Below, piece by piece: positions 1 to 53,263 of a stretch of DNA of 53,263 nucleotides. Both the position numbers and the translations under genes were made by a program. How positions within the stretch are numbered: the first letter of the stretch is position 1; every line of letters starts with the position of its first letter. The notes beneath the pieces were generated by a model. That model saw nothing but the letters and a program-made list of their open reading frames with translations. It had not been told where the DNA came from and searched no databases. Origin of the DNA: Planctomycetota bacterium (GTDB lineage Bacteria > Planctomycetota > Phycisphaerae > Phycisphaerales > SM1A02); contig QWPT01000015.1 in assembly GCA_003671075.1 (NCBI GenBank), positions 4,906-58,168 of the forward strand, in the 5' to 3' direction.

Positions 1-641
1 TGGCCGGTCCCGACTGGGACGAAGGCCCGACTGACGCTGGCTCGACCGCGAGCACCGCTCAGGTGATCACGGTTACGAGCGCGGTCAACACCATCACGGG
101 CAAGCTCACCGCATCGGCCTTGGTGCAAGGTGATTTTCAGGATTGCTTCCTGATCAACATCGAAACGCCATCGCAATTCAGCATCACCACTGGCCCGGGC
201 ATCGGCGGCAACCCCGCGTTCAATCCGATGCTGTTCCTGTTTCGCGTCGACGCGAGTCCCACTGCCACCCTAGCGCGTGGCGTCATGGCCAACAACGACA
301 TCATCTTCGGCAGCACCGTGGCCGGGCTGCGACAGTTGACCAACGATGGCAGCGGCGGTGGCGTCTTCGGCCCTGGCGTCTACATGATTGCCATCTGTGG
401 ATTCGGCAGCCAACCCATCAACGCCAACGGACAGAACATCTTCAATCAGGCGTTCCTTGAGGCGGGCGCGATCGCTGGCACCGCTGCTGGCCTTCAAGAC
501 ACGCTCCTTGCCGGCTGGAGCGCCGATGGCGATGTCGGCAACTATGTGTTGAATGTCCAGGGAGTCACCGGTCTTCCAGCGCCGGGCGCGTTGGCGCTGC
601 TGGCCCTGGGCGGATTGGCGTCACGACGACGGACGCGCTGA
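1..641 (+). CDS. Exported PEP-CTERM-like protein, 3' part only
   Basis: The reading frame is open to the left edge (codons start at base 3), so the true start and signal peptide lie outside the window; a GTG at 63 is probably internal. The visible part is a Gly/Asn-rich, beta-type secreted domain. It ends in a tripartite tail: PAPGA, a short hydrophobic stretch (LALLALGGLA) and an Arg cluster (SRRRTR). That layout matches the PEP-CTERM-like sorting tails common in Phycisphaerae, which are processed by exosortases at the cell envelope. No catalytic motif is visible, so the function of the extracellular part is unknown. The same kind of tail occurs on the gene at 49249-49941. The next gene, a kinase, converges from the other strand 7 bp downstream. 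Confidence 0.75.
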   Translation, partial: AGPDWDEGPTDAGSTASTAQVITVTSAVNTITGKLTASALVQGDFQDCFLINIETPSQFSITTGPGIGGNPAFNPMLFLFRVDASPTATLARGVMANNDIIFGSTVAGLRQLTNDGSGGGVFGPGVYMIAICGFGSQPINANGQNIFNQAFLEAGAIAGTAAGLQDTLLAGWSADGDVGNYVLNVQGVTGLPAPGALALLALGGLASRRRTR

Positions 642-648
642 ACTTCGA

Positions 649-2799
649 CTAGTTCGGTCCGACTGATGGATCAATCGACGGCAGCGAACGCAGCCGAGCG
701 ATGAGTTTCTCTACATCGACCACGGTCGCCGCGTCGCCACCTTTGCGTTTTCGCAGGATTTCCAGCGCTTGCGTCGCGTTTTGCAATGATTCGACCGGCA
801 TCGACAACCGCTCCTGCGTCGAGGCGATGTTGAACAAGCTGCGGCCAACGCGGTAGTCGTCCGACGCGAGTTGGCCGCGAATGGCGTCGAGTGCGTCTTC
901 GAAATCGGAAAGTGCGCGAGGCAATTCGCCGCGCGACTGGTAGATGAACGCGCGTCCGTTGCGAATCGCCGCCAAATCAAGCGCGGGATAGCCGCTCTGA
1001 TCGAGCGCGCGTACTTCGAGCGCGTCATAAAGCGCGAGCGCCTCGTCAAGCCGATTTTCGCGACGCAAGCAACTGGCGAGGTGGCGCGCGGTCAGCATGG
1101 TCCGTGGATCGCGCTCACCAAAAACATCGCTGCGCACCGCCAGCGCCTCGCGATAGAAAGCCTCCGCCTCCGTCAGCTTTCGCTGCAGGATGCACACGCG
1201 CCCCATGTTGTGCAGGCTCTCCGCGACCTCTTCGCGCGAGCACTCGCCGTTGGCGTACAGCCGCCGCCGCTCGTCGAGCGCCTGACTCAGCGCCCGCTCG
1301 GCACGCGGGGCGTCTTCAAACCCAAGATGCACGATGCCGATGGTGTCGCGCACGCCTGCGAGCACCGCGGGTTCCGAGGAAAGTTCGTTCGCCGAGTTCG
1401 CCTCGATGAGCTCAAGAAATTGTTCGACGCTGAGGCTCGCACTTCCCGAGCTCGCCTCAGGATTCACGCTGCCGACAGCGTCACGAAAGCTGGCAAGCGT
1501 GCGCTCACTTCTCACCCGCTGGCGCTGCGCATTGGCGTAGGCAAACGCCAAGGCGACTCCGGAAATCAGGATGGTGGCCATCAGCGCAGCGGCCGCACTT
1601 GAGGCGATCCAATGGCGGCGCAGCGTCTTGCGCACCACATAGGCCATGCTGTCCTCACGGGCGAGGATCGGCCGACCGTCGAGGAAACGCTCGAGGTCCT
1701 CGACCAACGCATCGGCCGTGACATATCGGCGGGCTGGATCGGCCGCGAGCAAGCGAAGGGTGATCACATCGAGATCGCCGTCGATGGCGCCGTTCAAGGC
1801 GCTCGGTCGGGTGGGAACGCTGCCCGTCTTCTGCGCGACAAGTTCGGCGATCGATCGCGCGCCCTCAAACGGCCGCCGCCCAACCAGGCACTGGTAGAAG
1901 ACCACGCCCAGCGCGTAAAGGTCGCAACGAGAGTCGACCGCGCCGGGGTCGCCCGCGAGTTGCTCAGGCGCCGCGTAGGCGAAGGTCCCTACGAACTCAC
2001 CAGCCATCGTGGTGGCCGAGTTCACCTCAGCGGGCGCGTCGCCGCCCTGCAAGCGCGCAAGCCCGAAATCAAGAACGCGCGGAACGCCCTCGGCGTCAAC
2101 GACGATGTTTCCCGGCTTGAGATCACGATGAATGACGCCGCGACGATGGGCATAGGCGATCCCGTCGGCGATTTGCCGAAGCAATTGCGCCACCTGCCGA
2201 GGCGGACTGAAGTGGGCGCGGACAAAGTCGTCGAGCCGTTCGCCTTCAACAAGTTCCATGGCAAACCACGGCTCACCGTCGCGCGAAACGCCACTCTCGT
2301 AGAGCGTCACGATGGCAGGATGGCGAAGCCGGGCGACTACCTCGACCTCGCGCTCGAAACGAATGAGCTCGCGATCGCCGGCGAATCGCCCGCCGAGGAG
2401 CATCTTCACCGCGCAAACTCGGCGGGTGGCGATTTGCTCGGCGCGGAAGACCGCGCCTTGCGCGCCGCGATGAATCTCGGCGCCAAGTCGATAGCCAGAA
2501 ATCGGCCCGCCGCTGGCCGCCAAGTCCTCGCGTTGAGCTTCCAAACGCGCAATCGCCGCGCGCGAATCCGACGCACGCGATGCGGCGCGGGCGAGTTCGT
2601 GCAGAAAGGCGTTGTCCGCCACAATCCGGTCGACCACCGCGCAACACGCCGGACATTTGGGCAGATGCTCAACAATCCCATCGACGACGGGCGCGCTCGG
2701 ATCACTCTGCGCGATGGCGAGCATCTCAAGATCATCGCGACCAAAGCGACCACAACCCACGCTGTCCGAGTCGATCTGCGTCGCCTCGCCGCCGGTCAC
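649..2799 (-). CDS. Membrane Ser/Thr protein kinase with N-terminal zinc finger and TPR tail
   Basis: The 716-aa protein has an N-terminal H-x3-C-x2-C motif (H45, C49, C52), as in anti-sigma zinc-finger domains. A Hanks-type kinase domain follows at about 103-375, with Lys132 in the VK motif, HRDLKPGN (catalytic Asp226) and DFG at 244-246. One membrane helix lies near 395-420 and TPR-like helices fill the C-terminal third. It should sit in the inner membrane and phosphorylate Ser/Thr targets. It starts at a GTG that overlaps the TGA of the upstream ECF sigma gene (GTGA), so the two are translationally coupled. The zinc finger suggests that this one polypeptide both binds the sigma factor and senses or transmits a signal; that role is inferred. 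Kinase assignment is secure; substrate unknown. Confidence 0.9.
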   Translation of the reverse strand: MTGGEATQIDSDSVGCGRFGRDDLEMLAIAQSDPSAPVVDGIVEHLPKCPACCAVVDRIVADNAFLHELARAASRASDSRAAIARLEAQREDLAASGGPISGYRLGAEIHRGAQGAVFRAEQIATRRVCAVKMLLGGRFAGDRELIRFEREVEVVARLRHPAIVTLYESGVSRDGEPWFAMELVEGERLDDFVRAHFSPPRQVAQLLRQIADGIAYAHRRGVIHRDLKPGNIVVDAEGVPRVLDFGLARLQGGDAPAEVNSATTMAGEFVGTFAYAAPEQLAGDPGAVDSRCDLYALGVVFYQCLVGRRPFEGARSIAELVAQKTGSVPTRPSALNGAIDGDLDVITLRLLAADPARRYVTADALVEDLERFLDGRPILAREDSMAYVVRKTLRRHWIASSAAAALMATILISGVALAFAYANAQRQRVRSERTLASFRDAVGSVNPEASSGSASLSVEQFLELIEANSANELSSEPAVLAGVRDTIGIVHLGFEDAPRAERALSQALDERRRLYANGECSREEVAESLHNMGRVCILQRKLTEAEAFYREALAVRSDVFGERDPRTMLTARHLASCLRRENRLDEALALYDALEVRALDQSGYPALDLAAIRNGRAFIYQSRGELPRALSDFEDALDAIRGQLASDDYRVGRSLFNIASTQERLSMPVESLQNATQALEILRKRKGGDAATVVDVEKLIARLRSLPSIDPSVGPN

Positions 2800-3443
2800 G
2801 AATGAATTCCATCGGACGGTCGCGGACCCGACTCATCCCAGTCGCCGGGCGCTTCCTCGTACTCGCTTTCAAGCCGCAGCACGATCTCGCGCAACTTGGC
2901 GGCAACACGGCTCTTGGCCAGGTAGACATCGTGCGTCGACATCTCCAACTGCTCGGCCACCACCTGCGGCGCGAGCCCGTGGTAGACGAGCATTTCAAAC
3001 GCCTTGATTGTCTTGGGATCGGTGCGCGATCGAGTGCGCATCTCATCGAGCGCCTCGCGCAGCAGCGCCTGCCGGCGTTCGGCTTCGTAACTCGCACCCA
3101 GCGAACGCTCGTCGTCGAGGTCGACCATCGCGCTCTCGGCGCGTTCGATGCGGGCGGTGCCAGCTCGGCGGCGAGAGTCAAGCAACCGGTAGCGCGCGAT
3201 CGTCACCAACCACGCTCCAAGCCGCCCGCGATTACGGTCGTACTTTCCTGCGCGGTACTCCTCAACAAAGCGCACGATCGTCTCTTGCGCAACCTCGGCC
3301 GCATCGACATCCTTGGCGCCGCAGTTGCGGGCGAAACCAATCAGAATCGGACGATAGCGTCGGTCGAACGCCTCCCACGCCGCAGCGTTGCGGGGATCGA
3401 ACAGCCCAGTCAGCAATGCGGTGGTGGTGCGATCAATGTCCAT
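2796..3443 (-). CDS. ECF-type RNA polymerase sigma factor
   Basis: The protein is 215 aa from the ATG at 3443; an AAGGAG ribosome site lies about 9 bases upstream, whereas the longer in-frame start has none. Sigma region 2 covers roughly residues 20-85 (the stretch with EVAQETIVRFVEEY and WLVTIARYRLLDSRRR) and region 4 covers about 120-190 (LAPQVVAEQLEMSTHDVYLAKSR split over its helix-turn-helix). It should direct RNA polymerase to a small regulon. Its stop overlaps the start of the kinase/zinc-finger gene by 4 bases, a common planctomycete arrangement in which the partner controls the sigma. An HscA-like chaperone gene lies immediately upstream on the same strand. Confidence 0.88.
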   Translation of the reverse strand: MDIDRTTTALLTGLFDPRNAAAWEAFDRRYRPILIGFARNCGAKDVDAAEVAQETIVRFVEEYRAGKYDRNRGRLGAWLVTIARYRLLDSRRRAGTARIERAESAMVDLDDERSLGASYEAERRQALLREALDEMRTRSRTDPKTIKAFEMLVYHGLAPQVVAEQLEMSTHDVYLAKSRVAAKLREIVLRLESEYEEAPGDWDESGPRPSDGIHS

Positions 3444-3512
3444 GCAGGGCGACTCCTTCGAAGTTTGCGCGAAGCAAATTCCGCCGCCGATCCTACCACG
3501 CCCCAAGCGCTC

Positions 3513-3587
3513 AACGTCTCAGTTCTTAACGTCTCAGTTCTTAACGTCGCAGTCCTTAACGTTTCAGGCCTTAACGCCTCAGGGTCT
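3513..3587. repeat. Tandem repeat, five 15-bp units, at the 3' end of the Hsp70 gene
   Basis: There are five head-to-tail units of AACGTCTCAGTTCTT; the first two are identical and the rest drift. The Hsp70 stop codon (3571-3573) lies inside the array, so the array forms the last codons and the 3' flank of the gene. Confidence 0.9.
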
Positions 3588-5490
3588 CGGCGATCGATAT
3601 TTCGTGGAGGTTCATGGACAGGCGATCGAGGGCCAACTTGGCGCCGTGGAACTCATCGGCAACAACCGTGCGGGGATCGCTGGCCGCCGCCTGGCAACGC
3701 GCGCGGACATCCGCCATCGCCGCCTCGAGTTCAGCGACATACGCGCCATCAAGTTTGGTCCGCACCCGCGCCAACGCCTCGCCGATCCACTTCAAGTCGA
3801 GTTCGCTGTGAACGCGTAGGTCGATCACGCGGTGAAGCGTCATATCGCTGCGCGCATGGTCGATGCTCTCGCGCTCGATGCGCTCGACTTCCTCCTGGGT
3901 CAGGCCGTAACTGGGCACAACCTGGATCGATGCCGTGCAACCGCTGCGCCGCTCGATCGCGGTGACCGAAAGCACGCCGTTCTGATCGACAACAAACGAG
4001 ACCTCGAGCTGCGGAATACCCGCGGGCATCGGCGGGATACCGCGCAGGTCAAAGGTCGCAAGCGATCGGCAATGCTCGGCCAGTTCGCGCTCACCTTGCA
4101 GAACCTGAATGCGCACGCTCGTCTGCCCATCCTTCGAAGTCGAAAAACTCTCGCGCGCGCGTGCGGGAACCGGGCTGTTGCGCATGATCAGCTTGGCGAT
4201 CGTGCCGCCGATGGTTTCGATGCCGAGTGAAAGCGGGATCACATCAAGCAAAAGAAGATCGCGACGCACGCCGGCCACGATGCCCGCCTGCAGCGCCGCG
4301 CCGAGGGCGACAACGCGATCGGGGTCGAGCGCGGTATAGGGCTCCTTGGCAAAGAAGCGCGCAACCGCCTCGCGTACGCAACGCAGTCGAGTGGAACCGC
4401 CCACGAGAACCACGCGATCGATTTCCTCCGTGGTGGACTGAGCGTCGCGCAGGGCGCGTGCACAGGCGTCGAGCGTGCGCGCGACCAGTGGCGCGCAAAG
4501 CTGATCGAGCTCGGCGCGCGTCAGCGTGAGCGTTCGCTGGCCGGCGGCGATTGCGGCGTGGACGATGGTTTCGTCGGCTTGGGCAAGCGCGATCTTCGCG
4601 CGCTCGGCGGCCTCGATCAGCGTTGCGCGGTCGTGCTCGCCGAGGACGCGATTGTTGGTGTTGTTGTCGCCGTTGTTGTCGCCGTTGCTGATTCCGCGCG
4701 CGATCCAATGCTCGGCGATGGCGCGGTCAACATCGTCTCCGCCGAGCGCGGTGTCGCCGGCGGTCGCAAGCACCTGGAAGCAGTCTGCGCCCGCACCCAC
4801 CTGCTCGCCAGGAACAATGTCCAGAATCGTCACATCAAAGGTGCCGCCGCCGAGGTCATAGACACCGATCCGCTCAACACGCCGCTCGGCGCGGAGCGAT
4901 TGACCGATGCCGTAGGCGAGCGCGGCGGCGGTCGGTTCATTCACAACGCGCACCGCCTCCAATCCCGCAAGACGCGCCGCATCGCGGGTTGCCTGTCGCT
5001 GAGCGTCATCGAAATAGGCGGGCACGGTGACAACCGCACGCCGCACCGCCACCCCGAGGTCGGCCTCGGCGATCGAACGCAGTTCACGCAGAATCTCCGC
5101 AGCAACTTCGTGCGGCGTAATCACGCGACCGCCAACGCGCAGCGCGGCAATCCCGCGCGGACCCTCCACGAGCGCAACGGAGAATCCGCGGGCGAACTCG
5201 GCGGTCTCGCTCGCGGAGCGCCCCATGAGCCTCTTCGCGCTTGAAACTGTCTCCGAAGGATGAGCGCCACGGTCGCGTCGCGCCGCCTCGCCAACACTCA
5301 CCATTCCATCCGGATGAAAGCGCACCACCGAAGGAACCATCGCGCCATCGCTGGCGCCGCCAAGAATGCGCGGACCTGAATCAAAGCAATAAGCGACGAG
5401 TGAATTGGTGGTGCCCAAGTCGATCCCGACAATCGGGTCGTCGGGAACACTCGGTCGCGCTCGTTGCGGCTGGAAACGCACTTCGTCCAT
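3571..5490 (-). CDS. HscA-like Hsp70 (DnaK-family) chaperone
   Basis: The 639-aa protein starts at the ATG at 5490; a longer in-frame start would run through a tandem repeat. It has the actin-like ATPase core: IDLGTTNS at 23-30, VVNEPTAAALAYG at 182-194, YDLGGGTFDV at 211-220 and VLVGGSTR at 361-368. The substrate-binding domain carries the QGEREL (465-470), CRSLA, LRGIPPMPAG and SIQVVPSYGLT (521-531) pattern typical of HscA, the Hsp70 that helps release Fe-S clusters from IscU, rather than of DnaK. No hscB, iscU or fdx is present here. It sits between two ECF sigma genes on the same strand, so a role in stress signalling is possible. A run of GDNN repeats at 270-280 is an in-frame expansion of a 12-bp repeat. 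Confidence 0.85.
   Translation of the reverse strand: MDEVRFQPQRARPSVPDDPIVGIDLGTTNSLVAYCFDSGPRILGGASDGAMVPSVVRFHPDGMVSVGEAARRDRGAHPSETVSSAKRLMGRSASETAEFARGFSVALVEGPRGIAALRVGGRVITPHEVAAEILRELRSIAEADLGVAVRRAVVTVPAYFDDAQRQATRDAARLAGLEAVRVVNEPTAAALAYGIGQSLRAERRVERIGVYDLGGGTFDVTILDIVPGEQVGAGADCFQVLATAGDTALGGDDVDRAIAEHWIARGISNGDNNGDNNTNNRVLGEHDRATLIEAAERAKIALAQADETIVHAAIAAGQRTLTLTRAELDQLCAPLVARTLDACARALRDAQSTTEEIDRVVLVGGSTRLRCVREAVARFFAKEPYTALDPDRVVALGAALQAGIVAGVRRDLLLLDVIPLSLGIETIGGTIAKLIMRNSPVPARARESFSTSKDGQTSVRIQVLQGERELAEHCRSLATFDLRGIPPMPAGIPQLEVSFVVDQNGVLSVTAIERRSGCTASIQVVPSYGLTQEEVERIERESIDHARSDMTLHRVIDLRVHSELDLKWIGEALARVRTKLDGAYVAELEAAMADVRARCQAAASDPRTVVADEFHGAKLALDRLSMNLHEISIAETLRR
4660..4690. 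repeat. Short 12-bp tandem repeat inside the Hsp70 gene
   Basis: Two exact copies of GTTGTTGTCGCC plus a partial third encode an Asn/Asp/Gly-rich loop (GDNNGDNN) of the ATPase domain. The unit length is a multiple of three, so copy-number change would stay in frame. Confidence 0.7.
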
Positions 5491-5599
5491 TGGGGCGTCG
5501 ATGGTAGAGCCCAAACGACGATTGCGCGCGTTGCCAAAACGCCGCGCACCCCGTCGGACGACGGGGTGCGCGGGATAGATCGAATGGTCTTGCGGGTCC

Positions 5600-6013
5600 T
5601 TAGCGGAGGACGCTGCCGCCCTGGTTCGGCAATCGAGAGTTGGACAATTGAGGACTGGACAATTGAGGACTGGGCAATTGAGGACTGGGCAAGCGGGCAA
5701 GCACGAACTCACTCAGCGGCTCGGCCGGAGAAGAAGTCGCGCCATCGTCGCAATTGGCCACGGGAACCTGCACCTGCAGCGCGCGGGCGACCTCGGGCAA
5801 CTCCATCGCGATTGCGCGAAGCAAACGCTCACGGGCGTTTCGCTTGCTGTCCAACGCTTCGCCGAGCAATGCGACCAAGCCGAGATTCGAGTCGTCTCCT
5901 AGATCAACGAGTTCTTGCTCAACCTGCGACCAAGCCCACTCGGGCTGATCCACGGTGTCGACCGCAACCTGGTTGGTCGACTTCAACGAGTTGTTTGAGT
6001 TTGACGAGTGCAC
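5600..6013 (-). CDS. Small acidic protein of unknown function, overlapping the 3' end of the sigma gene
   Basis: It is about 137 aa if the GTG at 6013 (GGAAG just upstream) is the start; GTG at 5953 is an alternative. It reads in a different frame from the sigma gene and overlaps its 3' end by up to 95 bases. The central part (PEWAWSQVEQELVDLGDD, then an Ala/Leu/Glu-rich helical part) uses GC-rich third positions and looks coding. There is no signal peptide or membrane helix. The C-terminus (SPQLPSPQLSSPQL) is encoded by a tandem repeat. Its position directly after an ECF sigma factor suggests a regulator, but it resembles no anti-sigma family that I recognise. Confidence 0.45.
   Translation of the reverse strand: MHSSNSNNSLKSTNQVAVDTVDQPEWAWSQVEQELVDLGDDSNLGLVALLGEALDSKRNARERLLRAIAMELPEVARALQVQVPVANCDDGATSSPAEPLSEFVLARLPSPQLPSPQLSSPQLSNSRLPNQGGSVLR
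5641..5700. repeat. Tandem repeat, four 15-bp units
   Basis: Units are TGGACAATTGAGGAC (two exact copies, one with G for A, one degenerate). On the minus strand they encode a PSPQL-type repeat at the C-terminus of the small protein, or lie just beyond it if that gene is not real. Confidence 0.9.
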
Positions 6014-6770
6014 GGTGCTTCCAATTTGTGATGGTCGAGATGGGAACATCCAACGAGATCGCTGCAGCTTGATAATCCAACCCCTCGCAGACAATCAGCC
6101 TTACCACTGATTGCTCGGAAGGAGTCAACTGGCCCAAGGCCGCCCGCATGCGCTCATCATCGTGGCCACGAAATCCTGCATGACCAACACCTCGAAGTTC
6201 AAGGCCCAAACCACTCGGCGCATCGGACTCGGCTTCGCGCACCTGCGCCACTCGGCCAGAAAGCTCAAGAATTTGATGATAACGCTGCGCTCGACCGTAT
6301 CGTCGTCGAATGAGATTTTCAACGATACGAAGGAGATAAGCAACGCTTACGCTCATCGTTTCAAGATTTCGAACACGAAGCAAACGCACATACGCCTCGT
6401 GAGTGATCTCTTCGGCGTCGTCGTCGCTCACCAACCGGCGCGCGAAACAGTAGACGCGGTGGTAACTCGACTTGTAGAGCTCGCCGACGATGCGGGACCG
6501 CATCGACTCCAAAGCCTTCTCGTCCAACTGCACCGTCGCAGGCTCGGGCGCGTGCGCATCGGTCGCTCCATCCGTGGAACTCGTCGACGCGTTGCAAGTG
6601 GTGGCGGGCTCATTCAAGCGAGGCCATGCTACGGCGCGATCATCAGTCGCCAAGCCCTCGCGGCTCGATTCGGCTTCGATGAGCAAGGTCGCGCGCAAAA
6701 AACGCGCAGGAGAAGTTGCATTGGTGCGGTCGTCCATGTTCCGCGAAGCCTGCTGCATATGCGATGCCAT
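5919..6770 (-). CDS. ECF-type RNA polymerase sigma factor
   Basis: The protein is about 283 aa from the ATG at 6770 (GGAG 11 bases upstream); starts at 6782 or 6737 are also possible. An unusual N-terminal extension of about 90 low-complexity residues precedes sigma region 2 (YHRVYCFARRLVSDDDAEEI and YVRLLRVRN, with the helix ending NLIRRRYGRAQRYH). Region 4 follows (LTPSEQSVVRLIVCEGLDYQ and ISLDVPISTITNWKHRALVKL). It is the first gene of a minus-strand series sigma - small protein - Hsp70 - sigma - kinase. The last 20 residues after region 4 overlap the next gene and look like read-through rather than a domain. Confidence 0.85.
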   Translation of the reverse strand: MASHMQQASRNMDDRTNATSPARFLRATLLIEAESSREGLATDDRAVAWPRLNEPATTCNASTSSTDGATDAHAPEPATVQLDEKALESMRSRIVGELYKSSYHRVYCFARRLVSDDDAEEITHEAYVRLLRVRNLETMSVSVAYLLRIVENLIRRRYGRAQRYHQILELSGRVAQVREAESDAPSGLGLELRGVGHAGFRGHDDERMRAALGQLTPSEQSVVRLIVCEGLDYQAAAISLDVPISTITNWKHRALVKLKQLVEVDQPGCGRHRGSARVGLVAG

Positions 6771-6944
6771 CGTTGGGTCCACTCCATATCAAGTGTCGGC
6801 GAGAGCCAGGGCAAGGGTTTGTCCGCCAACATCACGCAGCACCAACCGATTCTCGGACGCGCCTCTCGTCCACACGCGCCCAATACCAATCTCCCCCGTG
6901 CGTTGGGGCTTTCAACAACTTGGGGAGATTTCCGTGGGTCGGGC

Positions 6945-6979
6945 AAAAAAAAGCGCCCGTGCAGAGGCAAAGCACGGGC
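6945..6979 (-). terminator. Rho-independent terminator (minus strand)
   Basis: A stem of 8 bp (GCCCGTGC / GCACGGGC) with a 9-base loop is followed on the minus strand by eight T. It should end the transcript of the two lipoprotein genes, leaving a tail of about 375 bases after the last stop. Confidence 0.8.
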
Positions 6980-7053
6980 ACTCGGAGAGTTTCAAAGTTC
7001 AAGCCTGTCGCGCAAGGGCCGGCGCCGAAAGGCCGGTCGTCGCTCATTCCACC

Positions 7054-7093
7054 CGACGAGAACCTTCGGCTGGCCAGCCGAAGGCTCTCGTCG
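7054..7093. repeat. 40-bp near-perfect palindrome in a structured 3' tail
   Basis: Each arm has 20 bases and they match except at one position (CGACGAGAACC / GGCTCTCGTCG at the outer ends). It lies between the lipoprotein genes and their terminator. A GGCC-rich hairpin at about 7019-7036 lies beside it. It could be a factor-binding site, an RNA processing or stability element, or part of a small RNA. Confidence 0.75.
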
Positions 7094-7169
7094 AGGGGCG
7101 ATGCGCGGGCCACACATCCTTGTGGTGCACGCCACCGCCTCGCGACGCAATCCGTTGCATCGCGCGTCT

Positions 7170-7397
7170 TCATTCCGCCATCAGTTCCATTTCGATCGAG
7201 CGCTCAGCCATGCGCTTGAAAACCATTCTGTCGTTTCGAACCGCGTTCCCTGCGATCCGTCGCGTATGCATCCCTGCACCCGCGCATAGAACACTCCCCT
7301 GATCTGAAGCTCTTTCGAGAAAGCGTGGGGATTTTTCGCAGATTGGACAAGCACTATCGGTGTCGGTCGCCGGGCTGTGGCTGCGAGTCGATGACAT
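7170..7397 (-). CDS. Possible small protein with CPIC motif
   Basis: A 75-aa frame overlaps the end of the upstream lipoprotein gene by 44 bases. It contains one CxxC pair (ACPICEKS), a further Cys and a charged C-terminus (RMVFKRMAERSIEMEL). It lies inside the transcript ended by the terminator at 6945. Third-position G/C bias is weaker than in its neighbours, so it may be non-coding 3' tail instead. Confidence 0.25.
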   Translation of the reverse strand: MSSTRSHSPATDTDSACPICEKSPRFLERASDQGSVLCAGAGMHTRRIAGNAVRNDRMVFKRMAERSIEMELMAE

Positions 7398-7851
7398 CGC
7401 GGAACTGCCTCATCGAGACATCGCGGCAAAAGGCCAGCAGTTCGTCGACGGTGGCATCGGGGCCGAGCACCTTGAAAGCGCTGCGTTTACGCACTTCAGT
7501 CACGACCAACTCACTGCGGTCACCCGACTCGCCGGATTCCTTCGCACGCTCGGCGAATCCTGTCGCGCGCAACAAGGCGACCAACCGCGCAATGTCGTCG
7601 TTGGAAAGCGTGGTCTTGTAATCAAGAATGCGCTCGCGCGCGCGCACACCGCCCGACGAGCCAAAGGCACCATCGCAAGCAATCTCGAAGTAACTCGCGC
7701 GCGAGAGATCGGCGCTGATCCAACGGAATTCAAGCGCGAGCCCCTCGGTGCGATTCTCACGCACGACTTCTGGGCCGCAAGCAACGAGCGCGCAAGCTGC
7801 AAAGCAAAGCAGGAAAGTCTGGCGAAAAACACGGTGAACTTCGCCCGTCAC
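7354..7851 (-). CDS. Predicted lipoprotein of unknown function
   Basis: The protein is 165 aa, with a signal peptide ending in the lipobox LVAC (Cys25 lipidated), so it should be membrane-anchored outside the cytoplasm. The mature part has a fold-like pattern (FRWISADLSRASYFEIACDG, then DDIARLVALLRATGFAE) that resembles the upstream lipoprotein (MADVWGALVSAGFAE), suggesting old duplication. Its start overlaps the stop of that gene by 4 bases, so the two are co-translated and may form a pair. No enzyme motif is seen. Confidence 0.8.
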   Translation of the reverse strand: MTGEVHRVFRQTFLLCFAACALVACGPEVVRENRTEGLALEFRWISADLSRASYFEIACDGAFGSSGGVRARERILDYKTTLSNDDIARLVALLRATGFAERAKESGESGDRSELVVTEVRKRSAFKVLGPDATVDELLAFCRDVSMRQFRDVIDSQPQPGDRHR

Positions 7852-8492
7852 TTCTGGCCGCCTTCTTTGGTCGTCTCCGTCCGCGGCGCGAAACGAGCGT
7901 ACGGATCAGGGCCGGCGTCGTAACGCGTCGGAAGTTCCGCGCTTTCCGCAAGTGCCTCATCACTTGCCCACGCCAGCGATGCAATCGAGCGCACCACGCG
8001 ACGCATCGCCTCTTCGGTTGCATCACCGGGCTTATAGCGACGCACAAAGGCGAAGCGCTCGCCATCGGCATGCACAACCAGCGTCGTAAGAACCTCGCCC
8101 GCCGCTGGCTGGATCAAGTCCACATTTCCCCGCGTGTCGGCAAGGAGCACTTCAGCGAAACCCGCGGACACCAGCGCGCCCCAGACATCCGCCATCTGCT
8201 CGCGCTCAAGTCGACGCGCGCGCGCGGGCCGAAGCCCCTGGCGCAACGGACGATCGGCCTCCGCATGCAGCGCGCCGTCGGGAAGCAGCACGAAGCGAAC
8301 GCTGCGCTCCTCAACCTTCGCTCGGTCCTCAACGCCATAGCCCGGGCGCACCGCGATCTCGAGCCAAAGGTCTTGCGGCACGCGTCCCAATGGATCGGCG
8401 GGAGTGGGCGATGACGCGCAGCCGAGAGAAATCAAGGCAGAAACCGCGAGAATCACCGGAAGAGCGCGTCGGGCGAAGAAGCCTGGAGACAT
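7848..8492 (-). CDS. Predicted lipoprotein of unknown function
   Basis: The 214-aa protein has a signal peptide with lipobox SLGC near residue 25. The mature part contains IAVRPGYGVEDR, VRFVLLPDGALHAEADRP and a helix-loop WGALVSAGFAEVLLAD, followed by a beta-rich half. It is the first gene of a two-gene operon with the next lipoprotein (4-base overlap). It is divergent from pheT, with about 50 bp between starts, so the two promoters must lie very close or overlap. Function not recognised. Confidence 0.8.
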   Translation of the reverse strand: MSPGFFARRALPVILAVSALISLGCASSPTPADPLGRVPQDLWLEIAVRPGYGVEDRAKVEERSVRFVLLPDGALHAEADRPLRQGLRPARARRLEREQMADVWGALVSAGFAEVLLADTRGNVDLIQPAAGEVLTTLVVHADGERFAFVRRYKPGDATEEAMRRVVRSIASLAWASDEALAESAELPTRYDAGPDPYARFAPRTETTKEGGQK

Positions 8493-8543
8493 GTCGGGAA
8501 GGTACCCGAACCGAACAGGTTCGACGCGCTATTCTGCGGGGCT

Positions 8544-10625
8544 ATGCGCACCAGCGTGCTTTGGATCAACGACTATCTCGATCGCCCCGCCGACGCAGCT
8601 GAACAAGCCGCCGTGCTCACCGCCGCCGGGCTTCCGCTCGACGGCGGCGCCACCGCTGACAACGGCGAAGTGTGGCAAGAAATCGAAACCACCTCCAACC
8701 GTGGTGACTGCCTTTGTCATGTCGGCATGGCGCGCGAGATCGCCGCATCGACCGGACGAACGCTGCGATTTCCCAAGGTTCAACTCACGCCCGGAACCAC
8801 CCGCGCCGCAGACGTCGTGCGCGTCACCAACCACGAGCCCGCGATGTGCCCGCGCTACACCGCGCGCGTGATCAAGGGCGTGAAGATCGGCCCAAGCCCC
8901 GAGTGGATGCAGCGTCGGTTGATCGCCATCGGACAGATCCCGCGCAACAATGTTGTGGACGCGACCAACTTCCTGCTCTTCGAACTCGGTCAGCCGACCC
9001 ATGTCTTTGATCTCGCCACACTTGCTGGCGGCGAGATCCATGTGCGCCGCGCCCATGAAGGCGAGTCGTTCCTTGCCCTCGGCGGCGACGCCAAGGAAAC
9101 CAAGCTCACCACCAACGACCTCGTGATCGCCGACCGCGACCGCGCCGTTGCACTTGCCGGCGTGAAGGGCGGCGCGCGCGCAGGCGTCACCGAACAAACC
9201 ACCGACATCGTGCTCGAGGCCGCAACATTCGACGCCGTTGCCGTGCGCAGCGCCAGCCGTCGTCACGGCATCTCCAGCGATTCGTCGTATCGCTTCGAGC
9301 GCCATGTGCACCCGGCCGAAATCAACGCGGCCGCCGACCGACTGGCGGCGCTCATCATCGAGGTCGCAGGTGGCACGCTCTGCCAAGGCGTGATCGAAGC
9401 TGGCGCACCGCTCACGCCGCCACGCCAGATCATGCTGCGTCCTGCGCGCGCGCGCAAGATTCTCGGCTTTGACATCGCCACTAGCCGGATGATGGAGCTC
9501 CTCAACACGCTCGGTTTTGCGCCAACGCTCACCGGCACCGGCGCGAACGAGTCGATTCAAACGACCGCGCCGGCGCGTCGCGTCGATGTCGAGCGCGAGA
9601 TCGACCTCATCGAAGAAATCTGCCGACTCAACGGCCTCGACGCCGTGCCCGTGCTCGACACCATCGCCATCCGCGTCCCACAGCCAAATCCCGTTGAGCG
9701 CGGCACCCGCGCGGTGAAGGATCTGCTTGCGGGAATGGGCTTCATCGAAACCATCACCCACACGCTGGTTTCGGAGCGCGCGGGCGAGGCGTTTCTTGCC
9801 AAGGGCACTTCGCTGTTGCGCGTCGAAGACGAGCGCGCGGGTGGCGAGCCTGCGCTGCGACCGAGCGTGGTCACCAGCTTGCTACGCGTGCGCCGACACA
9901 ATGAAGATCAAGGCGCGACCAACCTGCGCCTCTTCGAGTTCGCCAGTGCGTTTCACTACGCAGGCGCCACACATGTCGAGCGTCCGACGCTGGCGTTGGT
10001 GGCCGATGCGCCCGTCGATACACGCGATGGTCAAGCGTCAAGCAACCAATCACAAGCTCATCAAGGCGCCTATCGGCTCATGCGCGGCGTCGTTGAACGC
10101 GTGCTCTCGCTCGCCGCGCCGCGCCTGTCCCGCGTTGAATTCGTGCGCACCGATGACACGCCATGGCTCACGCCCGCAGCGCGCGTGTTGGTCGATGGTG
10201 TCGACATCGGCGTGGTGGGAATCGTCGAGCCGCGCGTGCTCAAGTCCCACGGAATCGAACGACCAACCGCCGCCGCCGAACTTGAGCTGCGCAAGCTATT
10301 GGCGAAATATCCGCCTGAAAACGCAGCAAAAGAGCTGCCAGCGTTTCCCGCGGCCGACCGCGACATCTCGGCGATCGTCGCCGAAAGCGTGGCCTACGGC
10401 GACCTCGAACGCGCGATCCGCGAACTCAACCTCGACCATCTTGAGTCGGTTGCCTATGTGACTACTTTCCGCGGCAAGCAAATCGGCGAGGGCAAGAAGA
10501 GCCTTTCGCTGCGCTTGGTGTTCCGCAAACTCGACGGCACCATGAAGAGCGAAGAGGCCGATGCCTCGGTCGGCCACGCCATCGCCCACCTCCGCGACAA
10601 GCTCGCTGCGGAGATCCGCGCATGA
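8544..10625 (+). CDS. pheT: Phenylalanine-tRNA ligase beta subunit, short form
   Basis: The 693-aa protein charges tRNA-Phe as part of the (PheS-PheT)2 enzyme. It begins MRTSVLWINDYLD and passes from the first motif (AGLPLDG, about 29-35) straight to the WQEIETTSNRGDCLCHVG block. The EMAP-type tRNA-binding insertion of long PheT proteins (about 110 residues, near 39-150 in E. coli) is therefore missing. The B3/B4 editing region, the B5 region (RKILGFDIA..., about 305-380), the catalytic-like core and the C-terminal FDX-ACB anticodon-binding domain (from about 600) are all present. No pheS is adjacent, although pheS-pheT is the usual order. The next gene overlaps by 4 bases. Confidence 0.95.
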   Translation: MRTSVLWINDYLDRPADAAEQAAVLTAAGLPLDGGATADNGEVWQEIETTSNRGDCLCHVGMAREIAASTGRTLRFPKVQLTPGTTRAADVVRVTNHEPAMCPRYTARVIKGVKIGPSPEWMQRRLIAIGQIPRNNVVDATNFLLFELGQPTHVFDLATLAGGEIHVRRAHEGESFLALGGDAKETKLTTNDLVIADRDRAVALAGVKGGARAGVTEQTTDIVLEAATFDAVAVRSASRRHGISSDSSYRFERHVHPAEINAAADRLAALIIEVAGGTLCQGVIEAGAPLTPPRQIMLRPARARKILGFDIATSRMMELLNTLGFAPTLTGTGANESIQTTAPARRVDVEREIDLIEEICRLNGLDAVPVLDTIAIRVPQPNPVERGTRAVKDLLAGMGFIETITHTLVSERAGEAFLAKGTSLLRVEDERAGGEPALRPSVVTSLLRVRRHNEDQGATNLRLFEFASAFHYAGATHVERPTLALVADAPVDTRDGQASSNQSQAHQGAYRLMRGVVERVLSLAAPRLSRVEFVRTDDTPWLTPAARVLVDGVDIGVVGIVEPRVLKSHGIERPTAAAELELRKLLAKYPPENAAKELPAFPAADRDISAIVAESVAYGDLERAIRELNLDHLESVAYVTTFRGKQIGEGKKSLSLRLVFRKLDGTMKSEEADASVGHAIAHLRDKLAAEIRA

Positions 10626-11245
10626 GCCTCGCCGCGAAGATGGACATCAACCTCGGCGAGATGCAGCTCGGCGAATATCTCGACCAACTCGCGGCGGCCG
10701 TGCCTGTGCCCGGTGGTGGTGCCGTCGCAGCGGTGACGCTCGCACAGGCCAACGCGCTGGGCGCAATGGTCGTGGGCTATGCGCTCGGCAAGCCGAAGTT
10801 TGCGGCTCACGACGCCGATCACCGCGCCGCCCACGCTGCCTTTGAACATGGCCGACGGCGCGCCCTCGAGCTCGCCGCCCAAGATGCCCGCGCCTACGCC
10901 GCACTCAACGCGCTGTGGCGGCTGCCCAAGGACGACCCCGCCCGCGCAGGTTTCGCCGACGCAGTGCGCGCCGCCATCGCCGCGCCCGAAGCAACCATCG
11001 AACTCGCGCGCGACACCTTGTCCGCGCTCGCGATGCTCGTCGGGACGACCAGCGTCAGCCTTGGCAGCGACCTGCGCATCGCCATCGACCTCACTGCTCT
11101 CGGCGCTCGGGCCGCTCAGGAAAATGTGCTCATCAACCTGCCGTCCGTCGCCGACCTCGCCGAGCGCGCCGCCATTTCAACGCGTAGCCAACAGCTGCTG
11201 ACTACGATCGCAACTTCGTCAAGCGCGTTGTCGGCGCGCGTCTGA
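10622..11245 (+). CDS. Cyclodeaminase/cyclohydrolase family protein
   Basis: The 207-aa protein matches the C-terminal cyclodeaminase domain family (FTCD_C; FchA-like stand-alone members). It has the VPGGGAVAAVTLAQANALGAMV helix-loop near residues 28-50 and the all-helical pattern continuing to VSLGSDLRIAIDLTALGARAA. Members convert 5-formimino- or 5,10-methenyl-tetrahydrofolate forms, so a role in one-carbon folate metabolism is likely; which reaction cannot be told from sequence. ATGA overlap with pheT shows they are co-translated. Folate supply for formyl-Met-tRNA is one imaginable link to translation, but the pairing may be incidental. Confidence 0.82.
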   Translation: MSLAAKMDINLGEMQLGEYLDQLAAAVPVPGGGAVAAVTLAQANALGAMVVGYALGKPKFAAHDADHRAAHAAFEHGRRRALELAAQDARAYAALNALWRLPKDDPARAGFADAVRAAIAAPEATIELARDTLSALAMLVGTTSVSLGSDLRIAIDLTALGARAAQENVLINLPSVADLAERAAISTRSQQLLTTIATSSSALSARV

Positions 11246-11307
11246 CTTGCACGCGCGCTCGACCCAACGCAACCTCGATCCAACGCAACCTGCACCCTGG
11301 TGAGTCT

Positions 11308-11562
11308 GTGCCCGATCCTCGAGACATCGTCGACATCGATCGGTTGCGCGCCCAACAGGACGCAGCAACGCCGACGCCCACGCCCGCGCCCGTATCGAAG
11401 CCGTTTCTCATGATTTGGTTCCGCTGCTGCTCGACATACGCGCGACTGCCGAAGTCTGCCGATGGGCTGAGTTACTCCGGTCGTTGTCCAAAGTGTCTTG
11501 CCAAGCTCGATGTACCCGTAGGCGAAGGCGGCACGAATCGCCGCATGTTCGAAGCGCAATGA
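11308..11562 (+). CDS. Small zinc-ribbon-like protein
   Basis: The 84-aa protein starts at a GTG. An N-terminal charged and Pro-rich arm (PTPTPAPVSKP) precedes a compact C-terminal domain with WFRCCSTYARL and GRCPKCLAKLDVP, so four cysteines in two pairs could bind zinc, followed by GGTNRRMFE. It lies 62 bases after the cyclodeaminase gene in the same direction, so it may share its transcript. I know this pattern from small proteins of Phycisphaerae genomes, but no function is established. Confidence 0.7.
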   Translation: MPDPRDIVDIDRLRAQQDAATPTPTPAPVSKPFLMIWFRCCSTYARLPKSADGLSYSGRCPKCLAKLDVPVGEGGTNRRMFEAQ

Positions 11563-11589
11563 CGGCGTCGCTCGGGTTAGACTCCGTTG

Positions 11590-12480
11590 GTGCCTGATCC
11601 AACGGCCATTCTCGGCGGTGCGGCGTTTCTCGGCGCCTCGGGCGCGCTCGTCTACGCGGGTGCCCTCGCGGGCGTTGTGCGCAATTCGATACGCCCCGAA
11701 CGCAAGACCCTCGGCTGGGCGCTTGGCCGTGGATTTCCATCCGAACCGACCGCCTGGGGATTGCCCGCGCGCGAATGGATCCATGAGTTCAACGGCGCGC
11801 AATGCCCCGTCTTCGAGATCGGCGACGAAGATCCCGCCGCGCCCACTGCAATCGTGCTCCACGGATTTGGTCGCTCGCGCTACGACGCGCTCAGCCGACT
11901 CGGTCCGATCCTTCCCTACGCGCGGCGATTTCTTCTGCCCGATCTGCCCGGCCACGGCGACGCGCACGGCCGCTCCACTCGTCTGGGCACCGACGAAGAT
12001 CAGTTCGTTGCCTCACTCGCCGCCGCGCACTCAACTGGCCCCCTGCTTCTGGTCGGTCACTCGCTCGGCGCAACCGTGGCAGTGCACGGTGCGACCCTGA
12101 ACATCATCGCGCCGAGAGTGACCGGCGTTCTCGCGCTCGCGCCTTACGAGCGACTTGCGACTCCGATGGGCGCGCGCCTGGATTTGCACGCAATGCCTCG
12201 GACGGCGCTGCTTGGCCCAACAATGCGCGTGCTCAGTCTTCTCGGCGTGCATGAACGATCGACGCGCGAGGCGGCGGCGCGCGCGCGTTGTCCGATCGCA
12301 GTGATCGCGGGAACAGCGGACCTCATCGCGCCAATCGAGGAAGCGCGCGCGATCGCCGCCGCGGCCAAACGCGGTCACTTCGCCGCAATCACCCACGCGC
12401 GCCACGATGACTTCCACACCATGGGCCGAAATGAAATGATCGCCGCCCTGGCCTGGATCACGCACAGCGCGCCGGGCTGA
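11590..12480 (+). CDS. Alpha/beta hydrolase, membrane-anchored
   Basis: The protein is about 296 aa from GTG at 11590 (TTG at 11587 is possible). An N-terminal hydrophobic segment (about residues 6-31) probably anchors it. The alpha/beta hydrolase fold follows, with an HGFG oxyanion-type motif at 91-94, GHGDAHG, the nucleophile elbow GHSLG (Ser158), acid Asp244 in AGTADLI, and His272 or His276 in ARHDDFHT. The substrate is unknown; esterase, thioesterase and lipase roles are all compatible. It ends just before a strong hairpin shared with the convergent gene. Confidence 0.85.
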   Translation: MPDPTAILGGAAFLGASGALVYAGALAGVVRNSIRPERKTLGWALGRGFPSEPTAWGLPAREWIHEFNGAQCPVFEIGDEDPAAPTAIVLHGFGRSRYDALSRLGPILPYARRFLLPDLPGHGDAHGRSTRLGTDEDQFVASLAAAHSTGPLLLVGHSLGATVAVHGATLNIIAPRVTGVLALAPYERLATPMGARLDLHAMPRTALLGPTMRVLSLLGVHERSTREAAARARCPIAVIAGTADLIAPIEEARAIAAAAKRGHFAAITHARHDDFHTMGRNEMIAALAWITHSAPG

Positions 12481-12505
12481 ACGAACGTCGAAACCGCGAC
12501 AAAAA

Positions 12506-12532
12506 ACGCGCCGCGCGATCAGCGCGGCGCGT
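12506..12532. terminator. Terminator between convergent genes
   Basis: An 11-bp GC stem (ACGCGCCGCGC and its complement) has a 5-base loop. On the minus strand it is followed by six T, so it mainly serves the exported-protein gene at 12565; the plus side has only a weak T run. Confidence 0.8.
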
Positions 12533-12564
12533 GTTTCATGGTGGTTGGCGTTGCGGCGCCGAAG

Positions 12565-14379
12565 TCACTTCGAAGCCGCAGGCATCATCCGATAGCGGGT
12601 GGAAAATCCCGTCGATGTCGGCTTGAATTCAAGAAGCCCATCGGCAAAGCAGCGCTTGATCACTTCGGGCTTCATCAAGTCGTACATGGGCTTCATGTCG
12701 TCCATACCAACGCCAAGTCCAGGGAACTCTGCGTCGCTATCGATGTTCGCCATGCCCTCGACCTGATCGGCCATGTTCTTGATTGCGCCAACGGCGCTCG
12801 CCATCTGCCGCGCGATGTTGAACCACGCCATGGCAATGACGGGATCCTTGCCCATAGTGGCGAGCGACGCCGTGTACTGCGCGTCGGACGCGAGCCCGGC
12901 CTCGCCCTTGGCGTCGACGGAACGAAGCGCCTGCTCAACCTGCTTGACTTCGCCGAGCACCATGTAACCACCACCGAGGCCAATCGCCATCGGCGCAAAC
13001 TCATCAGACATGATGGTCATGCCGTTAAAATCGCGCGACTGCAGGCCAAGCGGAAGTAGGTTCATGAAGTCGCTGACCGCAGCGGCGGATTCCTTGTCGC
13101 TCTTCATGGCGATCGCGGTGACCATTCCGCCAGAAAGCGGATCAGTAGCGTTCGGCTCGTTGCTCCAAAGGTGGATCTCCGGCCCGATCGCCGCAAAAGC
13201 CGCGTTCATCGCCGGGCGGTACATGTCCAATTGCGGGCTGATCATTTCGCCCTGCTCGGCGGGAAGACCAGCGATGACTTCATCGATCATGGGAACGATG
13301 CGGTCGAAGCGCAGGTTCATGCGGCCGTAGCTCATCGCATCGGACGGCACGACCGCGGGAGCCGGCTTGGGCTCGCTGGCGGTGTCGACGAGCGAGAGCA
13401 GGCCAACCTTGCCATCGGGAACATAGATGCCCGCGCACGACTCCAACACGCCGTCATTGGCGTGCATGCCGAAACTCCAGGCCTGGATGTTGCCGAAGAA
13501 ACGCTTGATGAGCGGCTCAACAAGCATGAACTGCGGAGCCATAGCCAACAGCGGCTTCGCGGCGTCGGTCATGAGAACGGCGTACATGTCCTGCGTGCCG
13601 CCCGACAGTTCGATCGCGCCCTTGAAAGTCGCGCTGTCACCAATCGACTTCGCATGATCTCCGTCGACGCGACCGAGCAACATGTCCATCGACTCTTTCG
13701 AACTGGCGACGAAGATGCGTCCCTTGTCCGAACTCATGCAGAATTCCTTGGGCGCGATGTCGGGCATACCCATGCCCATGAGGTCTTCTTCGTCGTCTGC
13801 GCCATCATCGCCGTCAGCGTCACTTTTCTCGTCATCGCCACTCTTGGCGGCCGAAGTCAACACGCGGCGACCGCGCACCTCATCGGCCTTCATCTCATTG
13901 CCCGCCTCCTTGGCGGACTTCTGCATCTTCTCGATGACGGCGTCGCAGAACTTGGCGGCCTTCTCAGCCTCGGCGCTCCAGTCGCAGAAGAAGACGAATT
14001 GCAGCGTCGGAATCCCCAGTTCTTCGTCGAGTTCCGTCATCAATGCAAAGCCCGCGCTCGATGGCCATGTGACATCTTCGCGCGCGATACCTACCTCGGC
14101 AGATGCATCAACGATGCTCTTGTCCAAGAGGCCCTTGAACTTCTTCACATCCTCGGCGATCGCGGGATCGTTCCACAACTTGCCGAAGGCAGTTGGGCCG
14201 AGGCGGTTGAGAGTGCCGTGAATGTCGTCCAGACCGACGACCAGCACAGAGTTGTCGGGAGCGAGGTCGCGGATGGTGAGCGCGTCAGCCGCGAAGACCG
14301 CGGGCGCGAAGCAGGAAACAGAGGCGACAAAGAGCGAAGTTGCGATTGGTGCGTTAGAGATCAAGTGAGATTCCTTCAT
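12565..14379 (-). CDS. Exported protein of unknown function
   Basis: The protein is about 604 aa from the ATG at 14379, chosen because it gives a clear signal peptide (MKESHLISNAPIATSLFVAS..., cleavage after AVFA). The mature N-terminus ADALTIRDLAPDNSVLVVGLDD and later blocks (FALMTELDEE, GKIFVASS-like, MGKDPVIAMAWFNIAR) resemble large secreted planctomycete proteins that may belong with DUF3352-like families; this is a loose resemblance. An acidic, low-complexity loop (KSGDDEKSDADGDDGADDEE) sits near residue 185. It lies downstream of the HtrA-like gene on the same strand and may be co-transcribed with it. Confidence 0.8.
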   Translation of the reverse strand: MKESHLISNAPIATSLFVASVSCFAPAVFAADALTIRDLAPDNSVLVVGLDDIHGTLNRLGPTAFGKLWNDPAIAEDVKKFKGLLDKSIVDASAEVGIAREDVTWPSSAGFALMTELDEELGIPTLQFVFFCDWSAEAEKAAKFCDAVIEKMQKSAKEAGNEMKADEVRGRRVLTSAAKSGDDEKSDADGDDGADDEEDLMGMGMPDIAPKEFCMSSDKGRIFVASSKESMDMLLGRVDGDHAKSIGDSATFKGAIELSGGTQDMYAVLMTDAAKPLLAMAPQFMLVEPLIKRFFGNIQAWSFGMHANDGVLESCAGIYVPDGKVGLLSLVDTASEPKPAPAVVPSDAMSYGRMNLRFDRIVPMIDEVIAGLPAEQGEMISPQLDMYRPAMNAAFAAIGPEIHLWSNEPNATDPLSGGMVTAIAMKSDKESAAAVSDFMNLLPLGLQSRDFNGMTIMSDEFAPMAIGLGGGYMVLGEVKQVEQALRSVDAKGEAGLASDAQYTASLATMGKDPVIAMAWFNIARQMASAVGAIKNMADQVEGMANIDSDAEFPGLGVGMDDMKPMYDLMKPEVIKRCFADGLLEFKPTSTGFSTRYRMMPAASK

Positions 14380-14491
14380 TGACTGTTCGATCCAGTCGTT
14401 GGCGTCAAACTCGTCGGTCTCAGAGCCTTTGCTGAGCAACCCGATTGGAGTCAGACGAGATTGGGCTGAAACGAGACACGGTTTCAGACTT

Positions 14492-15481
14492 TCATTTCTT
14501 GGCAGCAGAAGTTCCATCGCCCGAGCTTCCGTCCTTCAGGCTCGGCGGAGCGCCGTCCTTCTGGCGAGTCGGTGGCTTCTGGTAGTTGTTCCCTGAATTC
14601 GGGTTGTTGCGGTCGTAGGCAAAGCTCTCGCGATTGCGGACAAAGTCCTTCACATAGCGCGCAGGGATTGCGAAGCCGAGCGCTTCGCCGCCGCGAATGC
14701 CCATGTTGGTGATGCCGATGACTTCGCCCTTGGTGTTGAAGAGCGGTCCACCCGAGTTGCCGGGGTTGATCGGCGTGTCGGTCTGAATGTAAGTCAGGCC
14801 GTCGAAGCTGCGCTGGGTCGTTGAGATGACGCCCTGCGTCAGCGTGCGCTCGAGTCCGAGCGGATTGCCGATGGCAAACACATTCTGGCCAATCTCGAGC
14901 TTCTCCATGTCTTGCACCGGCGCGAAGGAGAACTCCTCGCCCTCAGGATGCTTGATCTTGATGAGCGCGAGGTCGATGTGGTTGTTCACGGCGATGAGTT
15001 CAACATCGTCAATGTCGGTGCGCTTGAGGGTGCCGTCGGTCTGCGCGAACCACACGGTTGCGCGCAGGTTCGTTTCGCCCTGCACAACATGGGCGTTGGT
15101 GATCGCATAGCCCTCGCGGGAAATGATGACGCCCGAACCGAGGCCGCCCGGGGTGGAAACCTTGATCACCGCAGGACCGAGGAGCTTGGCCTGCTCGCGC
15201 GGCGGAAGATCGGCCAGGCCGATCGCGGTGGTGAAAAGGGAATCCTGCTTCGTCTCGACATTTGCCGAGGCGGTGGTGCTTTCCACCGTCGCAACATCGT
15301 CCATCGAGAAACTCAGCACATCGGCGCCGACATCGATCCAGATGCGGCGGTCGGAGCGCTTCAAGACGGCGCCGTCGATGGACGCACCGCTCTTGAGCTT
15401 GACGACATCGGCTTCGGCGGGGATTGCCGCGACCGACATGGTCGCAAGCAGAACGATTGGAAGGATTCGGTTCATGCGCAT
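14492..15481 (-). CDS. HtrA/DegP-like trypsin-family serine protease without PDZ domain
   Basis: The 329-aa protein starts at the ATG at 15481 (AGGGA seven bases upstream). A signal peptide (about 1-24) precedes a small beta domain at about 25-70, and the protease domain runs from about 90 to 290. The catalytic triad is visible: His131 (TNAHVV), Asp170 (NNHIDLALI) and Ser243 (NPGNSGGPLF). No PDZ domain follows; the tail is a charged, Ser/Gly/Lys-rich linker. It should cleave misfolded proteins in the periplasm. The gene for an FG-GAP protein is divergent, and a large exported protein follows on the same strand. Confidence 0.9.
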   Translation of the reverse strand: MRMNRILPIVLLATMSVAAIPAEADVVKLKSGASIDGAVLKRSDRRIWIDVGADVLSFSMDDVATVESTTASANVETKQDSLFTTAIGLADLPPREQAKLLGPAVIKVSTPGGLGSGVIISREGYAITNAHVVQGETNLRATVWFAQTDGTLKRTDIDDVELIAVNNHIDLALIKIKHPEGEEFSFAPVQDMEKLEIGQNVFAIGNPLGLERTLTQGVISTTQRSFDGLTYIQTDTPINPGNSGGPLFNTKGEVIGITNMGIRGGEALGFAIPARYVKDFVRNRESFAYDRNNPNSGNNYQKPPTRQKDGAPPSLKDGSSGDGTSAAKK

Positions 15482-15493
15482 GGGAGAGTCCCT

Positions 15494-15521
15494 ACTATAC
15501 ACGCCACTTCGCGGCCGTCAC
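15494..15521 (-). promoter_or_regulatory. Possible promoter of the HtrA-like gene
   Basis: On the minus strand GTGACG and TATAGT are separated by 16 bases. The -10 box would place the transcript start only a few bases before the start codon, giving a very short leader. Confidence 0.35.
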
Positions 15522-15553
15522 GCCGCGCAACCGAACTCCCAGCGGATCCTCGC

Positions 15554-18007
15554 ATGAAGTCCATCAAGCAGTCGCTCGCCACCTCCCCGCGTTTCTTTGC
15601 GCCATCCTTCGTCGCCCTGTTGCAAGTTCCGATTTGCCTTGCTTTCGTGCTCGCATCGGCGGCGCACGGCCAGGATGCGGAAATCGCGTCCTACTTTGGC
15701 TTCGATGGCCTCGAGGTGGTGAAAATCGATCCCAACGCAGGGCCAATCGCCGTCGGCGACATGGACGGCGACGGTCGCCTCGACCTGATCGTGGTCAACA
15801 ACTTCAAGAGCCGCATCGAGCTGCACCTGCAGAAACCCGGCGCGTCGCCCGACGATGCCGTCGAAACCAAGGGCAGCGTGAACGAGGTTCCCACCCACTG
15901 GCGCTTCAAGCGCGTCGAGGTGCCGGTCTCGCATCAGGTGAACGCCATCGTGCCCTTCGACTTCAATGGCGACGGAATGCTCGACATTGTCTACGCGGGT
16001 CAGCCAGGAACCATCGTGTTTCTGAAGCAGGTCAAGCCTGGGCAATTCGAAGTGGAGCGGCGCATTGCCCAGAAAGGCCTGACCACGAGCCGTGATGGGT
16101 TCGTCATCGCGGACCTGATCGGCGATGCGCGACCGGATCTCGCGGCGATTGTTGGTGGCGAAGTAACGGTGTGGCCGTTCGAAAGCGGCGCGGCTGGCGG
16201 GAAGGACGGCAGCAAACTCGGCGAGGCCGTTGAACTCGGTTCCGGTGAGCCGATCGGCGCGCTGGTGGTTGGCGATTTCGACGGCGACGGCCACAAAGAT
16301 CTCGTCGGCGTGACACCAGACAACTCCGCGCCCGTGCGGCTGTGGTTGGCGAGCGTGGAAGAGGGACCCAATGGCAAGATCGCGCGCCTCGGTGCGCAAC
16401 GCCGCTTCGAGATGCCGCCGCTGCGCGAAGTGACGGCGCTGCGACTGCCCGGTGGCAAGAAGGATCTGCTCGCGCGCATTGAACGCCAAAGCAAGCGCAT
16501 CGTTATCGAGGAACTCGTCGAGGACAACGCTGGTTCGCGCGAGGCTTCGATCGAGGTCTTCTCAACCAAGGGCGGCCGCAAGCGCTCGTTCGCGGTGGCC
16601 GATGTCGATGGCGACGGCCTGGTTGATGTGCTCGCCACCGACCCAACTGCGAGCGCCGTCACGGTGTATCGCCAGCAGAAAGATCGCGGCCTGCAACCGG
16701 GCGTGCCGCAGCCGAGTTTTGCTGAGCTCGACGCGATCGTCGCCGGCAATGTCGACGGCAAGCCTGGCGACGAGGTCTTCGTGCTCTCCGAAAAAGAAGG
16801 CGTGGTTGGACGCTCGCAATGGGTGGATGGCGCCTTGTCGTTTCCAGTGGCGATGCAGATTTCCCAAGGCTCGGTTCCGACCGTGCTCTCGCTGGTGAAT
16901 CTTGAGAGTGGCCCGCGCGTTGCGGTGGTGACCAAGGACGGACGCAACTTCCAGATGGAACTGCTCGCCGTCAATGGCGGCTCGCCCGACGCGCCGGCGA
17001 ACGAAGTCGTAAAGCTCGGAGCGCTGGTCAAGGGACCGGATGCGATGCTCGACCTCGATGCCGATCAGGACGGCAAGGTCGACCTGCTGCTCTTCACCGC
17101 CGACAAGCCGATGTCGATGCTGCAAGCTGTGGAGAAGGACGGCAAGCGCACCTTTGAGTTGCGCGAGTCGAAGGACATGGCGCAGTTCGGCCTCGCCCAA
17201 GCGGCCAACGCTGGAAACTCCGTTGCGTTTGATGTCGATGGCGACTCCAAGAAGGAGCTCGTGATCGCCGACCGCAACTTCATCCGCGCGCTGCGTTACG
17301 CGCCCACGGCCACGCCTCCGGGCTGGCAGGTTGTCGCGCAAATGAACGCCTCGCGCGCCGATGCGCGGTTGGTGGCGCTCACGGTGCGCGGTGACGCGCT
17401 CATTGCCAGCGACAAGGAGAACGGCGCGCTGGCTGAGTTCCAAAAGTCAGGCGCAAGAGACGGCGCAAGAGACGGCGCAAGGGACGGCGCACGGGACGGC
17501 GCACGGGACGGCGCGGGCAAGTGGACGCAGGTCGACGAGCACGCCGTCAACGGATTCAAGTTTGGTCCGGTGCGCGCGGGCGCGTTTAGTGGAGCCAGCG
17601 GAATCGATGTGATGCTCGTCGGTGACGACGGATTTGCCATCGCGCAACTCGACGGAAAGCGCCTCGTGCTCGAGGAACTCGCGAGCTATCGCGGCGATCG
17701 CATCCAACAGGTCGACCACGAACTTGCTGCGGGCGATGTCAACGGCGACGGCTTCGTCGACCTGCTCGTGCTTGACGCGGGCGAACAGTCGCTGGGCGTG
17801 CTGAGTTTCAGCGAGGCTGGGCGACTGTTGCCGATCACGCGATTCAAGGTGTTCGAGTCGCGACTCTTCCAGGGCGGCGAGCCTCGCGAATTCGAACCGA
17901 GCATTGTGTTGGTCGGCGACCTCACAGGTGACGGCGCGGACGATGTGATTCTGCTCTGCCACGACCGCGTGCTGCTGTATCCACAGTCAAAGAAGCCGAA
18001 GGGCTAA
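15554..18007 (+). CDS. Secreted FG-GAP/VCBS-repeat (beta-propeller) protein
   Basis: The 817-aa protein starts at ATG 15554, which gives a signal peptide (hydrophobic stretch about 18-38, cleavage after AHG). The frame is open further upstream but that part is antisense to the protease gene. The mature part has many Asp-rich calcium-binding repeats: DMDGDGRLDL, DFNGDGMLDI, DFDGDGHKDL, DVDGDGLVDV, DADQDGKVDL, DVDGDSKKEL, DVNGDGFVDL and DLTGDGADDV. This pattern forms beta-propellers in surface adhesion or sensing proteins. Five ARDG units near residues 633-652 come from a 12-bp tandem repeat and interrupt the repeat series. It is divergent from the HtrA-like gene with about 70 bp between. Confidence 0.85.
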   Translation: MKSIKQSLATSPRFFAPSFVALLQVPICLAFVLASAAHGQDAEIASYFGFDGLEVVKIDPNAGPIAVGDMDGDGRLDLIVVNNFKSRIELHLQKPGASPDDAVETKGSVNEVPTHWRFKRVEVPVSHQVNAIVPFDFNGDGMLDIVYAGQPGTIVFLKQVKPGQFEVERRIAQKGLTTSRDGFVIADLIGDARPDLAAIVGGEVTVWPFESGAAGGKDGSKLGEAVELGSGEPIGALVVGDFDGDGHKDLVGVTPDNSAPVRLWLASVEEGPNGKIARLGAQRRFEMPPLREVTALRLPGGKKDLLARIERQSKRIVIEELVEDNAGSREASIEVFSTKGGRKRSFAVADVDGDGLVDVLATDPTASAVTVYRQQKDRGLQPGVPQPSFAELDAIVAGNVDGKPGDEVFVLSEKEGVVGRSQWVDGALSFPVAMQISQGSVPTVLSLVNLESGPRVAVVTKDGRNFQMELLAVNGGSPDAPANEVVKLGALVKGPDAMLDLDADQDGKVDLLLFTADKPMSMLQAVEKDGKRTFELRESKDMAQFGLAQAANAGNSVAFDVDGDSKKELVIADRNFIRALRYAPTATPPGWQVVAQMNASRADARLVALTVRGDALIASDKENGALAEFQKSGARDGARDGARDGARDGARDGAGKWTQVDEHAVNGFKFGPVRAGAFSGASGIDVMLVGDDGFAIAQLDGKRLVLEELASYRGDRIQQVDHELAAGDVNGDGFVDLLVLDAGEQSLGVLSFSEAGRLLPITRFKVFESRLFQGGEPREFEPSIVLVGDLTGDGADDVILLCHDRVLLYPQSKKPKG
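17450..17509. repeat. Tandem repeat, five 12-bp units (in-frame ARDG)
   Basis: Five units of GGCGCAAGAGAC drift to GGCGCACGGGAC and encode ARDG x5 within the FG-GAP protein. The unit is nearly the same as the one at 26134-26193. Confidence 0.92.
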
Positions 18008-18033
18008 TTCGCCGACCGCAGAAATGCGCTGAT

Positions 18034-19800
18034 TTATCGCAGCGGATTGATCTCGACCCAAGGCGTGCCCGCGCCCCATCTCAGCGAAATCTGATCGACG
18101 GTGTCGTGCGATCGATACCCTTCGAGCGCATCTTCGTGGCACTCGCGCGACTTGCGTTCTTGCGGAGTGCAGTCGCGTGACTTGGGAAGAATTCGGTCGA
18201 GCAACTGCACCGCGAGACTCTGGCTATGCACGGCCTCGTCGGACCGCTTGAGCCGGAAGCAGAACCACGCTCGCCGAGCATGCGCGGAAATAAGTTGCCG
18301 CTCGAGCTTCTCGATTTCGTTGCGCCGCGCCCCGATTGCGAGCTTTCGCGAATCAAGCGCAGTGTTCTCGTTAGGCGTATCGCGCTTGAGCAGCAACTCA
18401 TCCTCGGCATTGGCAGTGCGAAGATGGTTCTGCCTTTGCACGAGCTCGCCGATCTTCTCGTCTTGAAGCCGCAGCGAATCTTCGAGCGAAGACGGCCTCA
18501 ACGCGAGATTGGCCGCGGTCTGGTTGAGGATCCACTCGGAATCCTCGCCGTAGGCCATCGCAGTGCCCTTGTTCAGGAACGCCTGCATTGCGAACGACAA
18601 CAGCGCCACCGTAAGGCAGGAACCCATCGCCAATAGACCGCGGTGACTGCGCGCGTACTTGCGCAGCCGATAGATATGCGAAGGCGGAACCGCAGAAACA
18701 GCGGCGCCCGCAAGGTAATTGCGCACATCCTCCGCAAGCGCCTCAGGCGTTGCGTAGCGGCCCTCGCGCTCCTTGCACATCGCCTTCATGGGAATCCAGC
18801 CCAGTTCACCCTTGATCACTCCAGCGAGTCGGCTCATCGAAGCCCGGCGCAGCTGAGCGATGCGGCGCGCGCTCTCCGCGGCTTCGCTGTGAATCGCGCA
18901 GAAACGCACGCTCGGCGAAGGCGGCTCGTCCTGGCGGATGATGCGCTGAATTTCGGAGTGCCCGTTGCTGCGGAGACGCTTGGCGTCGAATGGCGTCACG
19001 CCGACCAGCAATTCGTAGAGGATAACGCCGAGCGAGAAGACATCGCTGCGACCATCGACATGCTCACCGCTGCCTTCGGCCTGCTCAGGGCTCATGTACT
19101 CGGGAGTACCGACCATCTGCCCAGACTCGGCGTTTACGGTGTGCTCGCTCATGCGGCGAGTCAACGCTTGGGCGATACCGAAATCGATGACCTTCGAATT
19201 GGCTCCGCCGTTGCCATCCGATACCACGAGGATGTTCGACGGCTTCAGATCGCGATGCACGATCTCCTTGTGATGCGCGTACTGAATTGCCTCGCAAACC
19301 TGCAGAAACAAGCGCAAACGCTCCTCGATGGTCAAGCGATGCTCGTCGGCGTAGCGGGTGAGCGGCTTGCCGTCGACGCGCTCCATCACAAAGAACGGGC
19401 GCCCCGACGGGGTCGTGCCTGCGTCGAGAACCTTGGCGACATGCGGATGGTCCATCAGCGCCAGCAGCTGCATTTCCTGGCCGAATCGCTCGAGAACCGA
19501 GGTCGAATCCATGCCCGGCTTCACCACTTTGATCGCGACCATCTGCTCGAAGTCGCACATACGCTTGGCCAACCACACCGTTCCGAATCCACCGGTGCCG
19601 AGCGGCGTGAGCAGTTTGTAGTGACCGACCTCGTCGCCTTCCTTCTCGATTCCGTCGCGGCGCGCCGACGACTTCGGGGAACGGCCTAACTGGCTCGGAT
19701 ACTGCGAAGGCGAGCCAAGAGGCATCGTCTCGTCGTGCGAGTGATCGCGGTGGGGATTGTCATCGTCGCCGAAGGGACGGAAGTCGGCTGATGATTCCAT
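18034..19800 (-). CDS. Orphan Ser/Thr protein kinase
   Basis: The 588-aa protein starts at ATG 19800 with a good ribosome site (GAGGAG). A polar arm of about 55 residues precedes the Hanks-type kinase domain (about 60-365): GTGGFG at 68-73, Lys91, HRDLKPSN with Asp184 and DFG at 206-208. The GWIPMKAMCKEREGRY motif near the end is typical of this planctomycete/bacterial kinase group. One membrane helix is at about 395-415, and the outer part is helical and coiled-coil-like rather than TPR. No sigma gene is adjacent, unlike the kinases at 649 and 36052. It is the only gene between the FG-GAP protein and citrate synthase, so it gives no clue to its target. Confidence 0.88.
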   Translation of the reverse strand: MESSADFRPFGDDDNPHRDHSHDETMPLGSPSQYPSQLGRSPKSSARRDGIEKEGDEVGHYKLLTPLGTGGFGTVWLAKRMCDFEQMVAIKVVKPGMDSTSVLERFGQEMQLLALMDHPHVAKVLDAGTTPSGRPFFVMERVDGKPLTRYADEHRLTIEERLRLFLQVCEAIQYAHHKEIVHRDLKPSNILVVSDGNGGANSKVIDFGIAQALTRRMSEHTVNAESGQMVGTPEYMSPEQAEGSGEHVDGRSDVFSLGVILYELLVGVTPFDAKRLRSNGHSEIQRIIRQDEPPSPSVRFCAIHSEAAESARRIAQLRRASMSRLAGVIKGELGWIPMKAMCKEREGRYATPEALAEDVRNYLAGAAVSAVPPSHIYRLRKYARSHRGLLAMGSCLTVALLSFAMQAFLNKGTAMAYGEDSEWILNQTAANLALRPSSLEDSLRLQDEKIGELVQRQNHLRTANAEDELLLKRDTPNENTALDSRKLAIGARRNEIEKLERQLISAHARRAWFCFRLKRSDEAVHSQSLAVQLLDRILPKSRDCTPQERKSRECHEDALEGYRSHDTVDQISLRWGAGTPWVEINPLR

Positions 19801-19933
19801 GCGGGCTCCTCACAGGCAATTCCTGCACCTCACGGCAGCATTGTCGACGCAAGTGAGGATTCACTGAAGTCGGTTGACAAGACTTCGAGGGCAGTCTGTG
19901 CGGGCGGTAGCGGTCGCGCCGCGAAGCAAATAA

Positions 19934-19959
19934 ACGGGCGCGCCGATTGGCGCGCCCGT
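19934..19959 (-). terminator. Terminator of the citrate synthase gene
   Basis: An 11-bp stem (ACGGGCGCGCC and complement) has a 4-base loop (GATT). On the minus strand it is followed by a T-rich stretch (TTATTTG). It lies 30 bases after the gltA stop. Confidence 0.75.
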
Positions 19960-19989
19960 GATTTGCATAGAAACATCGAATGGAATCGC

Positions 19990-21201
19990 TCAGCCGCGCT
20001 CAGGCATCGGCACATACGCCGCCGCATGCGGACCGTTGTACTTGGCCTGCGGGCGGATAAGTCGGTTGTCCTGTAGCTGCTCGATGCAGTGACCGCACCA
20101 ACCCGACATCCGGCTCATGGCGAACATGCAGGTGAAGAGGTCGGTCTTGATGCCGAGGCAGTGATAGGTCGTCGCGCTGTAGAAGTCGACATTCGGAAAG
20201 ATGCCCTTGCCGGCCTTCGCATCGAGAACGATGCCCTCGATCTTCTGGCTCATCTCAAAGAGCTTGAGGTTGCCAGTGTCGGTGGCGATCTGCTTGGCGA
20301 AAGTCTTGAGGTAAGTCGCGCGCGGGTCGTACGCCTTGTAGACGCGGTGACCGAAGCCCATGATGAGCTCCTTGCGCTCGAGCTTGCCCTTGATGAAGGG
20401 CTCGACCTTGTCCATCGTGCCGATCTCGTCGAGCATGATCATGACTTCCTCGTTGGCGCCGCCGTGCAGCGGGCCTTTGAGGGTTCCGACGGCGGTCGTC
20501 ATCGCGCTGTACATGTCGCTGAGCGTGGCGATGGTGACGCGACCTGCGAAGGTCGAGGCGTTGAGGCCGTGATCGGCGTGCAGGATCAAGCAGATGTCCA
20601 GACCACGAGCCATCGCGTCGGTGGGCTTCTCGCCGTTGAGCATCCAGAGGAAATTGGTGGCGATATCAAACGACTTGTTGGGACGGACGAACGACTTGCC
20701 CGAACGGTGACGGTCGAAGTTCGCGATGAGCGTCGGCGTCTTGGCAACCAGTCGCAGCGCCTGACGCTTGGCCGACTCGATGCCCGCCGGCGTGGTCTCG
20801 CTCGAAGTCGCCGATGGGTCGTGCAGCGCGAGCGCCGAAACCAGAGTGCGCAACGCGTGCATCGGCACCGCGTCCTTGGGAATCTGGCGGATCATGTCGT
20901 AGATCGCGTCAGGAACTTCGTACTCGGCCTGCAGCGCGCTCTTAAGCGCATTGAGCTGCGACTGCGTTGGCAGCTTGGTGTTCCAAAGCAGATACACCGT
21001 CTCTTCGTAGGTCGAACTGCGCGCGAGCGAGTCGATGTCGATGCCGACATACTCGAGCACACCCTTGCCGCCGTCGATGAACGACATCTGCGTTTCGGCA
21101 GCGACGGTGTTGGCAAGCCCCTTGTCGAAGAAGGGCTCGGAGGCTGCGGTGGCGATCGGTGCCGCGGAGGTCGCGGCGGGAGCGGCGGGAGTCGTGCTCA
21201 T
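19990..21201 (-). CDS. gltA: Citrate synthase
   Basis: The 403-aa protein starts at the ATG at 21201. It joins acetyl-CoA and oxaloacetate to citrate at the entry to the TCA cycle in the cytoplasm. The catalytic set is present: His246 (LHGGANEE), His285 (MGFGHRVYKAYDPRA) and Asp339 (FPNVDFYSA), with the HADHGLNASTF loop at 208-218. Length fits the short citrate synthase type of about 370-430 aa. The first 20 residues are an Ala/Pro/Thr-rich arm not needed for the fold. A single-gene unit is likely, with its own terminator. Confidence 0.95.
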   Translation of the reverse strand: MSTTPAAPAATSAAPIATAASEPFFDKGLANTVAAETQMSFIDGGKGVLEYVGIDIDSLARSSTYEETVYLLWNTKLPTQSQLNALKSALQAEYEVPDAIYDMIRQIPKDAVPMHALRTLVSALALHDPSATSSETTPAGIESAKRQALRLVAKTPTLIANFDRHRSGKSFVRPNKSFDIATNFLWMLNGEKPTDAMARGLDICLILHADHGLNASTFAGRVTIATLSDMYSAMTTAVGTLKGPLHGGANEEVMIMLDEIGTMDKVEPFIKGKLERKELIMGFGHRVYKAYDPRATYLKTFAKQIATDTGNLKLFEMSQKIEGIVLDAKAGKGIFPNVDFYSATTYHCLGIKTDLFTCMFAMSRMSGWCGHCIEQLQDNRLIRPQAKYNGPHAAAYVPMPERG

Positions 21202-21485
21202 GGTCGAAGTCGGGGCTAGGTCGGGATGAATGGCTTGGTGCTTGTTACGAAAATACGATCCGCCAACCGCCAACGGCGATCGACAGGTAGATCTTTCTCA
21301 ACCCTCCGCACCGCCTCGCCACAAAAACGGCGATTGGCGCGAAGAACAAAGATGCTAGCGAAAGCGGTCCGTCAATGGAACCTTTCTCGCGATGGACAAC
21401 TGAAATCAAACGCGGTTCTCGGCGCCGGCCTGAGCCGTGAGCCGAAGGTGCAAACACGTGGCAGTTGCGCGGGAGGTCGATCCCT

Positions 21486-22700
21486 ATGATGCGGCCCATG
21501 TTCCTTATCCCCACGGGCACTGATCGCGACGACGCCCGAAAACCGATCGTCGTCCCCCTGCTCGTCTTTGCTTGCGTAGCCATGTACCTCGCGGGCCGCC
21601 CCGGCAGCCCTTTCGAGGAGCTCCTCGGCTCCGATCGCCTTGGGGTCGCCTACATCGATTTCCAATGGTGGCAGACGATCACCTATCAGTTCGTGCACGC
21701 CGGATGGATCCACCTCATCTCCAACATGTTCTTCCTGGCCGCGTTCGGAATCGTCCTTGAGGGGCGCCTGGGCAGGCTCGGGTTTCTCGCGCTGTATCTG
21801 GCGGGCGGCGCGTTCGCGGCGCTGGCGCAGGTCTGGATCGGGCACTGGCTCGGGCAGAACGATGGCGTGTCGGTCAGCGATTTTATTCCGTCGGTCGGCG
21901 CGAGCGGCTCGGTGAGTGCGCTCATGGGCGCGGTGTTCGCGCTGCATCCGCGGGCAAATGTGCGCGGCATCGCGATTCCGCAATTCGTGCGCGCGCAGGT
22001 TTCCGTGCAATGGATGATCGGTTTCGCGTTGGCGCTCGACATCGCTCGAACAATCTTGGATTGGTCCGGCGGCGGTCATTCGGGAATCGCGACGCTGGCG
22101 CACCTCGGCGGATTGCTGTTTGGTTTCGGCGTTGGCGTTGGGCTGATGGCGACGGGGATTCTCAAGCGCAACGACTTTGACGCGCTTTACCTGTTCAAGC
22201 AGTGGCGCCGACGGCGCGCGTTGCGCGAAGCAACGATGACGGCAGGCCTGGGCGTGGCGGGCGGACCGATCGCCGCGCGCGTGCGTGCCGACGGCGCGTC
22301 AGTCGAGACCGATGGGCAACGGACGCTGCGGGCCACCATCGCCGCCGCCCATCGCGAGCGCGACTACACGCTCGCGGCACAGCTGTACACCGAATTGCTG
22401 CACAGCGCGCCCAACGCAACCCTGCCCGCAGAAATCCAACTTGATGTCGCCAACGCGTTGGCGCAGCGCGGCAAGTACAAGGACGCCGCCGCCGCCTACA
22501 CGCGATTTCTCGATCGATTTCGCACCCACCCCGCAGCGGACGATGTGCGTCTGATGCTTGCAACCATCGAAGTGCGCCGACTGGCCAACCCGCGCGCTGG
22601 CGCAACCACGCTCGACGGGTTCGCCGGGCGTGAGCTCGACCACGATCGACAAACGATCGTTGCCCAATTGCGGGCAGAGTGTGCGAGGACGCCCGCTTGA
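21486..22700 (+). CDS. Rhomboid-family intramembrane serine protease with TPR-like tail
   Basis: The 404-aa protein starts at ATG 21486 with GGGAGG nine bases upstream. About six membrane helices fill residues 20-225. The catalytic dyad is visible: Ser140 in GASGS and His206 in LAHLGGLLFGFGVG; the oxyanion HxxxN pattern is at 76-80 (HLISN). It should cut single-span membrane proteins within the bilayer. Residues from about 290 on form helical repeats (AAAHRERDYTLAAQLYTELL, LAQRGKYKDAAAAY) like TPRs, probably cytoplasmic. The stop overlaps the trpF start, so the two are co-translated, a pairing with no obvious metabolic logic. Confidence 0.88.
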   Translation: MMRPMFLIPTGTDRDDARKPIVVPLLVFACVAMYLAGRPGSPFEELLGSDRLGVAYIDFQWWQTITYQFVHAGWIHLISNMFFLAAFGIVLEGRLGRLGFLALYLAGGAFAALAQVWIGHWLGQNDGVSVSDFIPSVGASGSVSALMGAVFALHPRANVRGIAIPQFVRAQVSVQWMIGFALALDIARTILDWSGGGHSGIATLAHLGGLLFGFGVGVGLMATGILKRNDFDALYLFKQWRRRRALREATMTAGLGVAGGPIAARVRADGASVETDGQRTLRATIAAAHRERDYTLAAQLYTELLHSAPNATLPAEIQLDVANALAQRGKYKDAAAAYTRFLDRFRTHPAADDVRLMLATIEVRRLANPRAGATTLDGFAGRELDHDRQTIVAQLRAECARTPA

Positions 22701-23308
22701 CAAAAACGCGCATCAAGATCTGCGGCGTGCGCGATCACGCGACGGCGGCGTGCGCGGTCGAGGCGGGCGCTGAATTTGTGGGAATCGTGCTGGTCGCGTC
22801 GAGCCCGCGCTTCGTGTCCCCTGCCCTCGCGCCCGCACTGGCGGCGGCGATCGTCGATGCGGGCGCAATGCCAGTTGCGGTGCTGCAGTTACCCATCGAC
22901 GCGCAGACGGCGGCCGCAGCGGAAGCGTTTCCCATATTGCAATTTCACGGTGCGGAAACACCGGCGGACTTGGCGCGCTTCACCGCGTGGGAATGCTGGA
23001 AAGGCCTTCATTTCTCGAAGGCCGCGCTTGAAGCGTGGCTTGCGTCTGCTCACACAGCTCGACTGGTCGTTGATGGGCCCAACGCTGGCAGTGGCGATGC
23101 ATGGAACACAACCGAGTTCGCCGCGATGAACGACGCCGCGCGCGGACGATGCCTGCTTGCTGGCGGCCTTGATCCGACCAATGTCGCCGATGCCATTGGA
23201 ACCACGAAGCCATGGGGCGTCGATGTATCGAGCGGCGTTGAAAGTGCGCGTGGCATCAAGGATCACGCGCGCATCCGCGCGTTTGTCGAAGCCGTGCGTT
23301 CAGCCTAA
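22697..23308 (+). CDS. trpF: Phosphoribosylanthranilate isomerase
   Basis: The 203-aa protein starts at the TTG at 22697, chosen because GAGG lies about ten bases upstream and TTGA overlaps the rhomboid stop; an upstream GTG at 22679 is less likely. It isomerises phosphoribosylanthranilate in tryptophan synthesis. The TIM-barrel marks are present: KICGVR with catalytic Cys9, FVGIVLVASSPR at 27-38, LQFHG at 81-85, VVDGP with Asp126, and LAGGLDPTNVADAI followed by GVDVSSGVE and KD near the end. No other trp genes lie in the window. Confidence 0.92.
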   Translation: MTKTRIKICGVRDHATAACAVEAGAEFVGIVLVASSPRFVSPALAPALAAAIVDAGAMPVAVLQLPIDAQTAAAAEAFPILQFHGAETPADLARFTAWECWKGLHFSKAALEAWLASAHTARLVVDGPNAGSGDAWNTTEFAAMNDAARGRCLLAGGLDPTNVADAIGTTKPWGVDVSSGVESARGIKDHARIRAFVEAVRSA

Positions 23309-23319
23309 ACCCGCAGGTT

Positions 23320-24654
23320 TCACACGCCGACGGCGATCATCTTGCGCGTAGAGCCGAGTTCACTCACCCAGTTGCGCATGTCGGCGCGGCAGGAGTCCCA
23401 GGCCCGCGAGCAGCGCAGGTCGATGAACGCGCTGTACATCGACATGAGCGCCGCATCGAAGGTGGCGAAACTATCGAGGCGTTCCTCGACCGCCACCCGC
23501 AACGACTGCGGCTTGTCCTCCGGCTTGGGAAGCTTGAGCCCGGAGACTTCCATGCGATCGCCCTGCAGCGTGCACTCCCACACTCGGTCGTGCGCGGAAA
23601 CGGTGAGACCGAGCTTGCGCGGCCACTTGCCCAATTGCACGGCGCGCGCAGTCTCTGCGCGACGAGTCGGAGCGTCGCCGCGCAAACTCGTGCGGCCAGA
23701 AAGCCCCCACGCACACTCGAGGTCCAGGGTCTTGTCGATCACGATCGCGATCTCGCCGTCAGCGGTTTCGACGAGTCCCTCGCGGGTTTCGCAGTGCCAC
23801 CACAGCCAGAACAGGAAGAGATTGCCGAGGAAATCCTGCGGTTCGTTGCCCGTCCACGGAAAGTCTGGGCGATCAGCGGACTTGCGCTGACCGTCTTCCT
23901 GAACGAGTTCGATCTCCGGCGGCGCGCTCGAAAGCGGCTGCGCGCGCAGATCGTCGTAGTCGTTGGTGCGTCCCCTCGCGGCGAGCAAATCCAACGCCAC
24001 GCGGCCAGCGCTGCGCGGCTCGATGTTGATGCCGAGCGAATCACCCATGAGGTGACGAAGCGCGGCGACTTCAGCATCGCTGGAAATGGCTGCGTACAGC
24101 GTCGATTTTGAGAAGTCCCACCAAACCGGCGTGTGCTTGGGACGGCGATAGCGACCTTCGGCGATTTCCTCTTCGATGCGGCGCATCGCGTCATCACGCG
24201 CGTCTTTTTTCGCCGAGCGCGCAAGAAACGCGCCGCCACCATCGTTGATGGACGCGGTGTTCGCAGCGGCCTTCGCGTCCGCTTTCGCGGCAGCCTTCGC
24301 GCCAGCGCGCTGTGCGCCACTCACGAAACCCGACTTCGGTCCCGCCGTTTCCATGCGCGCATCCTCAGCCATCGCGATGTACGCGTTCTTAATCTCCGGC
24401 GGAACGCGCACCGCGTCGGCGCGGAATCCCAGCAGCAGCCCGCTGCCGAATCCGATGCGTTCGTAGTCGAAGGAACGGTCGAAGAGATGTCGGCCCGCGG
24501 TCCAACCAACATGGATCTCGCCGGGCTTGATCGGCTCAAGCTCGCCAAGCGCGTGTTCGCGCAACGACGCGAACAACTTCGGATCGAGCATGTCGGGCGC
24601 GGCGCCGACAACGGAGAAGCGGCGATAGGTGATGGAGCCAGAACGGAAGGGCAT
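23320..24654 (-). CDS. RdgC-like recombination-associated protein
   Basis: The 444-aa protein starts at the ATG at 24654 (MPFRSGSITYRRFSVVG). It matches the longer RdgC-like proteins seen in planctomycetes and some deltaproteobacteria, with blocks GRHLFDRSFDYE, RYRRPKHTPVWWDFSKSTLY, DFLGNLFLFWLWW and CAWGLSGRTSLRGD. Proteobacterial RdgC (about 300 aa) forms DNA-encircling dimers that limit RecA action; the same role is inferred here. An Ala/Lys-rich linker (AKAAAKADAKAAANT) near residue 120 separates the halves. It converges on trpF with 11 bp between stops. Confidence 0.75.
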   Translation of the reverse strand: MPFRSGSITYRRFSVVGAAPDMLDPKLFASLREHALGELEPIKPGEIHVGWTAGRHLFDRSFDYERIGFGSGLLLGFRADAVRVPPEIKNAYIAMAEDARMETAGPKSGFVSGAQRAGAKAAAKADAKAAANTASINDGGGAFLARSAKKDARDDAMRRIEEEIAEGRYRRPKHTPVWWDFSKSTLYAAISSDAEVAALRHLMGDSLGINIEPRSAGRVALDLLAARGRTNDYDDLRAQPLSSAPPEIELVQEDGQRKSADRPDFPWTGNEPQDFLGNLFLFWLWWHCETREGLVETADGEIAIVIDKTLDLECAWGLSGRTSLRGDAPTRRAETARAVQLGKWPRKLGLTVSAHDRVWECTLQGDRMEVSGLKLPKPEDKPQSLRVAVEERLDSFATFDAALMSMYSAFIDLRCSRAWDSCRADMRNWVSELGSTRKMIAVGV

Positions 24655-24713
24655 TTCGCCAGTGTCGCGCATCGGCGGCCGCGCGTGTTGGCGCCGACAA
24701 GTTGTGCACATCA

Positions 24714-24773
24714 CTTGCGGACAGACTTGCGGGATGGCTTGCGGACAGACTTGCGGGATGGCTTGCGGACAGG
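24714..24773. repeat. Tandem repeat, five 12-bp units, just after the hpnH stop
   Basis: Units alternate CTTGCGGACAGA and CTTGCGGGATGG, so the array can also be read as 2.5 copies of a 24-bp unit. It ends ten bases from the hpnH stop codon (24783-24785) on the minus strand. Confidence 0.92.
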
Positions 24774-24782
24774 CCGTCTGCG

Positions 24783-25955
24783 TCAGGCCATCTGCTTCAA
24801 CCGAAGCGTGCGCACGCCATCCGCGCCCTCGACATCCTCCGCAAGTCCAAGCTGCACAAGGTGCAGCGCAGGCCCGTGCGGTTTGGTCGACTCTTCAGCC
24901 AATCGACGGTTGGCCGCCGGATTTGCATAGGTGTTGAACACCATCGCCTTCACCGTTGCAATCATGCCGCCGAAACTCTGGAAAGTGTCGTTCACCGCAC
25001 TCGCCTCGTACCCAGAATGCACCATGCAATTGGCGCACTTGCTGTTCCCGCTGGCGTGGCCGTAATTCTCCCACACGGTGTCGCTCATGAGCTGAGCGAA
25101 AGTGTCGGCGTATCCCTCCTGCAGCAAATAGCACGGCTTCTGCCATCCGAAAATGTTGAAGCACGGCATGCCCCACGGAGTGCACTCGTAGTTGCGATTG
25201 CCCATGAGAAACTCAAGGAACAGCGGCGACTGATTGAAGATCCAGCGGCGCTGACCGTCCTTGCGGTTGGACAGGATCATCTCGAACAGCGCGTTGGTCT
25301 CGCGGCGCTTCAGAAACCCCGACTGATCGGGCGCCTTTTCGTAGGCGTAGCCCGGGGAGATCATCATGCCCTCGACGCCGAGGCCCATCATCCCATCGAA
25401 AAAGGCGCGGACCGCGTTGGGATCGGCGCCCTCGAAGAGCGTGGTGTTGGTGGTGACGCGAAAGCCCATCTGCACCGCAAGACGAATGCCCTCGACCGCC
25501 TTGTCAAAGGTCCCTTCGCGACAGACGGCGAAGTCATGGTTCTCGGCGAGCCCGTCCATGTGAACGCTGAAAGTGAGGTATTTCGAAGGCTTGAACAGCC
25601 CCGCTTCGAGTTTTTCCTTCAGCAGCAGCGCGTTGGTGCACAGGTATATGTACTTGCGGCGCGCGACCAGTCCTTCGACAATCTCCTTGATCTCCGGGTG
25701 CAGCAGCGGCTCGCCGCCCGGGATCGACACCATTGGTGCGCCGCATTCCTCGACGGCGTCGAAACACTGCCTTGGGGTGAGCTGGCGCTTCAGAATATGG
25801 GCGGGGTACTGGATCTTTCCGCAGCCGGCGCAGGCCAGATTGCAGCGAAAGAGCGGCTCAAGCATCAGAACCAGCGGGTAGCGCCGGCGGCCACGCAGTT
25901 TCTGGCCGAGCACATAGCTCGCTACGGTCCACATCTGGCTGAGAGGCACGCCCAT
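24783..25955 (-). CDS. hpnH: Adenosyl-hopene transferase HpnH (radical SAM)
   Basis: The 390-aa protein starts at the ATG at 25955 (MGVPLSQMWTVASYVLGQ); the longer frame upstream runs through a region antisense to the divergent sigma gene. The radical SAM cluster motif C-x3-C-x2-C is Cys38, Cys42 and Cys45 (FRCNLACAGC). Family marks include RRYPLVLMLEPLFRC, SIPGGEPLLHPEI, LTFSVHMDGL, GYAYEKAPDQ and CANCMVHSGYEASAV. HpnH joins an adenosyl radical to diploptene, the first step toward extended C35 hopanoids of the membrane. No squalene-hopene cyclase or other hpn gene is in the window, so the pathway must be completed elsewhere. Confidence 0.92.
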   Translation of the reverse strand: MGVPLSQMWTVASYVLGQKLRGRRRYPLVLMLEPLFRCNLACAGCGKIQYPAHILKRQLTPRQCFDAVEECGAPMVSIPGGEPLLHPEIKEIVEGLVARRKYIYLCTNALLLKEKLEAGLFKPSKYLTFSVHMDGLAENHDFAVCREGTFDKAVEGIRLAVQMGFRVTTNTTLFEGADPNAVRAFFDGMMGLGVEGMMISPGYAYEKAPDQSGFLKRRETNALFEMILSNRKDGQRRWIFNQSPLFLEFLMGNRNYECTPWGMPCFNIFGWQKPCYLLQEGYADTFAQLMSDTVWENYGHASGNSKCANCMVHSGYEASAVNDTFQSFGGMIATVKAMVFNTYANPAANRRLAEESTKPHGPALHLVQLGLAEDVEGADGVRTLRLKQMA

Positions 25956-26052
25956 GGAAATCTCGGTAAAGGGTGAAAACGGAGCGCAGATTCTAAGGGA
26001 AATCAACAACCCAACCGAACCTCCCCGCCAAGAGGTGGCGTAGCGCGAGGCC

Positions 26053-26973
26053 ATGCCCGCTCCGGCCGCCATTCTCGCACTGACCGCCGAGGCGCCGAGC
26101 CCGCTTGAGCGGTTCTTGCTACTGATGGCGCGGGAGACGGCGCACGAGACGGCGCACGAGATGGCGCACGAGATGGCGCACGAGATGGCGCGGGACGCAG
26201 CCCGGGCGATCGCCAATTTGGTCGACCTCAGCACGCTCCGCACCTACCGTGGCGGCCTCGGGCTCAACGCCACCGCGGTCTCGGCTATCTTGCCCGCGCG
26301 CCACCGACAGGCGCGCCCCACCGTGCACGCCGCCTCCAACACAACCACACTTCAGAACAGCAGCGACGAAGATCTCCTCGTGCTGCATCGCGCCGGTGAC
26401 GCACGCGCACTTCGCGTACTCATCGAACGCTACTCGGGCGAGTTGCACGGCTTCCTCACCAGGCTGGTGGGATCGCATGCGGGCGCCGACGATGTGTTCC
26501 AGGAAGCGTTTCTTCAAGTACATCTCTCGGCCGATGCTTTCGATGCTGAGCGCAGGTTTAAGCCTTGGCTCTACACCATCGCCGCCAACAAGGGCCGTGA
26601 CTTTCTTCGTCGACAGAAGCGCCGTTCCGCAGTCAGCCTCGACGCACCGCTCGGTGCCCACGCCGAAGTATCGCTCATGGATCTTCTGCCCGGAACATCC
26701 AATAGCCCCTCGAGTTCTCTCGAGTCGGGCGACGAAGGCGCAGTCGTCAAGCAGGTGATCGACCATATGCCCGCGCACTTTCGGGAGATCCTCCTGCTCT
26801 CGTACTTTCAGAAGCTCAGCTACGCGCAGATTTCCGACAGCCTCGCCATCCCACTCGGAACGGTGAAGAGCCGCCTGCACGCAGCGGTAGCATCGTTCGC
26901 CCAAAGTTGGAAACAGGCCTGTACGCGCCGCGGAATCAGTACTCCATCCATGAAGTCAGGTTCTGACGAATGA
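26053..26973 (+). CDS. ECF-type sigma factor with repeat-bearing N-terminal arm
   Basis: The 306-aa protein starts at ATG 26053, with GAGG six bases upstream. The first 100 residues are atypical: a hydrophobic start, then AHETAHEMAHEMAHEMA encoded by five 12-bp tandem units. Sigma region 2 covers about 115-195 (LVGSHAGADDVFQEAFLQV, FKPWLYTIAANKGRDFLRRQ) and region 4 about 230-290 (LSYAQISDSLAIPLGTVKSR). The stop overlaps the start of the membrane protein at 26970 by 4 bases, so that protein is the likely anti-sigma partner. The gene is divergent from hpnH with about 100 bp between. Confidence 0.88.
   Translation: MPAPAAILALTAEAPSPLERFLLLMARETAHETAHEMAHEMAHEMARDAARAIANLVDLSTLRTYRGGLGLNATAVSAILPARHRQARPTVHAASNTTTLQNSSDEDLLVLHRAGDARALRVLIERYSGELHGFLTRLVGSHAGADDVFQEAFLQVHLSADAFDAERRFKPWLYTIAANKGRDFLRRQKRRSAVSLDAPLGAHAEVSLMDLLPGTSNSPSSSLESGDEGAVVKQVIDHMPAHFREILLLSYFQKLSYAQISDSLAIPLGTVKSRLHAAVASFAQSWKQACTRRGISTPSMKSGSDE
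26134..26193. repeat. Tandem repeat, five 12-bp units (in-frame HETA/HEMA)
   Basis: Units are GAGACGGCGCAC (twice) then GAGATGGCGCAC (twice) and a degenerate fifth. They are translated as HETA/HEMA in the sigma N-terminal arm. The unit is a rotation of the one at 17450-17509 with one or two base changes. Confidence 0.92.
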
Positions 26974-27953
26974 CGCCCAACGACTCCACGAACCATGATT
27001 TCAAGGGTTCGGACGCGAGCCTTTGCGCCGCAGACCAGCGCGCGGTCGACTTGCTCATCGAGCACGGCTTCGACCTTGCCGCCGCGACCAAGGCAAACCC
27101 CGCCGACCGTGAACGACTCGCCGCTGCGCACGCGTTCTTCATGCGTGTCGAGGCGTATCCAGTCCAAGCTCCCGACTCCGCGTTGATCGACGCAACGCTC
27201 GCCCGCATCGACCGCGCAACAGAATCCACCGCGCAACGCATGCGCATCGGCTCAGGCGCAGCGCCTTCACTCGGACGCGGGCGCTGGGCGGATTTCATCG
27301 CCGTTGCCTGCGTGGCTGTGCTGCTGATTTCGGTCGGACTTCCAGTGCTCAACGAAATGCGCCATCGCCGCGAGGTCGAATTCTGCGCATCGAACATGCG
27401 CACCATCGGCTCCGCGCTCACGGCCTATCACGGCGACTTCAACTCGCGCCCGATCGCTGCCGGTCTTGCACCCGATCTTTCCAAACTCACGTCGTGGTCG
27501 AACTACGACAACAGCAAGCACCTCGATGTGCTGCATCAGAAGGGCTACTGCCTGCCCGAATGCCTGTGCTGCGCCAACGACGCTCAACGCGACGGCTACG
27601 CGTCGCAGGTTCCCAACGAGCGGCTCAACCGCATGTGGGCCATGCAGTCGCATTTGCCTTTGCTGGCTGATCGAAACCCGTTGGTGATGCTGACAGCGCT
27701 CGGGCATCCCATCGGAGCGACGGTCGAGAACAGCCTCGACCACGGCGGCCGGGGGCAGAATGTCCTGTTCAGCGACCTCGCGGTGATGTTCGAAATCTCG
27801 CCACTGATCACGATCCAGCTCGGGGACATCGGCGGGCCAACCCCGGAAAACATCTGGATTCCCGCGGATCGCGGTGGAATCGAGGCTGGAGTGACCAACG
27901 GCCTGAGCAGCCCCGCTCAGTGGAGCGAGTTCGATGTGTTCCTCCTTCAGTGA
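26970..27953 (+). CDS. Membrane anti-sigma-like protein with DUF1559-like pseudopilin domain
   Basis: The 327-aa protein overlaps the sigma gene by ATGA. Residues 1-105 are cytoplasmic, helical and charged (AADQRAVDLLIEHGFDLAAATKANPADRERLAAAHAFF), as in sigma-binding domains. One membrane helix follows (about 106-130, FIAVACVAVLLISVGLPVL). The outer part begins CASNMRTIGSALTAYHGDFNSRP, which resembles the start of DUF1559 pseudopilin-like proteins (CxxNLKQIGLALHNYH type), and ends with NVLFSDLAVMF, like their C-terminal G-NVLFxDGHV motif. So a pilin-like sensor appears fused to an anti-sigma domain. The role is inferred from order and topology. Confidence 0.75.
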   Translation: MTPNDSTNHDFKGSDASLCAADQRAVDLLIEHGFDLAAATKANPADRERLAAAHAFFMRVEAYPVQAPDSALIDATLARIDRATESTAQRMRIGSGAAPSLGRGRWADFIAVACVAVLLISVGLPVLNEMRHRREVEFCASNMRTIGSALTAYHGDFNSRPIAAGLAPDLSKLTSWSNYDNSKHLDVLHQKGYCLPECLCCANDAQRDGYASQVPNERLNRMWAMQSHLPLLADRNPLVMLTALGHPIGATVENSLDHGGRGQNVLFSDLAVMFEISPLITIQLGDIGGPTPENIWIPADRGGIEAGVTNGLSSPAQWSEFDVFLLQ

Positions 27954-28002
27954 CCGCTCGGAAACGGTTTGCCGATAACGCAAATCACATCGAGAAAGCG
28001 GG

Positions 28003-28030
28003 TTGACCGCTCGCGTGATTCTGCTATCGT
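28003..28030 (+). promoter_or_regulatory. Promoter of rpmI-rplT
   Basis: TTGACC and TATCGT are separated by 16 bases, with TGC just before the -10 box (extended -10). It lies 27 bases before the rpmI start. Confidence 0.55.
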
Positions 28031-28057
28031 CCGCGACCCCTCAGAGGGAGTCCACTT

Positions 28058-28315
28058 ATGCCAAAAAACAAGAGCCACAAGGGCCTCGCAAAGCGCATCA
28101 AGGTCAGCAAGACTGGCAAGGTTCGCTTTGGTCGTCCGCACAGCCGTCATCTCAAGAGCAACAAGTCCGGCACTGCGATCCAGAGTTACCGCAAGAAGCG
28201 CTACGCGCGCAGCGGTGACATCAGGGCGCTGAGCAAGCTGCTGTTCCGTCCGCTTCTCTCCGTCGAAAAGGCGCAGAAGCGCGAGGCGGCGCTTGAGGTT
28301 GAAGTGAAGGCCTAA
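28058..28315 (+). CDS. rpmI: Large ribosomal subunit protein bL35
   Basis: The 85-aa protein starts MPKNKSHKGLAKRIKVSKTGK and is rich in Lys and Arg, as expected for bL35 of the 50S subunit. The family is usually about 65 aa; here a C-terminal tail of about 20 residues (LLSVEKAQKREAALEVEVKA) is added. GAGGGAG lies about nine bases before the start. The gene normally follows infC, but infC is absent and a consensus-like promoter sits directly upstream. rplT follows after 130 bases. Confidence 0.95.
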   Translation: MPKNKSHKGLAKRIKVSKTGKVRFGRPHSRHLKSNKSGTAIQSYRKKRYARSGDIRALSKLLFRPLLSVEKAQKREAALEVEVKA

Positions 28316-28445
28316 AGCCTCGCTGAGATTTCGAGTCCACATTTCGTTCATGCAGTCAGTCACCAGACCGTCGGGTCCGAAGAGCCTGGGAAGTCCCAGA
28401 CCCCCGCCGGTCGATGAAAAGTTTGAGATAGATCGAGGTTGATCC

Positions 28446-28820
28446 ATGCCACGCGCACGCAAGGGTGCAGCACGCACCCAGGCCCGTCGCAAGCTTCTTC
28501 GCGAAGCTCGCGGCTACTACGGAACGAAGTCCCGCCACAAGCAACAGGCGAAGGTCGCCATGATGCGCGCAAAGCGTCACGCATGGCGTGACCGTCGTGC
28601 ACGCAAGCGCGACTTCCGCGCTCTGTGGATTACTCGCATCACGGCCGCATGCCGTATGCGCGGAACCCGTTACTCGCTCTTCATCAACGGTCTCCAGCGC
28701 GCGGGCGTTCTGCTCAACCGCAAGATGCTGTCGCTGATTGCAATCGAAGATCCCAAGACCTTCGATTCGCTGGTGACAGTGGCAAAGGCGAACACCACCG
28801 CCATTCCCGCTGCTGCGTAA
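28446..28820 (+). CDS. rplT: Large ribosomal subunit protein bL20
   Basis: The 124-aa protein begins MPRARKGAARTQARRKLLREARGYYGTKS and has all usual bL20 blocks (RHKQQAKVAMMRAKRHAWRDRRARKRDFRALWI, split over one helix, and GLQRAGVLLNRKMLS). bL20 binds 23S rRNA early in 50S assembly and in many bacteria represses its own operon by binding the leader. The 130-base gap between rpmI and rplT contains GC-rich complementary segments that could serve this control. A strong terminator follows. Confidence 0.96.
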   Translation: MPRARKGAARTQARRKLLREARGYYGTKSRHKQQAKVAMMRAKRHAWRDRRARKRDFRALWITRITAACRMRGTRYSLFINGLQRAGVLLNRKMLSLIAIEDPKTFDSLVTVAKANTTAIPAAA

Positions 28821-28907
28821 GCGTGATTTCGACGAGACGCAGTTGATTCTGCATCCTCGGCGAGAGTTACGACGGCGAACACGACCGCGAGTAAAAACAA
28901 ATACGAC

Positions 28908-28941
28908 CACATCGCCCGCTTCGGCGGGCGATGTGTTTTTT
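28908..28941 (+). terminator. Rho-independent terminator of rpmI-rplT
   Basis: A 12-bp stem (CACATCGCCCGC and complement) has a TTCG tetraloop, followed by six T. It is the strongest terminator in the window. Confidence 0.92.
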
Positions 28942-29026
28942 AAACAACGTGTTTTTTAAACAACGTGTTTTTTAAACGACGTGCGTTTTAAACGACGCGC
29001 TGTTTGAACGACGCGCCCTTTCAGAC
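28933..29026. repeat. Tandem repeat, six 16-bp units, from terminator to methylase stop
   Basis: The first unit, GTGTTTTTTAAACAAC, includes the T-run of the rplT terminator. Two more units keep T6; the last three decay (T4, T3, CCCTTTC) and end on the stop codon of the minus-strand methylase. The array seems to have grown from the terminator tail. Confidence 0.9.
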
Positions 29027-30727
29027 GCGCTTCGCCCAGAACGCCATCATTTCGCGCTGCTCCGACGCCGTGAGTCCGTGCGCACGACAGGAAACTTCGG
29101 CGAACGCTTGAATCGCCCGCGCTCGGTCGGCCGGGTTGTCGGCGCGCGACGCATCCTTGAAACACTTCGCGCTCGCGGTCCAAGCGCGCTTGTCGCTCGG
29201 AAGCGGCATCGCCATCAGCTGCTTGGCGGAAAGCTTGATCGCCGTCGCACTCAGCGCGCAGCCCGCATAGTGAGCAACGGCGCGCGCGGCAACGATGGGC
29301 GACGCGATCGCTGCCGCAAGCAGCCAGATATCAACAGCGGGTCGCGGAGTAACGATGATCAGCGGAACCAACGGCACGACCTCGCCGCGCTCATCGACCC
29401 ACGCCTCAATCACCGTGGTCTGCGTGGCCACGAGGATCTTCGCCACCAAGCGCGACTCCATCCACGCGACCATCTTCGCCCGCGGCGCAAGTTTCGCCCG
29501 ATCGATCGTTGGCCGTGTGTACTTCACGCCCAGCGCGCGAACCTCGCACTCGCCCCACGCACAGTTCGCAAGATCGATGTGCTTGGTGGTCACTAGGCGC
29601 GGCCCGGCGCCCTCGCCGATAGCACCGCCCTCGCTGATCGCACCTTGCAGGCCGTAGTATTGATCGCGAAAATCAGCAGTCGCCAGCGCGATGTCGCCGA
29701 TCGTGCGCGTCGGCGTACTGGCCACCACTGCCACATCCGGTGCTCCGAATCCTTCGGCCAAGAGGCTCGACCACGATTCATCGCCGGCCTTTGGTTGTCT
29801 CTGCGTGACGGCCAGAGGCGCAAACTCCGCGCCAAACGCACGACGCACGCCCCGTGATTTCGCCGGCGAAAGAACCACCGCGCATACCCGCACGATGGCG
29901 TCCTCGAAGAGCGACTCGTTGCACGACCAGATCGCGTGCAGATTCGCGCAGCCAAGCGCCGCATCGCGGGCGGTGCGCGCGTCGCCAGTTGAGAGAAACG
30001 ACTGCGGCATCACAAACGCAAGCCGACCAAGCGGAGAGAGGCGCGGCAGGCTCGTCACCAGAAACGCGGCGGCAAGATCGGTGTAACGCCGCACCGCGCC
30101 ATTGGTGACCTGATCAATCTCTTTTGCGCGCGCACGCGACGCAGCGGTGCCCTTCTCAAGCTGATTGAGAAACGGCGGATTACCGAGGATAAGGTCGAAA
30201 TCGCAGGGCGTTTTCAGGCTTTTTTCTGCACCGTCGAGCGTCGCCGTATGAACGGCATCATGAATCGCATCATGAAACCCCAACGAAAGCGCGTCGTGCA
30301 CGATGATGTGTGCGGCGAGCGCGCGCTTGACCGCGGTGCGCGTGGTGGTGGAGGTCTTCGCGGGAAGCAATGCCAGCAGCGCGGCGCGCGCAAGCTTGAC
30401 CGCCACTGGATCGATGTCGACGCCATACACGCGCTGCGCAAGGAACTTCCCGAGCGGCTCCTTCAACCGTGGCGCCAGCGTGCGCGCTGTCGCAACGAGG
30501 AAATTGCCAGACCCGCAGGCAGGATCAATCAGCCGCCACGCAGGCGACGATGGCTTCCAGCCCCGAGTCGCCTCCGCAACAAGATGGTCCACCAGCGCCG
30601 CCGGCGTGTAATGCGCGCCCTGGGCCTTGCGCTGCGAGACACCGCCGCTGGTCGCGCGACGCGACGAGAGCGCGTCAAGATGCGCGCTTACAGCTGCGGA
30701 GTTGCGGTCATTACGCGCGGCGGTCAC
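29021..30727 (-). CDS. Adenine-N6 DNA methyltransferase (lone, type IIG/Eco57I-like methylase domain)
   Basis: The 568-aa protein begins at a GTG. It has the QGAHYTP lead-in (36-42), AdoMet-binding motif I DPACGSGNF (68-76), YGVDIDPVAV (101-110) and catalytic NPPF (183-186), followed by the FVMPQSFL block. The C-terminal half has a target-recognition-like part with an AVAHYAGCALSATAIKLS segment. It should methylate adenine N6 in a specific DNA sequence. No endonuclease domain and no restriction gene is adjacent, so it looks like an orphan methylase used for gene control or remaining from a lost system. Its 3' end abuts a tandem repeat. Confidence 0.88.
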   Translation of the reverse strand: MTAARNDRNSAAVSAHLDALSSRRATSGGVSQRKAQGAHYTPAALVDHLVAEATRGWKPSSPAWRLIDPACGSGNFLVATARTLAPRLKEPLGKFLAQRVYGVDIDPVAVKLARAALLALLPAKTSTTTRTAVKRALAAHIIVHDALSLGFHDAIHDAVHTATLDGAEKSLKTPCDFDLILGNPPFLNQLEKGTAASRARAKEIDQVTNGAVRRYTDLAAAFLVTSLPRLSPLGRLAFVMPQSFLSTGDARTARDAALGCANLHAIWSCNESLFEDAIVRVCAVVLSPAKSRGVRRAFGAEFAPLAVTQRQPKAGDESWSSLLAEGFGAPDVAVVASTPTRTIGDIALATADFRDQYYGLQGAISEGGAIGEGAGPRLVTTKHIDLANCAWGECEVRALGVKYTRPTIDRAKLAPRAKMVAWMESRLVAKILVATQTTVIEAWVDERGEVVPLVPLIIVTPRPAVDIWLLAAAIASPIVAARAVAHYAGCALSATAIKLSAKQLMAMPLPSDKRAWTASAKCFKDASRADNPADRARAIQAFAEVSCRAHGLTASEQREMMAFWAKRV

Positions 30728-30812
30728 TCGGGGAAGTTAGCCGTTGCATGGGATTGGCACAGCGGCGACCCCGCAGATTCGACGAGTCGACCACGATGCC
30801 TTTGCGGCGAAG

Positions 30813-30860
30813 CGGCTTGATCGCTCAACGGCTTCATCGCTCAACGGCTTCATCGCTCAA
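30813..30860. repeat. Tandem repeat, three 16-bp units, upstream of the ABC operon
   Basis: The units are CGGCTTSATCGCTCAA: the first has G and the next two have C at the variable position. The array lies 80-127 bases before the start of the substrate-binding protein gene, in the spacer shared with the divergent methylase. Confidence 0.9.
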
Positions 30861-30939
30861 CGCGCACCGCGTTGGACCCAACTCAAATCAGCGCCTCCTA
30901 TGCAAACCCCTTCGCTCCGCCTTCCTGTACCTTTCCGCC

Positions 30940-33033
30940 ATGCTGCAGCGCCTTCGGAGGCTCCTCCTCGGCATCATTCTCATCGTCGCCGCTTCCGCGG
31001 TGCTGGTCTTGACCGACAAGTCGGGTTCACGCACGGCTCAAAATGCCGCGCGCAGTGCGAAATCCACTCGCATCGCCATCATTCAGCTCACCAATATCGC
31101 GGCGTTTGAAACCGGAAAGGCCGGCCTGCTCGCGTACCTCGCATCGGTCGGTTACTCAGCGCCGAACGGTTGCGTGATCGAAACCTTCAACGCATCAGGC
31201 GACATGGCCACGCTCGCGCAAATCTGTGCGCAAGTCGGGTCGAGCACGCACTATGACCTCGTCATCTCGCTTGGCACCGCATGCACGCAGTCCTTCGTGC
31301 GCACCAACACGCGTTGCATCCCCCATGTGATAGGAATTGTCGCCTCGCCGCCGGCAATCGGAATTCCGCTCGGGCCGTATACCGAAAAATCGGACCGGCC
31401 CGCCTGCTGCGCTGGCTTCGGCACGCTGCAGCCGATCGAACAACTCTTTCGAATCCTCGTCGCCTGCGCGCCCGACGCCAAGCGCGTTGGCGTGGTGTGG
31501 AATCCCGCAGAGCCGAACTCCGAGGTCAGCGTCAAGCTTGGTCGCATCGCCTGCGCGCAACTCGGCCTCGAACTCATCGAGGCTAACGGCGGCAATGTGA
31601 GCGATGTCACTCACTCTGCCGAGGCTGTCCTTTCCAGCGGAGTCGACGCTTTCTGGATGCTTCCCGATGTTCAGGTCAGCTCCGCTGCCAACATCATCAT
31701 CGATCGCTGCAATAAGGCGCAGGTGCCAGCGATCACCAACCTTCCCGAACTCGGCGCCCGCGGCGGCGCGATCAACATCGGCGCCGATTGGGCCACCATC
31801 GGCGCAACGACTGGCCTGTTTGCCGAGCTCCTTCTGCGCGGCGTCGACGCAACAGCGTTGCCGATGGAGAATTTCACCCCTGCCATCATCACCATCGACA
31901 CCAATGCGGTTCCGAAGAGTTGGACGCTGTCGCAGCAATTGCTCGAGAGCGCCACTGAAATTTACACCGCTGGAAAGCCGCCGGAAATCAAGAAGTTGGC
32001 TTTCCCGCTCGCGCCTGAGTCAGCGCTGGTTACGCTCGCCGCGCTGAATCAGAAGCGCGCGACAACGGCAACGCCCCCCGCTCAGCTCCCCGCCATCGCG
32101 CTCTTCACCTACAACCGCACGCCGAATTTCGAAGATTGCTACGCAGGGTTCGCCGCCGAATGGGCGCGACTGGGCTACATCGACGGGAAAAATTGCAAGA
32201 TGTCCCTGCGCGACGCGCAATTCGATTCAGGCACGCTCAACACCATCGCCTCCGCCATCGCCGAAGAACGACCGGATGTCGTCGTCCCTTTCACGACTCC
32301 AGCGTTGCAAGCTTCGATGCGCCACATCACAGATACGGCCATTGTGTTCACGCTCGTCTCGTCGGGCGTGGTCGTTGGCGCGGGCACGAGCAACACCGAC
32401 CATCTTCCCTTCGTAACCGGTTCGCAAGTCACTTCCGACTGGGACAAGATGCTCGAAGTGGCGCGCGTTGCCATTCCCGACCTGCGGCGCGTGGGCACCA
32501 TCTACAGCCCAGGCGAATCGAACAGCGTCCACTTTCACGCGCTCTGGAAGGCGAAACTCGCGGCCGCGGGCATCGAGCTTGTCTCGGTTGGCGCCGACAA
32601 GCCCACCGAAGTTCCCGAGGCCGCCGACGCGCTCGCATCGATGGGAATTCAGGCGATCATGCAAATCTCCGACAACGCATCGAGCACTGGCTTTCGTTCC
32701 ATCACGAAGGCCGCTGATCGAGCCAATATTCCCGTGTTCGGTTTCTCGCCGACAGCGCTGCACTACGGCGCCACCATCGTGGTTGCACGCGACTATCGCG
32801 ATGTAGGCAGACTCGCAGCGCAACTCGTCGATCGCGTGCTCAAAGGCGAATCGCCGGCGAAGATCCCGTTTGTAGATCCCGACACCACCGTCATCGCCGT
32901 GAATCCCGAACGCCTCACGCGCTTCGGCATCACACTCACGAAGTCGATTCTCGATATCGCCAAGATCGACGGAGAAAAAAACGAGGCCGCAAAAGAGACC
33001 GCAAGCGACAAGACCGGGGTGAAAAAGCCGTGA
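30940..33033 (+). CDS. Double-domain ABC substrate-binding protein (ABC_sub_bind type)
   Basis: The 697-aa protein starts at ATG 30940 with an N-terminal membrane anchor or signal (LLLGIILIVAASAVLVL). Two full copies of the TrpX/YtpX-like (PF04392-type) binding domain follow. Domain 1, about 45-345, has RIAIIQLTNIAAFE, VGVVWNPAEPNSEV and GGAINIGADWATIGATTGLFAELLL. Domain 2, about 365-680, has AIALFTYNRTPNFEDCYAGF, VGTIYSPGESNSV, YGATIVVARDYRDVGRLAAQLVDRVL and a closing VNPERLTRFGITL. Members usually have one domain and bind aromatic amino acids or unknown ligands. A tandem pair on one chain is unusual; the two domains may bind different ligands or raise local affinity. First gene of a four-gene operon. 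Confidence 0.88.
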   Translation: MLQRLRRLLLGIILIVAASAVLVLTDKSGSRTAQNAARSAKSTRIAIIQLTNIAAFETGKAGLLAYLASVGYSAPNGCVIETFNASGDMATLAQICAQVGSSTHYDLVISLGTACTQSFVRTNTRCIPHVIGIVASPPAIGIPLGPYTEKSDRPACCAGFGTLQPIEQLFRILVACAPDAKRVGVVWNPAEPNSEVSVKLGRIACAQLGLELIEANGGNVSDVTHSAEAVLSSGVDAFWMLPDVQVSSAANIIIDRCNKAQVPAITNLPELGARGGAINIGADWATIGATTGLFAELLLRGVDATALPMENFTPAIITIDTNAVPKSWTLSQQLLESATEIYTAGKPPEIKKLAFPLAPESALVTLAALNQKRATTATPPAQLPAIALFTYNRTPNFEDCYAGFAAEWARLGYIDGKNCKMSLRDAQFDSGTLNTIASAIAEERPDVVVPFTTPALQASMRHITDTAIVFTLVSSGVVVGAGTSNTDHLPFVTGSQVTSDWDKMLEVARVAIPDLRRVGTIYSPGESNSVHFHALWKAKLAAAGIELVSVGADKPTEVPEAADALASMGIQAIMQISDNASSTGFRSITKAADRANIPVFGFSPTALHYGATIVVARDYRDVGRLAAQLVDRVLKGESPAKIPFVDPDTTVIAVNPERLTRFGITLTKSILDIAKIDGEKNEAAKETASDKTGVKKP

Positions 33034-34274
33034 AGATCACCAGCGACATTTCCGACGAACGCGTGCAGCTTGTCTTCGATGGTCGGCTTGACGCCGCGTG
33101 GAGCGAGCCCGCGTCGACGGCGCTTGACGGAGCGATCCGCTCCGGCCGTTCGCGCATCGAGCTCGATCTCGCTGGAGTCACTTTCATTTCATCGGTGGGA
33201 ATCGGCGTGATTCTTCGCGCCAACGCACGATTCCGCGCCGTCAAGGGCGTGCTCACCATCATCGCTGCCAGCGAGAGCGTGCGCGACATGCTGAAGATTT
33301 CCCGACTCGAAACGCTGATCCATTCGAGCGTTCCGAAGCATTCGGCAAGTCATGCACCGAATCATGTACCAAGTCATGCGCCCGCTCCCGTCGCGTTCGG
33401 CAACGGCTGGACTGGGCTGATTCAGTCGATTGCGCCCGTGACTGAGCGTGCGCAGATCGAGTTTGTCCGCTCTGCGCGAATCACTCTCGATGCCAACACG
33501 CTCGCGCTCGGTCACTTTGCGTTGGCGAACTCCATCGACGAAGCGAGTGGCCTCTATGGCGAAGGCGTTGCCGCGGGCGGAACCGTCGCCGTCGCCCCCG
33601 CCTCTGCTCCCCGACCCGACTGTTTGTTTAGCTCAAACAACGCAAACGGCGAGCTGCAGAGATTCGTGAGTTTCATCGCGCGCGATACGCTCGTGATCCG
33701 CGGACGACCCGCGTTCCACGCACATTTCGAACGCTCGACCAGTGAGCGGATCACACTGTCCTCGCTTGCACGGGCGCTCGTCGACGCAGCTGGTTGCGCG
33801 GTCGCTTTCATCGCCATCGGCGAATCGGGCGGCGCGTTCGGCGCCTGGGCCCGCCAATCGCCCGACTCTTGGACGCGACCGGTTTGCGAGATGAGTCCCG
33901 ACGAGATGCGCGAGGCCCTGCGATTTGCTGGCGATCCGATGCACGCCGGTGAGTCGATTGCCGTGGTTGGCGTGGCCTGTCTCAACTCGGCCGCCGCAAC
34001 CCTGCCCGCACCCGTTGCCGCCGCGCTCCACGACGCCGGTTCATGCCTTCTGCACGCGCATGTCGCAACGGTTTCGTACCGACCAGTTCCGCGTGCCACC
34101 ATCGAGTTGCGCGCGGTTGGCGAATTGCTCGCCGAGCAACCACTGCGAACGGTGATGCACGCGTTACGGATCGAAGGCGTTGGCGCTGGCGCGGACAGCA
34201 GAGAAACCACATTTGTCCGCGGTAGCGTGTGGGTAATGCGCATCGGCACTGCGTCAAACGGAGGCGCTTCATGA
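33030..34274 (+). CDS. STAS-domain protein encoded inside an ABC-importer operon
   Basis: The 414-aa protein overlaps both neighbours by ATGA. Residues about 5-98 form a STAS domain like anti-sigma factor antagonists (FDGRLDAAWSEPAS, LDLAGVTFISSVGIGVILRAN, ASESVRDMLKISRLE), with the usual phosphorylatable Ser in FISSVG. A linker of HAPNHVPSHAP type comes from a 12-bp repeat. The remaining 280 residues have no motif that I recognise and are predicted soluble (GELQRFVSFIARDTLVIRGR). Its place between the binding protein and the permease suggests that it regulates the importer or couples it to a phosphorylation signal; this is inference. Confidence 0.78.
   Translation: MKITSDISDERVQLVFDGRLDAAWSEPASTALDGAIRSGRSRIELDLAGVTFISSVGIGVILRANARFRAVKGVLTIIAASESVRDMLKISRLETLIHSSVPKHSASHAPNHVPSHAPAPVAFGNGWTGLIQSIAPVTERAQIEFVRSARITLDANTLALGHFALANSIDEASGLYGEGVAAGGTVAVAPASAPRPDCLFSSNNANGELQRFVSFIARDTLVIRGRPAFHAHFERSTSERITLSSLARALVDAAGCAVAFIAIGESGGAFGAWARQSPDSWTRPVCEMSPDEMREALRFAGDPMHAGESIAVVGVACLNSAAATLPAPVAAALHDAGSCLLHAHVATVSYRPVPRATIELRAVGELLAEQPLRTVMHALRIEGVGAGADSRETTFVRGSVWVMRIGTASNGGAS
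33346..33381. repeat. Tandem repeat, three 12-bp units, in the STAS protein linker
   Basis: Units are CAAGTCATGCAC, CGAATCATGTAC and CAAGTCATGCGC. They encode the His/Ala/Pro linker right after the STAS domain. Confidence 0.75.
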
Positions 34275-35215
34275 GCCTGCTCATCGCCACTCTCGCACTT
34301 GGCCTGGTATTCGCGGTGCTTGCACTCGGCGTTTACCTTTCCTTCCGCGTCTATCAAATCCCCGACATCACCGCCGACGGCTCGTTCACCCTGGGCGCGG
34401 CCATGACCGCACGACTTCTGAAGGACGGATGGGACCCCGCCTCCGCTACAGCTGCGGGCGCGGCTGGCGGCGCGTTGGCAGGCATTGCGACCGGCATCAT
34501 CCACACACGCTTCAAGGTCAACGCGCTGCTTTCCGGCATCTTGGTGATGACGGCGCTCTACTCGATCAACCTCCATGTGATGGGGTCGAGCAACCTGCCC
34601 ATCACCGCGCGCACAATCTTCACGCCCTTTGAAACCGTTGCCGTGTCGGCGATCGGCAAAGAAAGCACTATTCTCGGCCGTGTCGTGCATGGTGGTGACA
34701 TCGGAATCTTCGCTGGGACCACCATCATCACCGTGCTCATCTGCGTGGGGCTGATCATCTTCCTCAAGACCGAACTCGGCGCCGCCATGCGCGCCACTGG
34801 CGACAACGCCCGCATGCTGCGCGCGCTCGGAACCAGCACTGACCGCATGATCGTCTTCGGGCTGGCGCTCTCCAACGCGTTGGTCGCGCTCGCGGGATCG
34901 CTCTTCGCGCAATCGCAGAACTTCGCCGACGCGCAAATGGGAATCGGCGTCATCGTCCTCGGCCTAGCGAGCGTGATCCTCGGGCAAACCTTGATCGGCA
35001 ATGTCCGTTCGGTGGCGCTGGGCGTCATCGGTGCCGTTCTGGGATCGGTGCTCTTTCGCCTGCTCGTTGCCATCGCCATCCGCATGGGTCTCGACGCCAA
35101 CGACCTCAAACTCATCACCGCCGTGGTTGTGCTCGGCGCCATCGTCGGTCCAGAGCAATTCAAAGCTTTCTCCGCGCGACGGGCCAGGATGCGAGGTCGA
35201 CATGCTCCGGCTTGA
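34271..35215 (+). CDS. ABC-importer permease
   Basis: The 314-aa protein starts at ATG 34271 with GGAGG nine bases upstream and a 4-base overlap with the STAS gene. It has about eight to nine membrane helices and the branched-chain-type permease pattern: FRVYQIPDITADGSFTLGAAM at 18-38, FKVNALLSGILVMTALYSIN, and TELGAAMRATGDNARMLRALG with the EAA-like cytoplasmic loop that contacts the ATPase. It is the uncharacterised-substrate permease type that goes with TrpX/YtpX-like binding proteins. The ATPase gene overlaps its end by 14 bases. Confidence 0.9.
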   Translation: MSLLIATLALGLVFAVLALGVYLSFRVYQIPDITADGSFTLGAAMTARLLKDGWDPASATAAGAAGGALAGIATGIIHTRFKVNALLSGILVMTALYSINLHVMGSSNLPITARTIFTPFETVAVSAIGKESTILGRVVHGGDIGIFAGTTIITVLICVGLIIFLKTELGAAMRATGDNARMLRALGTSTDRMIVFGLALSNALVALAGSLFAQSQNFADAQMGIGVIVLGLASVILGQTLIGNVRSVALGVIGAVLGSVLFRLLVAIAIRMGLDANDLKLITAVVVLGAIVGPEQFKAFSARRARMRGRHAPA

Positions 35216-36014
35216 TTCCGTTCGAAAGACCTTCAATCCCGGCACCGCCAATGAGGTTCGTGCGCTCAACGGCGTGAACCTCGAGTTTGCCAGTGGATCA
35301 TTCACCGTAGTAATCGGCACCAACGGGTCAGGCAAGAGCACGCTGCAAGGCGCAATCTCTGGTGCGTTCGAACTCGATGGCGGCACGATCTCGATCGACT
35401 CCACCGAGATATCGCAGTGGCCCGAGTATCGCCGCGCTCAACTCATTGGCCGCGTGTTTCAGGATCCCTTTGCGGGCACCGCGCCCGAACTGACCGTTGC
35501 GGAAAATCTCGCGCTCGCATCCAAGCGCGGAAGAATTCGAACTCTCGCGCCGCTCCTTCGCGGAGCAAATCGGGGCGCATGGAAAGAACTTCTGGCGCAG
35601 ATCGGACTCGGCTTGGAGAACCGGCTCGATGATCCGATCGGACTGCTTTCGGGCGGACAGCGGCAGTCGATCACGCTGCTCATGGCCACGCTCACCAACC
35701 CGAAGGTGCTCATGCTCGATGAGCACACCGCCGCGCTCGATCCGCGCAGCGCGGAACTGGTGGTGAGTCTCACGACCCGTCTGGTGGCGCACTCGAGTTC
35801 AACCACCATCATGGTCACCCACTCGATGCAGCAGGCCGCCACCCTCGGCGATCGCTTGATCGCCATGCATCGTGGCCGGGTGTACCTCGATGTTGCCGGC
35901 AACGAAAAGCGGCAACTCACCGAGGCCGATCTTCTTGCGTTGTTTAGTCAGATGCGCCGCGACGACCGCTTCGACCTCGATGCATGCGAAGCGATTCGCT
36001 CTCGCTACTCCTGA
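35202..36014 (+). CDS. ABC-importer ATPase
   Basis: The 270-aa protein starts at ATG 35202 (GAGG upstream) and overlaps the permease by 14 bases. Nucleotide-binding motifs are complete: Walker A GTNGSGKST at 39-47, Q-loop FQDPF at 86-90, signature LSGGQRQ at 149-155, Walker B VLMLDE at 169-174, and the H-loop in MVTHSM. It drives the importer formed with the permease at 34271. Last gene of the operon; the next gene converges 37 bases later and no clear terminator is seen between. Confidence 0.93.
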   Translation: MLRLDSVRKTFNPGTANEVRALNGVNLEFASGSFTVVIGTNGSGKSTLQGAISGAFELDGGTISIDSTEISQWPEYRRAQLIGRVFQDPFAGTAPELTVAENLALASKRGRIRTLAPLLRGANRGAWKELLAQIGLGLENRLDDPIGLLSGGQRQSITLLMATLTNPKVLMLDEHTAALDPRSAELVVSLTTRLVAHSSSTTIMVTHSMQQAATLGDRLIAMHRGRVYLDVAGNEKRQLTEADLLALFSQMRRDDRFDLDACEAIRSRYS

Positions 36015-36051
36015 TTGCACACGACTGACGCGCAAGCTGAACATGCCGCGT

Positions 36052-38208
36052 TTAGCGCGACAATTCAATATCTTTCCACTCTTGTGCGGCTTCGTCAGCG
36101 CGGTTCTGCGCAACCAATGCTTCGCGCAAGTAAAAGCGCACGCGGTTGCGCATGCCGTGGGTCGGACCAATTCGATCGCGCACCAGGATCTCCGCCTCCA
36201 CGAGTTGCTGCTCCGCTTCGCGTGGTCGGTTCAGTCGCAAGAGCGCCTCGCCACGCTGCATGGCAAAGCGAATTGTCCACGGTGAGAATCCGCGCTCGTG
36301 CCCGCGCTGAATCAACAGCAACGAGTCGAGCTCAAGCAGCGCTTCGTCCCATCGCATCTGCTTTCGAAGCGTATCGACGAGGTAACTGCGTGCCTGCACG
36401 ACGAGTTCGTCGCTCTCGCCCTTGATGCGCGTCGATCGTTCGACGGCGCGGCGGTAGTAATCTGCGGCCAACGCGAGATTGCCATCCGCCTCGGCATACT
36501 CGCCGAGAGCGCCCAGGCAATCGCTTGCCAGGTCGACATCATCGCGCGCTTCAATGATCGGAAGCAATTCCTCGTGGCGACGGCGCGATTCCAACTCAAG
36601 GGCACGATCAGGCTCGCGCAGTTCGGCAACCCCCTTGGCAAACGCCCAAACTCCCACACATCTCGCCTCCAACGCGATCTTGCTATCTGGACCAAGCCCA
36701 GGAGCACGCTGCGCTGAATCCACCGCGATCTGTGCCCACCTCTCGCTTTCCTTCGCGTCGTAGCCGACGCCCTTCAACCAGTCGAATGCGTTCTTGAGCG
36801 CTAGACCGGCTGAAACATCATGATTCACGCCGTTGACCAGCACGCTGAGTTCGTACGCCGCCTCGTCGATTTCGCGGATATACGGCGCATCTTGGGTAAT
36901 GCCGAGTTTGCGCGCCGCTGGCACCAGTTGGTCGTACACGCGCCGAGAGATCTCGCTGGCACGCTTCGCTTCGGCTCTCTTGTTGCGCGCATCGATGCCC
37001 GCCGCAACCACGAAGGAAACCGTGGCGACCAGAGCAACTGAGATCGCCAAGGCAAGCTTTGGCTCGCGTCGGACCCACCATTGAAACTTCCGCAGCCGAC
37101 CGGGCGCGCGTGCATGAACTGGCTCGCCCGCAATCACCCGCTCGAGGTCGGCGGACATTTCCCGCACCGACGAATAGCGCGAGAGCGGATGGCGCGCGCA
37201 CGCCATCGCCACCACGGCGTCGAGGTCGCGCGAAACCAGCGGATTGGCTCGGCTCGGCGTCGGAACATCGGTCTCGGACACCGACATGATCGCCGCAGGA
37301 AGCGAGAGGCCATCGAATGAGCGCGGCGCTTTCTCGGTGATGAGCTCGTAGAGCACCGCACCGAGCGCAAACACATCACTGCGCACATCGATGGCGCGCG
37401 GATCGCCCGTGCACTGTTCTGGGCTCATATAGAGAAGCGTGCCGACGATCTCGCCAGTTTCAGTCGCCACCGATCGACCATCCGGCGTCGCCAACGCGCG
37501 CGCGAGACCGAAGTCAATGACCTTGACCATGCCATCGTTGCCCACCAGCAGATTCGACGGCTTGAGATCGCGGTGCAGGACGCCCTTGGCATGCGCTTCG
37601 GCAACAGCCGAACATGCCGCCCGCATCAATTCCAACCGCGCCACCGTCGACAGACCTTCGTCAACTGATCGACGCACGATCGACTTTGCACCTTCGATGA
37701 ACTCCACCGCCATCCAAGACACCCGCGACTCTTCGTCAAATCCCGCGGCGATAACCGTGGCAATGTTCGGATGCGACAGCAACGCCATGTGTTCCGCCTC
37801 AAGCTCGAAACGCTTGCGCGCACGCGGACCGGCGATCTCCGGGCGCAGCGACTTAAAGGCAACGGTGCGCGCCGGGCGCTGCTGCCGCGCGCGATAGACC
37901 GCGCCGCTTCCGCCCTGACCGATGAGTTCACCGATCTCAAAGCCGCCGATCTGCCGCCCAGTCAGAATTCCCCCATCACCGCCGATTCCCGCGCTCAGGC
38001 GCACTTCGATGAGCGCGTCCTCGCCGCGAATTCCGCTTTGCGAGTCCTGCAACGCGTCGGCGGCGATAAGCGATGCAAGGCGCACGGCCATCGTTGGATC
38101 CGACGCTGCCAGCTTGGCTACGAATCTCTCGCGATTGATCGCATCAAGCGCAATCACATGCATGAATGCGCGATCGAGCGACTCGTATGCATCGCCGTCG
38201 CTACCCAT
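36052..38208 (-). CDS. Membrane Ser/Thr protein kinase with TPR tail
   Basis: The 718-aa protein overlaps the upstream sigma gene by 8 bases. An N-terminal helical arm of about 85 residues precedes a Hanks-type kinase domain (about 88-375): GQGGSG at 97-102, Lys119 (VAFKSL), HRDLKPSN with Asp214, and DFG at 232-234. One membrane helix follows near 400-420 and TPR-like helices make up the C-terminal third. Unlike the kinase at 649 it has no zinc finger. It is probably the sensor/kinase partner of the X6-type ECF sigma encoded upstream; the phosphorylated target could be that sigma factor, which is inference. Confidence 0.9.
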   Translation of the reverse strand: MGSDGDAYESLDRAFMHVIALDAINRERFVAKLAASDPTMAVRLASLIAADALQDSQSGIRGEDALIEVRLSAGIGGDGGILTGRQIGGFEIGELIGQGGSGAVYRARQQRPARTVAFKSLRPEIAGPRARKRFELEAEHMALLSHPNIATVIAAGFDEESRVSWMAVEFIEGAKSIVRRSVDEGLSTVARLELMRAACSAVAEAHAKGVLHRDLKPSNLLVGNDGMVKVIDFGLARALATPDGRSVATETGEIVGTLLYMSPEQCTGDPRAIDVRSDVFALGAVLYELITEKAPRSFDGLSLPAAIMSVSETDVPTPSRANPLVSRDLDAVVAMACARHPLSRYSSVREMSADLERVIAGEPVHARAPGRLRKFQWWVRREPKLALAISVALVATVSFVVAAGIDARNKRAEAKRASEISRRVYDQLVPAARKLGITQDAPYIREIDEAAYELSVLVNGVNHDVSAGLALKNAFDWLKGVGYDAKESERWAQIAVDSAQRAPGLGPDSKIALEARCVGVWAFAKGVAELREPDRALELESRRRHEELLPIIEARDDVDLASDCLGALGEYAEADGNLALAADYYRRAVERSTRIKGESDELVVQARSYLVDTLRKQMRWDEALLELDSLLLIQRGHERGFSPWTIRFAMQRGEALLRLNRPREAEQQLVEAEILVRDRIGPTHGMRNRVRFYLREALVAQNRADEAAQEWKDIELSR

Positions 38209-38809
38209 CCGCGCGCTCCATCGCCGTCGCGATGAAAGCCCGTCCGAAACGCACTAGGTTCGCCACCTCGGCGTCAGTCATACCCAGCGCGGCAGCAACT
38301 TGTAGGTTGGTGAGACCAAACACATAACGCAAGCGGACAACTTCACCGGCCTCAGGCGACTCCTTCTCCAGCATCGCAACCTTTTCAAACAACTTGATCG
38401 CGTCCTCGCCCGTTCGTTCCTGTGATTGATCGCCGATGACCGTTGAAAGTTCCGCAACGCTTTGATCGATGAAGATTGCCTTGCGTTTCTTTCGGGAGAA
38501 GGTGCGCGCGGCGTCAATGAGATAGTGCTCCATCGCCCGCGCCACCGCACCAAAGAAATGGCGCCGCGAAGACCACTTGCGTTCGGGCTGCTGCACCAGG
38601 CGGATGTAGACCTCGTGCACGATCATCGTCGGCTCGAATTCCACGCGGCGCGATTCGCCAAGCATCGCCGACGCGGCCATCGCGCGGATGTCGCGGTAGA
38701 CCAGCGACCAGACCTCGTTCGCTGCCACCGCGTCACCATCGGTGGCGCGGCGAAGTAGTTCAGTCAAAGCACCAGATTGCATTGGGAACGATGGTAACAA
38801 ACGATCCAT
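38201..38809 (-). CDS. ECF-type sigma factor of the X6 subfamily (TIGR02999-like)
   Basis: The protein is 202 aa from the ATG at 38809, or 193 aa from that at 38782; neither has a clear ribosome site. It matches the planctomycete-rich X6 group: LLRRATDGDAVAANEVWSLVY, FEPTMIVHEVYIRLVQ, RRHFFGAVARAMEHYLIDAAR (region 2) and GLTNLQVAAALGMTDAEVANLVRFGRAFI (region 4). The gene is followed by a kinase with an 8-base overlap, as is usual for this group. It is divergent from the Cache-protein gene with about 30 bp between, so both promoters share little space. Confidence 0.88.
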   Translation of the reverse strand: MDRLLPSFPMQSGALTELLRRATDGDAVAANEVWSLVYRDIRAMAASAMLGESRRVEFEPTMIVHEVYIRLVQQPERKWSSRRHFFGAVARAMEHYLIDAARTFSRKKRKAIFIDQSVAELSTVIGDQSQERTGEDAIKLFEKVAMLEKESPEAGEVVRLRYVFGLTNLQVAAALGMTDAEVANLVRFGRAFIATAMERADG

Positions 38810-38836
38810 GATCGCCGCGTGCGTTACCCTGCGAAG

Positions 38837-39901
38837 ATGCGCGCACTCCTTTCCCCGGTTTCACTGCTGCTCGTGCTCTGTTTCCTTCTCGCAACGCTCG
38901 CGCCGCTGGGCGCGGTGTACCTCATCTGGCCGAGCCTCAGCGATGGCGCCATCGAGCGCGCGGCGGTGGCGTCGATGGCTTCGGTGGCGGAGGCCAAGGG
39001 CGCGCAGCTCGATGCCTACGCACGCGAGCGCATCCGCAATGTGTCGAGCGTTTCCAGCGGACTCGCCTTTGTTGGGGCCGCGCAGGAACTCAGCCCCACC
39101 TACGCCGCCGACGCCACCCGTGACCAAGCTGCCTATGACGCGGTTTTGGCGAAGTACAAGGCCCGCATCGACGACTTCGCCAAAGTCTGCGAGTGCTCCC
39201 GCTTCATGATCGTCGACGCCTCGGGCCGAGTGGTGTACTCGACCGCCGAAACCAACCTGCTCCACCGCTCGCTGCGTGATGGCGATCTGTCCAATTCAGG
39301 GCTTGCCCGCGCCATCGAACGAGTTCGCAGCGATCGAACCGCGCAGATTTCTCCGCCATCTCTCGCCGTCAATGGTGTGACCCCACCGCTCGAAGTCGTA
39401 GGCCCCCTGTTGAAGAATGACGCCGTCGTCGGCTTCGCCGTGCTGACGCTTTCGAATGATGAACTCAACAAAATTGTGAGCGACTACACCGGTCTTGGAC
39501 GCACCGGCGACATCATCGGCGCCGTGCGCGTCGGCAACCAGATGCTCTACACCACCCCGACCCGAACCAACCCCGATGCGGCGTATGTTGTCCATTACAC
39601 CTTCGGAACCGAGACCTCCCGTCGGCTGCAGGATGTCCTTTACGGAAGTCCCTGCCGCGGCCGCGGAACCGACGACGAAGGTCATGATGTCTTTGGCGCC
39701 TGGGTCCGCATCCCCTCCCTGCGTTGGGGCCTCAGCGTCACCCAGCATGTCGACGAAGCCTACGAACTCTCCCGCCGCCAACAAGAACTGGTGAAGACCG
39801 TCGCCATCTATTCCATCGGACCGGCCTTCCTGATGGCGCTGCTGATGTCATTCTGGGTTGCGGTGCGCGCCAAGAAGAGCGGCGTTGGCGCGATGGGGTA
39901 A
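38837..39901 (+). CDS. Stand-alone membrane Cache sensor-domain protein
   Basis: The 354-aa protein starts at ATG 38837. A first membrane helix lies at about 7-30 and a large outer domain of dCache type follows (SRFMIVDASGRVVYSTAETN, PPLEVVGPLLKNDAVVGFAVLTLSNDELNKIV, FGAWVRIPSLRWGLSVTQHVDEAYE). A second helix is near 325-345. It then stops after KKSGVGAMG, so there is no HAMP, kinase, GGDEF or methyl-accepting part. Cache domains bind small molecules outside the cytoplasm. The signal must be passed to a separate protein, possibly the divergently encoded sigma/kinase pair. Confidence 0.82.
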   Translation: MRALLSPVSLLLVLCFLLATLAPLGAVYLIWPSLSDGAIERAAVASMASVAEAKGAQLDAYARERIRNVSSVSSGLAFVGAAQELSPTYAADATRDQAAYDAVLAKYKARIDDFAKVCECSRFMIVDASGRVVYSTAETNLLHRSLRDGDLSNSGLARAIERVRSDRTAQISPPSLAVNGVTPPLEVVGPLLKNDAVVGFAVLTLSNDELNKIVSDYTGLGRTGDIIGAVRVGNQMLYTTPTRTNPDAAYVVHYTFGTETSRRLQDVLYGSPCRGRGTDDEGHDVFGAWVRIPSLRWGLSVTQHVDEAYELSRRQQELVKTVAIYSIGPAFLMALLMSFWVAVRAKKSGVGAMG

Positions 39902-39903
39902 GC

Positions 39904-39966
39904 GTAAAACACACGTGGTAAAAACACACGCGGAGCGCTGAGATTTCTCTCAGGCGCTCCGCGTGT
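39904..39966. terminator. Direct repeat and long hairpin after the Cache gene
   Basis: Two copies of a TAAAACACACGYGG-type repeat (39904-39932) run into a hairpin with a 13-bp outer stem (ACACGCGGAGCGC, 39926-39938, with 39954-39966) and an inner TGAGA/TCTCA stem. On the minus strand it is followed by five T, so it can end the transcript of the gene at 40236; on the plus strand the T-run is missing. Confidence 0.6.
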
Positions 39967-40039
39967 TGCAGCATAGAAGTGGGTTCGAAGCGGTCCAGGC
40001 TTCGATCCGCGTGTGACGCGGGCTCCACAGATGATTCGT

Positions 40040-40190
40040 AGGTAGTGCGCGGCCTGTCAGACGCGCATTTTCCCTCCCTACGGTTCCGTGATTCCCTGAT
40101 TGCTGACCGCAATTGAAGTGCCCATTGCTGGGGTCCCTAGACTTCAATAGCGACTTCGCTGTCCCTTGTTCCTGTCACGTCACTGCCAAC
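40040..40190. other. Gene-free segment with repeated AGGGA motifs, possible remnant of a dispersed element
   Basis: No convincing gene lies in 39967-40235. Read on the minus strand this part contains several AGGGA/AGGGAA motifs (AACAAGGGACAG, CTAGGGACC, ATCAGGGAATC, GTAGGGAGGG) around two partial complements (CTTCAAT / ATTGAAG). From memory the pattern resembles a dispersed non-coding element found next to recombinase genes in other bacteria, but no such gene is present here. Confidence 0.3.
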
Positions 40191-40235
40191 TATGCTTGAG
40201 AGCGGTCCCAGATCTGAGTTCTGTGTCCAGCAGGC

Positions 40236-40634
40236 TCAGTTCCGCGGCACGAAGAGTGCGATATGCATCGCAGCTCCAGTGACCGTAGGCTCGCTTCGTT
40301 CGCGCAAAGACTTCCGGGTGTCAGCTCCGCGGGAATTGCTTCCCGTAGCTTCCACTGAACCACCTAGAAACTGGGCGGAAACGCCAATTTCACGGGACGG
40401 CTCGCGGGAAGAACTCTGCGCGGTCGAGACGACCGCGTTGGACTCACTCTGACCGTACGCCAAGTTCAGGCCTTCGCCTGCGCCGAGCCCGATCAGGAGT
40501 GTCGGGAGACACACCAGTAGACAAACAATCAGAATTGCACGGCTACGCCATGCTCCACTACCTGCTCGGAACGTCCGAGCAGCCTTATCGTGCGACGAAA
40601 ATCGTCGCGTCGAAGTTCCACGTTCGACAAACAT
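40236..40634 (-). CDS. Small exported or membrane protein of unknown function
   Basis: The protein is about 132 aa from the ATG at 40634. A basic arm of about 34 residues leads into one hydrophobic segment (AILIVCLLVCLPTLLIGLGAG), with a possible cleavage after AYG; the rest is Ser/Gly-rich and polar. No family is recognised. The gene lies downstream of the flagellin terminator, so it needs its own promoter; a 5' region with GA-rich inverted repeats (40635-40680) precedes it. The reading frame is plausible but codon bias is weak. Confidence 0.4.
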   Translation of the reverse strand: MFVERGTSTRRFSSHDKAARTFRAGSGAWRSRAILIVCLLVCLPTLLIGLGAGEGLNLAYGQSESNAVVSTAQSSSREPSREIGVSAQFLGGSVEATGSNSRGADTRKSLRERSEPTVTGAAMHIALFVPRN

Positions 40635-40795
40635 ATGAGGGTCACTCTCTCCCTTTGAGGGACCCTCCCTCCTCGTCGAAGATGCAACGGCTTCGAGCGC
40701 GGTCAACGCACAACATGGAAAATGGTGATTTTTTTATCTGGACAGCTGTAAATACCGTATGCGAAGTCATTTGCGCCAAAATATTCTTGGCCCTA

Positions 40796-40833
40796 CCCAA
40801 AAATGGAAAGGGGCGGTCCGTTTGGACCGCCCC
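40796..40833 (-). terminator. Terminator of flagellin gene 1
   Basis: A 10-bp stem (GGGGCGGTCC and complement) has a GTTT loop. On the minus strand it is followed by TTTCCATTTTT. It lies about 67 bases after the flagellin stop. Confidence 0.85.
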
Positions 40834-40899
40834 CTCTTTCTCATGTTGTACCCCGAGAGATGACTTTCGGGGGTTCCTCCGCCCCTCGCTTCCGGGTTT

Positions 40900-42375
40900 T
40901 TAGCCGCGGAGAAGCGAGAGGACCTGCTGCGGTGCGCTGTTGGCGAGGGCGAGCGACTGGGTCGCTGCCTGCGACAGGATCTGAGCGCGAGTCATGTTCG
41001 CGGTTTCCGACGCGAAGTCGGTATCGCGGATGGCGCTCTCAGCGGCCGTGGTGTTCTCAAGCGCAATGCCCAGGCTCGAGATGGTCGATCCGACGACGTT
41101 CTTCTGGAACGCGCCGAGGCGACCGCGGAGACTGGAGACCTGCTTGATGGACGCGTCGATGACTTCCTGAGCCTTCGACAGGTTGCCGTTCTGAACGTTG
41201 GCAGAGCCACCCGACTTGAGGTCGGAGAGGAAGCCGAAGCTGTTACCGCCGAGGTTTCCGGTGGTCACCGTTTCGATGCCGAGCGAGACCTTGCTCGCAA
41301 GGTTGACCGAAGGAGCGAGATTGAAGTTGGCGCCACCACTGGTGATGTCAAAGGTGGTGGACTGACCGGTGTTGTTGAGCGTGCTGGTGCCGTCGATCGA
41401 GATCGAGACATCGAATCCATCGCTCGAAACGCGGGCAGTCAGGCCGTCCGTAGTGGCCTGGGTGCCGTTGATAAGCACGGTTGCGTTGCGACCCTTGTCC
41501 TTGAGGTCAGAGACGGCAGTGCCGCCGGCAGTGGACGCAGTGAAGATGAAGTCCGTCGGACCCTCGTTCGAGAGCTCCTTGACACGGACGAACGAATCGG
41601 CGCCGTAGCCAGTGGAGTTGATCGAGATGCGGGAGGTGTTGGCAGCTACCGTGGCAGAAACGCCGATCGAATCCTTGAAGCTGTTGACAGCTGCGAGGAT
41701 GTCGGTCTGCGAGGTACCCGAGGCGAAGGTGAACTGCTGAACGCCCTTGGTACCAGTGATTTCGAACGAAACTTCGCCCGATCCACCGTTGGCGAAGTTG
41801 GCACCCGTCGACAGGAACACAGCGCCGGTCTGCGCCGACTGGAGCACCGTGATGGTGACCGTGCGGGCCGTACCGTCGGCTGCGAGCTTGGCGGCGTTGA
41901 CCGTGACATCAGACAGAACCGCGTCGTCCTGGCCGCTGACCGTGTAGTCAAAGTTGCCGTTCAGAAGCTTGGTGCCCTGGAAGCTGGTGGCGTTGGCGAT
42001 ACGGTCGATCGTCTGAAGGATCGAGTCGATCTGGAGCTGATTCGCATCGCGCTCCTCCTGCGACACGCCTGCTTCGTTGGCGGTCGCTCCGACGAGGCCC
42101 TGAAGTTCGACAAGCATGTTCGAGACTTCCTGAAGGCCACCTTCGGCGACGTTGACAACCTGGTCAGCGCGCTGCGAGTTGGTGATCGCGCTGTTGATGG
42201 CCGACTTCTCTGCGCGGAGATTCTCCGACGCGATGAGACCTGCAGGATCGTCGGCGCCGCGGTTGATGCGGTAGCCGGTCGAAAGGCGTTGCAGGCTCTG
42301 GGCCATGCCCTTGTTCTGGTTGCCAAGCACGCGCTGGGCAATAAGTGACGGAATGTTTTGATTGATACGACTCAT
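40900..42375 (-). CDS. fliC: Flagellin
   Basis: The 491-aa protein polymerises into the flagellar filament after export by the flagellar type III system. The conserved N-terminus (MSRINQNIPSLIAQRVLGNQN, LQRLSTGYRINRGADDPAGL) and C-terminus (GRLGAFQKNVVGSTISSLGIALENTTAAESAIRDTDFA, AQILSQAATQSLALANSAPQQVLSLLRG) form the D0/D1 core. The middle (about 170-370) is a variable outer domain with hook-IN-like repeats (TFASGTSQTDILAAVNSF). A GGA-rich leader precedes it. It shares about the same length and design as the flagellin at 42826, pointing to gene duplication. Confidence 0.95.
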   Translation of the reverse strand: MSRINQNIPSLIAQRVLGNQNKGMAQSLQRLSTGYRINRGADDPAGLIASENLRAEKSAINSAITNSQRADQVVNVAEGGLQEVSNMLVELQGLVGATANEAGVSQEERDANQLQIDSILQTIDRIANATSFQGTKLLNGNFDYTVSGQDDAVLSDVTVNAAKLAADGTARTVTITVLQSAQTGAVFLSTGANFANGGSGEVSFEITGTKGVQQFTFASGTSQTDILAAVNSFKDSIGVSATVAANTSRISINSTGYGADSFVRVKELSNEGPTDFIFTASTAGGTAVSDLKDKGRNATVLINGTQATTDGLTARVSSDGFDVSISIDGTSTLNNTGQSTTFDITSGGANFNLAPSVNLASKVSLGIETVTTGNLGGNSFGFLSDLKSGGSANVQNGNLSKAQEVIDASIKQVSSLRGRLGAFQKNVVGSTISSLGIALENTTAAESAIRDTDFASETANMTRAQILSQAATQSLALANSAPQQVLSLLRG

Positions 42376-42381
42376 GGCTGC

Positions 42382-42391
42382 TGTCCTCCGT
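42382..42391 (-). promoter_or_regulatory. Ribosome site of flagellin 1 inside a likely CsrA site
   Basis: ACGGAGGACA lies 6 bases before the start codon on the minus strand. It contains the ACGGA core of CsrA sites and covers the ribosome binding site. csrA and fliW are encoded in the same cluster. Confidence 0.5.
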
Positions 42392-42752
42392 GATTTGCCG
42401 GGACTCCGGCTGGTTCGTTTCGACCGCCCCGCTTGGGGCGTTCGCGCCCTCCGCGCTCGCGGTGGTCTATCTCGATTGCTTGCCGGGTCCTCCGAGAAGC
42501 TTCGAACGGTGATGAGGGCGCGTCCTGCACCCGGAATTTGGCGGGACTGAGGTTCCCGACGGTTGGAGATCGGAGGGTGGACAGGCCAACTTCACGCGCA
42601 GGGTGCATTTCCCGCCCGAATCGAGCGTCAATGGCACGGATGGGGAAAACACCCGCCGATTTTGCGGGCCGTGACGGGGGTGGACGGTTGCGCAACTGGT
42701 TACCGCCCTCGTTCTGAAGCGCTCCCGAACGCAGTTTCAAGCTCGATTGATG
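42392..42752 (-). other. Long 5' leader/spacer between the two flagellin genes
   Basis: About 360 bases without a gene. Read on the minus strand it has additional GGA motifs (CTCGGAGGACC, GCGGAGGGCG, CCGGAGTCCC), some in possible hairpin loops, consistent with a multi-site CsrA-controlled leader. I see no clear sigma-28 or sigma-54 promoter. Confidence 0.4.
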
Positions 42753-42788
42753 AAAAACGACGACCGCCCAGCAAATGCTGGGCGGTCG
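42753..42788 (-). terminator. Terminator of flagellin gene 2
   Basis: A 13-bp stem (CGACCGCCCAGCA and complement) with a very short loop is followed on the minus strand by TCGTTTTTC. It lies about 38 bases after the stop at 42826. Confidence 0.85.
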
Positions 42789-42825
42789 ATTGGTTTGTAG
42801 AAGTCGTACGAGCGTTCGCGCTCGA

Positions 42826-44295
42826 TTACTGGAGCAGACGCAGAACATTCTGCGAGGTCGAGTTGGCGGTCGCCAGCACCGAAGTGCCCGCCTGCTGCAA
42901 GATCTGCGCCCGGGTCATCGCCGCGGTTTCAGCGGCAAAGTCGGTGTCGCGGATCTTCGATTCACTCGAGGTGATGTTCTCGAGTCCAACCTGCAAACTG
43001 CGCGAGTTGGTTTGGAGGGTGTTGCGCTCGAACGCGCCAAGCCGCCCGCGAAGAACCGAAACTTCTGTGATTGCGGCGCCGAGCACATCGCTGGCTTCGG
43101 CGGTTCGGCCGAGGGTCAGCGAGTTGGGCTGGCCGCTCTTCAAACTATCGAGGAAGAACCGGCCACCGTCGATGGTGGTGCCACCGATGCGGCTGGCCGC
43201 CACCGATTTGATGCCGATGCCCACCTGCTGCGCGGTTGTGATCGACGGTCCAAGTTGGAAAGTCGCGCCACCGCCAGTGATGTTGAAGTTCGTCGGCGAG
43301 CCTGAGATCGTCGTCGCGAACACATTGCTGAGTTCGATATCGACCGCAAGCGCCGGCGTGTTCAGCGCGACCTGCGTTCCGCGGCCCGTTGCCAAGGCGC
43401 CGTTGATGATGGCGGTGACATCGCGACCGGTATCGCGCTGCGTTGCCGTGCCGCTCGGTGCGCTGTAAGTCTGGAAGAACCCGCCGCCCTGCCCAAGCCG
43501 ACGAACCGAAACGAACGAGTCGCTGCCGTAGTCGATTGAGTTGAAGTACAGGCCGGACAGCTGGCTGGCGCTGTTGCGCAGCCCCGCGCTGATGCCGGTG
43601 GTGTCACTCACCGTGTTGATCGCGGCAACCACCGCCGACAACGCCGTGCCCGACACGAAGGTCAATGTCTGCACGCCGAGGTTGCCCGCGATTTCGACCG
43701 TGACGCTCGAAGCGAGCAGTCCAGTGGGAGCCGACAGGAACAACTGGCCAGTCTGCGCCGATTGAGTGACCTCGACCGACACCGCAACCGAGGAATTGGT
43801 GCCGAACTGCACGCCGTGGATGTCCACGCCCTCGATGTTGCTGGAGTTGATGCCGCTGGTCACATACTCAAGCGAACCGTTGAGGAGCTGAAGCCCCGCG
43901 AAGCTCGCCGTGTTGGAGATGCGGGTGATCGACTCGATGGCGCTGTCGATTTCCAGCTGGTTGGCCTGGATTTCCTCTTGGCTGATGCCGCCGGTGTTGG
44001 CGCTGTTCACCACGAGGCTCTTCACCGAGTTCAACAGGTCGGCGACCTCGGCGAGGTAGCCTTCCGTCGTTGCGATCACCGAGCTTGCCCGCTCAGAGTT
44101 GTTGATGGCCTGCCCGATTCCCTTGATCTCCGAGCGCAGCCGCTCGCTCACGATCAGGCCTGCCGGATCATCGGCACCGCGATTGATTCGCAGACCGGTG
44201 GAGAGGCGTTGGAGGCGGGTGGAGAGGTCGGTGTTCGATCGCGCGAGGTTATTTTGTGCGATGAGCGACGGAACGTTGGTATTGATACGAGCCAT
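42826..44295 (-). CDS. fliC: Flagellin (second copy)
   Basis: The 489-aa protein has the same D0/D1 ends as the flagellin at 40900 (NVPSLIAQNNLARSNTDLSTRLQRLSTGLRINRGADDPAGL and GRLGAFERNTLQTNSRSLQVGLENITSSESKIRDTDFAAETAAMTRAQILQQAGTSVLATAN, each read as separate blocks). The central domain differs (GGGFFQTYSAPSGTA, GNLGVQTLTFVSGTALSAVVAAI). Two flagellins can build filament segments with different properties. It lies 42 bases after csrA and is probably co-transcribed with fliW and csrA, while the other flagellin is separated by a terminator. Confidence 0.95.
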   Translation of the reverse strand: MARINTNVPSLIAQNNLARSNTDLSTRLQRLSTGLRINRGADDPAGLIVSERLRSEIKGIGQAINNSERASSVIATTEGYLAEVADLLNSVKSLVVNSANTGGISQEEIQANQLEIDSAIESITRISNTASFAGLQLLNGSLEYVTSGINSSNIEGVDIHGVQFGTNSSVAVSVEVTQSAQTGQLFLSAPTGLLASSVTVEIAGNLGVQTLTFVSGTALSAVVAAINTVSDTTGISAGLRNSASQLSGLYFNSIDYGSDSFVSVRRLGQGGGFFQTYSAPSGTATQRDTGRDVTAIINGALATGRGTQVALNTPALAVDIELSNVFATTISGSPTNFNITGGGATFQLGPSITTAQQVGIGIKSVAASRIGGTTIDGGRFFLDSLKSGQPNSLTLGRTAEASDVLGAAITEVSVLRGRLGAFERNTLQTNSRSLQVGLENITSSESKIRDTDFAAETAAMTRAQILQQAGTSVLATANSTSQNVLRLLQ

Positions 44296-44300
44296 GGCAA

Positions 44301-44310
44301 TCCTCCTTGA
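44301..44310 (-). promoter_or_regulatory. Ribosome site of flagellin 2 inside a likely CsrA site
   Basis: TCAAGGAGGA lies 5 bases before the start codon on the minus strand. The AAGGA core fits a CsrA site that overlaps the ribosome binding site. Confidence 0.5.
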
Positions 44311-44337
44311 CTGAGAGGCCGTAAGCGGAAGCAGTCG

Positions 44338-44649
44338 TCAGGCGGTTTCGCGCCTGTTGGTCTGTGTCGCCGCGAGCTTCGCGGCTGTAGGCAGGACCGT
44401 CCCGCCTGAAGTGGCCTTCGCCCCGCGCAGATTTCCGCGCGGACGAAGCGATCCGAGTTCTCCGCGAAACGCCGCGGCTTGCTCATTTTCATTCTTGATG
44501 GCGTCGTACACCTCTTTGCGGTGTACCGCCACTGCTGCCGGCGCCTTGATGCCAATGCGCACCTTGTCGCCTCGAATATCCACGATCGTGAGCTCGACGT
44601 CGTCGCCGATCATGATCGTCTCGTCAATCTGCCTGGAGAGCACCAGCAT
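44338..44649 (-). CDS. csrA: CsrA translational regulator with long C-terminal tail
   Basis: The 103-aa protein starts at ATG 44649, with AAGGAG upstream. It binds GGA motifs in mRNA leaders and blocks ribosome access. The core (MLVLSRQIDETIMIGDDVEL to VHRKEVYDAI) has the RNA-binding residues Leu4, Arg6 and Arg44. Most CsrA proteins have 60-75 residues; this one adds about 45 after residue 58, rich in Arg, Gly, Thr and Ala. In Bacillus and Campylobacter, CsrA represses flagellin and is held off by FliW; fliW lies directly upstream here. Confidence 0.93.
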   Translation of the reverse strand: MLVLSRQIDETIMIGDDVELTIVDIRGDKVRIGIKAPAAVAVHRKEVYDAIKNENEQAAAFRGELGSLRPRGNLRGAKATSGGTVLPTAAKLAATQTNRRETA

Positions 44650-44765
44650 GAGCGGGCTCCTTCCTTGTGGGCATCCGTGCCCGTGAGAGTTCATCCATGT
44701 CACGCCGGGTTGTCCGGCACGCCATCCATCTCGCCACCGAGTCTGCCGATCACCAGTTGAGGTGA

Positions 44766-45212
44766 TCAGGCAATCTTGGCTGCGGCCATTTCGCCGATCT
44801 TCACCAGCTCGTGCCGCGTCGACCACTTCTTCTCGGCGAGCACAAGTTGCATGGCGGTTCGATTGGCGCTGTTCACGACCAACGGTCCCTGCATGTTGGC
44901 GGTGAGCGACTGCTCACGCTTGTTGACGATGACGAGGACCTGCGCCTCGCTGATGTCGCTCAGGCCGAGCTCTTCCATCTGCTCCTTGCGGATGCTGGCT
45001 TGGAAGTCGGGCAGCCAAAGCGCCGGGTCGGTGACGACGAAGGCGAGGTCAGCGCTGTCAATGGACTGCAGCCAGAAAAACACACCGTTGTCGTCGGGCT
45101 GGAGGAGAGCGAATTTCTTGTAGCTCGAGAATCCCAGCAATCCGCCGGAGAATTCGAGGGTGCGCGACTCGTCGATGTCGACGGGGCCAAAGCGCGTAGT
45201 CTGGATCAGCAT
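44766..45212 (-). CDS. fliW: Flagellar assembly factor FliW
   Basis: The 148-aa protein starts at ATG 45212 with GGAG nine bases upstream. Family blocks are TTRFGPVDIDESRTLEFSGGLLGF, FALLQPDDNGVFFWLQS (near 35-55) and DPALWLPDF. FliW binds free flagellin or CsrA; when flagellin is exported, FliW frees itself and takes CsrA away from the flagellin mRNA. Gene order flgL-fliW-csrA-flagellin is a common layout. About 116 bases separate it from csrA. Confidence 0.93.
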   Translation of the reverse strand: MLIQTTRFGPVDIDESRTLEFSGGLLGFSSYKKFALLQPDDNGVFFWLQSIDSADLAFVVTDPALWLPDFQASIRKEQMEELGLSDISEAQVLVIVNKREQSLTANMQGPLVVNSANRTAMQLVLAEKKWSTRHELVKIGEMAAAKIA

Positions 45213-45350
45213 TTCGTGTGCTCCATGCGGCCTTCCAATCCTTGGAGTCTGGCATCCATGCCAGGCGGGCTCCGTCCCTGTGCCTTCTGGAGGGGCCGGA
45301 CCTCCAGTCGGTGAACCGCGCAACCGCGCGGGGTATGTCGTGTTCGTGCG

Positions 45351-47330
45351 CTAGCGCAGGTAATCGAGGAGGCTCATGTTCACTGCCTTGGCGGCGCCGG
45401 CTAGACCAGCCTGCAGCTGTTGCTGAAGGGTGGCGAACTGCGTTGCCGCCTTGGTGAAGTCGAGGTCCTGGATGCTTGATCGCAGCGCCATGTCCTGAAT
45501 CCCAAGATCTTCTTCGCGGGTGGTCGACTCAGCGACGCGCCGCGATCGGACTCCGACATCTGCACGCGCCTCAGTGGCGCGGGAGACATCCGATTCCAAC
45601 TTGCTCGTTGCAAACTCAATGCCACGCTCGTCGTTGGCCCGCAGAGCATCTCGCAGAGCCATGAGGTGCGAAAAGACGCTATCGACGGCAACAGTTGCGC
45701 GATCGGTTCCGATCAAACTTGCCGCGTTTGAACTGCCGGCGATCCCGAGGTCGGTCGCGGTGGCGCTGTTGTTGATGTCGACCACGCTGGTGGTGGTGCC
45801 GATGGTGGAGTCCGTCAGTTCGATGCCGTTGCCAGACGAGGTGAGTCCGGCGGTGAACTCAGCAGGCGTGATGCCCGCGGTGGCGGCGGCGGCGTTGATC
45901 TTGTCCAGGACATCCTGAACGGTCGAGGCGCCGTTGATGTCGACTTCGAACGCGCGACCGTCCTTGACGGTGACGCGGAAATCGCGATCGGCGGCGGGGT
46001 CGGGTAGGCCGGTGAGCGGGTCAATCGCGCCGGCAGCTTGGTGCACGCCGCGGCCCTGGTTGAAGTCGGCCAGAAGGGTCTGCGTCGAAAACGACCTGAT
46101 TCCCAGCTCGGATGCGGTAGTTCCGCCAACCTCCTCGATCGACATCGAGGTGCCCGAAAGCTCGTTGCGAACATTGAACCGACTTCCGTCCTCGGAAATC
46201 TCCACGCGAGCTCCGATTCCGGCGGCAGCCACGGCGTTCTGGAAATCTTGAACCGTCGTCAGCGCCCCGAGGTCGATACGACGGGTCTGTCCACCGTTGC
46301 GAATAGCAATCTGACCGAGCGGCAGAGTCATTGCGCTGAGCGAATCAAGCCGCGTGAGTTCGGTGATCTTCGGATGGAGGTCAGCACCCGTAGTCGAAAC
46401 GCCGCCGGGATAGGTTCCCGCGAGGCCGAGGTCGCCGGCGGTGGTCGAGGAATTCGAGTCGCGGATCACGATGCTGACGCCCGCGGACGGGGTCACTGCG
46501 ATTCGGTCGCCAGTCGCGGCGTCGATGCTGACAACGGCGCCCGGGTCGGTCGCTTGGACGGCGGCGTTGAGCGCGTCGAGGACATCGCCAACCGAATCGG
46601 CCTGCGAGAGATCGACCTGCGAGATCGTGCCGTTGACATCGATTTCAATGACGCCCGCGTGTACGCCGCGACCGTTGGCGCCGCGAAGTTCGCTCAGCCG
46701 AGTCGCGGGGAGCATCGAGGGGTCGAGATCGCGCTCGCCCTGAACGCGGCCAGAAAGCGCACCAAAGGCCTGCTCGGCCGAGATGGTGACGCGCACATCC
46801 GACGCCAAACCGAGGTCGCCGAGCATGCCCTCGCCGCTGCCGATGTAGCGAATGCCGTCGAGCATGGGGGCAAACGGCTCGGCGGAGTGGCGGTCGCCCC
46901 CGAAGAAGTGGATGCCGCGCAGGTCGCGGTTGGCGACCGACAGCAGCGAATTCAGCATCGAGTCGATCACGGTCGCCTGATTGCGACGAGTTGCGTCATC
47001 GCTGCCGACGCCAATCTGGGACAGACCAATACCGCGGGCCTCCTGCAGCAGATCGCTCACATCGCCCAGCGCGTTGTCGAGCGAGTTGAGGGTGGCGTCA
47101 GCCTGAGAAAGATTGCGAACCCGTTGGTCGCGGCGCTCGATGGCGTCGTCGAGCACGCTGACCGTCGACGAACCAATGGCGTTCTCAGACGGTCTGGTGA
47201 ACTCCTTGCCCGCCGCAAGGCGAACCTGCAGCTGAAGGAACTCACGGTTGGTCTTCTGAATGCCGGCAAGCGCAATTCTCGACGCCAAAGCGTTCGGTAC
47301 GCGCGTGAGGTTGGCAGGTATTGCGCCCAT
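45351..47330 (-). CDS. flgL: Flagellar hook-filament junction protein FlgL, enlarged
   Basis: The protein is 659 aa from the ATG at 47330 (MGAIPANLTRVPNALASRIALAGIQKTNREFLQLQVRLAAGKEFTRPSENAIG); the longer upstream frame runs through a tandem repeat. The N- and C-terminal D0/D1 parts (VLDDAIERRDQRVRNLSQADATLNSLDNAL and FTKAATQFATLQQQLQAGLAGA) match FlgL. Usual length is about 300 aa; the extra 350 residues hold several flagellin hook-IN repeats (IDVNGTISQVDLSQADSVGDVLDALNAA, VDINGASTVQDVLDKINAA). It links the hook-associated protein FlgK to the filament. Three unrelated genes separate it from flgK. Confidence 0.92.
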   Translation of the reverse strand: MGAIPANLTRVPNALASRIALAGIQKTNREFLQLQVRLAAGKEFTRPSENAIGSSTVSVLDDAIERRDQRVRNLSQADATLNSLDNALGDVSDLLQEARGIGLSQIGVGSDDATRRNQATVIDSMLNSLLSVANRDLRGIHFFGGDRHSAEPFAPMLDGIRYIGSGEGMLGDLGLASDVRVTISAEQAFGALSGRVQGERDLDPSMLPATRLSELRGANGRGVHAGVIEIDVNGTISQVDLSQADSVGDVLDALNAAVQATDPGAVVSIDAATGDRIAVTPSAGVSIVIRDSNSSTTAGDLGLAGTYPGGVSTTGADLHPKITELTRLDSLSAMTLPLGQIAIRNGGQTRRIDLGALTTVQDFQNAVAAAGIGARVEISEDGSRFNVRNELSGTSMSIEEVGGTTASELGIRSFSTQTLLADFNQGRGVHQAAGAIDPLTGLPDPAADRDFRVTVKDGRAFEVDINGASTVQDVLDKINAAAATAGITPAEFTAGLTSSGNGIELTDSTIGTTTSVVDINNSATATDLGIAGSSNAASLIGTDRATVAVDSVFSHLMALRDALRANDERGIEFATSKLESDVSRATEARADVGVRSRRVAESTTREEDLGIQDMALRSSIQDLDFTKAATQFATLQQQLQAGLAGAAKAVNMSLLDYLR

Positions 47331-47410
47331 CGGAAGGTCTCCACCCGAAGCAGGCAACTCCCGTGCCGAGCGTGCGCAGGCCAAATTGGTGCCTGTTGCT
47401 GCGACCTTTC

Positions 47411-47453
47411 TGCGAGATGGCTGCGAGATGGCTGCGAGATGGCTGCGAGATGG
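47411..47453. repeat. Tandem repeat, four 11-bp units, in the flgL leader
   Basis: Four copies of TGCGAGATGGC (the last lacks one base) lie 80-123 bases before the flgL start codon. The unit length is not a multiple of three, so it would break a reading frame, in agreement with an untranslated leader. Confidence 0.92.
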
Positions 47454-47649
47454 AGCGGTTCTCGACCTCACTCTGCCGCCGATTGGCCGCTGCGGGCACC
47501 GCGCGAACAGGCTTGGTCCTCGGAACCATGTCCCCGTAATCGTTTTGCGCCGACATTGGGGCGAAATTCGACTGAATGAGCGCATGGGAAAGGACTTCTG
47601 TCGCACTTCCTAGGGAGTCCTTCCGGGCTTGCTGCGAAAACAGCACAAC

Positions 47650-47924
47650 TGGTTTGAGTTCAGAGTTGAGAGTGTGTGACTTACGACCTCGTAGGCCGAT
47701 CGGGGCAACAACCGGTCTGCGAGGGGTTTGAAGCCTGCTTTGCAAATCTTTGGCAGCTGCGAGTGGTGGGCTGCGAGAGCATCTGCAAACTACGCGACTT
47801 CTTCCGGGGGTAAGTCACCAGTCTGTCGCCGACGCGCGAAATCGTCCCGCGCGTCATAGACAGAGCTTCGACTCGACACTTGAATATCAACCACCGGCGA
47901 TGCATCGCCGGTGGTTGTTTTTTT
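47650..47924 (+). ncRNA. Candidate structured RNA with intrinsic terminator
   Basis: The segment has no gene but several nested complementary arms. A 9-bp closing stem joins GTGACTTAC (47676-47684) with GTAAGTCAC (47810-47818). Inside it are a hairpin CCTCGTAG (47687-47694) with CTGCGAGG (47717-47724, one G-U pair) and a hairpin TTTGCA (47739-47744) with TGCAAA (47784-47789). A separate hairpin GACGCGCG/CGCGCGTC (47831-47855) is extended by CTGTC/GACAG. The terminator at 47888 ends it. No plus-strand gene precedes it, so the terminator must serve this RNA or a leader of the gene at 48061. It is not recognisable as RNase P, tmRNA or SRP RNA; a 6S-like RNA or a riboswitch remains possible. Confidence 0.5.
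47888..47924 (+). terminator. Strong intrinsic terminator without an upstream protein gene
   Basis: A perfect 30-bp palindrome (arms CAACCACCGGCGATG and complement) is followed by seven T on the plus strand. The nearest upstream gene, flgL, runs the other way, so the terminator implies a plus-strand transcript from the gene-free region. Confidence 0.85.
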
Positions 47925-48060
47925 AAGATCGTGGTTGCGATCGCAGATCCCCAATGGGCACGGGCTCACAAAATCACAACCGGCTCCGAGAACAGCAAAA
48001 TGACGGTGCAGACTCGGAAATTCAGCGCAGGCGCCCCCCGCCGTGGTGTATCAAACCTGC

Positions 48061-49113
48061 ATGACCAACAGGCCAAGACTTTGCATCCTCACGGCGCTTT
48101 CCATCCCGGCGCTTTTCATCACAGGAAGCGCCGCCGCCCAGACCACCGATGTCCTGCTCATTCCCGACTCGGGTCCGATCGCGGGTCGAGTCTGGGCGCT
48201 GAGCCCGATCGATGGCAGCGTCATCACCAACTCGTTTATCCCTGGCGACACCCGGCTCACGCAGCCGATTCAAATCATCGACTCAGGTCGCGGGACGCTG
48301 CTGGTGACCGACGAAGTCGCGAAATCGGTGTTTGAGTATTCGGCCAGAGGCAACTACCTCGCCACCATCGCGTCGGGGTTGGAAGGTTCCTATGGAATCT
48401 GCCTGCGCGATGGCAACGCCTATGTCACTTCGGGCTTCAGCGCCGGCGTAGGCGGCAAGATCTATCGCATCGCGCTCGACGGTTCTGCGCCCGTTGTGTT
48501 CAGCGATTGGATGGGCATCGGCGATCCGCGCGGCATCGTGCCTTATGGCGCGGGCTTTCTTGTGGGCAATTCGATCGATGACGATCTTGAGGTCGTCGGC
48601 TCAACGGGTTCGGTGAACCCTGTTCCCTTCTACAACTCGGACGGCATCATCAGCATCAACTTCCCGCAGCAGATCGTTGATATCGGCAACGGGAACCTGA
48701 TGGTCGCTGGCTTCTCCGCGCCTTGGGGCGTGTACTTCTTTGACTCTGGCGCGTTCGTGTATGCGGCCTATCGGGCGCCCGAGGTGTACCTGAGTCCGCG
48801 CGGCACCCGCATGCTGGAGAATGGCGAAATCCTCTACACCGGTGGAACGCGCATCGATAGGTTCAGCACCAAGACCTATGCGAACACCAACATCGTGAAC
48901 CAAGCGGGCGCGAGCTTTCGCTGGGTCACGCGCTATACGCCGCCGACGCCATGCCCTGCTGATGTCAATGGCGACCGCGATGTGAACGCGAACGATCTCG
49001 CCACGATCCTCAGCGGGTGGGGCACGACCGATGCATCGGCCGACATCAATGGCGACGGAACGGTGTCCGCGCTTGATCTGGCGATCCTGCTGGGCAACTG
49101 GGGCCCGTGCTGA
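48061..49113 (+). CDS. Secreted protein with C-terminal dockerin-like repeat
   Basis: The 350-aa protein starts at ATG 48061, giving a signal peptide (LCILTALSIPALFITGSAAA, cleavage near AAAQ). The middle (about 30-290) looks like a beta-propeller of NHL/SMP-30-like strands (LLVTDEVAKSVFEYSARGNYLATI, YVTSGFSAGVGGKIYRIALDG). The last 60 residues hold two Ca-binding dockerin-like repeats: DVNGDRDVNANDLATILSGWG and DINGDGTVSALDLAILLGNWG (each about 21-24 aa). In planctomycetes such tails are common on secreted proteins without cellulosomes. It lies between the structured RNA and a PEP-CTERM-like gene. Confidence 0.85.
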   Translation: MTNRPRLCILTALSIPALFITGSAAAQTTDVLLIPDSGPIAGRVWALSPIDGSVITNSFIPGDTRLTQPIQIIDSGRGTLLVTDEVAKSVFEYSARGNYLATIASGLEGSYGICLRDGNAYVTSGFSAGVGGKIYRIALDGSAPVVFSDWMGIGDPRGIVPYGAGFLVGNSIDDDLEVVGSTGSVNPVPFYNSDGIISINFPQQIVDIGNGNLMVAGFSAPWGVYFFDSGAFVYAAYRAPEVYLSPRGTRMLENGEILYTGGTRIDRFSTKTYANTNIVNQAGASFRWVTRYTPPTPCPADVNGDRDVNANDLATILSGWGTTDASADINGDGTVSALDLAILLGNWGPC

Positions 49114-49141
49114 CGCGATGCAGATGCGGATGAACTAAAAC

Positions 49142-49170
49142 GCCGGGCCGACGCATTGCGTCGGCCCGGC
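49142..49170. terminator. Bidirectional terminator
   Basis: A 13-bp stem (GCCGGGCCGACGC and complement) has a 3-base loop between the convergent genes at 48061 and 49249. T-rich flanks lie on both sides (TGTGTTTC plus; GTTTTAG minus). Confidence 0.8.
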
Positions 49171-49248
49171 TGTGTTTCGAACGCGCATGGATTTCTCCGA
49201 GCGCTCAGCCCAGATGTGCATTGGATCGACGCAAGAACCGCGATCGAT

Positions 49249-49941
49249 TTAGCGGCGACGACGATGAGCCGCGAGGCCCGCGAGGCCGAGAAGCGCAATC
49301 GCTCCTGGAGCCGGAATCGCACCCGAGCTGATCGTCACATTGTCCACACGGCCCGAACCGGCCGCAGCGGTCGTGACCAGCGAACGGAAACGGAAGATGA
49401 CCTGGGAAGCGTTGTCCGCAGCGGCCACCGAGAGGCTCGTCGTATACATCGACTGATAGACCGTGGTGGACCATGTTGCGGGCGCGCCGCCGCCGCCAGA
49501 CTGAAGCACCGTGTAGCTGGCCAGAATGGTGGAGAAATTGGCGCCGCCATCGGTGCTCATGATGAGCTCAAAGCTCGAAGGGCCAGTGGCGCTGCGGGTC
49601 TGATCCCACGACAGGTAGATGTCGGAGTAGCCGAGGGTCGAGCAGCGCGCCTCGTAGTAGTCGCCGATCGACCAGTTGTTGCTGGAGAAACCGTAGGTCG
49701 AGCCGTTGCCCGAGGGCGAGGTGTAGGTCGCGGCGGCAAGTGCGTGAACCGACTTGAGCTCGGAACCCGCGCTCTGAACGCCAAGGTCGCCAGCGCCGAC
49801 GGTGTAGGTGGTGCCGGTCGGGACATTGCCCGCGCCAGTTGGGAAGGCGGTGGTGATCGACCAGCCGCAAACGATTTCAGCCGAGGCGCTGGACACGAGG
49901 GCTACAGCGACAGCCATGCAGGACATGCTTTTCAGGGACAT
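49249..49941 (-). CDS. Secreted PEP-CTERM-like protein
   Basis: The protein is 230 aa from the ATG at 49941 (GGAG seven bases upstream; ATG 49944 is an alternative). The signal peptide has its core in MAVAVALVSSASA. The mature domain is Ser/Thr/Gly-rich and beta-type, with a jelly-roll-like pattern (YSDIYLSWDQTRSATGPSSFELIMSTDGG). The C-terminus is a tripartite tail PAPGAIALLGLAGLAAHRRRR, like that of the gene at the left edge of the window, so both should be substrates of the same exosortase-type sorting. No exosortase gene is in the window. Function unknown. Confidence 0.85.
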   Translation of the reverse strand: MSLKSMSCMAVAVALVSSASAEIVCGWSITTAFPTGAGNVPTGTTYTVGAGDLGVQSAGSELKSVHALAAATYTSPSGNGSTYGFSSNNWSIGDYYEARCSTLGYSDIYLSWDQTRSATGPSSFELIMSTDGGANFSTILASYTVLQSGGGGAPATWSTTVYQSMYTTSLSVAAADNASQVIFRFRSLVTTAAAGSGRVDNVTISSGAIPAPGAIALLGLAGLAAHRRRR

Positions 49942-50006
49942 CATCTTTCTCCGCGGCAAAGGCCGCTTGTGCTGCCATCAAAGGGTGGATGGTCAGCGGA
50001 ACCAGA

Positions 50007-50051
50007 GGGACAGAAAACAAGGGGACAGAAAACAAGGGGACAGAAAACAGA
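50007..50051. repeat. Tandem repeat, three 15-bp units
   Basis: Units are GGGACAGAAAACAAG, with degenerate GGGACA copies continuing to about 50075. It lies 65-110 bases upstream of the PEP-CTERM-like gene on the minus strand. The rest of 49942-50428 holds no gene I can support. Confidence 0.9.
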
Positions 50052-50428
50052 GGGACACAGAGGGACGGACAAGGACAGGATGGACACACGCAAACAGCGG
50101 ACGAATGCGCAAAAAGGTTCGTCTCGATGTGCGATGCCTTGGATGGGGCATCGTGATCATCGAGATGTTGGTCGAACCTCGATCCTTCTTGGAGCAGGGT
50201 CCGTGCGCACGCACGAAGGGACAGACTTGCGTGTGCTCGGACTCAAAACCAAAATGGACTTTCAACGCACGACCGGTCAAAGCGTGCAAAAACACGCCAA
50301 AACAGGTCACTTTCCGCCCAAGCCCATTTCCAAGAATCCTCCTCGAGCGGGGACTATAAGAAATCCGCGGGGCAAAATCCAATCGCGGATTGAAACGCGC
50401 CGGACGGCAAGCCCAACCGACCGCCATC

Positions 50429-50974
50429 ATGGGCGACTTCCACTACATCGATCCTCGCGGCCGCCGTTCGGGACCCTACACGGAGTCCGAACTCAAACTC
50501 CTTGCGAGCCGTGGTTTGCTTGAGCCCGATGGGACGATCGAACTCGAGAATGTTTCTGGCGGGTGGCCCGTCGGCGAAGTCCCTTGGCTGCGCGCCGACG
50601 CAACTCCATACCCGCCGCCGCCGCCGAAGGACTTCCCTTCGCCCGCGCTGTCGCCCGAGGAGGTCATGGCTCGTCCATTTTCCGTGGCCCCCGTGCCAGA
50701 GCCGGCGCCCGCCTGCTCGCGCACGCTGTTCATTCTGTTGGCGCTTCTTCCTGCGTTCGTCGGCGTGTTCGGAATCCACAGCCTGATCGCGGGCTACACC
50801 ACGCGCGGAATAGTCGCGCTCGTGCTTTCGATCACGACCTTCAGCGGCATGTGCTGCATCATCGCTCCGCCGTGCGTGTGCGTGAGTGTGCCGATCTGGA
50901 TCGTGCTGTTTGTGATGGCGGTCATCGACGCGATCACCATCAAGGTCGACGCGCGCGGCCAGCCGTTTCGCTGA
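50429..50974 (+). CDS. GYF_2 domain membrane protein
   Basis: The 181-aa protein starts at ATG 50429. Residues 1-55 form a GYF_2-type domain (FHYIDPRGRRSGPYTESELKLLASRGLLEPDGTIELENVSGGWPVGEV, in sequence), which usually binds Pro-rich peptides. A Pro-rich linker (PYPPPPPKDFPSP) follows, then three hydrophobic segments (FILLALLPAFVGVFGIHSLIAG; ALVLSITTFSGMCCII; VPIWIVLFVMAVIDAI) like a TM2-type membrane unit. Probably a small envelope adaptor. TATAAG near 50354 could be its -10 box. It converges on flgK with 14 bases between stops. Confidence 0.8.
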   Translation: MGDFHYIDPRGRRSGPYTESELKLLASRGLLEPDGTIELENVSGGWPVGEVPWLRADATPYPPPPPKDFPSPALSPEEVMARPFSVAPVPEPAPACSRTLFILLALLPAFVGVFGIHSLIAGYTTRGIVALVLSITTFSGMCCIIAPPCVCVSVPIWIVLFVMAVIDAITIKVDARGQPFR

Positions 50975-50988
50975 CGCCGTTGGCGCGA

Positions 50989-52689
50989 TCAGACGATCGA
51001 CAACAGCGTCTTGAGCGTTTCATCAATGGTGGCGATGTAGCGCGCCGCCGCCTGGAACTGGCGTTGATAGGACAGCATGTTGATCGACTCTTCGTCGATC
51101 GAAACGCCGCTGGTCGACTGGATCTGCGACTCAAGGCTGTCGCGCACCAAGGCCGAACTTTCCGCCTTGGTGTTGGCGGCCTGAGTGCGCACGGCGAGAT
51201 CCGTAGTCGCGCTCTGCCAGAAGCCGCGAATACTGCGGCCCGCGAGGCTTTCCACCGAGAGCGTTTCCAGACCAGCAATGGCAAGCGCGCCAGTGTTCGA
51301 TCCCGGAGTGTGGCCCTGACCAGCAGCGAGCAGCCGCGGATCGTCGATGAGCGCACGATTGATGGTGATGTTGGTGGCGTCGGTGCCGCCGAAAAAACTG
51401 TTGACGCCGAGCGCGGCGAGCACACCCGATGAATCGTTGCTGAAGCTGACCTGGTAACCGTTGGACGCATCGATGCGCAGCGTGCCCTCAGCCGTCACCG
51501 AAGCGGATCCAGTACCACCGGGGAACGCGGCGGAAATCTGCGCGGCCAGCTGGTCGAGCGAATTGGTGTTGGGATTCACGGCGATGAGCATGGTGGTTCG
51601 CTCGCCGGTCGCCTGATTGGTGACATGGAGCTCGAACGAACCGTTGCGAATGTCGAAAGGAACACCCGTTGCGTCAGCGGCAAGGTTGGTCGAGCTATCG
51701 CGCACGCTGTTGAGGCCGGTGACGCTGCTGTAACCGCGCAGACCTTGACCCTGCGAGTGGATGCGATTGACCTGAAAGGCAAGCTCGCGAGCGAGCGTGT
51801 CGAGATCGTTGATCGCGGGGTCGACGGTGTCATCGCGCTGACGAAACAGCGCACCGATTTGGCCGCCATCAGGCTGCAAAGTAGTGCCATCGGCCTTGAC
51901 CCGCAGCGAAACCGTGGTGCCGTTGCCGCTGGCTTCGGTGCGCAAAACAATGCCGCGCGAGTCGCCGCCAAGAACGACGGGCGTGGATCCGACCAGCACA
52001 TCGAGCGCGCCGTTGGGCTGTTCGATGGTGCTTACGGGGATGTACTGCGAGAGATCGTCGATGAGCATGTCGCGGCGATCGCGCAGCGAATTGGCATCGC
52101 CGCCGGTGCCGCCCTGCTCGGTCTCAACGATCTGACGATTGATCTCGGCGACCTGATCGAGCAGACCGTCGACCGTGCGAGTGGTCGCGGCCAGCGAGCG
52201 GTCGATCTCGGTGCGAATGTTGGTGTGCTCAACGCGCAACTCGCGCATCGCGGTGGCGAGACCGCTTCCCTGCTGAACAACCACGGTGCGCACCGCTTCG
52301 TCGGTCGGATTGTTGGCAAGCTCGCTGAAGCTGTTGAAGAACGCGCTCAGGCGGCTCGAGAGATCCTGATCGGTGAGTTCGTTGCGGACGGTTTCGATGG
52401 CGTTGAGGAAACGCTGATCGACCGCGGCGGAGTTCTGATCACTGATCGCCGAGCGCGCGCGACCTTGCAACGCGATGTCGACGGTGCGCTGAATGCGCGC
52501 AAGTTGAACGCCGGTGCCAATGAATCCACCGCGACCGATGTACTCGGGCCGACTCGGCGAAAGCCGCGCCACCTGGCGGTTGTAGCCCGGAGTCGATGCG
52601 TTCGCCATGTTGTTGCCGGCGACCTGAATGGCTGCCTGGCTGGCGAGGATCGCGGACTGACCGATTTGAAGTGCGCCGTTGATGCTCAT
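50989..52689 (-). CDS. flgK: Flagellar hook-associated protein FlgK
   Basis: The 566-aa protein caps the hook and joins it, with FlgL, to the filament. The N-terminus MSINGALQIGQSAILASQAAIQVAGNNMANASTPGYNRQ, read as blocks, carries the rod/hook motif NNMANASTPGYNRQ. The C-terminal part (ESINMLSYQRQFQAAARYIATIDETLKTLL) is the coiled D0 helix. Length fits the family (about 450-650). It follows flgN after 45 bases and both are probably one transcript. Confidence 0.95.
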   Translation of the reverse strand: MSINGALQIGQSAILASQAAIQVAGNNMANASTPGYNRQVARLSPSRPEYIGRGGFIGTGVQLARIQRTVDIALQGRARSAISDQNSAAVDQRFLNAIETVRNELTDQDLSSRLSAFFNSFSELANNPTDEAVRTVVVQQGSGLATAMRELRVEHTNIRTEIDRSLAATTRTVDGLLDQVAEINRQIVETEQGGTGGDANSLRDRRDMLIDDLSQYIPVSTIEQPNGALDVLVGSTPVVLGGDSRGIVLRTEASGNGTTVSLRVKADGTTLQPDGGQIGALFRQRDDTVDPAINDLDTLARELAFQVNRIHSQGQGLRGYSSVTGLNSVRDSSTNLAADATGVPFDIRNGSFELHVTNQATGERTTMLIAVNPNTNSLDQLAAQISAAFPGGTGSASVTAEGTLRIDASNGYQVSFSNDSSGVLAALGVNSFFGGTDATNITINRALIDDPRLLAAGQGHTPGSNTGALAIAGLETLSVESLAGRSIRGFWQSATTDLAVRTQAANTKAESSALVRDSLESQIQSTSGVSIDEESINMLSYQRQFQAAARYIATIDETLKTLLSIV

Positions 52690-52734
52690 GAATTGCTCGA
52701 TTTTCCGCGCGTTTGCGACAACTACGCTGTTTGC

Positions 52735-53262
52735 TCAAGACTTGATATCGAGACTCGACACAACATTCGGGCCCATCGCAATGATGCCACCGCGTGAATA
52801 CACCTTGGCGTGCGCGAGCGCAGAGTTCACCGTCTGCATGATGCCGGCCATGTGCGCCGAAAGGCGTTCGCTGGCCTGACGCACGACGCTGGTCTGACGC
52901 TGGGTTTCCTCAATCACATTGCGCAGCTCACTGCGAACGAGATCGAACTTCGCGCGCTCGGGTTCGGCAAGTTGCATGGCGATGTCAGCAAGAGTGGACT
53001 TGGGCGCAAGCCCGAGGCGGGCGGCGAGCTGGGTGGACTCTTCGCTGCGGGCCCGATCTAGCTCTGCGAGTTTTTGCGCGATGGCGGACTCCGACTTCTC
53101 GAGGCGACGAAGCTCGGAGAAGTTCGCGTTGCGCACCGCCTCGCGACGCGCAACAACTCCGGCGAGGAGTTGAACATGGAAGACGCGCGATGCCTCGAGG
53201 ATTTCGTACAGGCGGGTTGCCTGCGGACGGTGGAGAGGGGTTGGCTTGGCGGCGTTGTTCAT
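52735..53262 (-). CDS. flgN: FlgN-like export chaperone for FlgK and FlgL
   Basis: The 175-aa protein is almost fully helical and charged, with heptad patterns (LEASRVFHVQLLAGVVARREAV, FSELRRLEKSESAIAQKLAELDRA) as in FlgN. These proteins guard FlgK and FlgL in the cytoplasm before export. It lies just upstream of flgK. The start codon (53260-53262) sits one base from the window edge, so a longer start outside cannot be ruled out. Confidence 0.85.
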   Translation of the reverse strand: MNNAAKPTPLHRPQATRLYEILEASRVFHVQLLAGVVARREAVRNANFSELRRLEKSESAIAQKLAELDRARSEESTQLAARLGLAPKSTLADIAMQLAEPERAKFDLVRSELRNVIEETQRQTSVVRQASERLSAHMAGIMQTVNSALAHAKVYSRGGIIAMGPNVVSSLDIKS

Positions 53263-53263
53263 G

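Follow-up and report, generated by a model that had tools for sequence, protein, structure and literature searches.

Between a flgL-type gene and a dockerin-tailed protein gene, in a window of 53,263 nucleotides (the whole stretch of DNA that was analysed) from a planctomycete of the SM1A02 lineage, positions 47650-47924 of the plus strand raise the question of whether a structured RNA directed away from flgL is encoded there, and what such an RNA would do. The name flgL is used here by position and kind of gene, not by a family call. In a table of one review, 8 distinct sRNAs are given for the Planctomycetes-Verrucomicrobia-Chlamydiae group versus 345 for Proteobacteria (PMC9029176). The stretch beside the flagellar gene is probably a new non-coding RNA; what it encodes is a genuine structured RNA that is missing from Rfam and, as far as our searches reach, from every other genus. 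As an RNA supported by covariation, located at a fixed site and present or absent among the species of one genus, it gives transcript mapping and knockout a defined object to work on, and it exemplifies lineage-specific structured RNAs that diverge while their loops stay fixed.

In regard to the architecture, the sequence forms an outer helix around a sub-domain and a further hairpin, with the terminator placed after them, P0[P2[P3,P4],P5] (Table 1). Read from 5′ to 3′, the order is the bipartite box, CTTCC, P1, P1b, P0, P2 (holding P3, P4 and the five-G run), P5, the end of P0 and the terminator. The first-pass annotation had described nested arms closing a domain with two internal hairpins, then a further hairpin and a perfect terminator, and both sequence and fold place all of these parts where it had put them. 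The interval from flgL to the terminator is, as had also been claimed, without a likely gene on the plus strand; the GC-rich RNA contains many open frames, none of which is alike across four orthologs (by eye). Of the borders set at 47650 and 47924 the 3′ end was retained, while the 5′ border proved too short, as conservation begins at about 47582-47600: two extra hairpins and conserved sequence are located at approximately 47600-47644, and the bipartite box starts at 47582. The RNA is probably about 310-325 nt long and ends at about 47924. The outer part of P4 (47739-47744 with 47784-47789) is predicted from the fold of the studied sequence alone. The loops that are constant in four species are the 14-nt P3 loop (NUCGGGGCAACAAC), AGUGGUG in P4, the GGGGG run and CGUCC in P5, and the most diverged relative (G012, see below) keeps AGUGGUG and CGUCC. 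When stems vary and loops stay constant, this usually means that the loops touch something.

Table 1. Elements of the RNA locus and its neighbours (positions in the window; G000 is the genome studied here, G008, G012, G013 and G014 are relatives of the same genus bearing the RNA).
Feature	Position	Strand	Remarks
flgL-type flagellin-family gene	45351-47330	-	divergent neighbour; Pfam Flagellin_N and Flagellin_C
Bipartite box GCATGG-N12-GTCGCA	47582-47605	+	possible promoter; spacing equal in G000, G013, G008 and G012
GTCGCACTTCC block	47600-47610	+	same letters in four orthologs and in the second copy of G013; first UCC site, or promoter part
P1 hairpin GAGTCC-TTCC-GGGCTT	47615-47630	+	second UCC site in loop; weaker pairing in G008 (by eye)
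P1b hairpin	47631-47644	+	stem letters differ among orthologs, pairing kept
P0 outer helix, 5′ arm	47653-47674	+	partner 47864-47883
P2 closing stem, 5′ arm GTGACTTAC	47676-47684	+	partner 47810-47818; encloses two internal hairpins
P3 hairpin	47687-47724	+	conserved 14-nt loop 47699-47712, ATCGGGGCAACAAC
P4 stem	47739-47789	+	inner hairpin 47753-47774, loop GAGTGGTG
Five-G run	47806-47810	+	precedes the 3′ arm of P2; seen in four orthologs
P2 closing stem, 3′ arm GTAAGTCAC	47810-47818	+	landmark-anchored test and covariation count
P5 two-part hairpin TGTC...GACGCGCG / CGCGCGTC...GACA	47823-47863	+	loop AAATCGTCC
Third UCC site, P5 loop	47839-47847	+	within loop AAATCGTCC
P0 outer helix, 3′ arm	47864-47883	+	partner 47653-47674
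Intrinsic terminator	47888-47924	+	perfect 13-bp stem and seven T
Dockerin-tailed protein gene	48061-49113	+	Pfam Dockerin_1; downstream neighbour, outside the RNA unit

BLAST of 61 genomes returned only fragments in relatives, and orthologs were reached by way of flgL, which is present in 14 of the 16 genus genomes; the DNA upstream of it was read at all 14 loci. Clear forms of the RNA occur in G013, G008 and G014 and a strongly diverged form in G012, always upstream of flgL, with unchanged position and divergent orientation. It was thereby found at five of the 14 loci read, the other nine being without such sequence, among them G015, whose contig stops 921 nt upstream of flgL. A hairpin with a T-rich tail occupies the same place on the plus strand in G013, G008, G014 and G012, and also follows a second copy in G013 (by eye); a script requiring a clean T run detected the terminator in G000 and in both G013 copies, and not in G008, where the T-tract is broken. 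The form in G012 scores 6.3 bits (E 0.39 in 35.6 kb) with R1, the covariance model built from the four clear members, which is below five chance matches of the same search, and when the complete genome was searched (E up to 1) R1 did not pick the RNA locus of G012. Its right place, the same bipartite box, the AGUGGUG loop, the CGUCC loop and a terminator hairpin speak for this form, and by place and motifs it was called an ortholog. The second G013 copy, diverged and in tandem about 500 nt downstream (L030, approximately 921-1250; G013 contig C1 from 81520), shares the GTCGCACTTCC block and has a hairpin whose loop is 14 nt long, a UGUC-GACGC...GCGUC-GACA hairpin and a terminator of its own. 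It scores 15.3 bits (E 2.1e-5 in 1.1 kb) with R1, the best chance match there, on the other strand, reaching 11.0 bits. Judged from these sequences, the RNA appears to have duplicated and diverged already in one species.

Folding energy is only moderate evidence for such a structure, and it is the covariation of the orthologs that is decisive. The minimum free energy of 47660-47924, to which the terminator contributes part, is -118.4 kcal/mol (z = -5.0, a value not reached by any of 200 shuffles). For the 147-nt inner domain taken by itself z is -2.65, with 3 of 200 shuffles equally low or lower, and the five orthologs minus the terminator range from z = -1.4 to -3.5 (60 shuffles each). Covariation was counted on four orthologs, a small set, in a MAFFT alignment made from sequence only and not fitted to the structure, the tested structure being P2-P5. 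In this alignment 88.7% of the cells are paired versus 78.9% in shuffles, and both sides have changed at 15 of the 38 pairs versus 6.2 in shuffles, values that none of 500 shuffles reach, with the caveat that related sequences can exceed shuffles without any structure, least so on measures that count pairs or types. When the partners were shifted by 1-3 columns as a control, pairing fell to 31-45%. By our own reading these figures are low rather than high, because the alignment misplaces P2 by one column in two species and P4 in one. Double-sided changes occur at 6 of the 12 pairs of P3, at 2 of 5 in the inner part of P4, and at 2 of 13 in P5, which gives little covariation because it is mostly invariant.

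Tests of single helices are in line with this count. With P3 anchored on its loop, 12, 12, 9 and 10 of the 12 flanking positions pair in the four orthologs. For the 3′ arm of P2, three of four species have the best partner in their own 5′ region, G013 being a near tie (-10.8 with its own, -10.9 with the G014 arm), and for P0 the own 3′ arm is the best in four of five genomes, the exception being G000, where the G012 arm pairs better (-19.0 versus -14.0). In P1b, 24 of 24 cells are paired in six copies versus a mean of 10.0 after swapping arms between copies; arms were hand-chosen in this swap test, which also bears on the inner part of P4 and was given less weight. The covariation that the first-pass annotation had named as its check is thus present. 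At one site, four species share a conserved fold whose stems covary and whose loops are constant, a fifth has a diverged form of it, and together with the lack of an Rfam family this upholds the description of the locus as a new structured RNA.

Beyond its own four members, which it matches by construction (E < 1e-45), R1 found nothing comparable in 181 family, 400 order and 392 phylum genomes, the order and phylum sets being samples and all three runs using strict filters. The best other matches had E-values of 8.6e-4 (family), 7.8e-5 (order) and 1.5e-5 (phylum), and a looser run on the genus alone gave 8.6e-4 as the best other, apart from antisense matches of the RNA locus itself. Weak matches were rejected when they fell inside open frames of 522-806 codons (L228-L230, L232-L235, of which L233 also contains GGCAACAAC somewhere in its 3 kb) or of more than 700 codons (L303), or on an rpiB-like frame and terminator (L047). 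A GC-rich hairpin in a distant genome of the phylum (G428, L304, 1501-1525), with a 9-nt loop AACACGTCC equal to that of P5 in G014, is probably due to chance. The loop pattern GGGGCAACAACCG-N35..65-AGTGGTG occurs in 32 stretches of GTDB 220 contigs, and a looser pattern in 71 of viral contigs; among the 100 of these 103 loci scored with R1 (L197-L199 were left out), only L101, L107 and L115 were strong (at least 158.8 bits), and these are the clear relatives G013, G014 and G008 again. Plasmid and phage records gave no match to the RNA. At the flgL loci of other genera, none of 16 genomes read (of 58 with a match) has a clean terminator within 1.5 kb upstream, and the three motifs gave a single match there, of one motif, at L246; R1 covered these genomes in its family run. 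The confinement to one genus holds at the sensitivity of R1; equally diverged relatives elsewhere would be missed, because R1 misses the G012 locus in the whole genome. In a flgL tree the RNA-bearing species are near each other and not resolved as one clade. Two changes are needed for the RNA label, and 39% of bootstrap trees need only one, which makes a single origin possible rather than demonstrated.

As for known classes, the claim that the RNA matches none of them agrees with Rfam 15, which gave no match in the whole window. With E allowed up to 10, the stretch 47500-48060 gave three matches, far below their gathering scores and all spanning the terminator. ARAGORN found no tRNA or tmRNA gene in the window, and a CsrA sponge of the CsrB/RsmZ type was rejected, as ANGGA occurs 0-1 times per RNA on the plus strand of five RNAs and is not conserved. 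A literature search over titles, abstract openings and selected passages found no paper describing this RNA. Termite-flg and flg-Rhizobiales, leader motifs of flagellar genes, resemble it in lying beside flagellar genes, while the RNA described here is directed away from flgL, has its own terminator and lacks an Rfam match. GOLLD, ROOL and OLE are longer than the present RNA, which differs from them also in its restriction to one genus at the reach of the searches and in matching no Rfam family. What it shares with these ornate bacterial RNAs is being conserved, rich in stems and of unknown role (PMC12286853). The Rhodopirellula-1 motif, listed for Proteobacteria and Planctomycetes without an Rfam accession in a passage of PMC2864571, is another candidate structured RNA of the phylum.

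Transcription from a promoter of its own, at about 47582-47605, is what we infer for the RNA. No sigma-70 promoter was recognised near it. The box is GCAGGG in its left half in G014, and only the right half is seen in the second G013 copy (by eye). The exact box occurs 21 times among the 16 genus genomes. Four of these occurrences belong to the RNA locus (G000, G013, G008 and G012) and 17 are elsewhere, within open frames of 132-1007 codons; chance open frames (237-1008 codons) cover the four RNA-locus occurrences as well. As a marker of further RNAs the GTCGCACTTCC block was unproductive, with 80 sites in 16 genomes, below a backward control in most of them. Among 44 sites checked, three had a clean terminator within 600 nt, all of them RNA copies (G000 and both of G013); the script did not detect the terminator of the G008 copy, and the 40 other sites had no clean terminator and lay inside open frames of at least 154 codons. 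Sites of the RNA copies are likewise in open frames (190-1003 codons). The GTCGCACTTCC block fits well as a promoter, because it persists in the second G013 copy and because G012 keeps GTCGCA and not CTTCC.

Several readings that deny an independent RNA of the plus strand have to be weighed. Chance in GC-rich sequence, or a repeat acting at the DNA level without RNA function, would suit the energies of the inner domain and of the five orthologs without their terminators, yet is highly improbable in view of the compensatory changes at 15 of 38 pairs and the duplex tests of P2, P3 and P0. The minus strand, as a long leader of flgL, is only slightly less improbable: the region is upstream of flgL, this strand carries GGAAG twice in the 5′ block (by eye), and in G012 it has the relatively better fold (z -4.05 versus -3.47). 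However, in the other four orthologs it is the plus strand that has the relatively better fold (60 shuffles each), the T-rich tails after the terminator hairpins are on the plus strand (by eye), the non-Watson-Crick pairs of hand-chosen arms are eight G-U and no A-C on the plus strand, and the second G013 copy has its 5′ block about 500 nt further from flgL. The first-pass annotation had also offered a ligand-controlled leader of the dockerin gene, a riboswitch or attenuator, and to this we give an equally small chance. The gene is on the same strand, with 136 nt from the end of the terminator to its ATG, it follows the RNA at four of the five RNA-bearing loci, and G000 and G008 have similar terminator stems (by eye). 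In G013, on the other hand, the RNA is kept and nothing dockerin-like is seen over the 3.7 kb upstream of flgL. What follows there is another gene and one like flgK (names by eye); the interval from flgL to the next flagellar gene shows no dockerin gene. Furthermore, eight flgL loci carry a dockerin gene close to flgL without the RNA, no conserved antiterminator was noticed by eye, and relatives lacking the RNA have a promoter-like sequence right before the ATG (by eye). The RNA is independent of the dockerin gene. The suggested 6S-like RNA is the least probable of all, even if one clear copy in most carriers, an own terminator, the poor coverage of the phylum by Rfam and the intergenic, structured character would agree with a 6S RNA of this lineage. 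The shape of 6S RNA is a rod with a central bubble and the architecture found here is branched. No match to the Rfam 6S family (RF00013) was obtained, and 11 of the 16 genomes, including G008, G012, G013 and G014, have 6S candidates elsewhere that stay below threshold (24.5-31 bits, cut-off 46.4); G000 has no such candidate elsewhere, and for this genome they are therefore no proof against a 6S RNA.

This leaves a trans-acting RNA as the best fit among the three earlier suggestions, with action in trans itself as the conjectural part, and an independent trans-acting RNA is the most likely reading. In its full form, a free-standing, intrinsically terminated non-coding RNA with its own promoter that acts in trans, with pairing to ribosome-binding sites through UCC as the weaker part, we put it at a probability of roughly 0.4. 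Transcription would start at about 47600-47615 and end at the terminator, and the RNA would take the covariation-supported fold P0[P2[P3,P4],P5], in which three UCC sites are predicted to stay open in four species and two in G012. Such redundant unpaired sites, namely the 5′ CACUUCC, UUCC in the P1 loop and CGUCC in the P5 loop, the loops being presented by covarying stems, could then, more tentatively, pair with G-rich ribosome-binding sites and block translation; the putative targets may or may not be flagellar genes. The predicted mean unpaired probability is 0.56-1.0 for the three sites in G000, G013, G008 and G014, and 0.73 and 1.0 for the two in G012, UCC being a short motif with other partly open sites in single species. 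The sites could also be engaged by the RNA's own G-rich loops. The first one may lie inside the promoter, and if the GTCGCACTTCC block is the promoter, this site drops out. In PMC4132741, redundant UCCC sites of LhrC are described as binding the Shine-Dalgarno region, and a UCCC motif is reported there for RNAIII, RsaE, SprD and FsrA. With its own terminator and several C/U-rich sites predicted to be open, in loops as well as in single strands, our RNA would resemble LhrC of Listeria and RNAIII of Staphylococcus in kind, and the diverged second copy in G013 recalls the multicopy LhrC. It differs from them in that the motif is UCC and not UCCC, the fold is larger and branched with long constant loops, and the host is a GC-rich planctomycete.

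Almost as likely as this pairing is a free-standing structured RNA that binds a protein or adopts a fixed three-dimensional fold, NUCGGGGCAACAAC, AGUGGUG and GGGGG being tertiary contacts or protein sites; as a whole this reading is plausible at rather less than even odds. Long constant loops of mixed sequence, exceeding the needs of a simple antisense RNA, argue for it, as do several stems in fixed order with covariation in P0, P2, P3 and P4. A core protein partner is harder to reconcile with the rapid divergence seen in G012 and in the second G013 copy and with an RNA at only 5 of 14 flgL loci read, and the unconserved ANGGA sites argue against a role through CsrA. Returning to the trans-acting RNA, it could, in a broader and more doubtful version, represent an undescribed family of one planctomycete sub-lineage, in which a compact branched fold, with constant loops and several redundant anti-ribosome-binding-site loops, would serve as a post-transcriptional regulator, possibly of motility; such a family would have been born or kept inside the flagellar cluster, and duplicated and diverged in one species.

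Some further observations concern the surroundings of the RNA. Upstream of flgL, a tandem repeat of GCGAGATGGCT occupies 47412-47453, and different tandem repeats are found at the same site in some genus members, with GGATCGAGGACTT units in G006 and units of about 21 nt in G008 (by eye), as if repeats keep arising there. At four loci of relatives without the RNA (L034, L036, L037 and L039), TTG...GATAAT or similar stands a few bases before the dockerin ATG (by eye), and because of this position the dockerin mRNA of these relatives may be nearly leaderless. The sub-threshold 6S candidates mentioned above (L224-L227 and those of other genomes) are possibly the 6S RNA of the lineage, missed by the Rfam cut-off. 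Finally, a perfect 13-bp inverted repeat at 49142-49170, a possible two-way terminator, separates the dockerin gene from a convergent open frame on the minus strand (49249-49959), which matches no Pfam family and has a PEP-CTERM-like tail (by eye).
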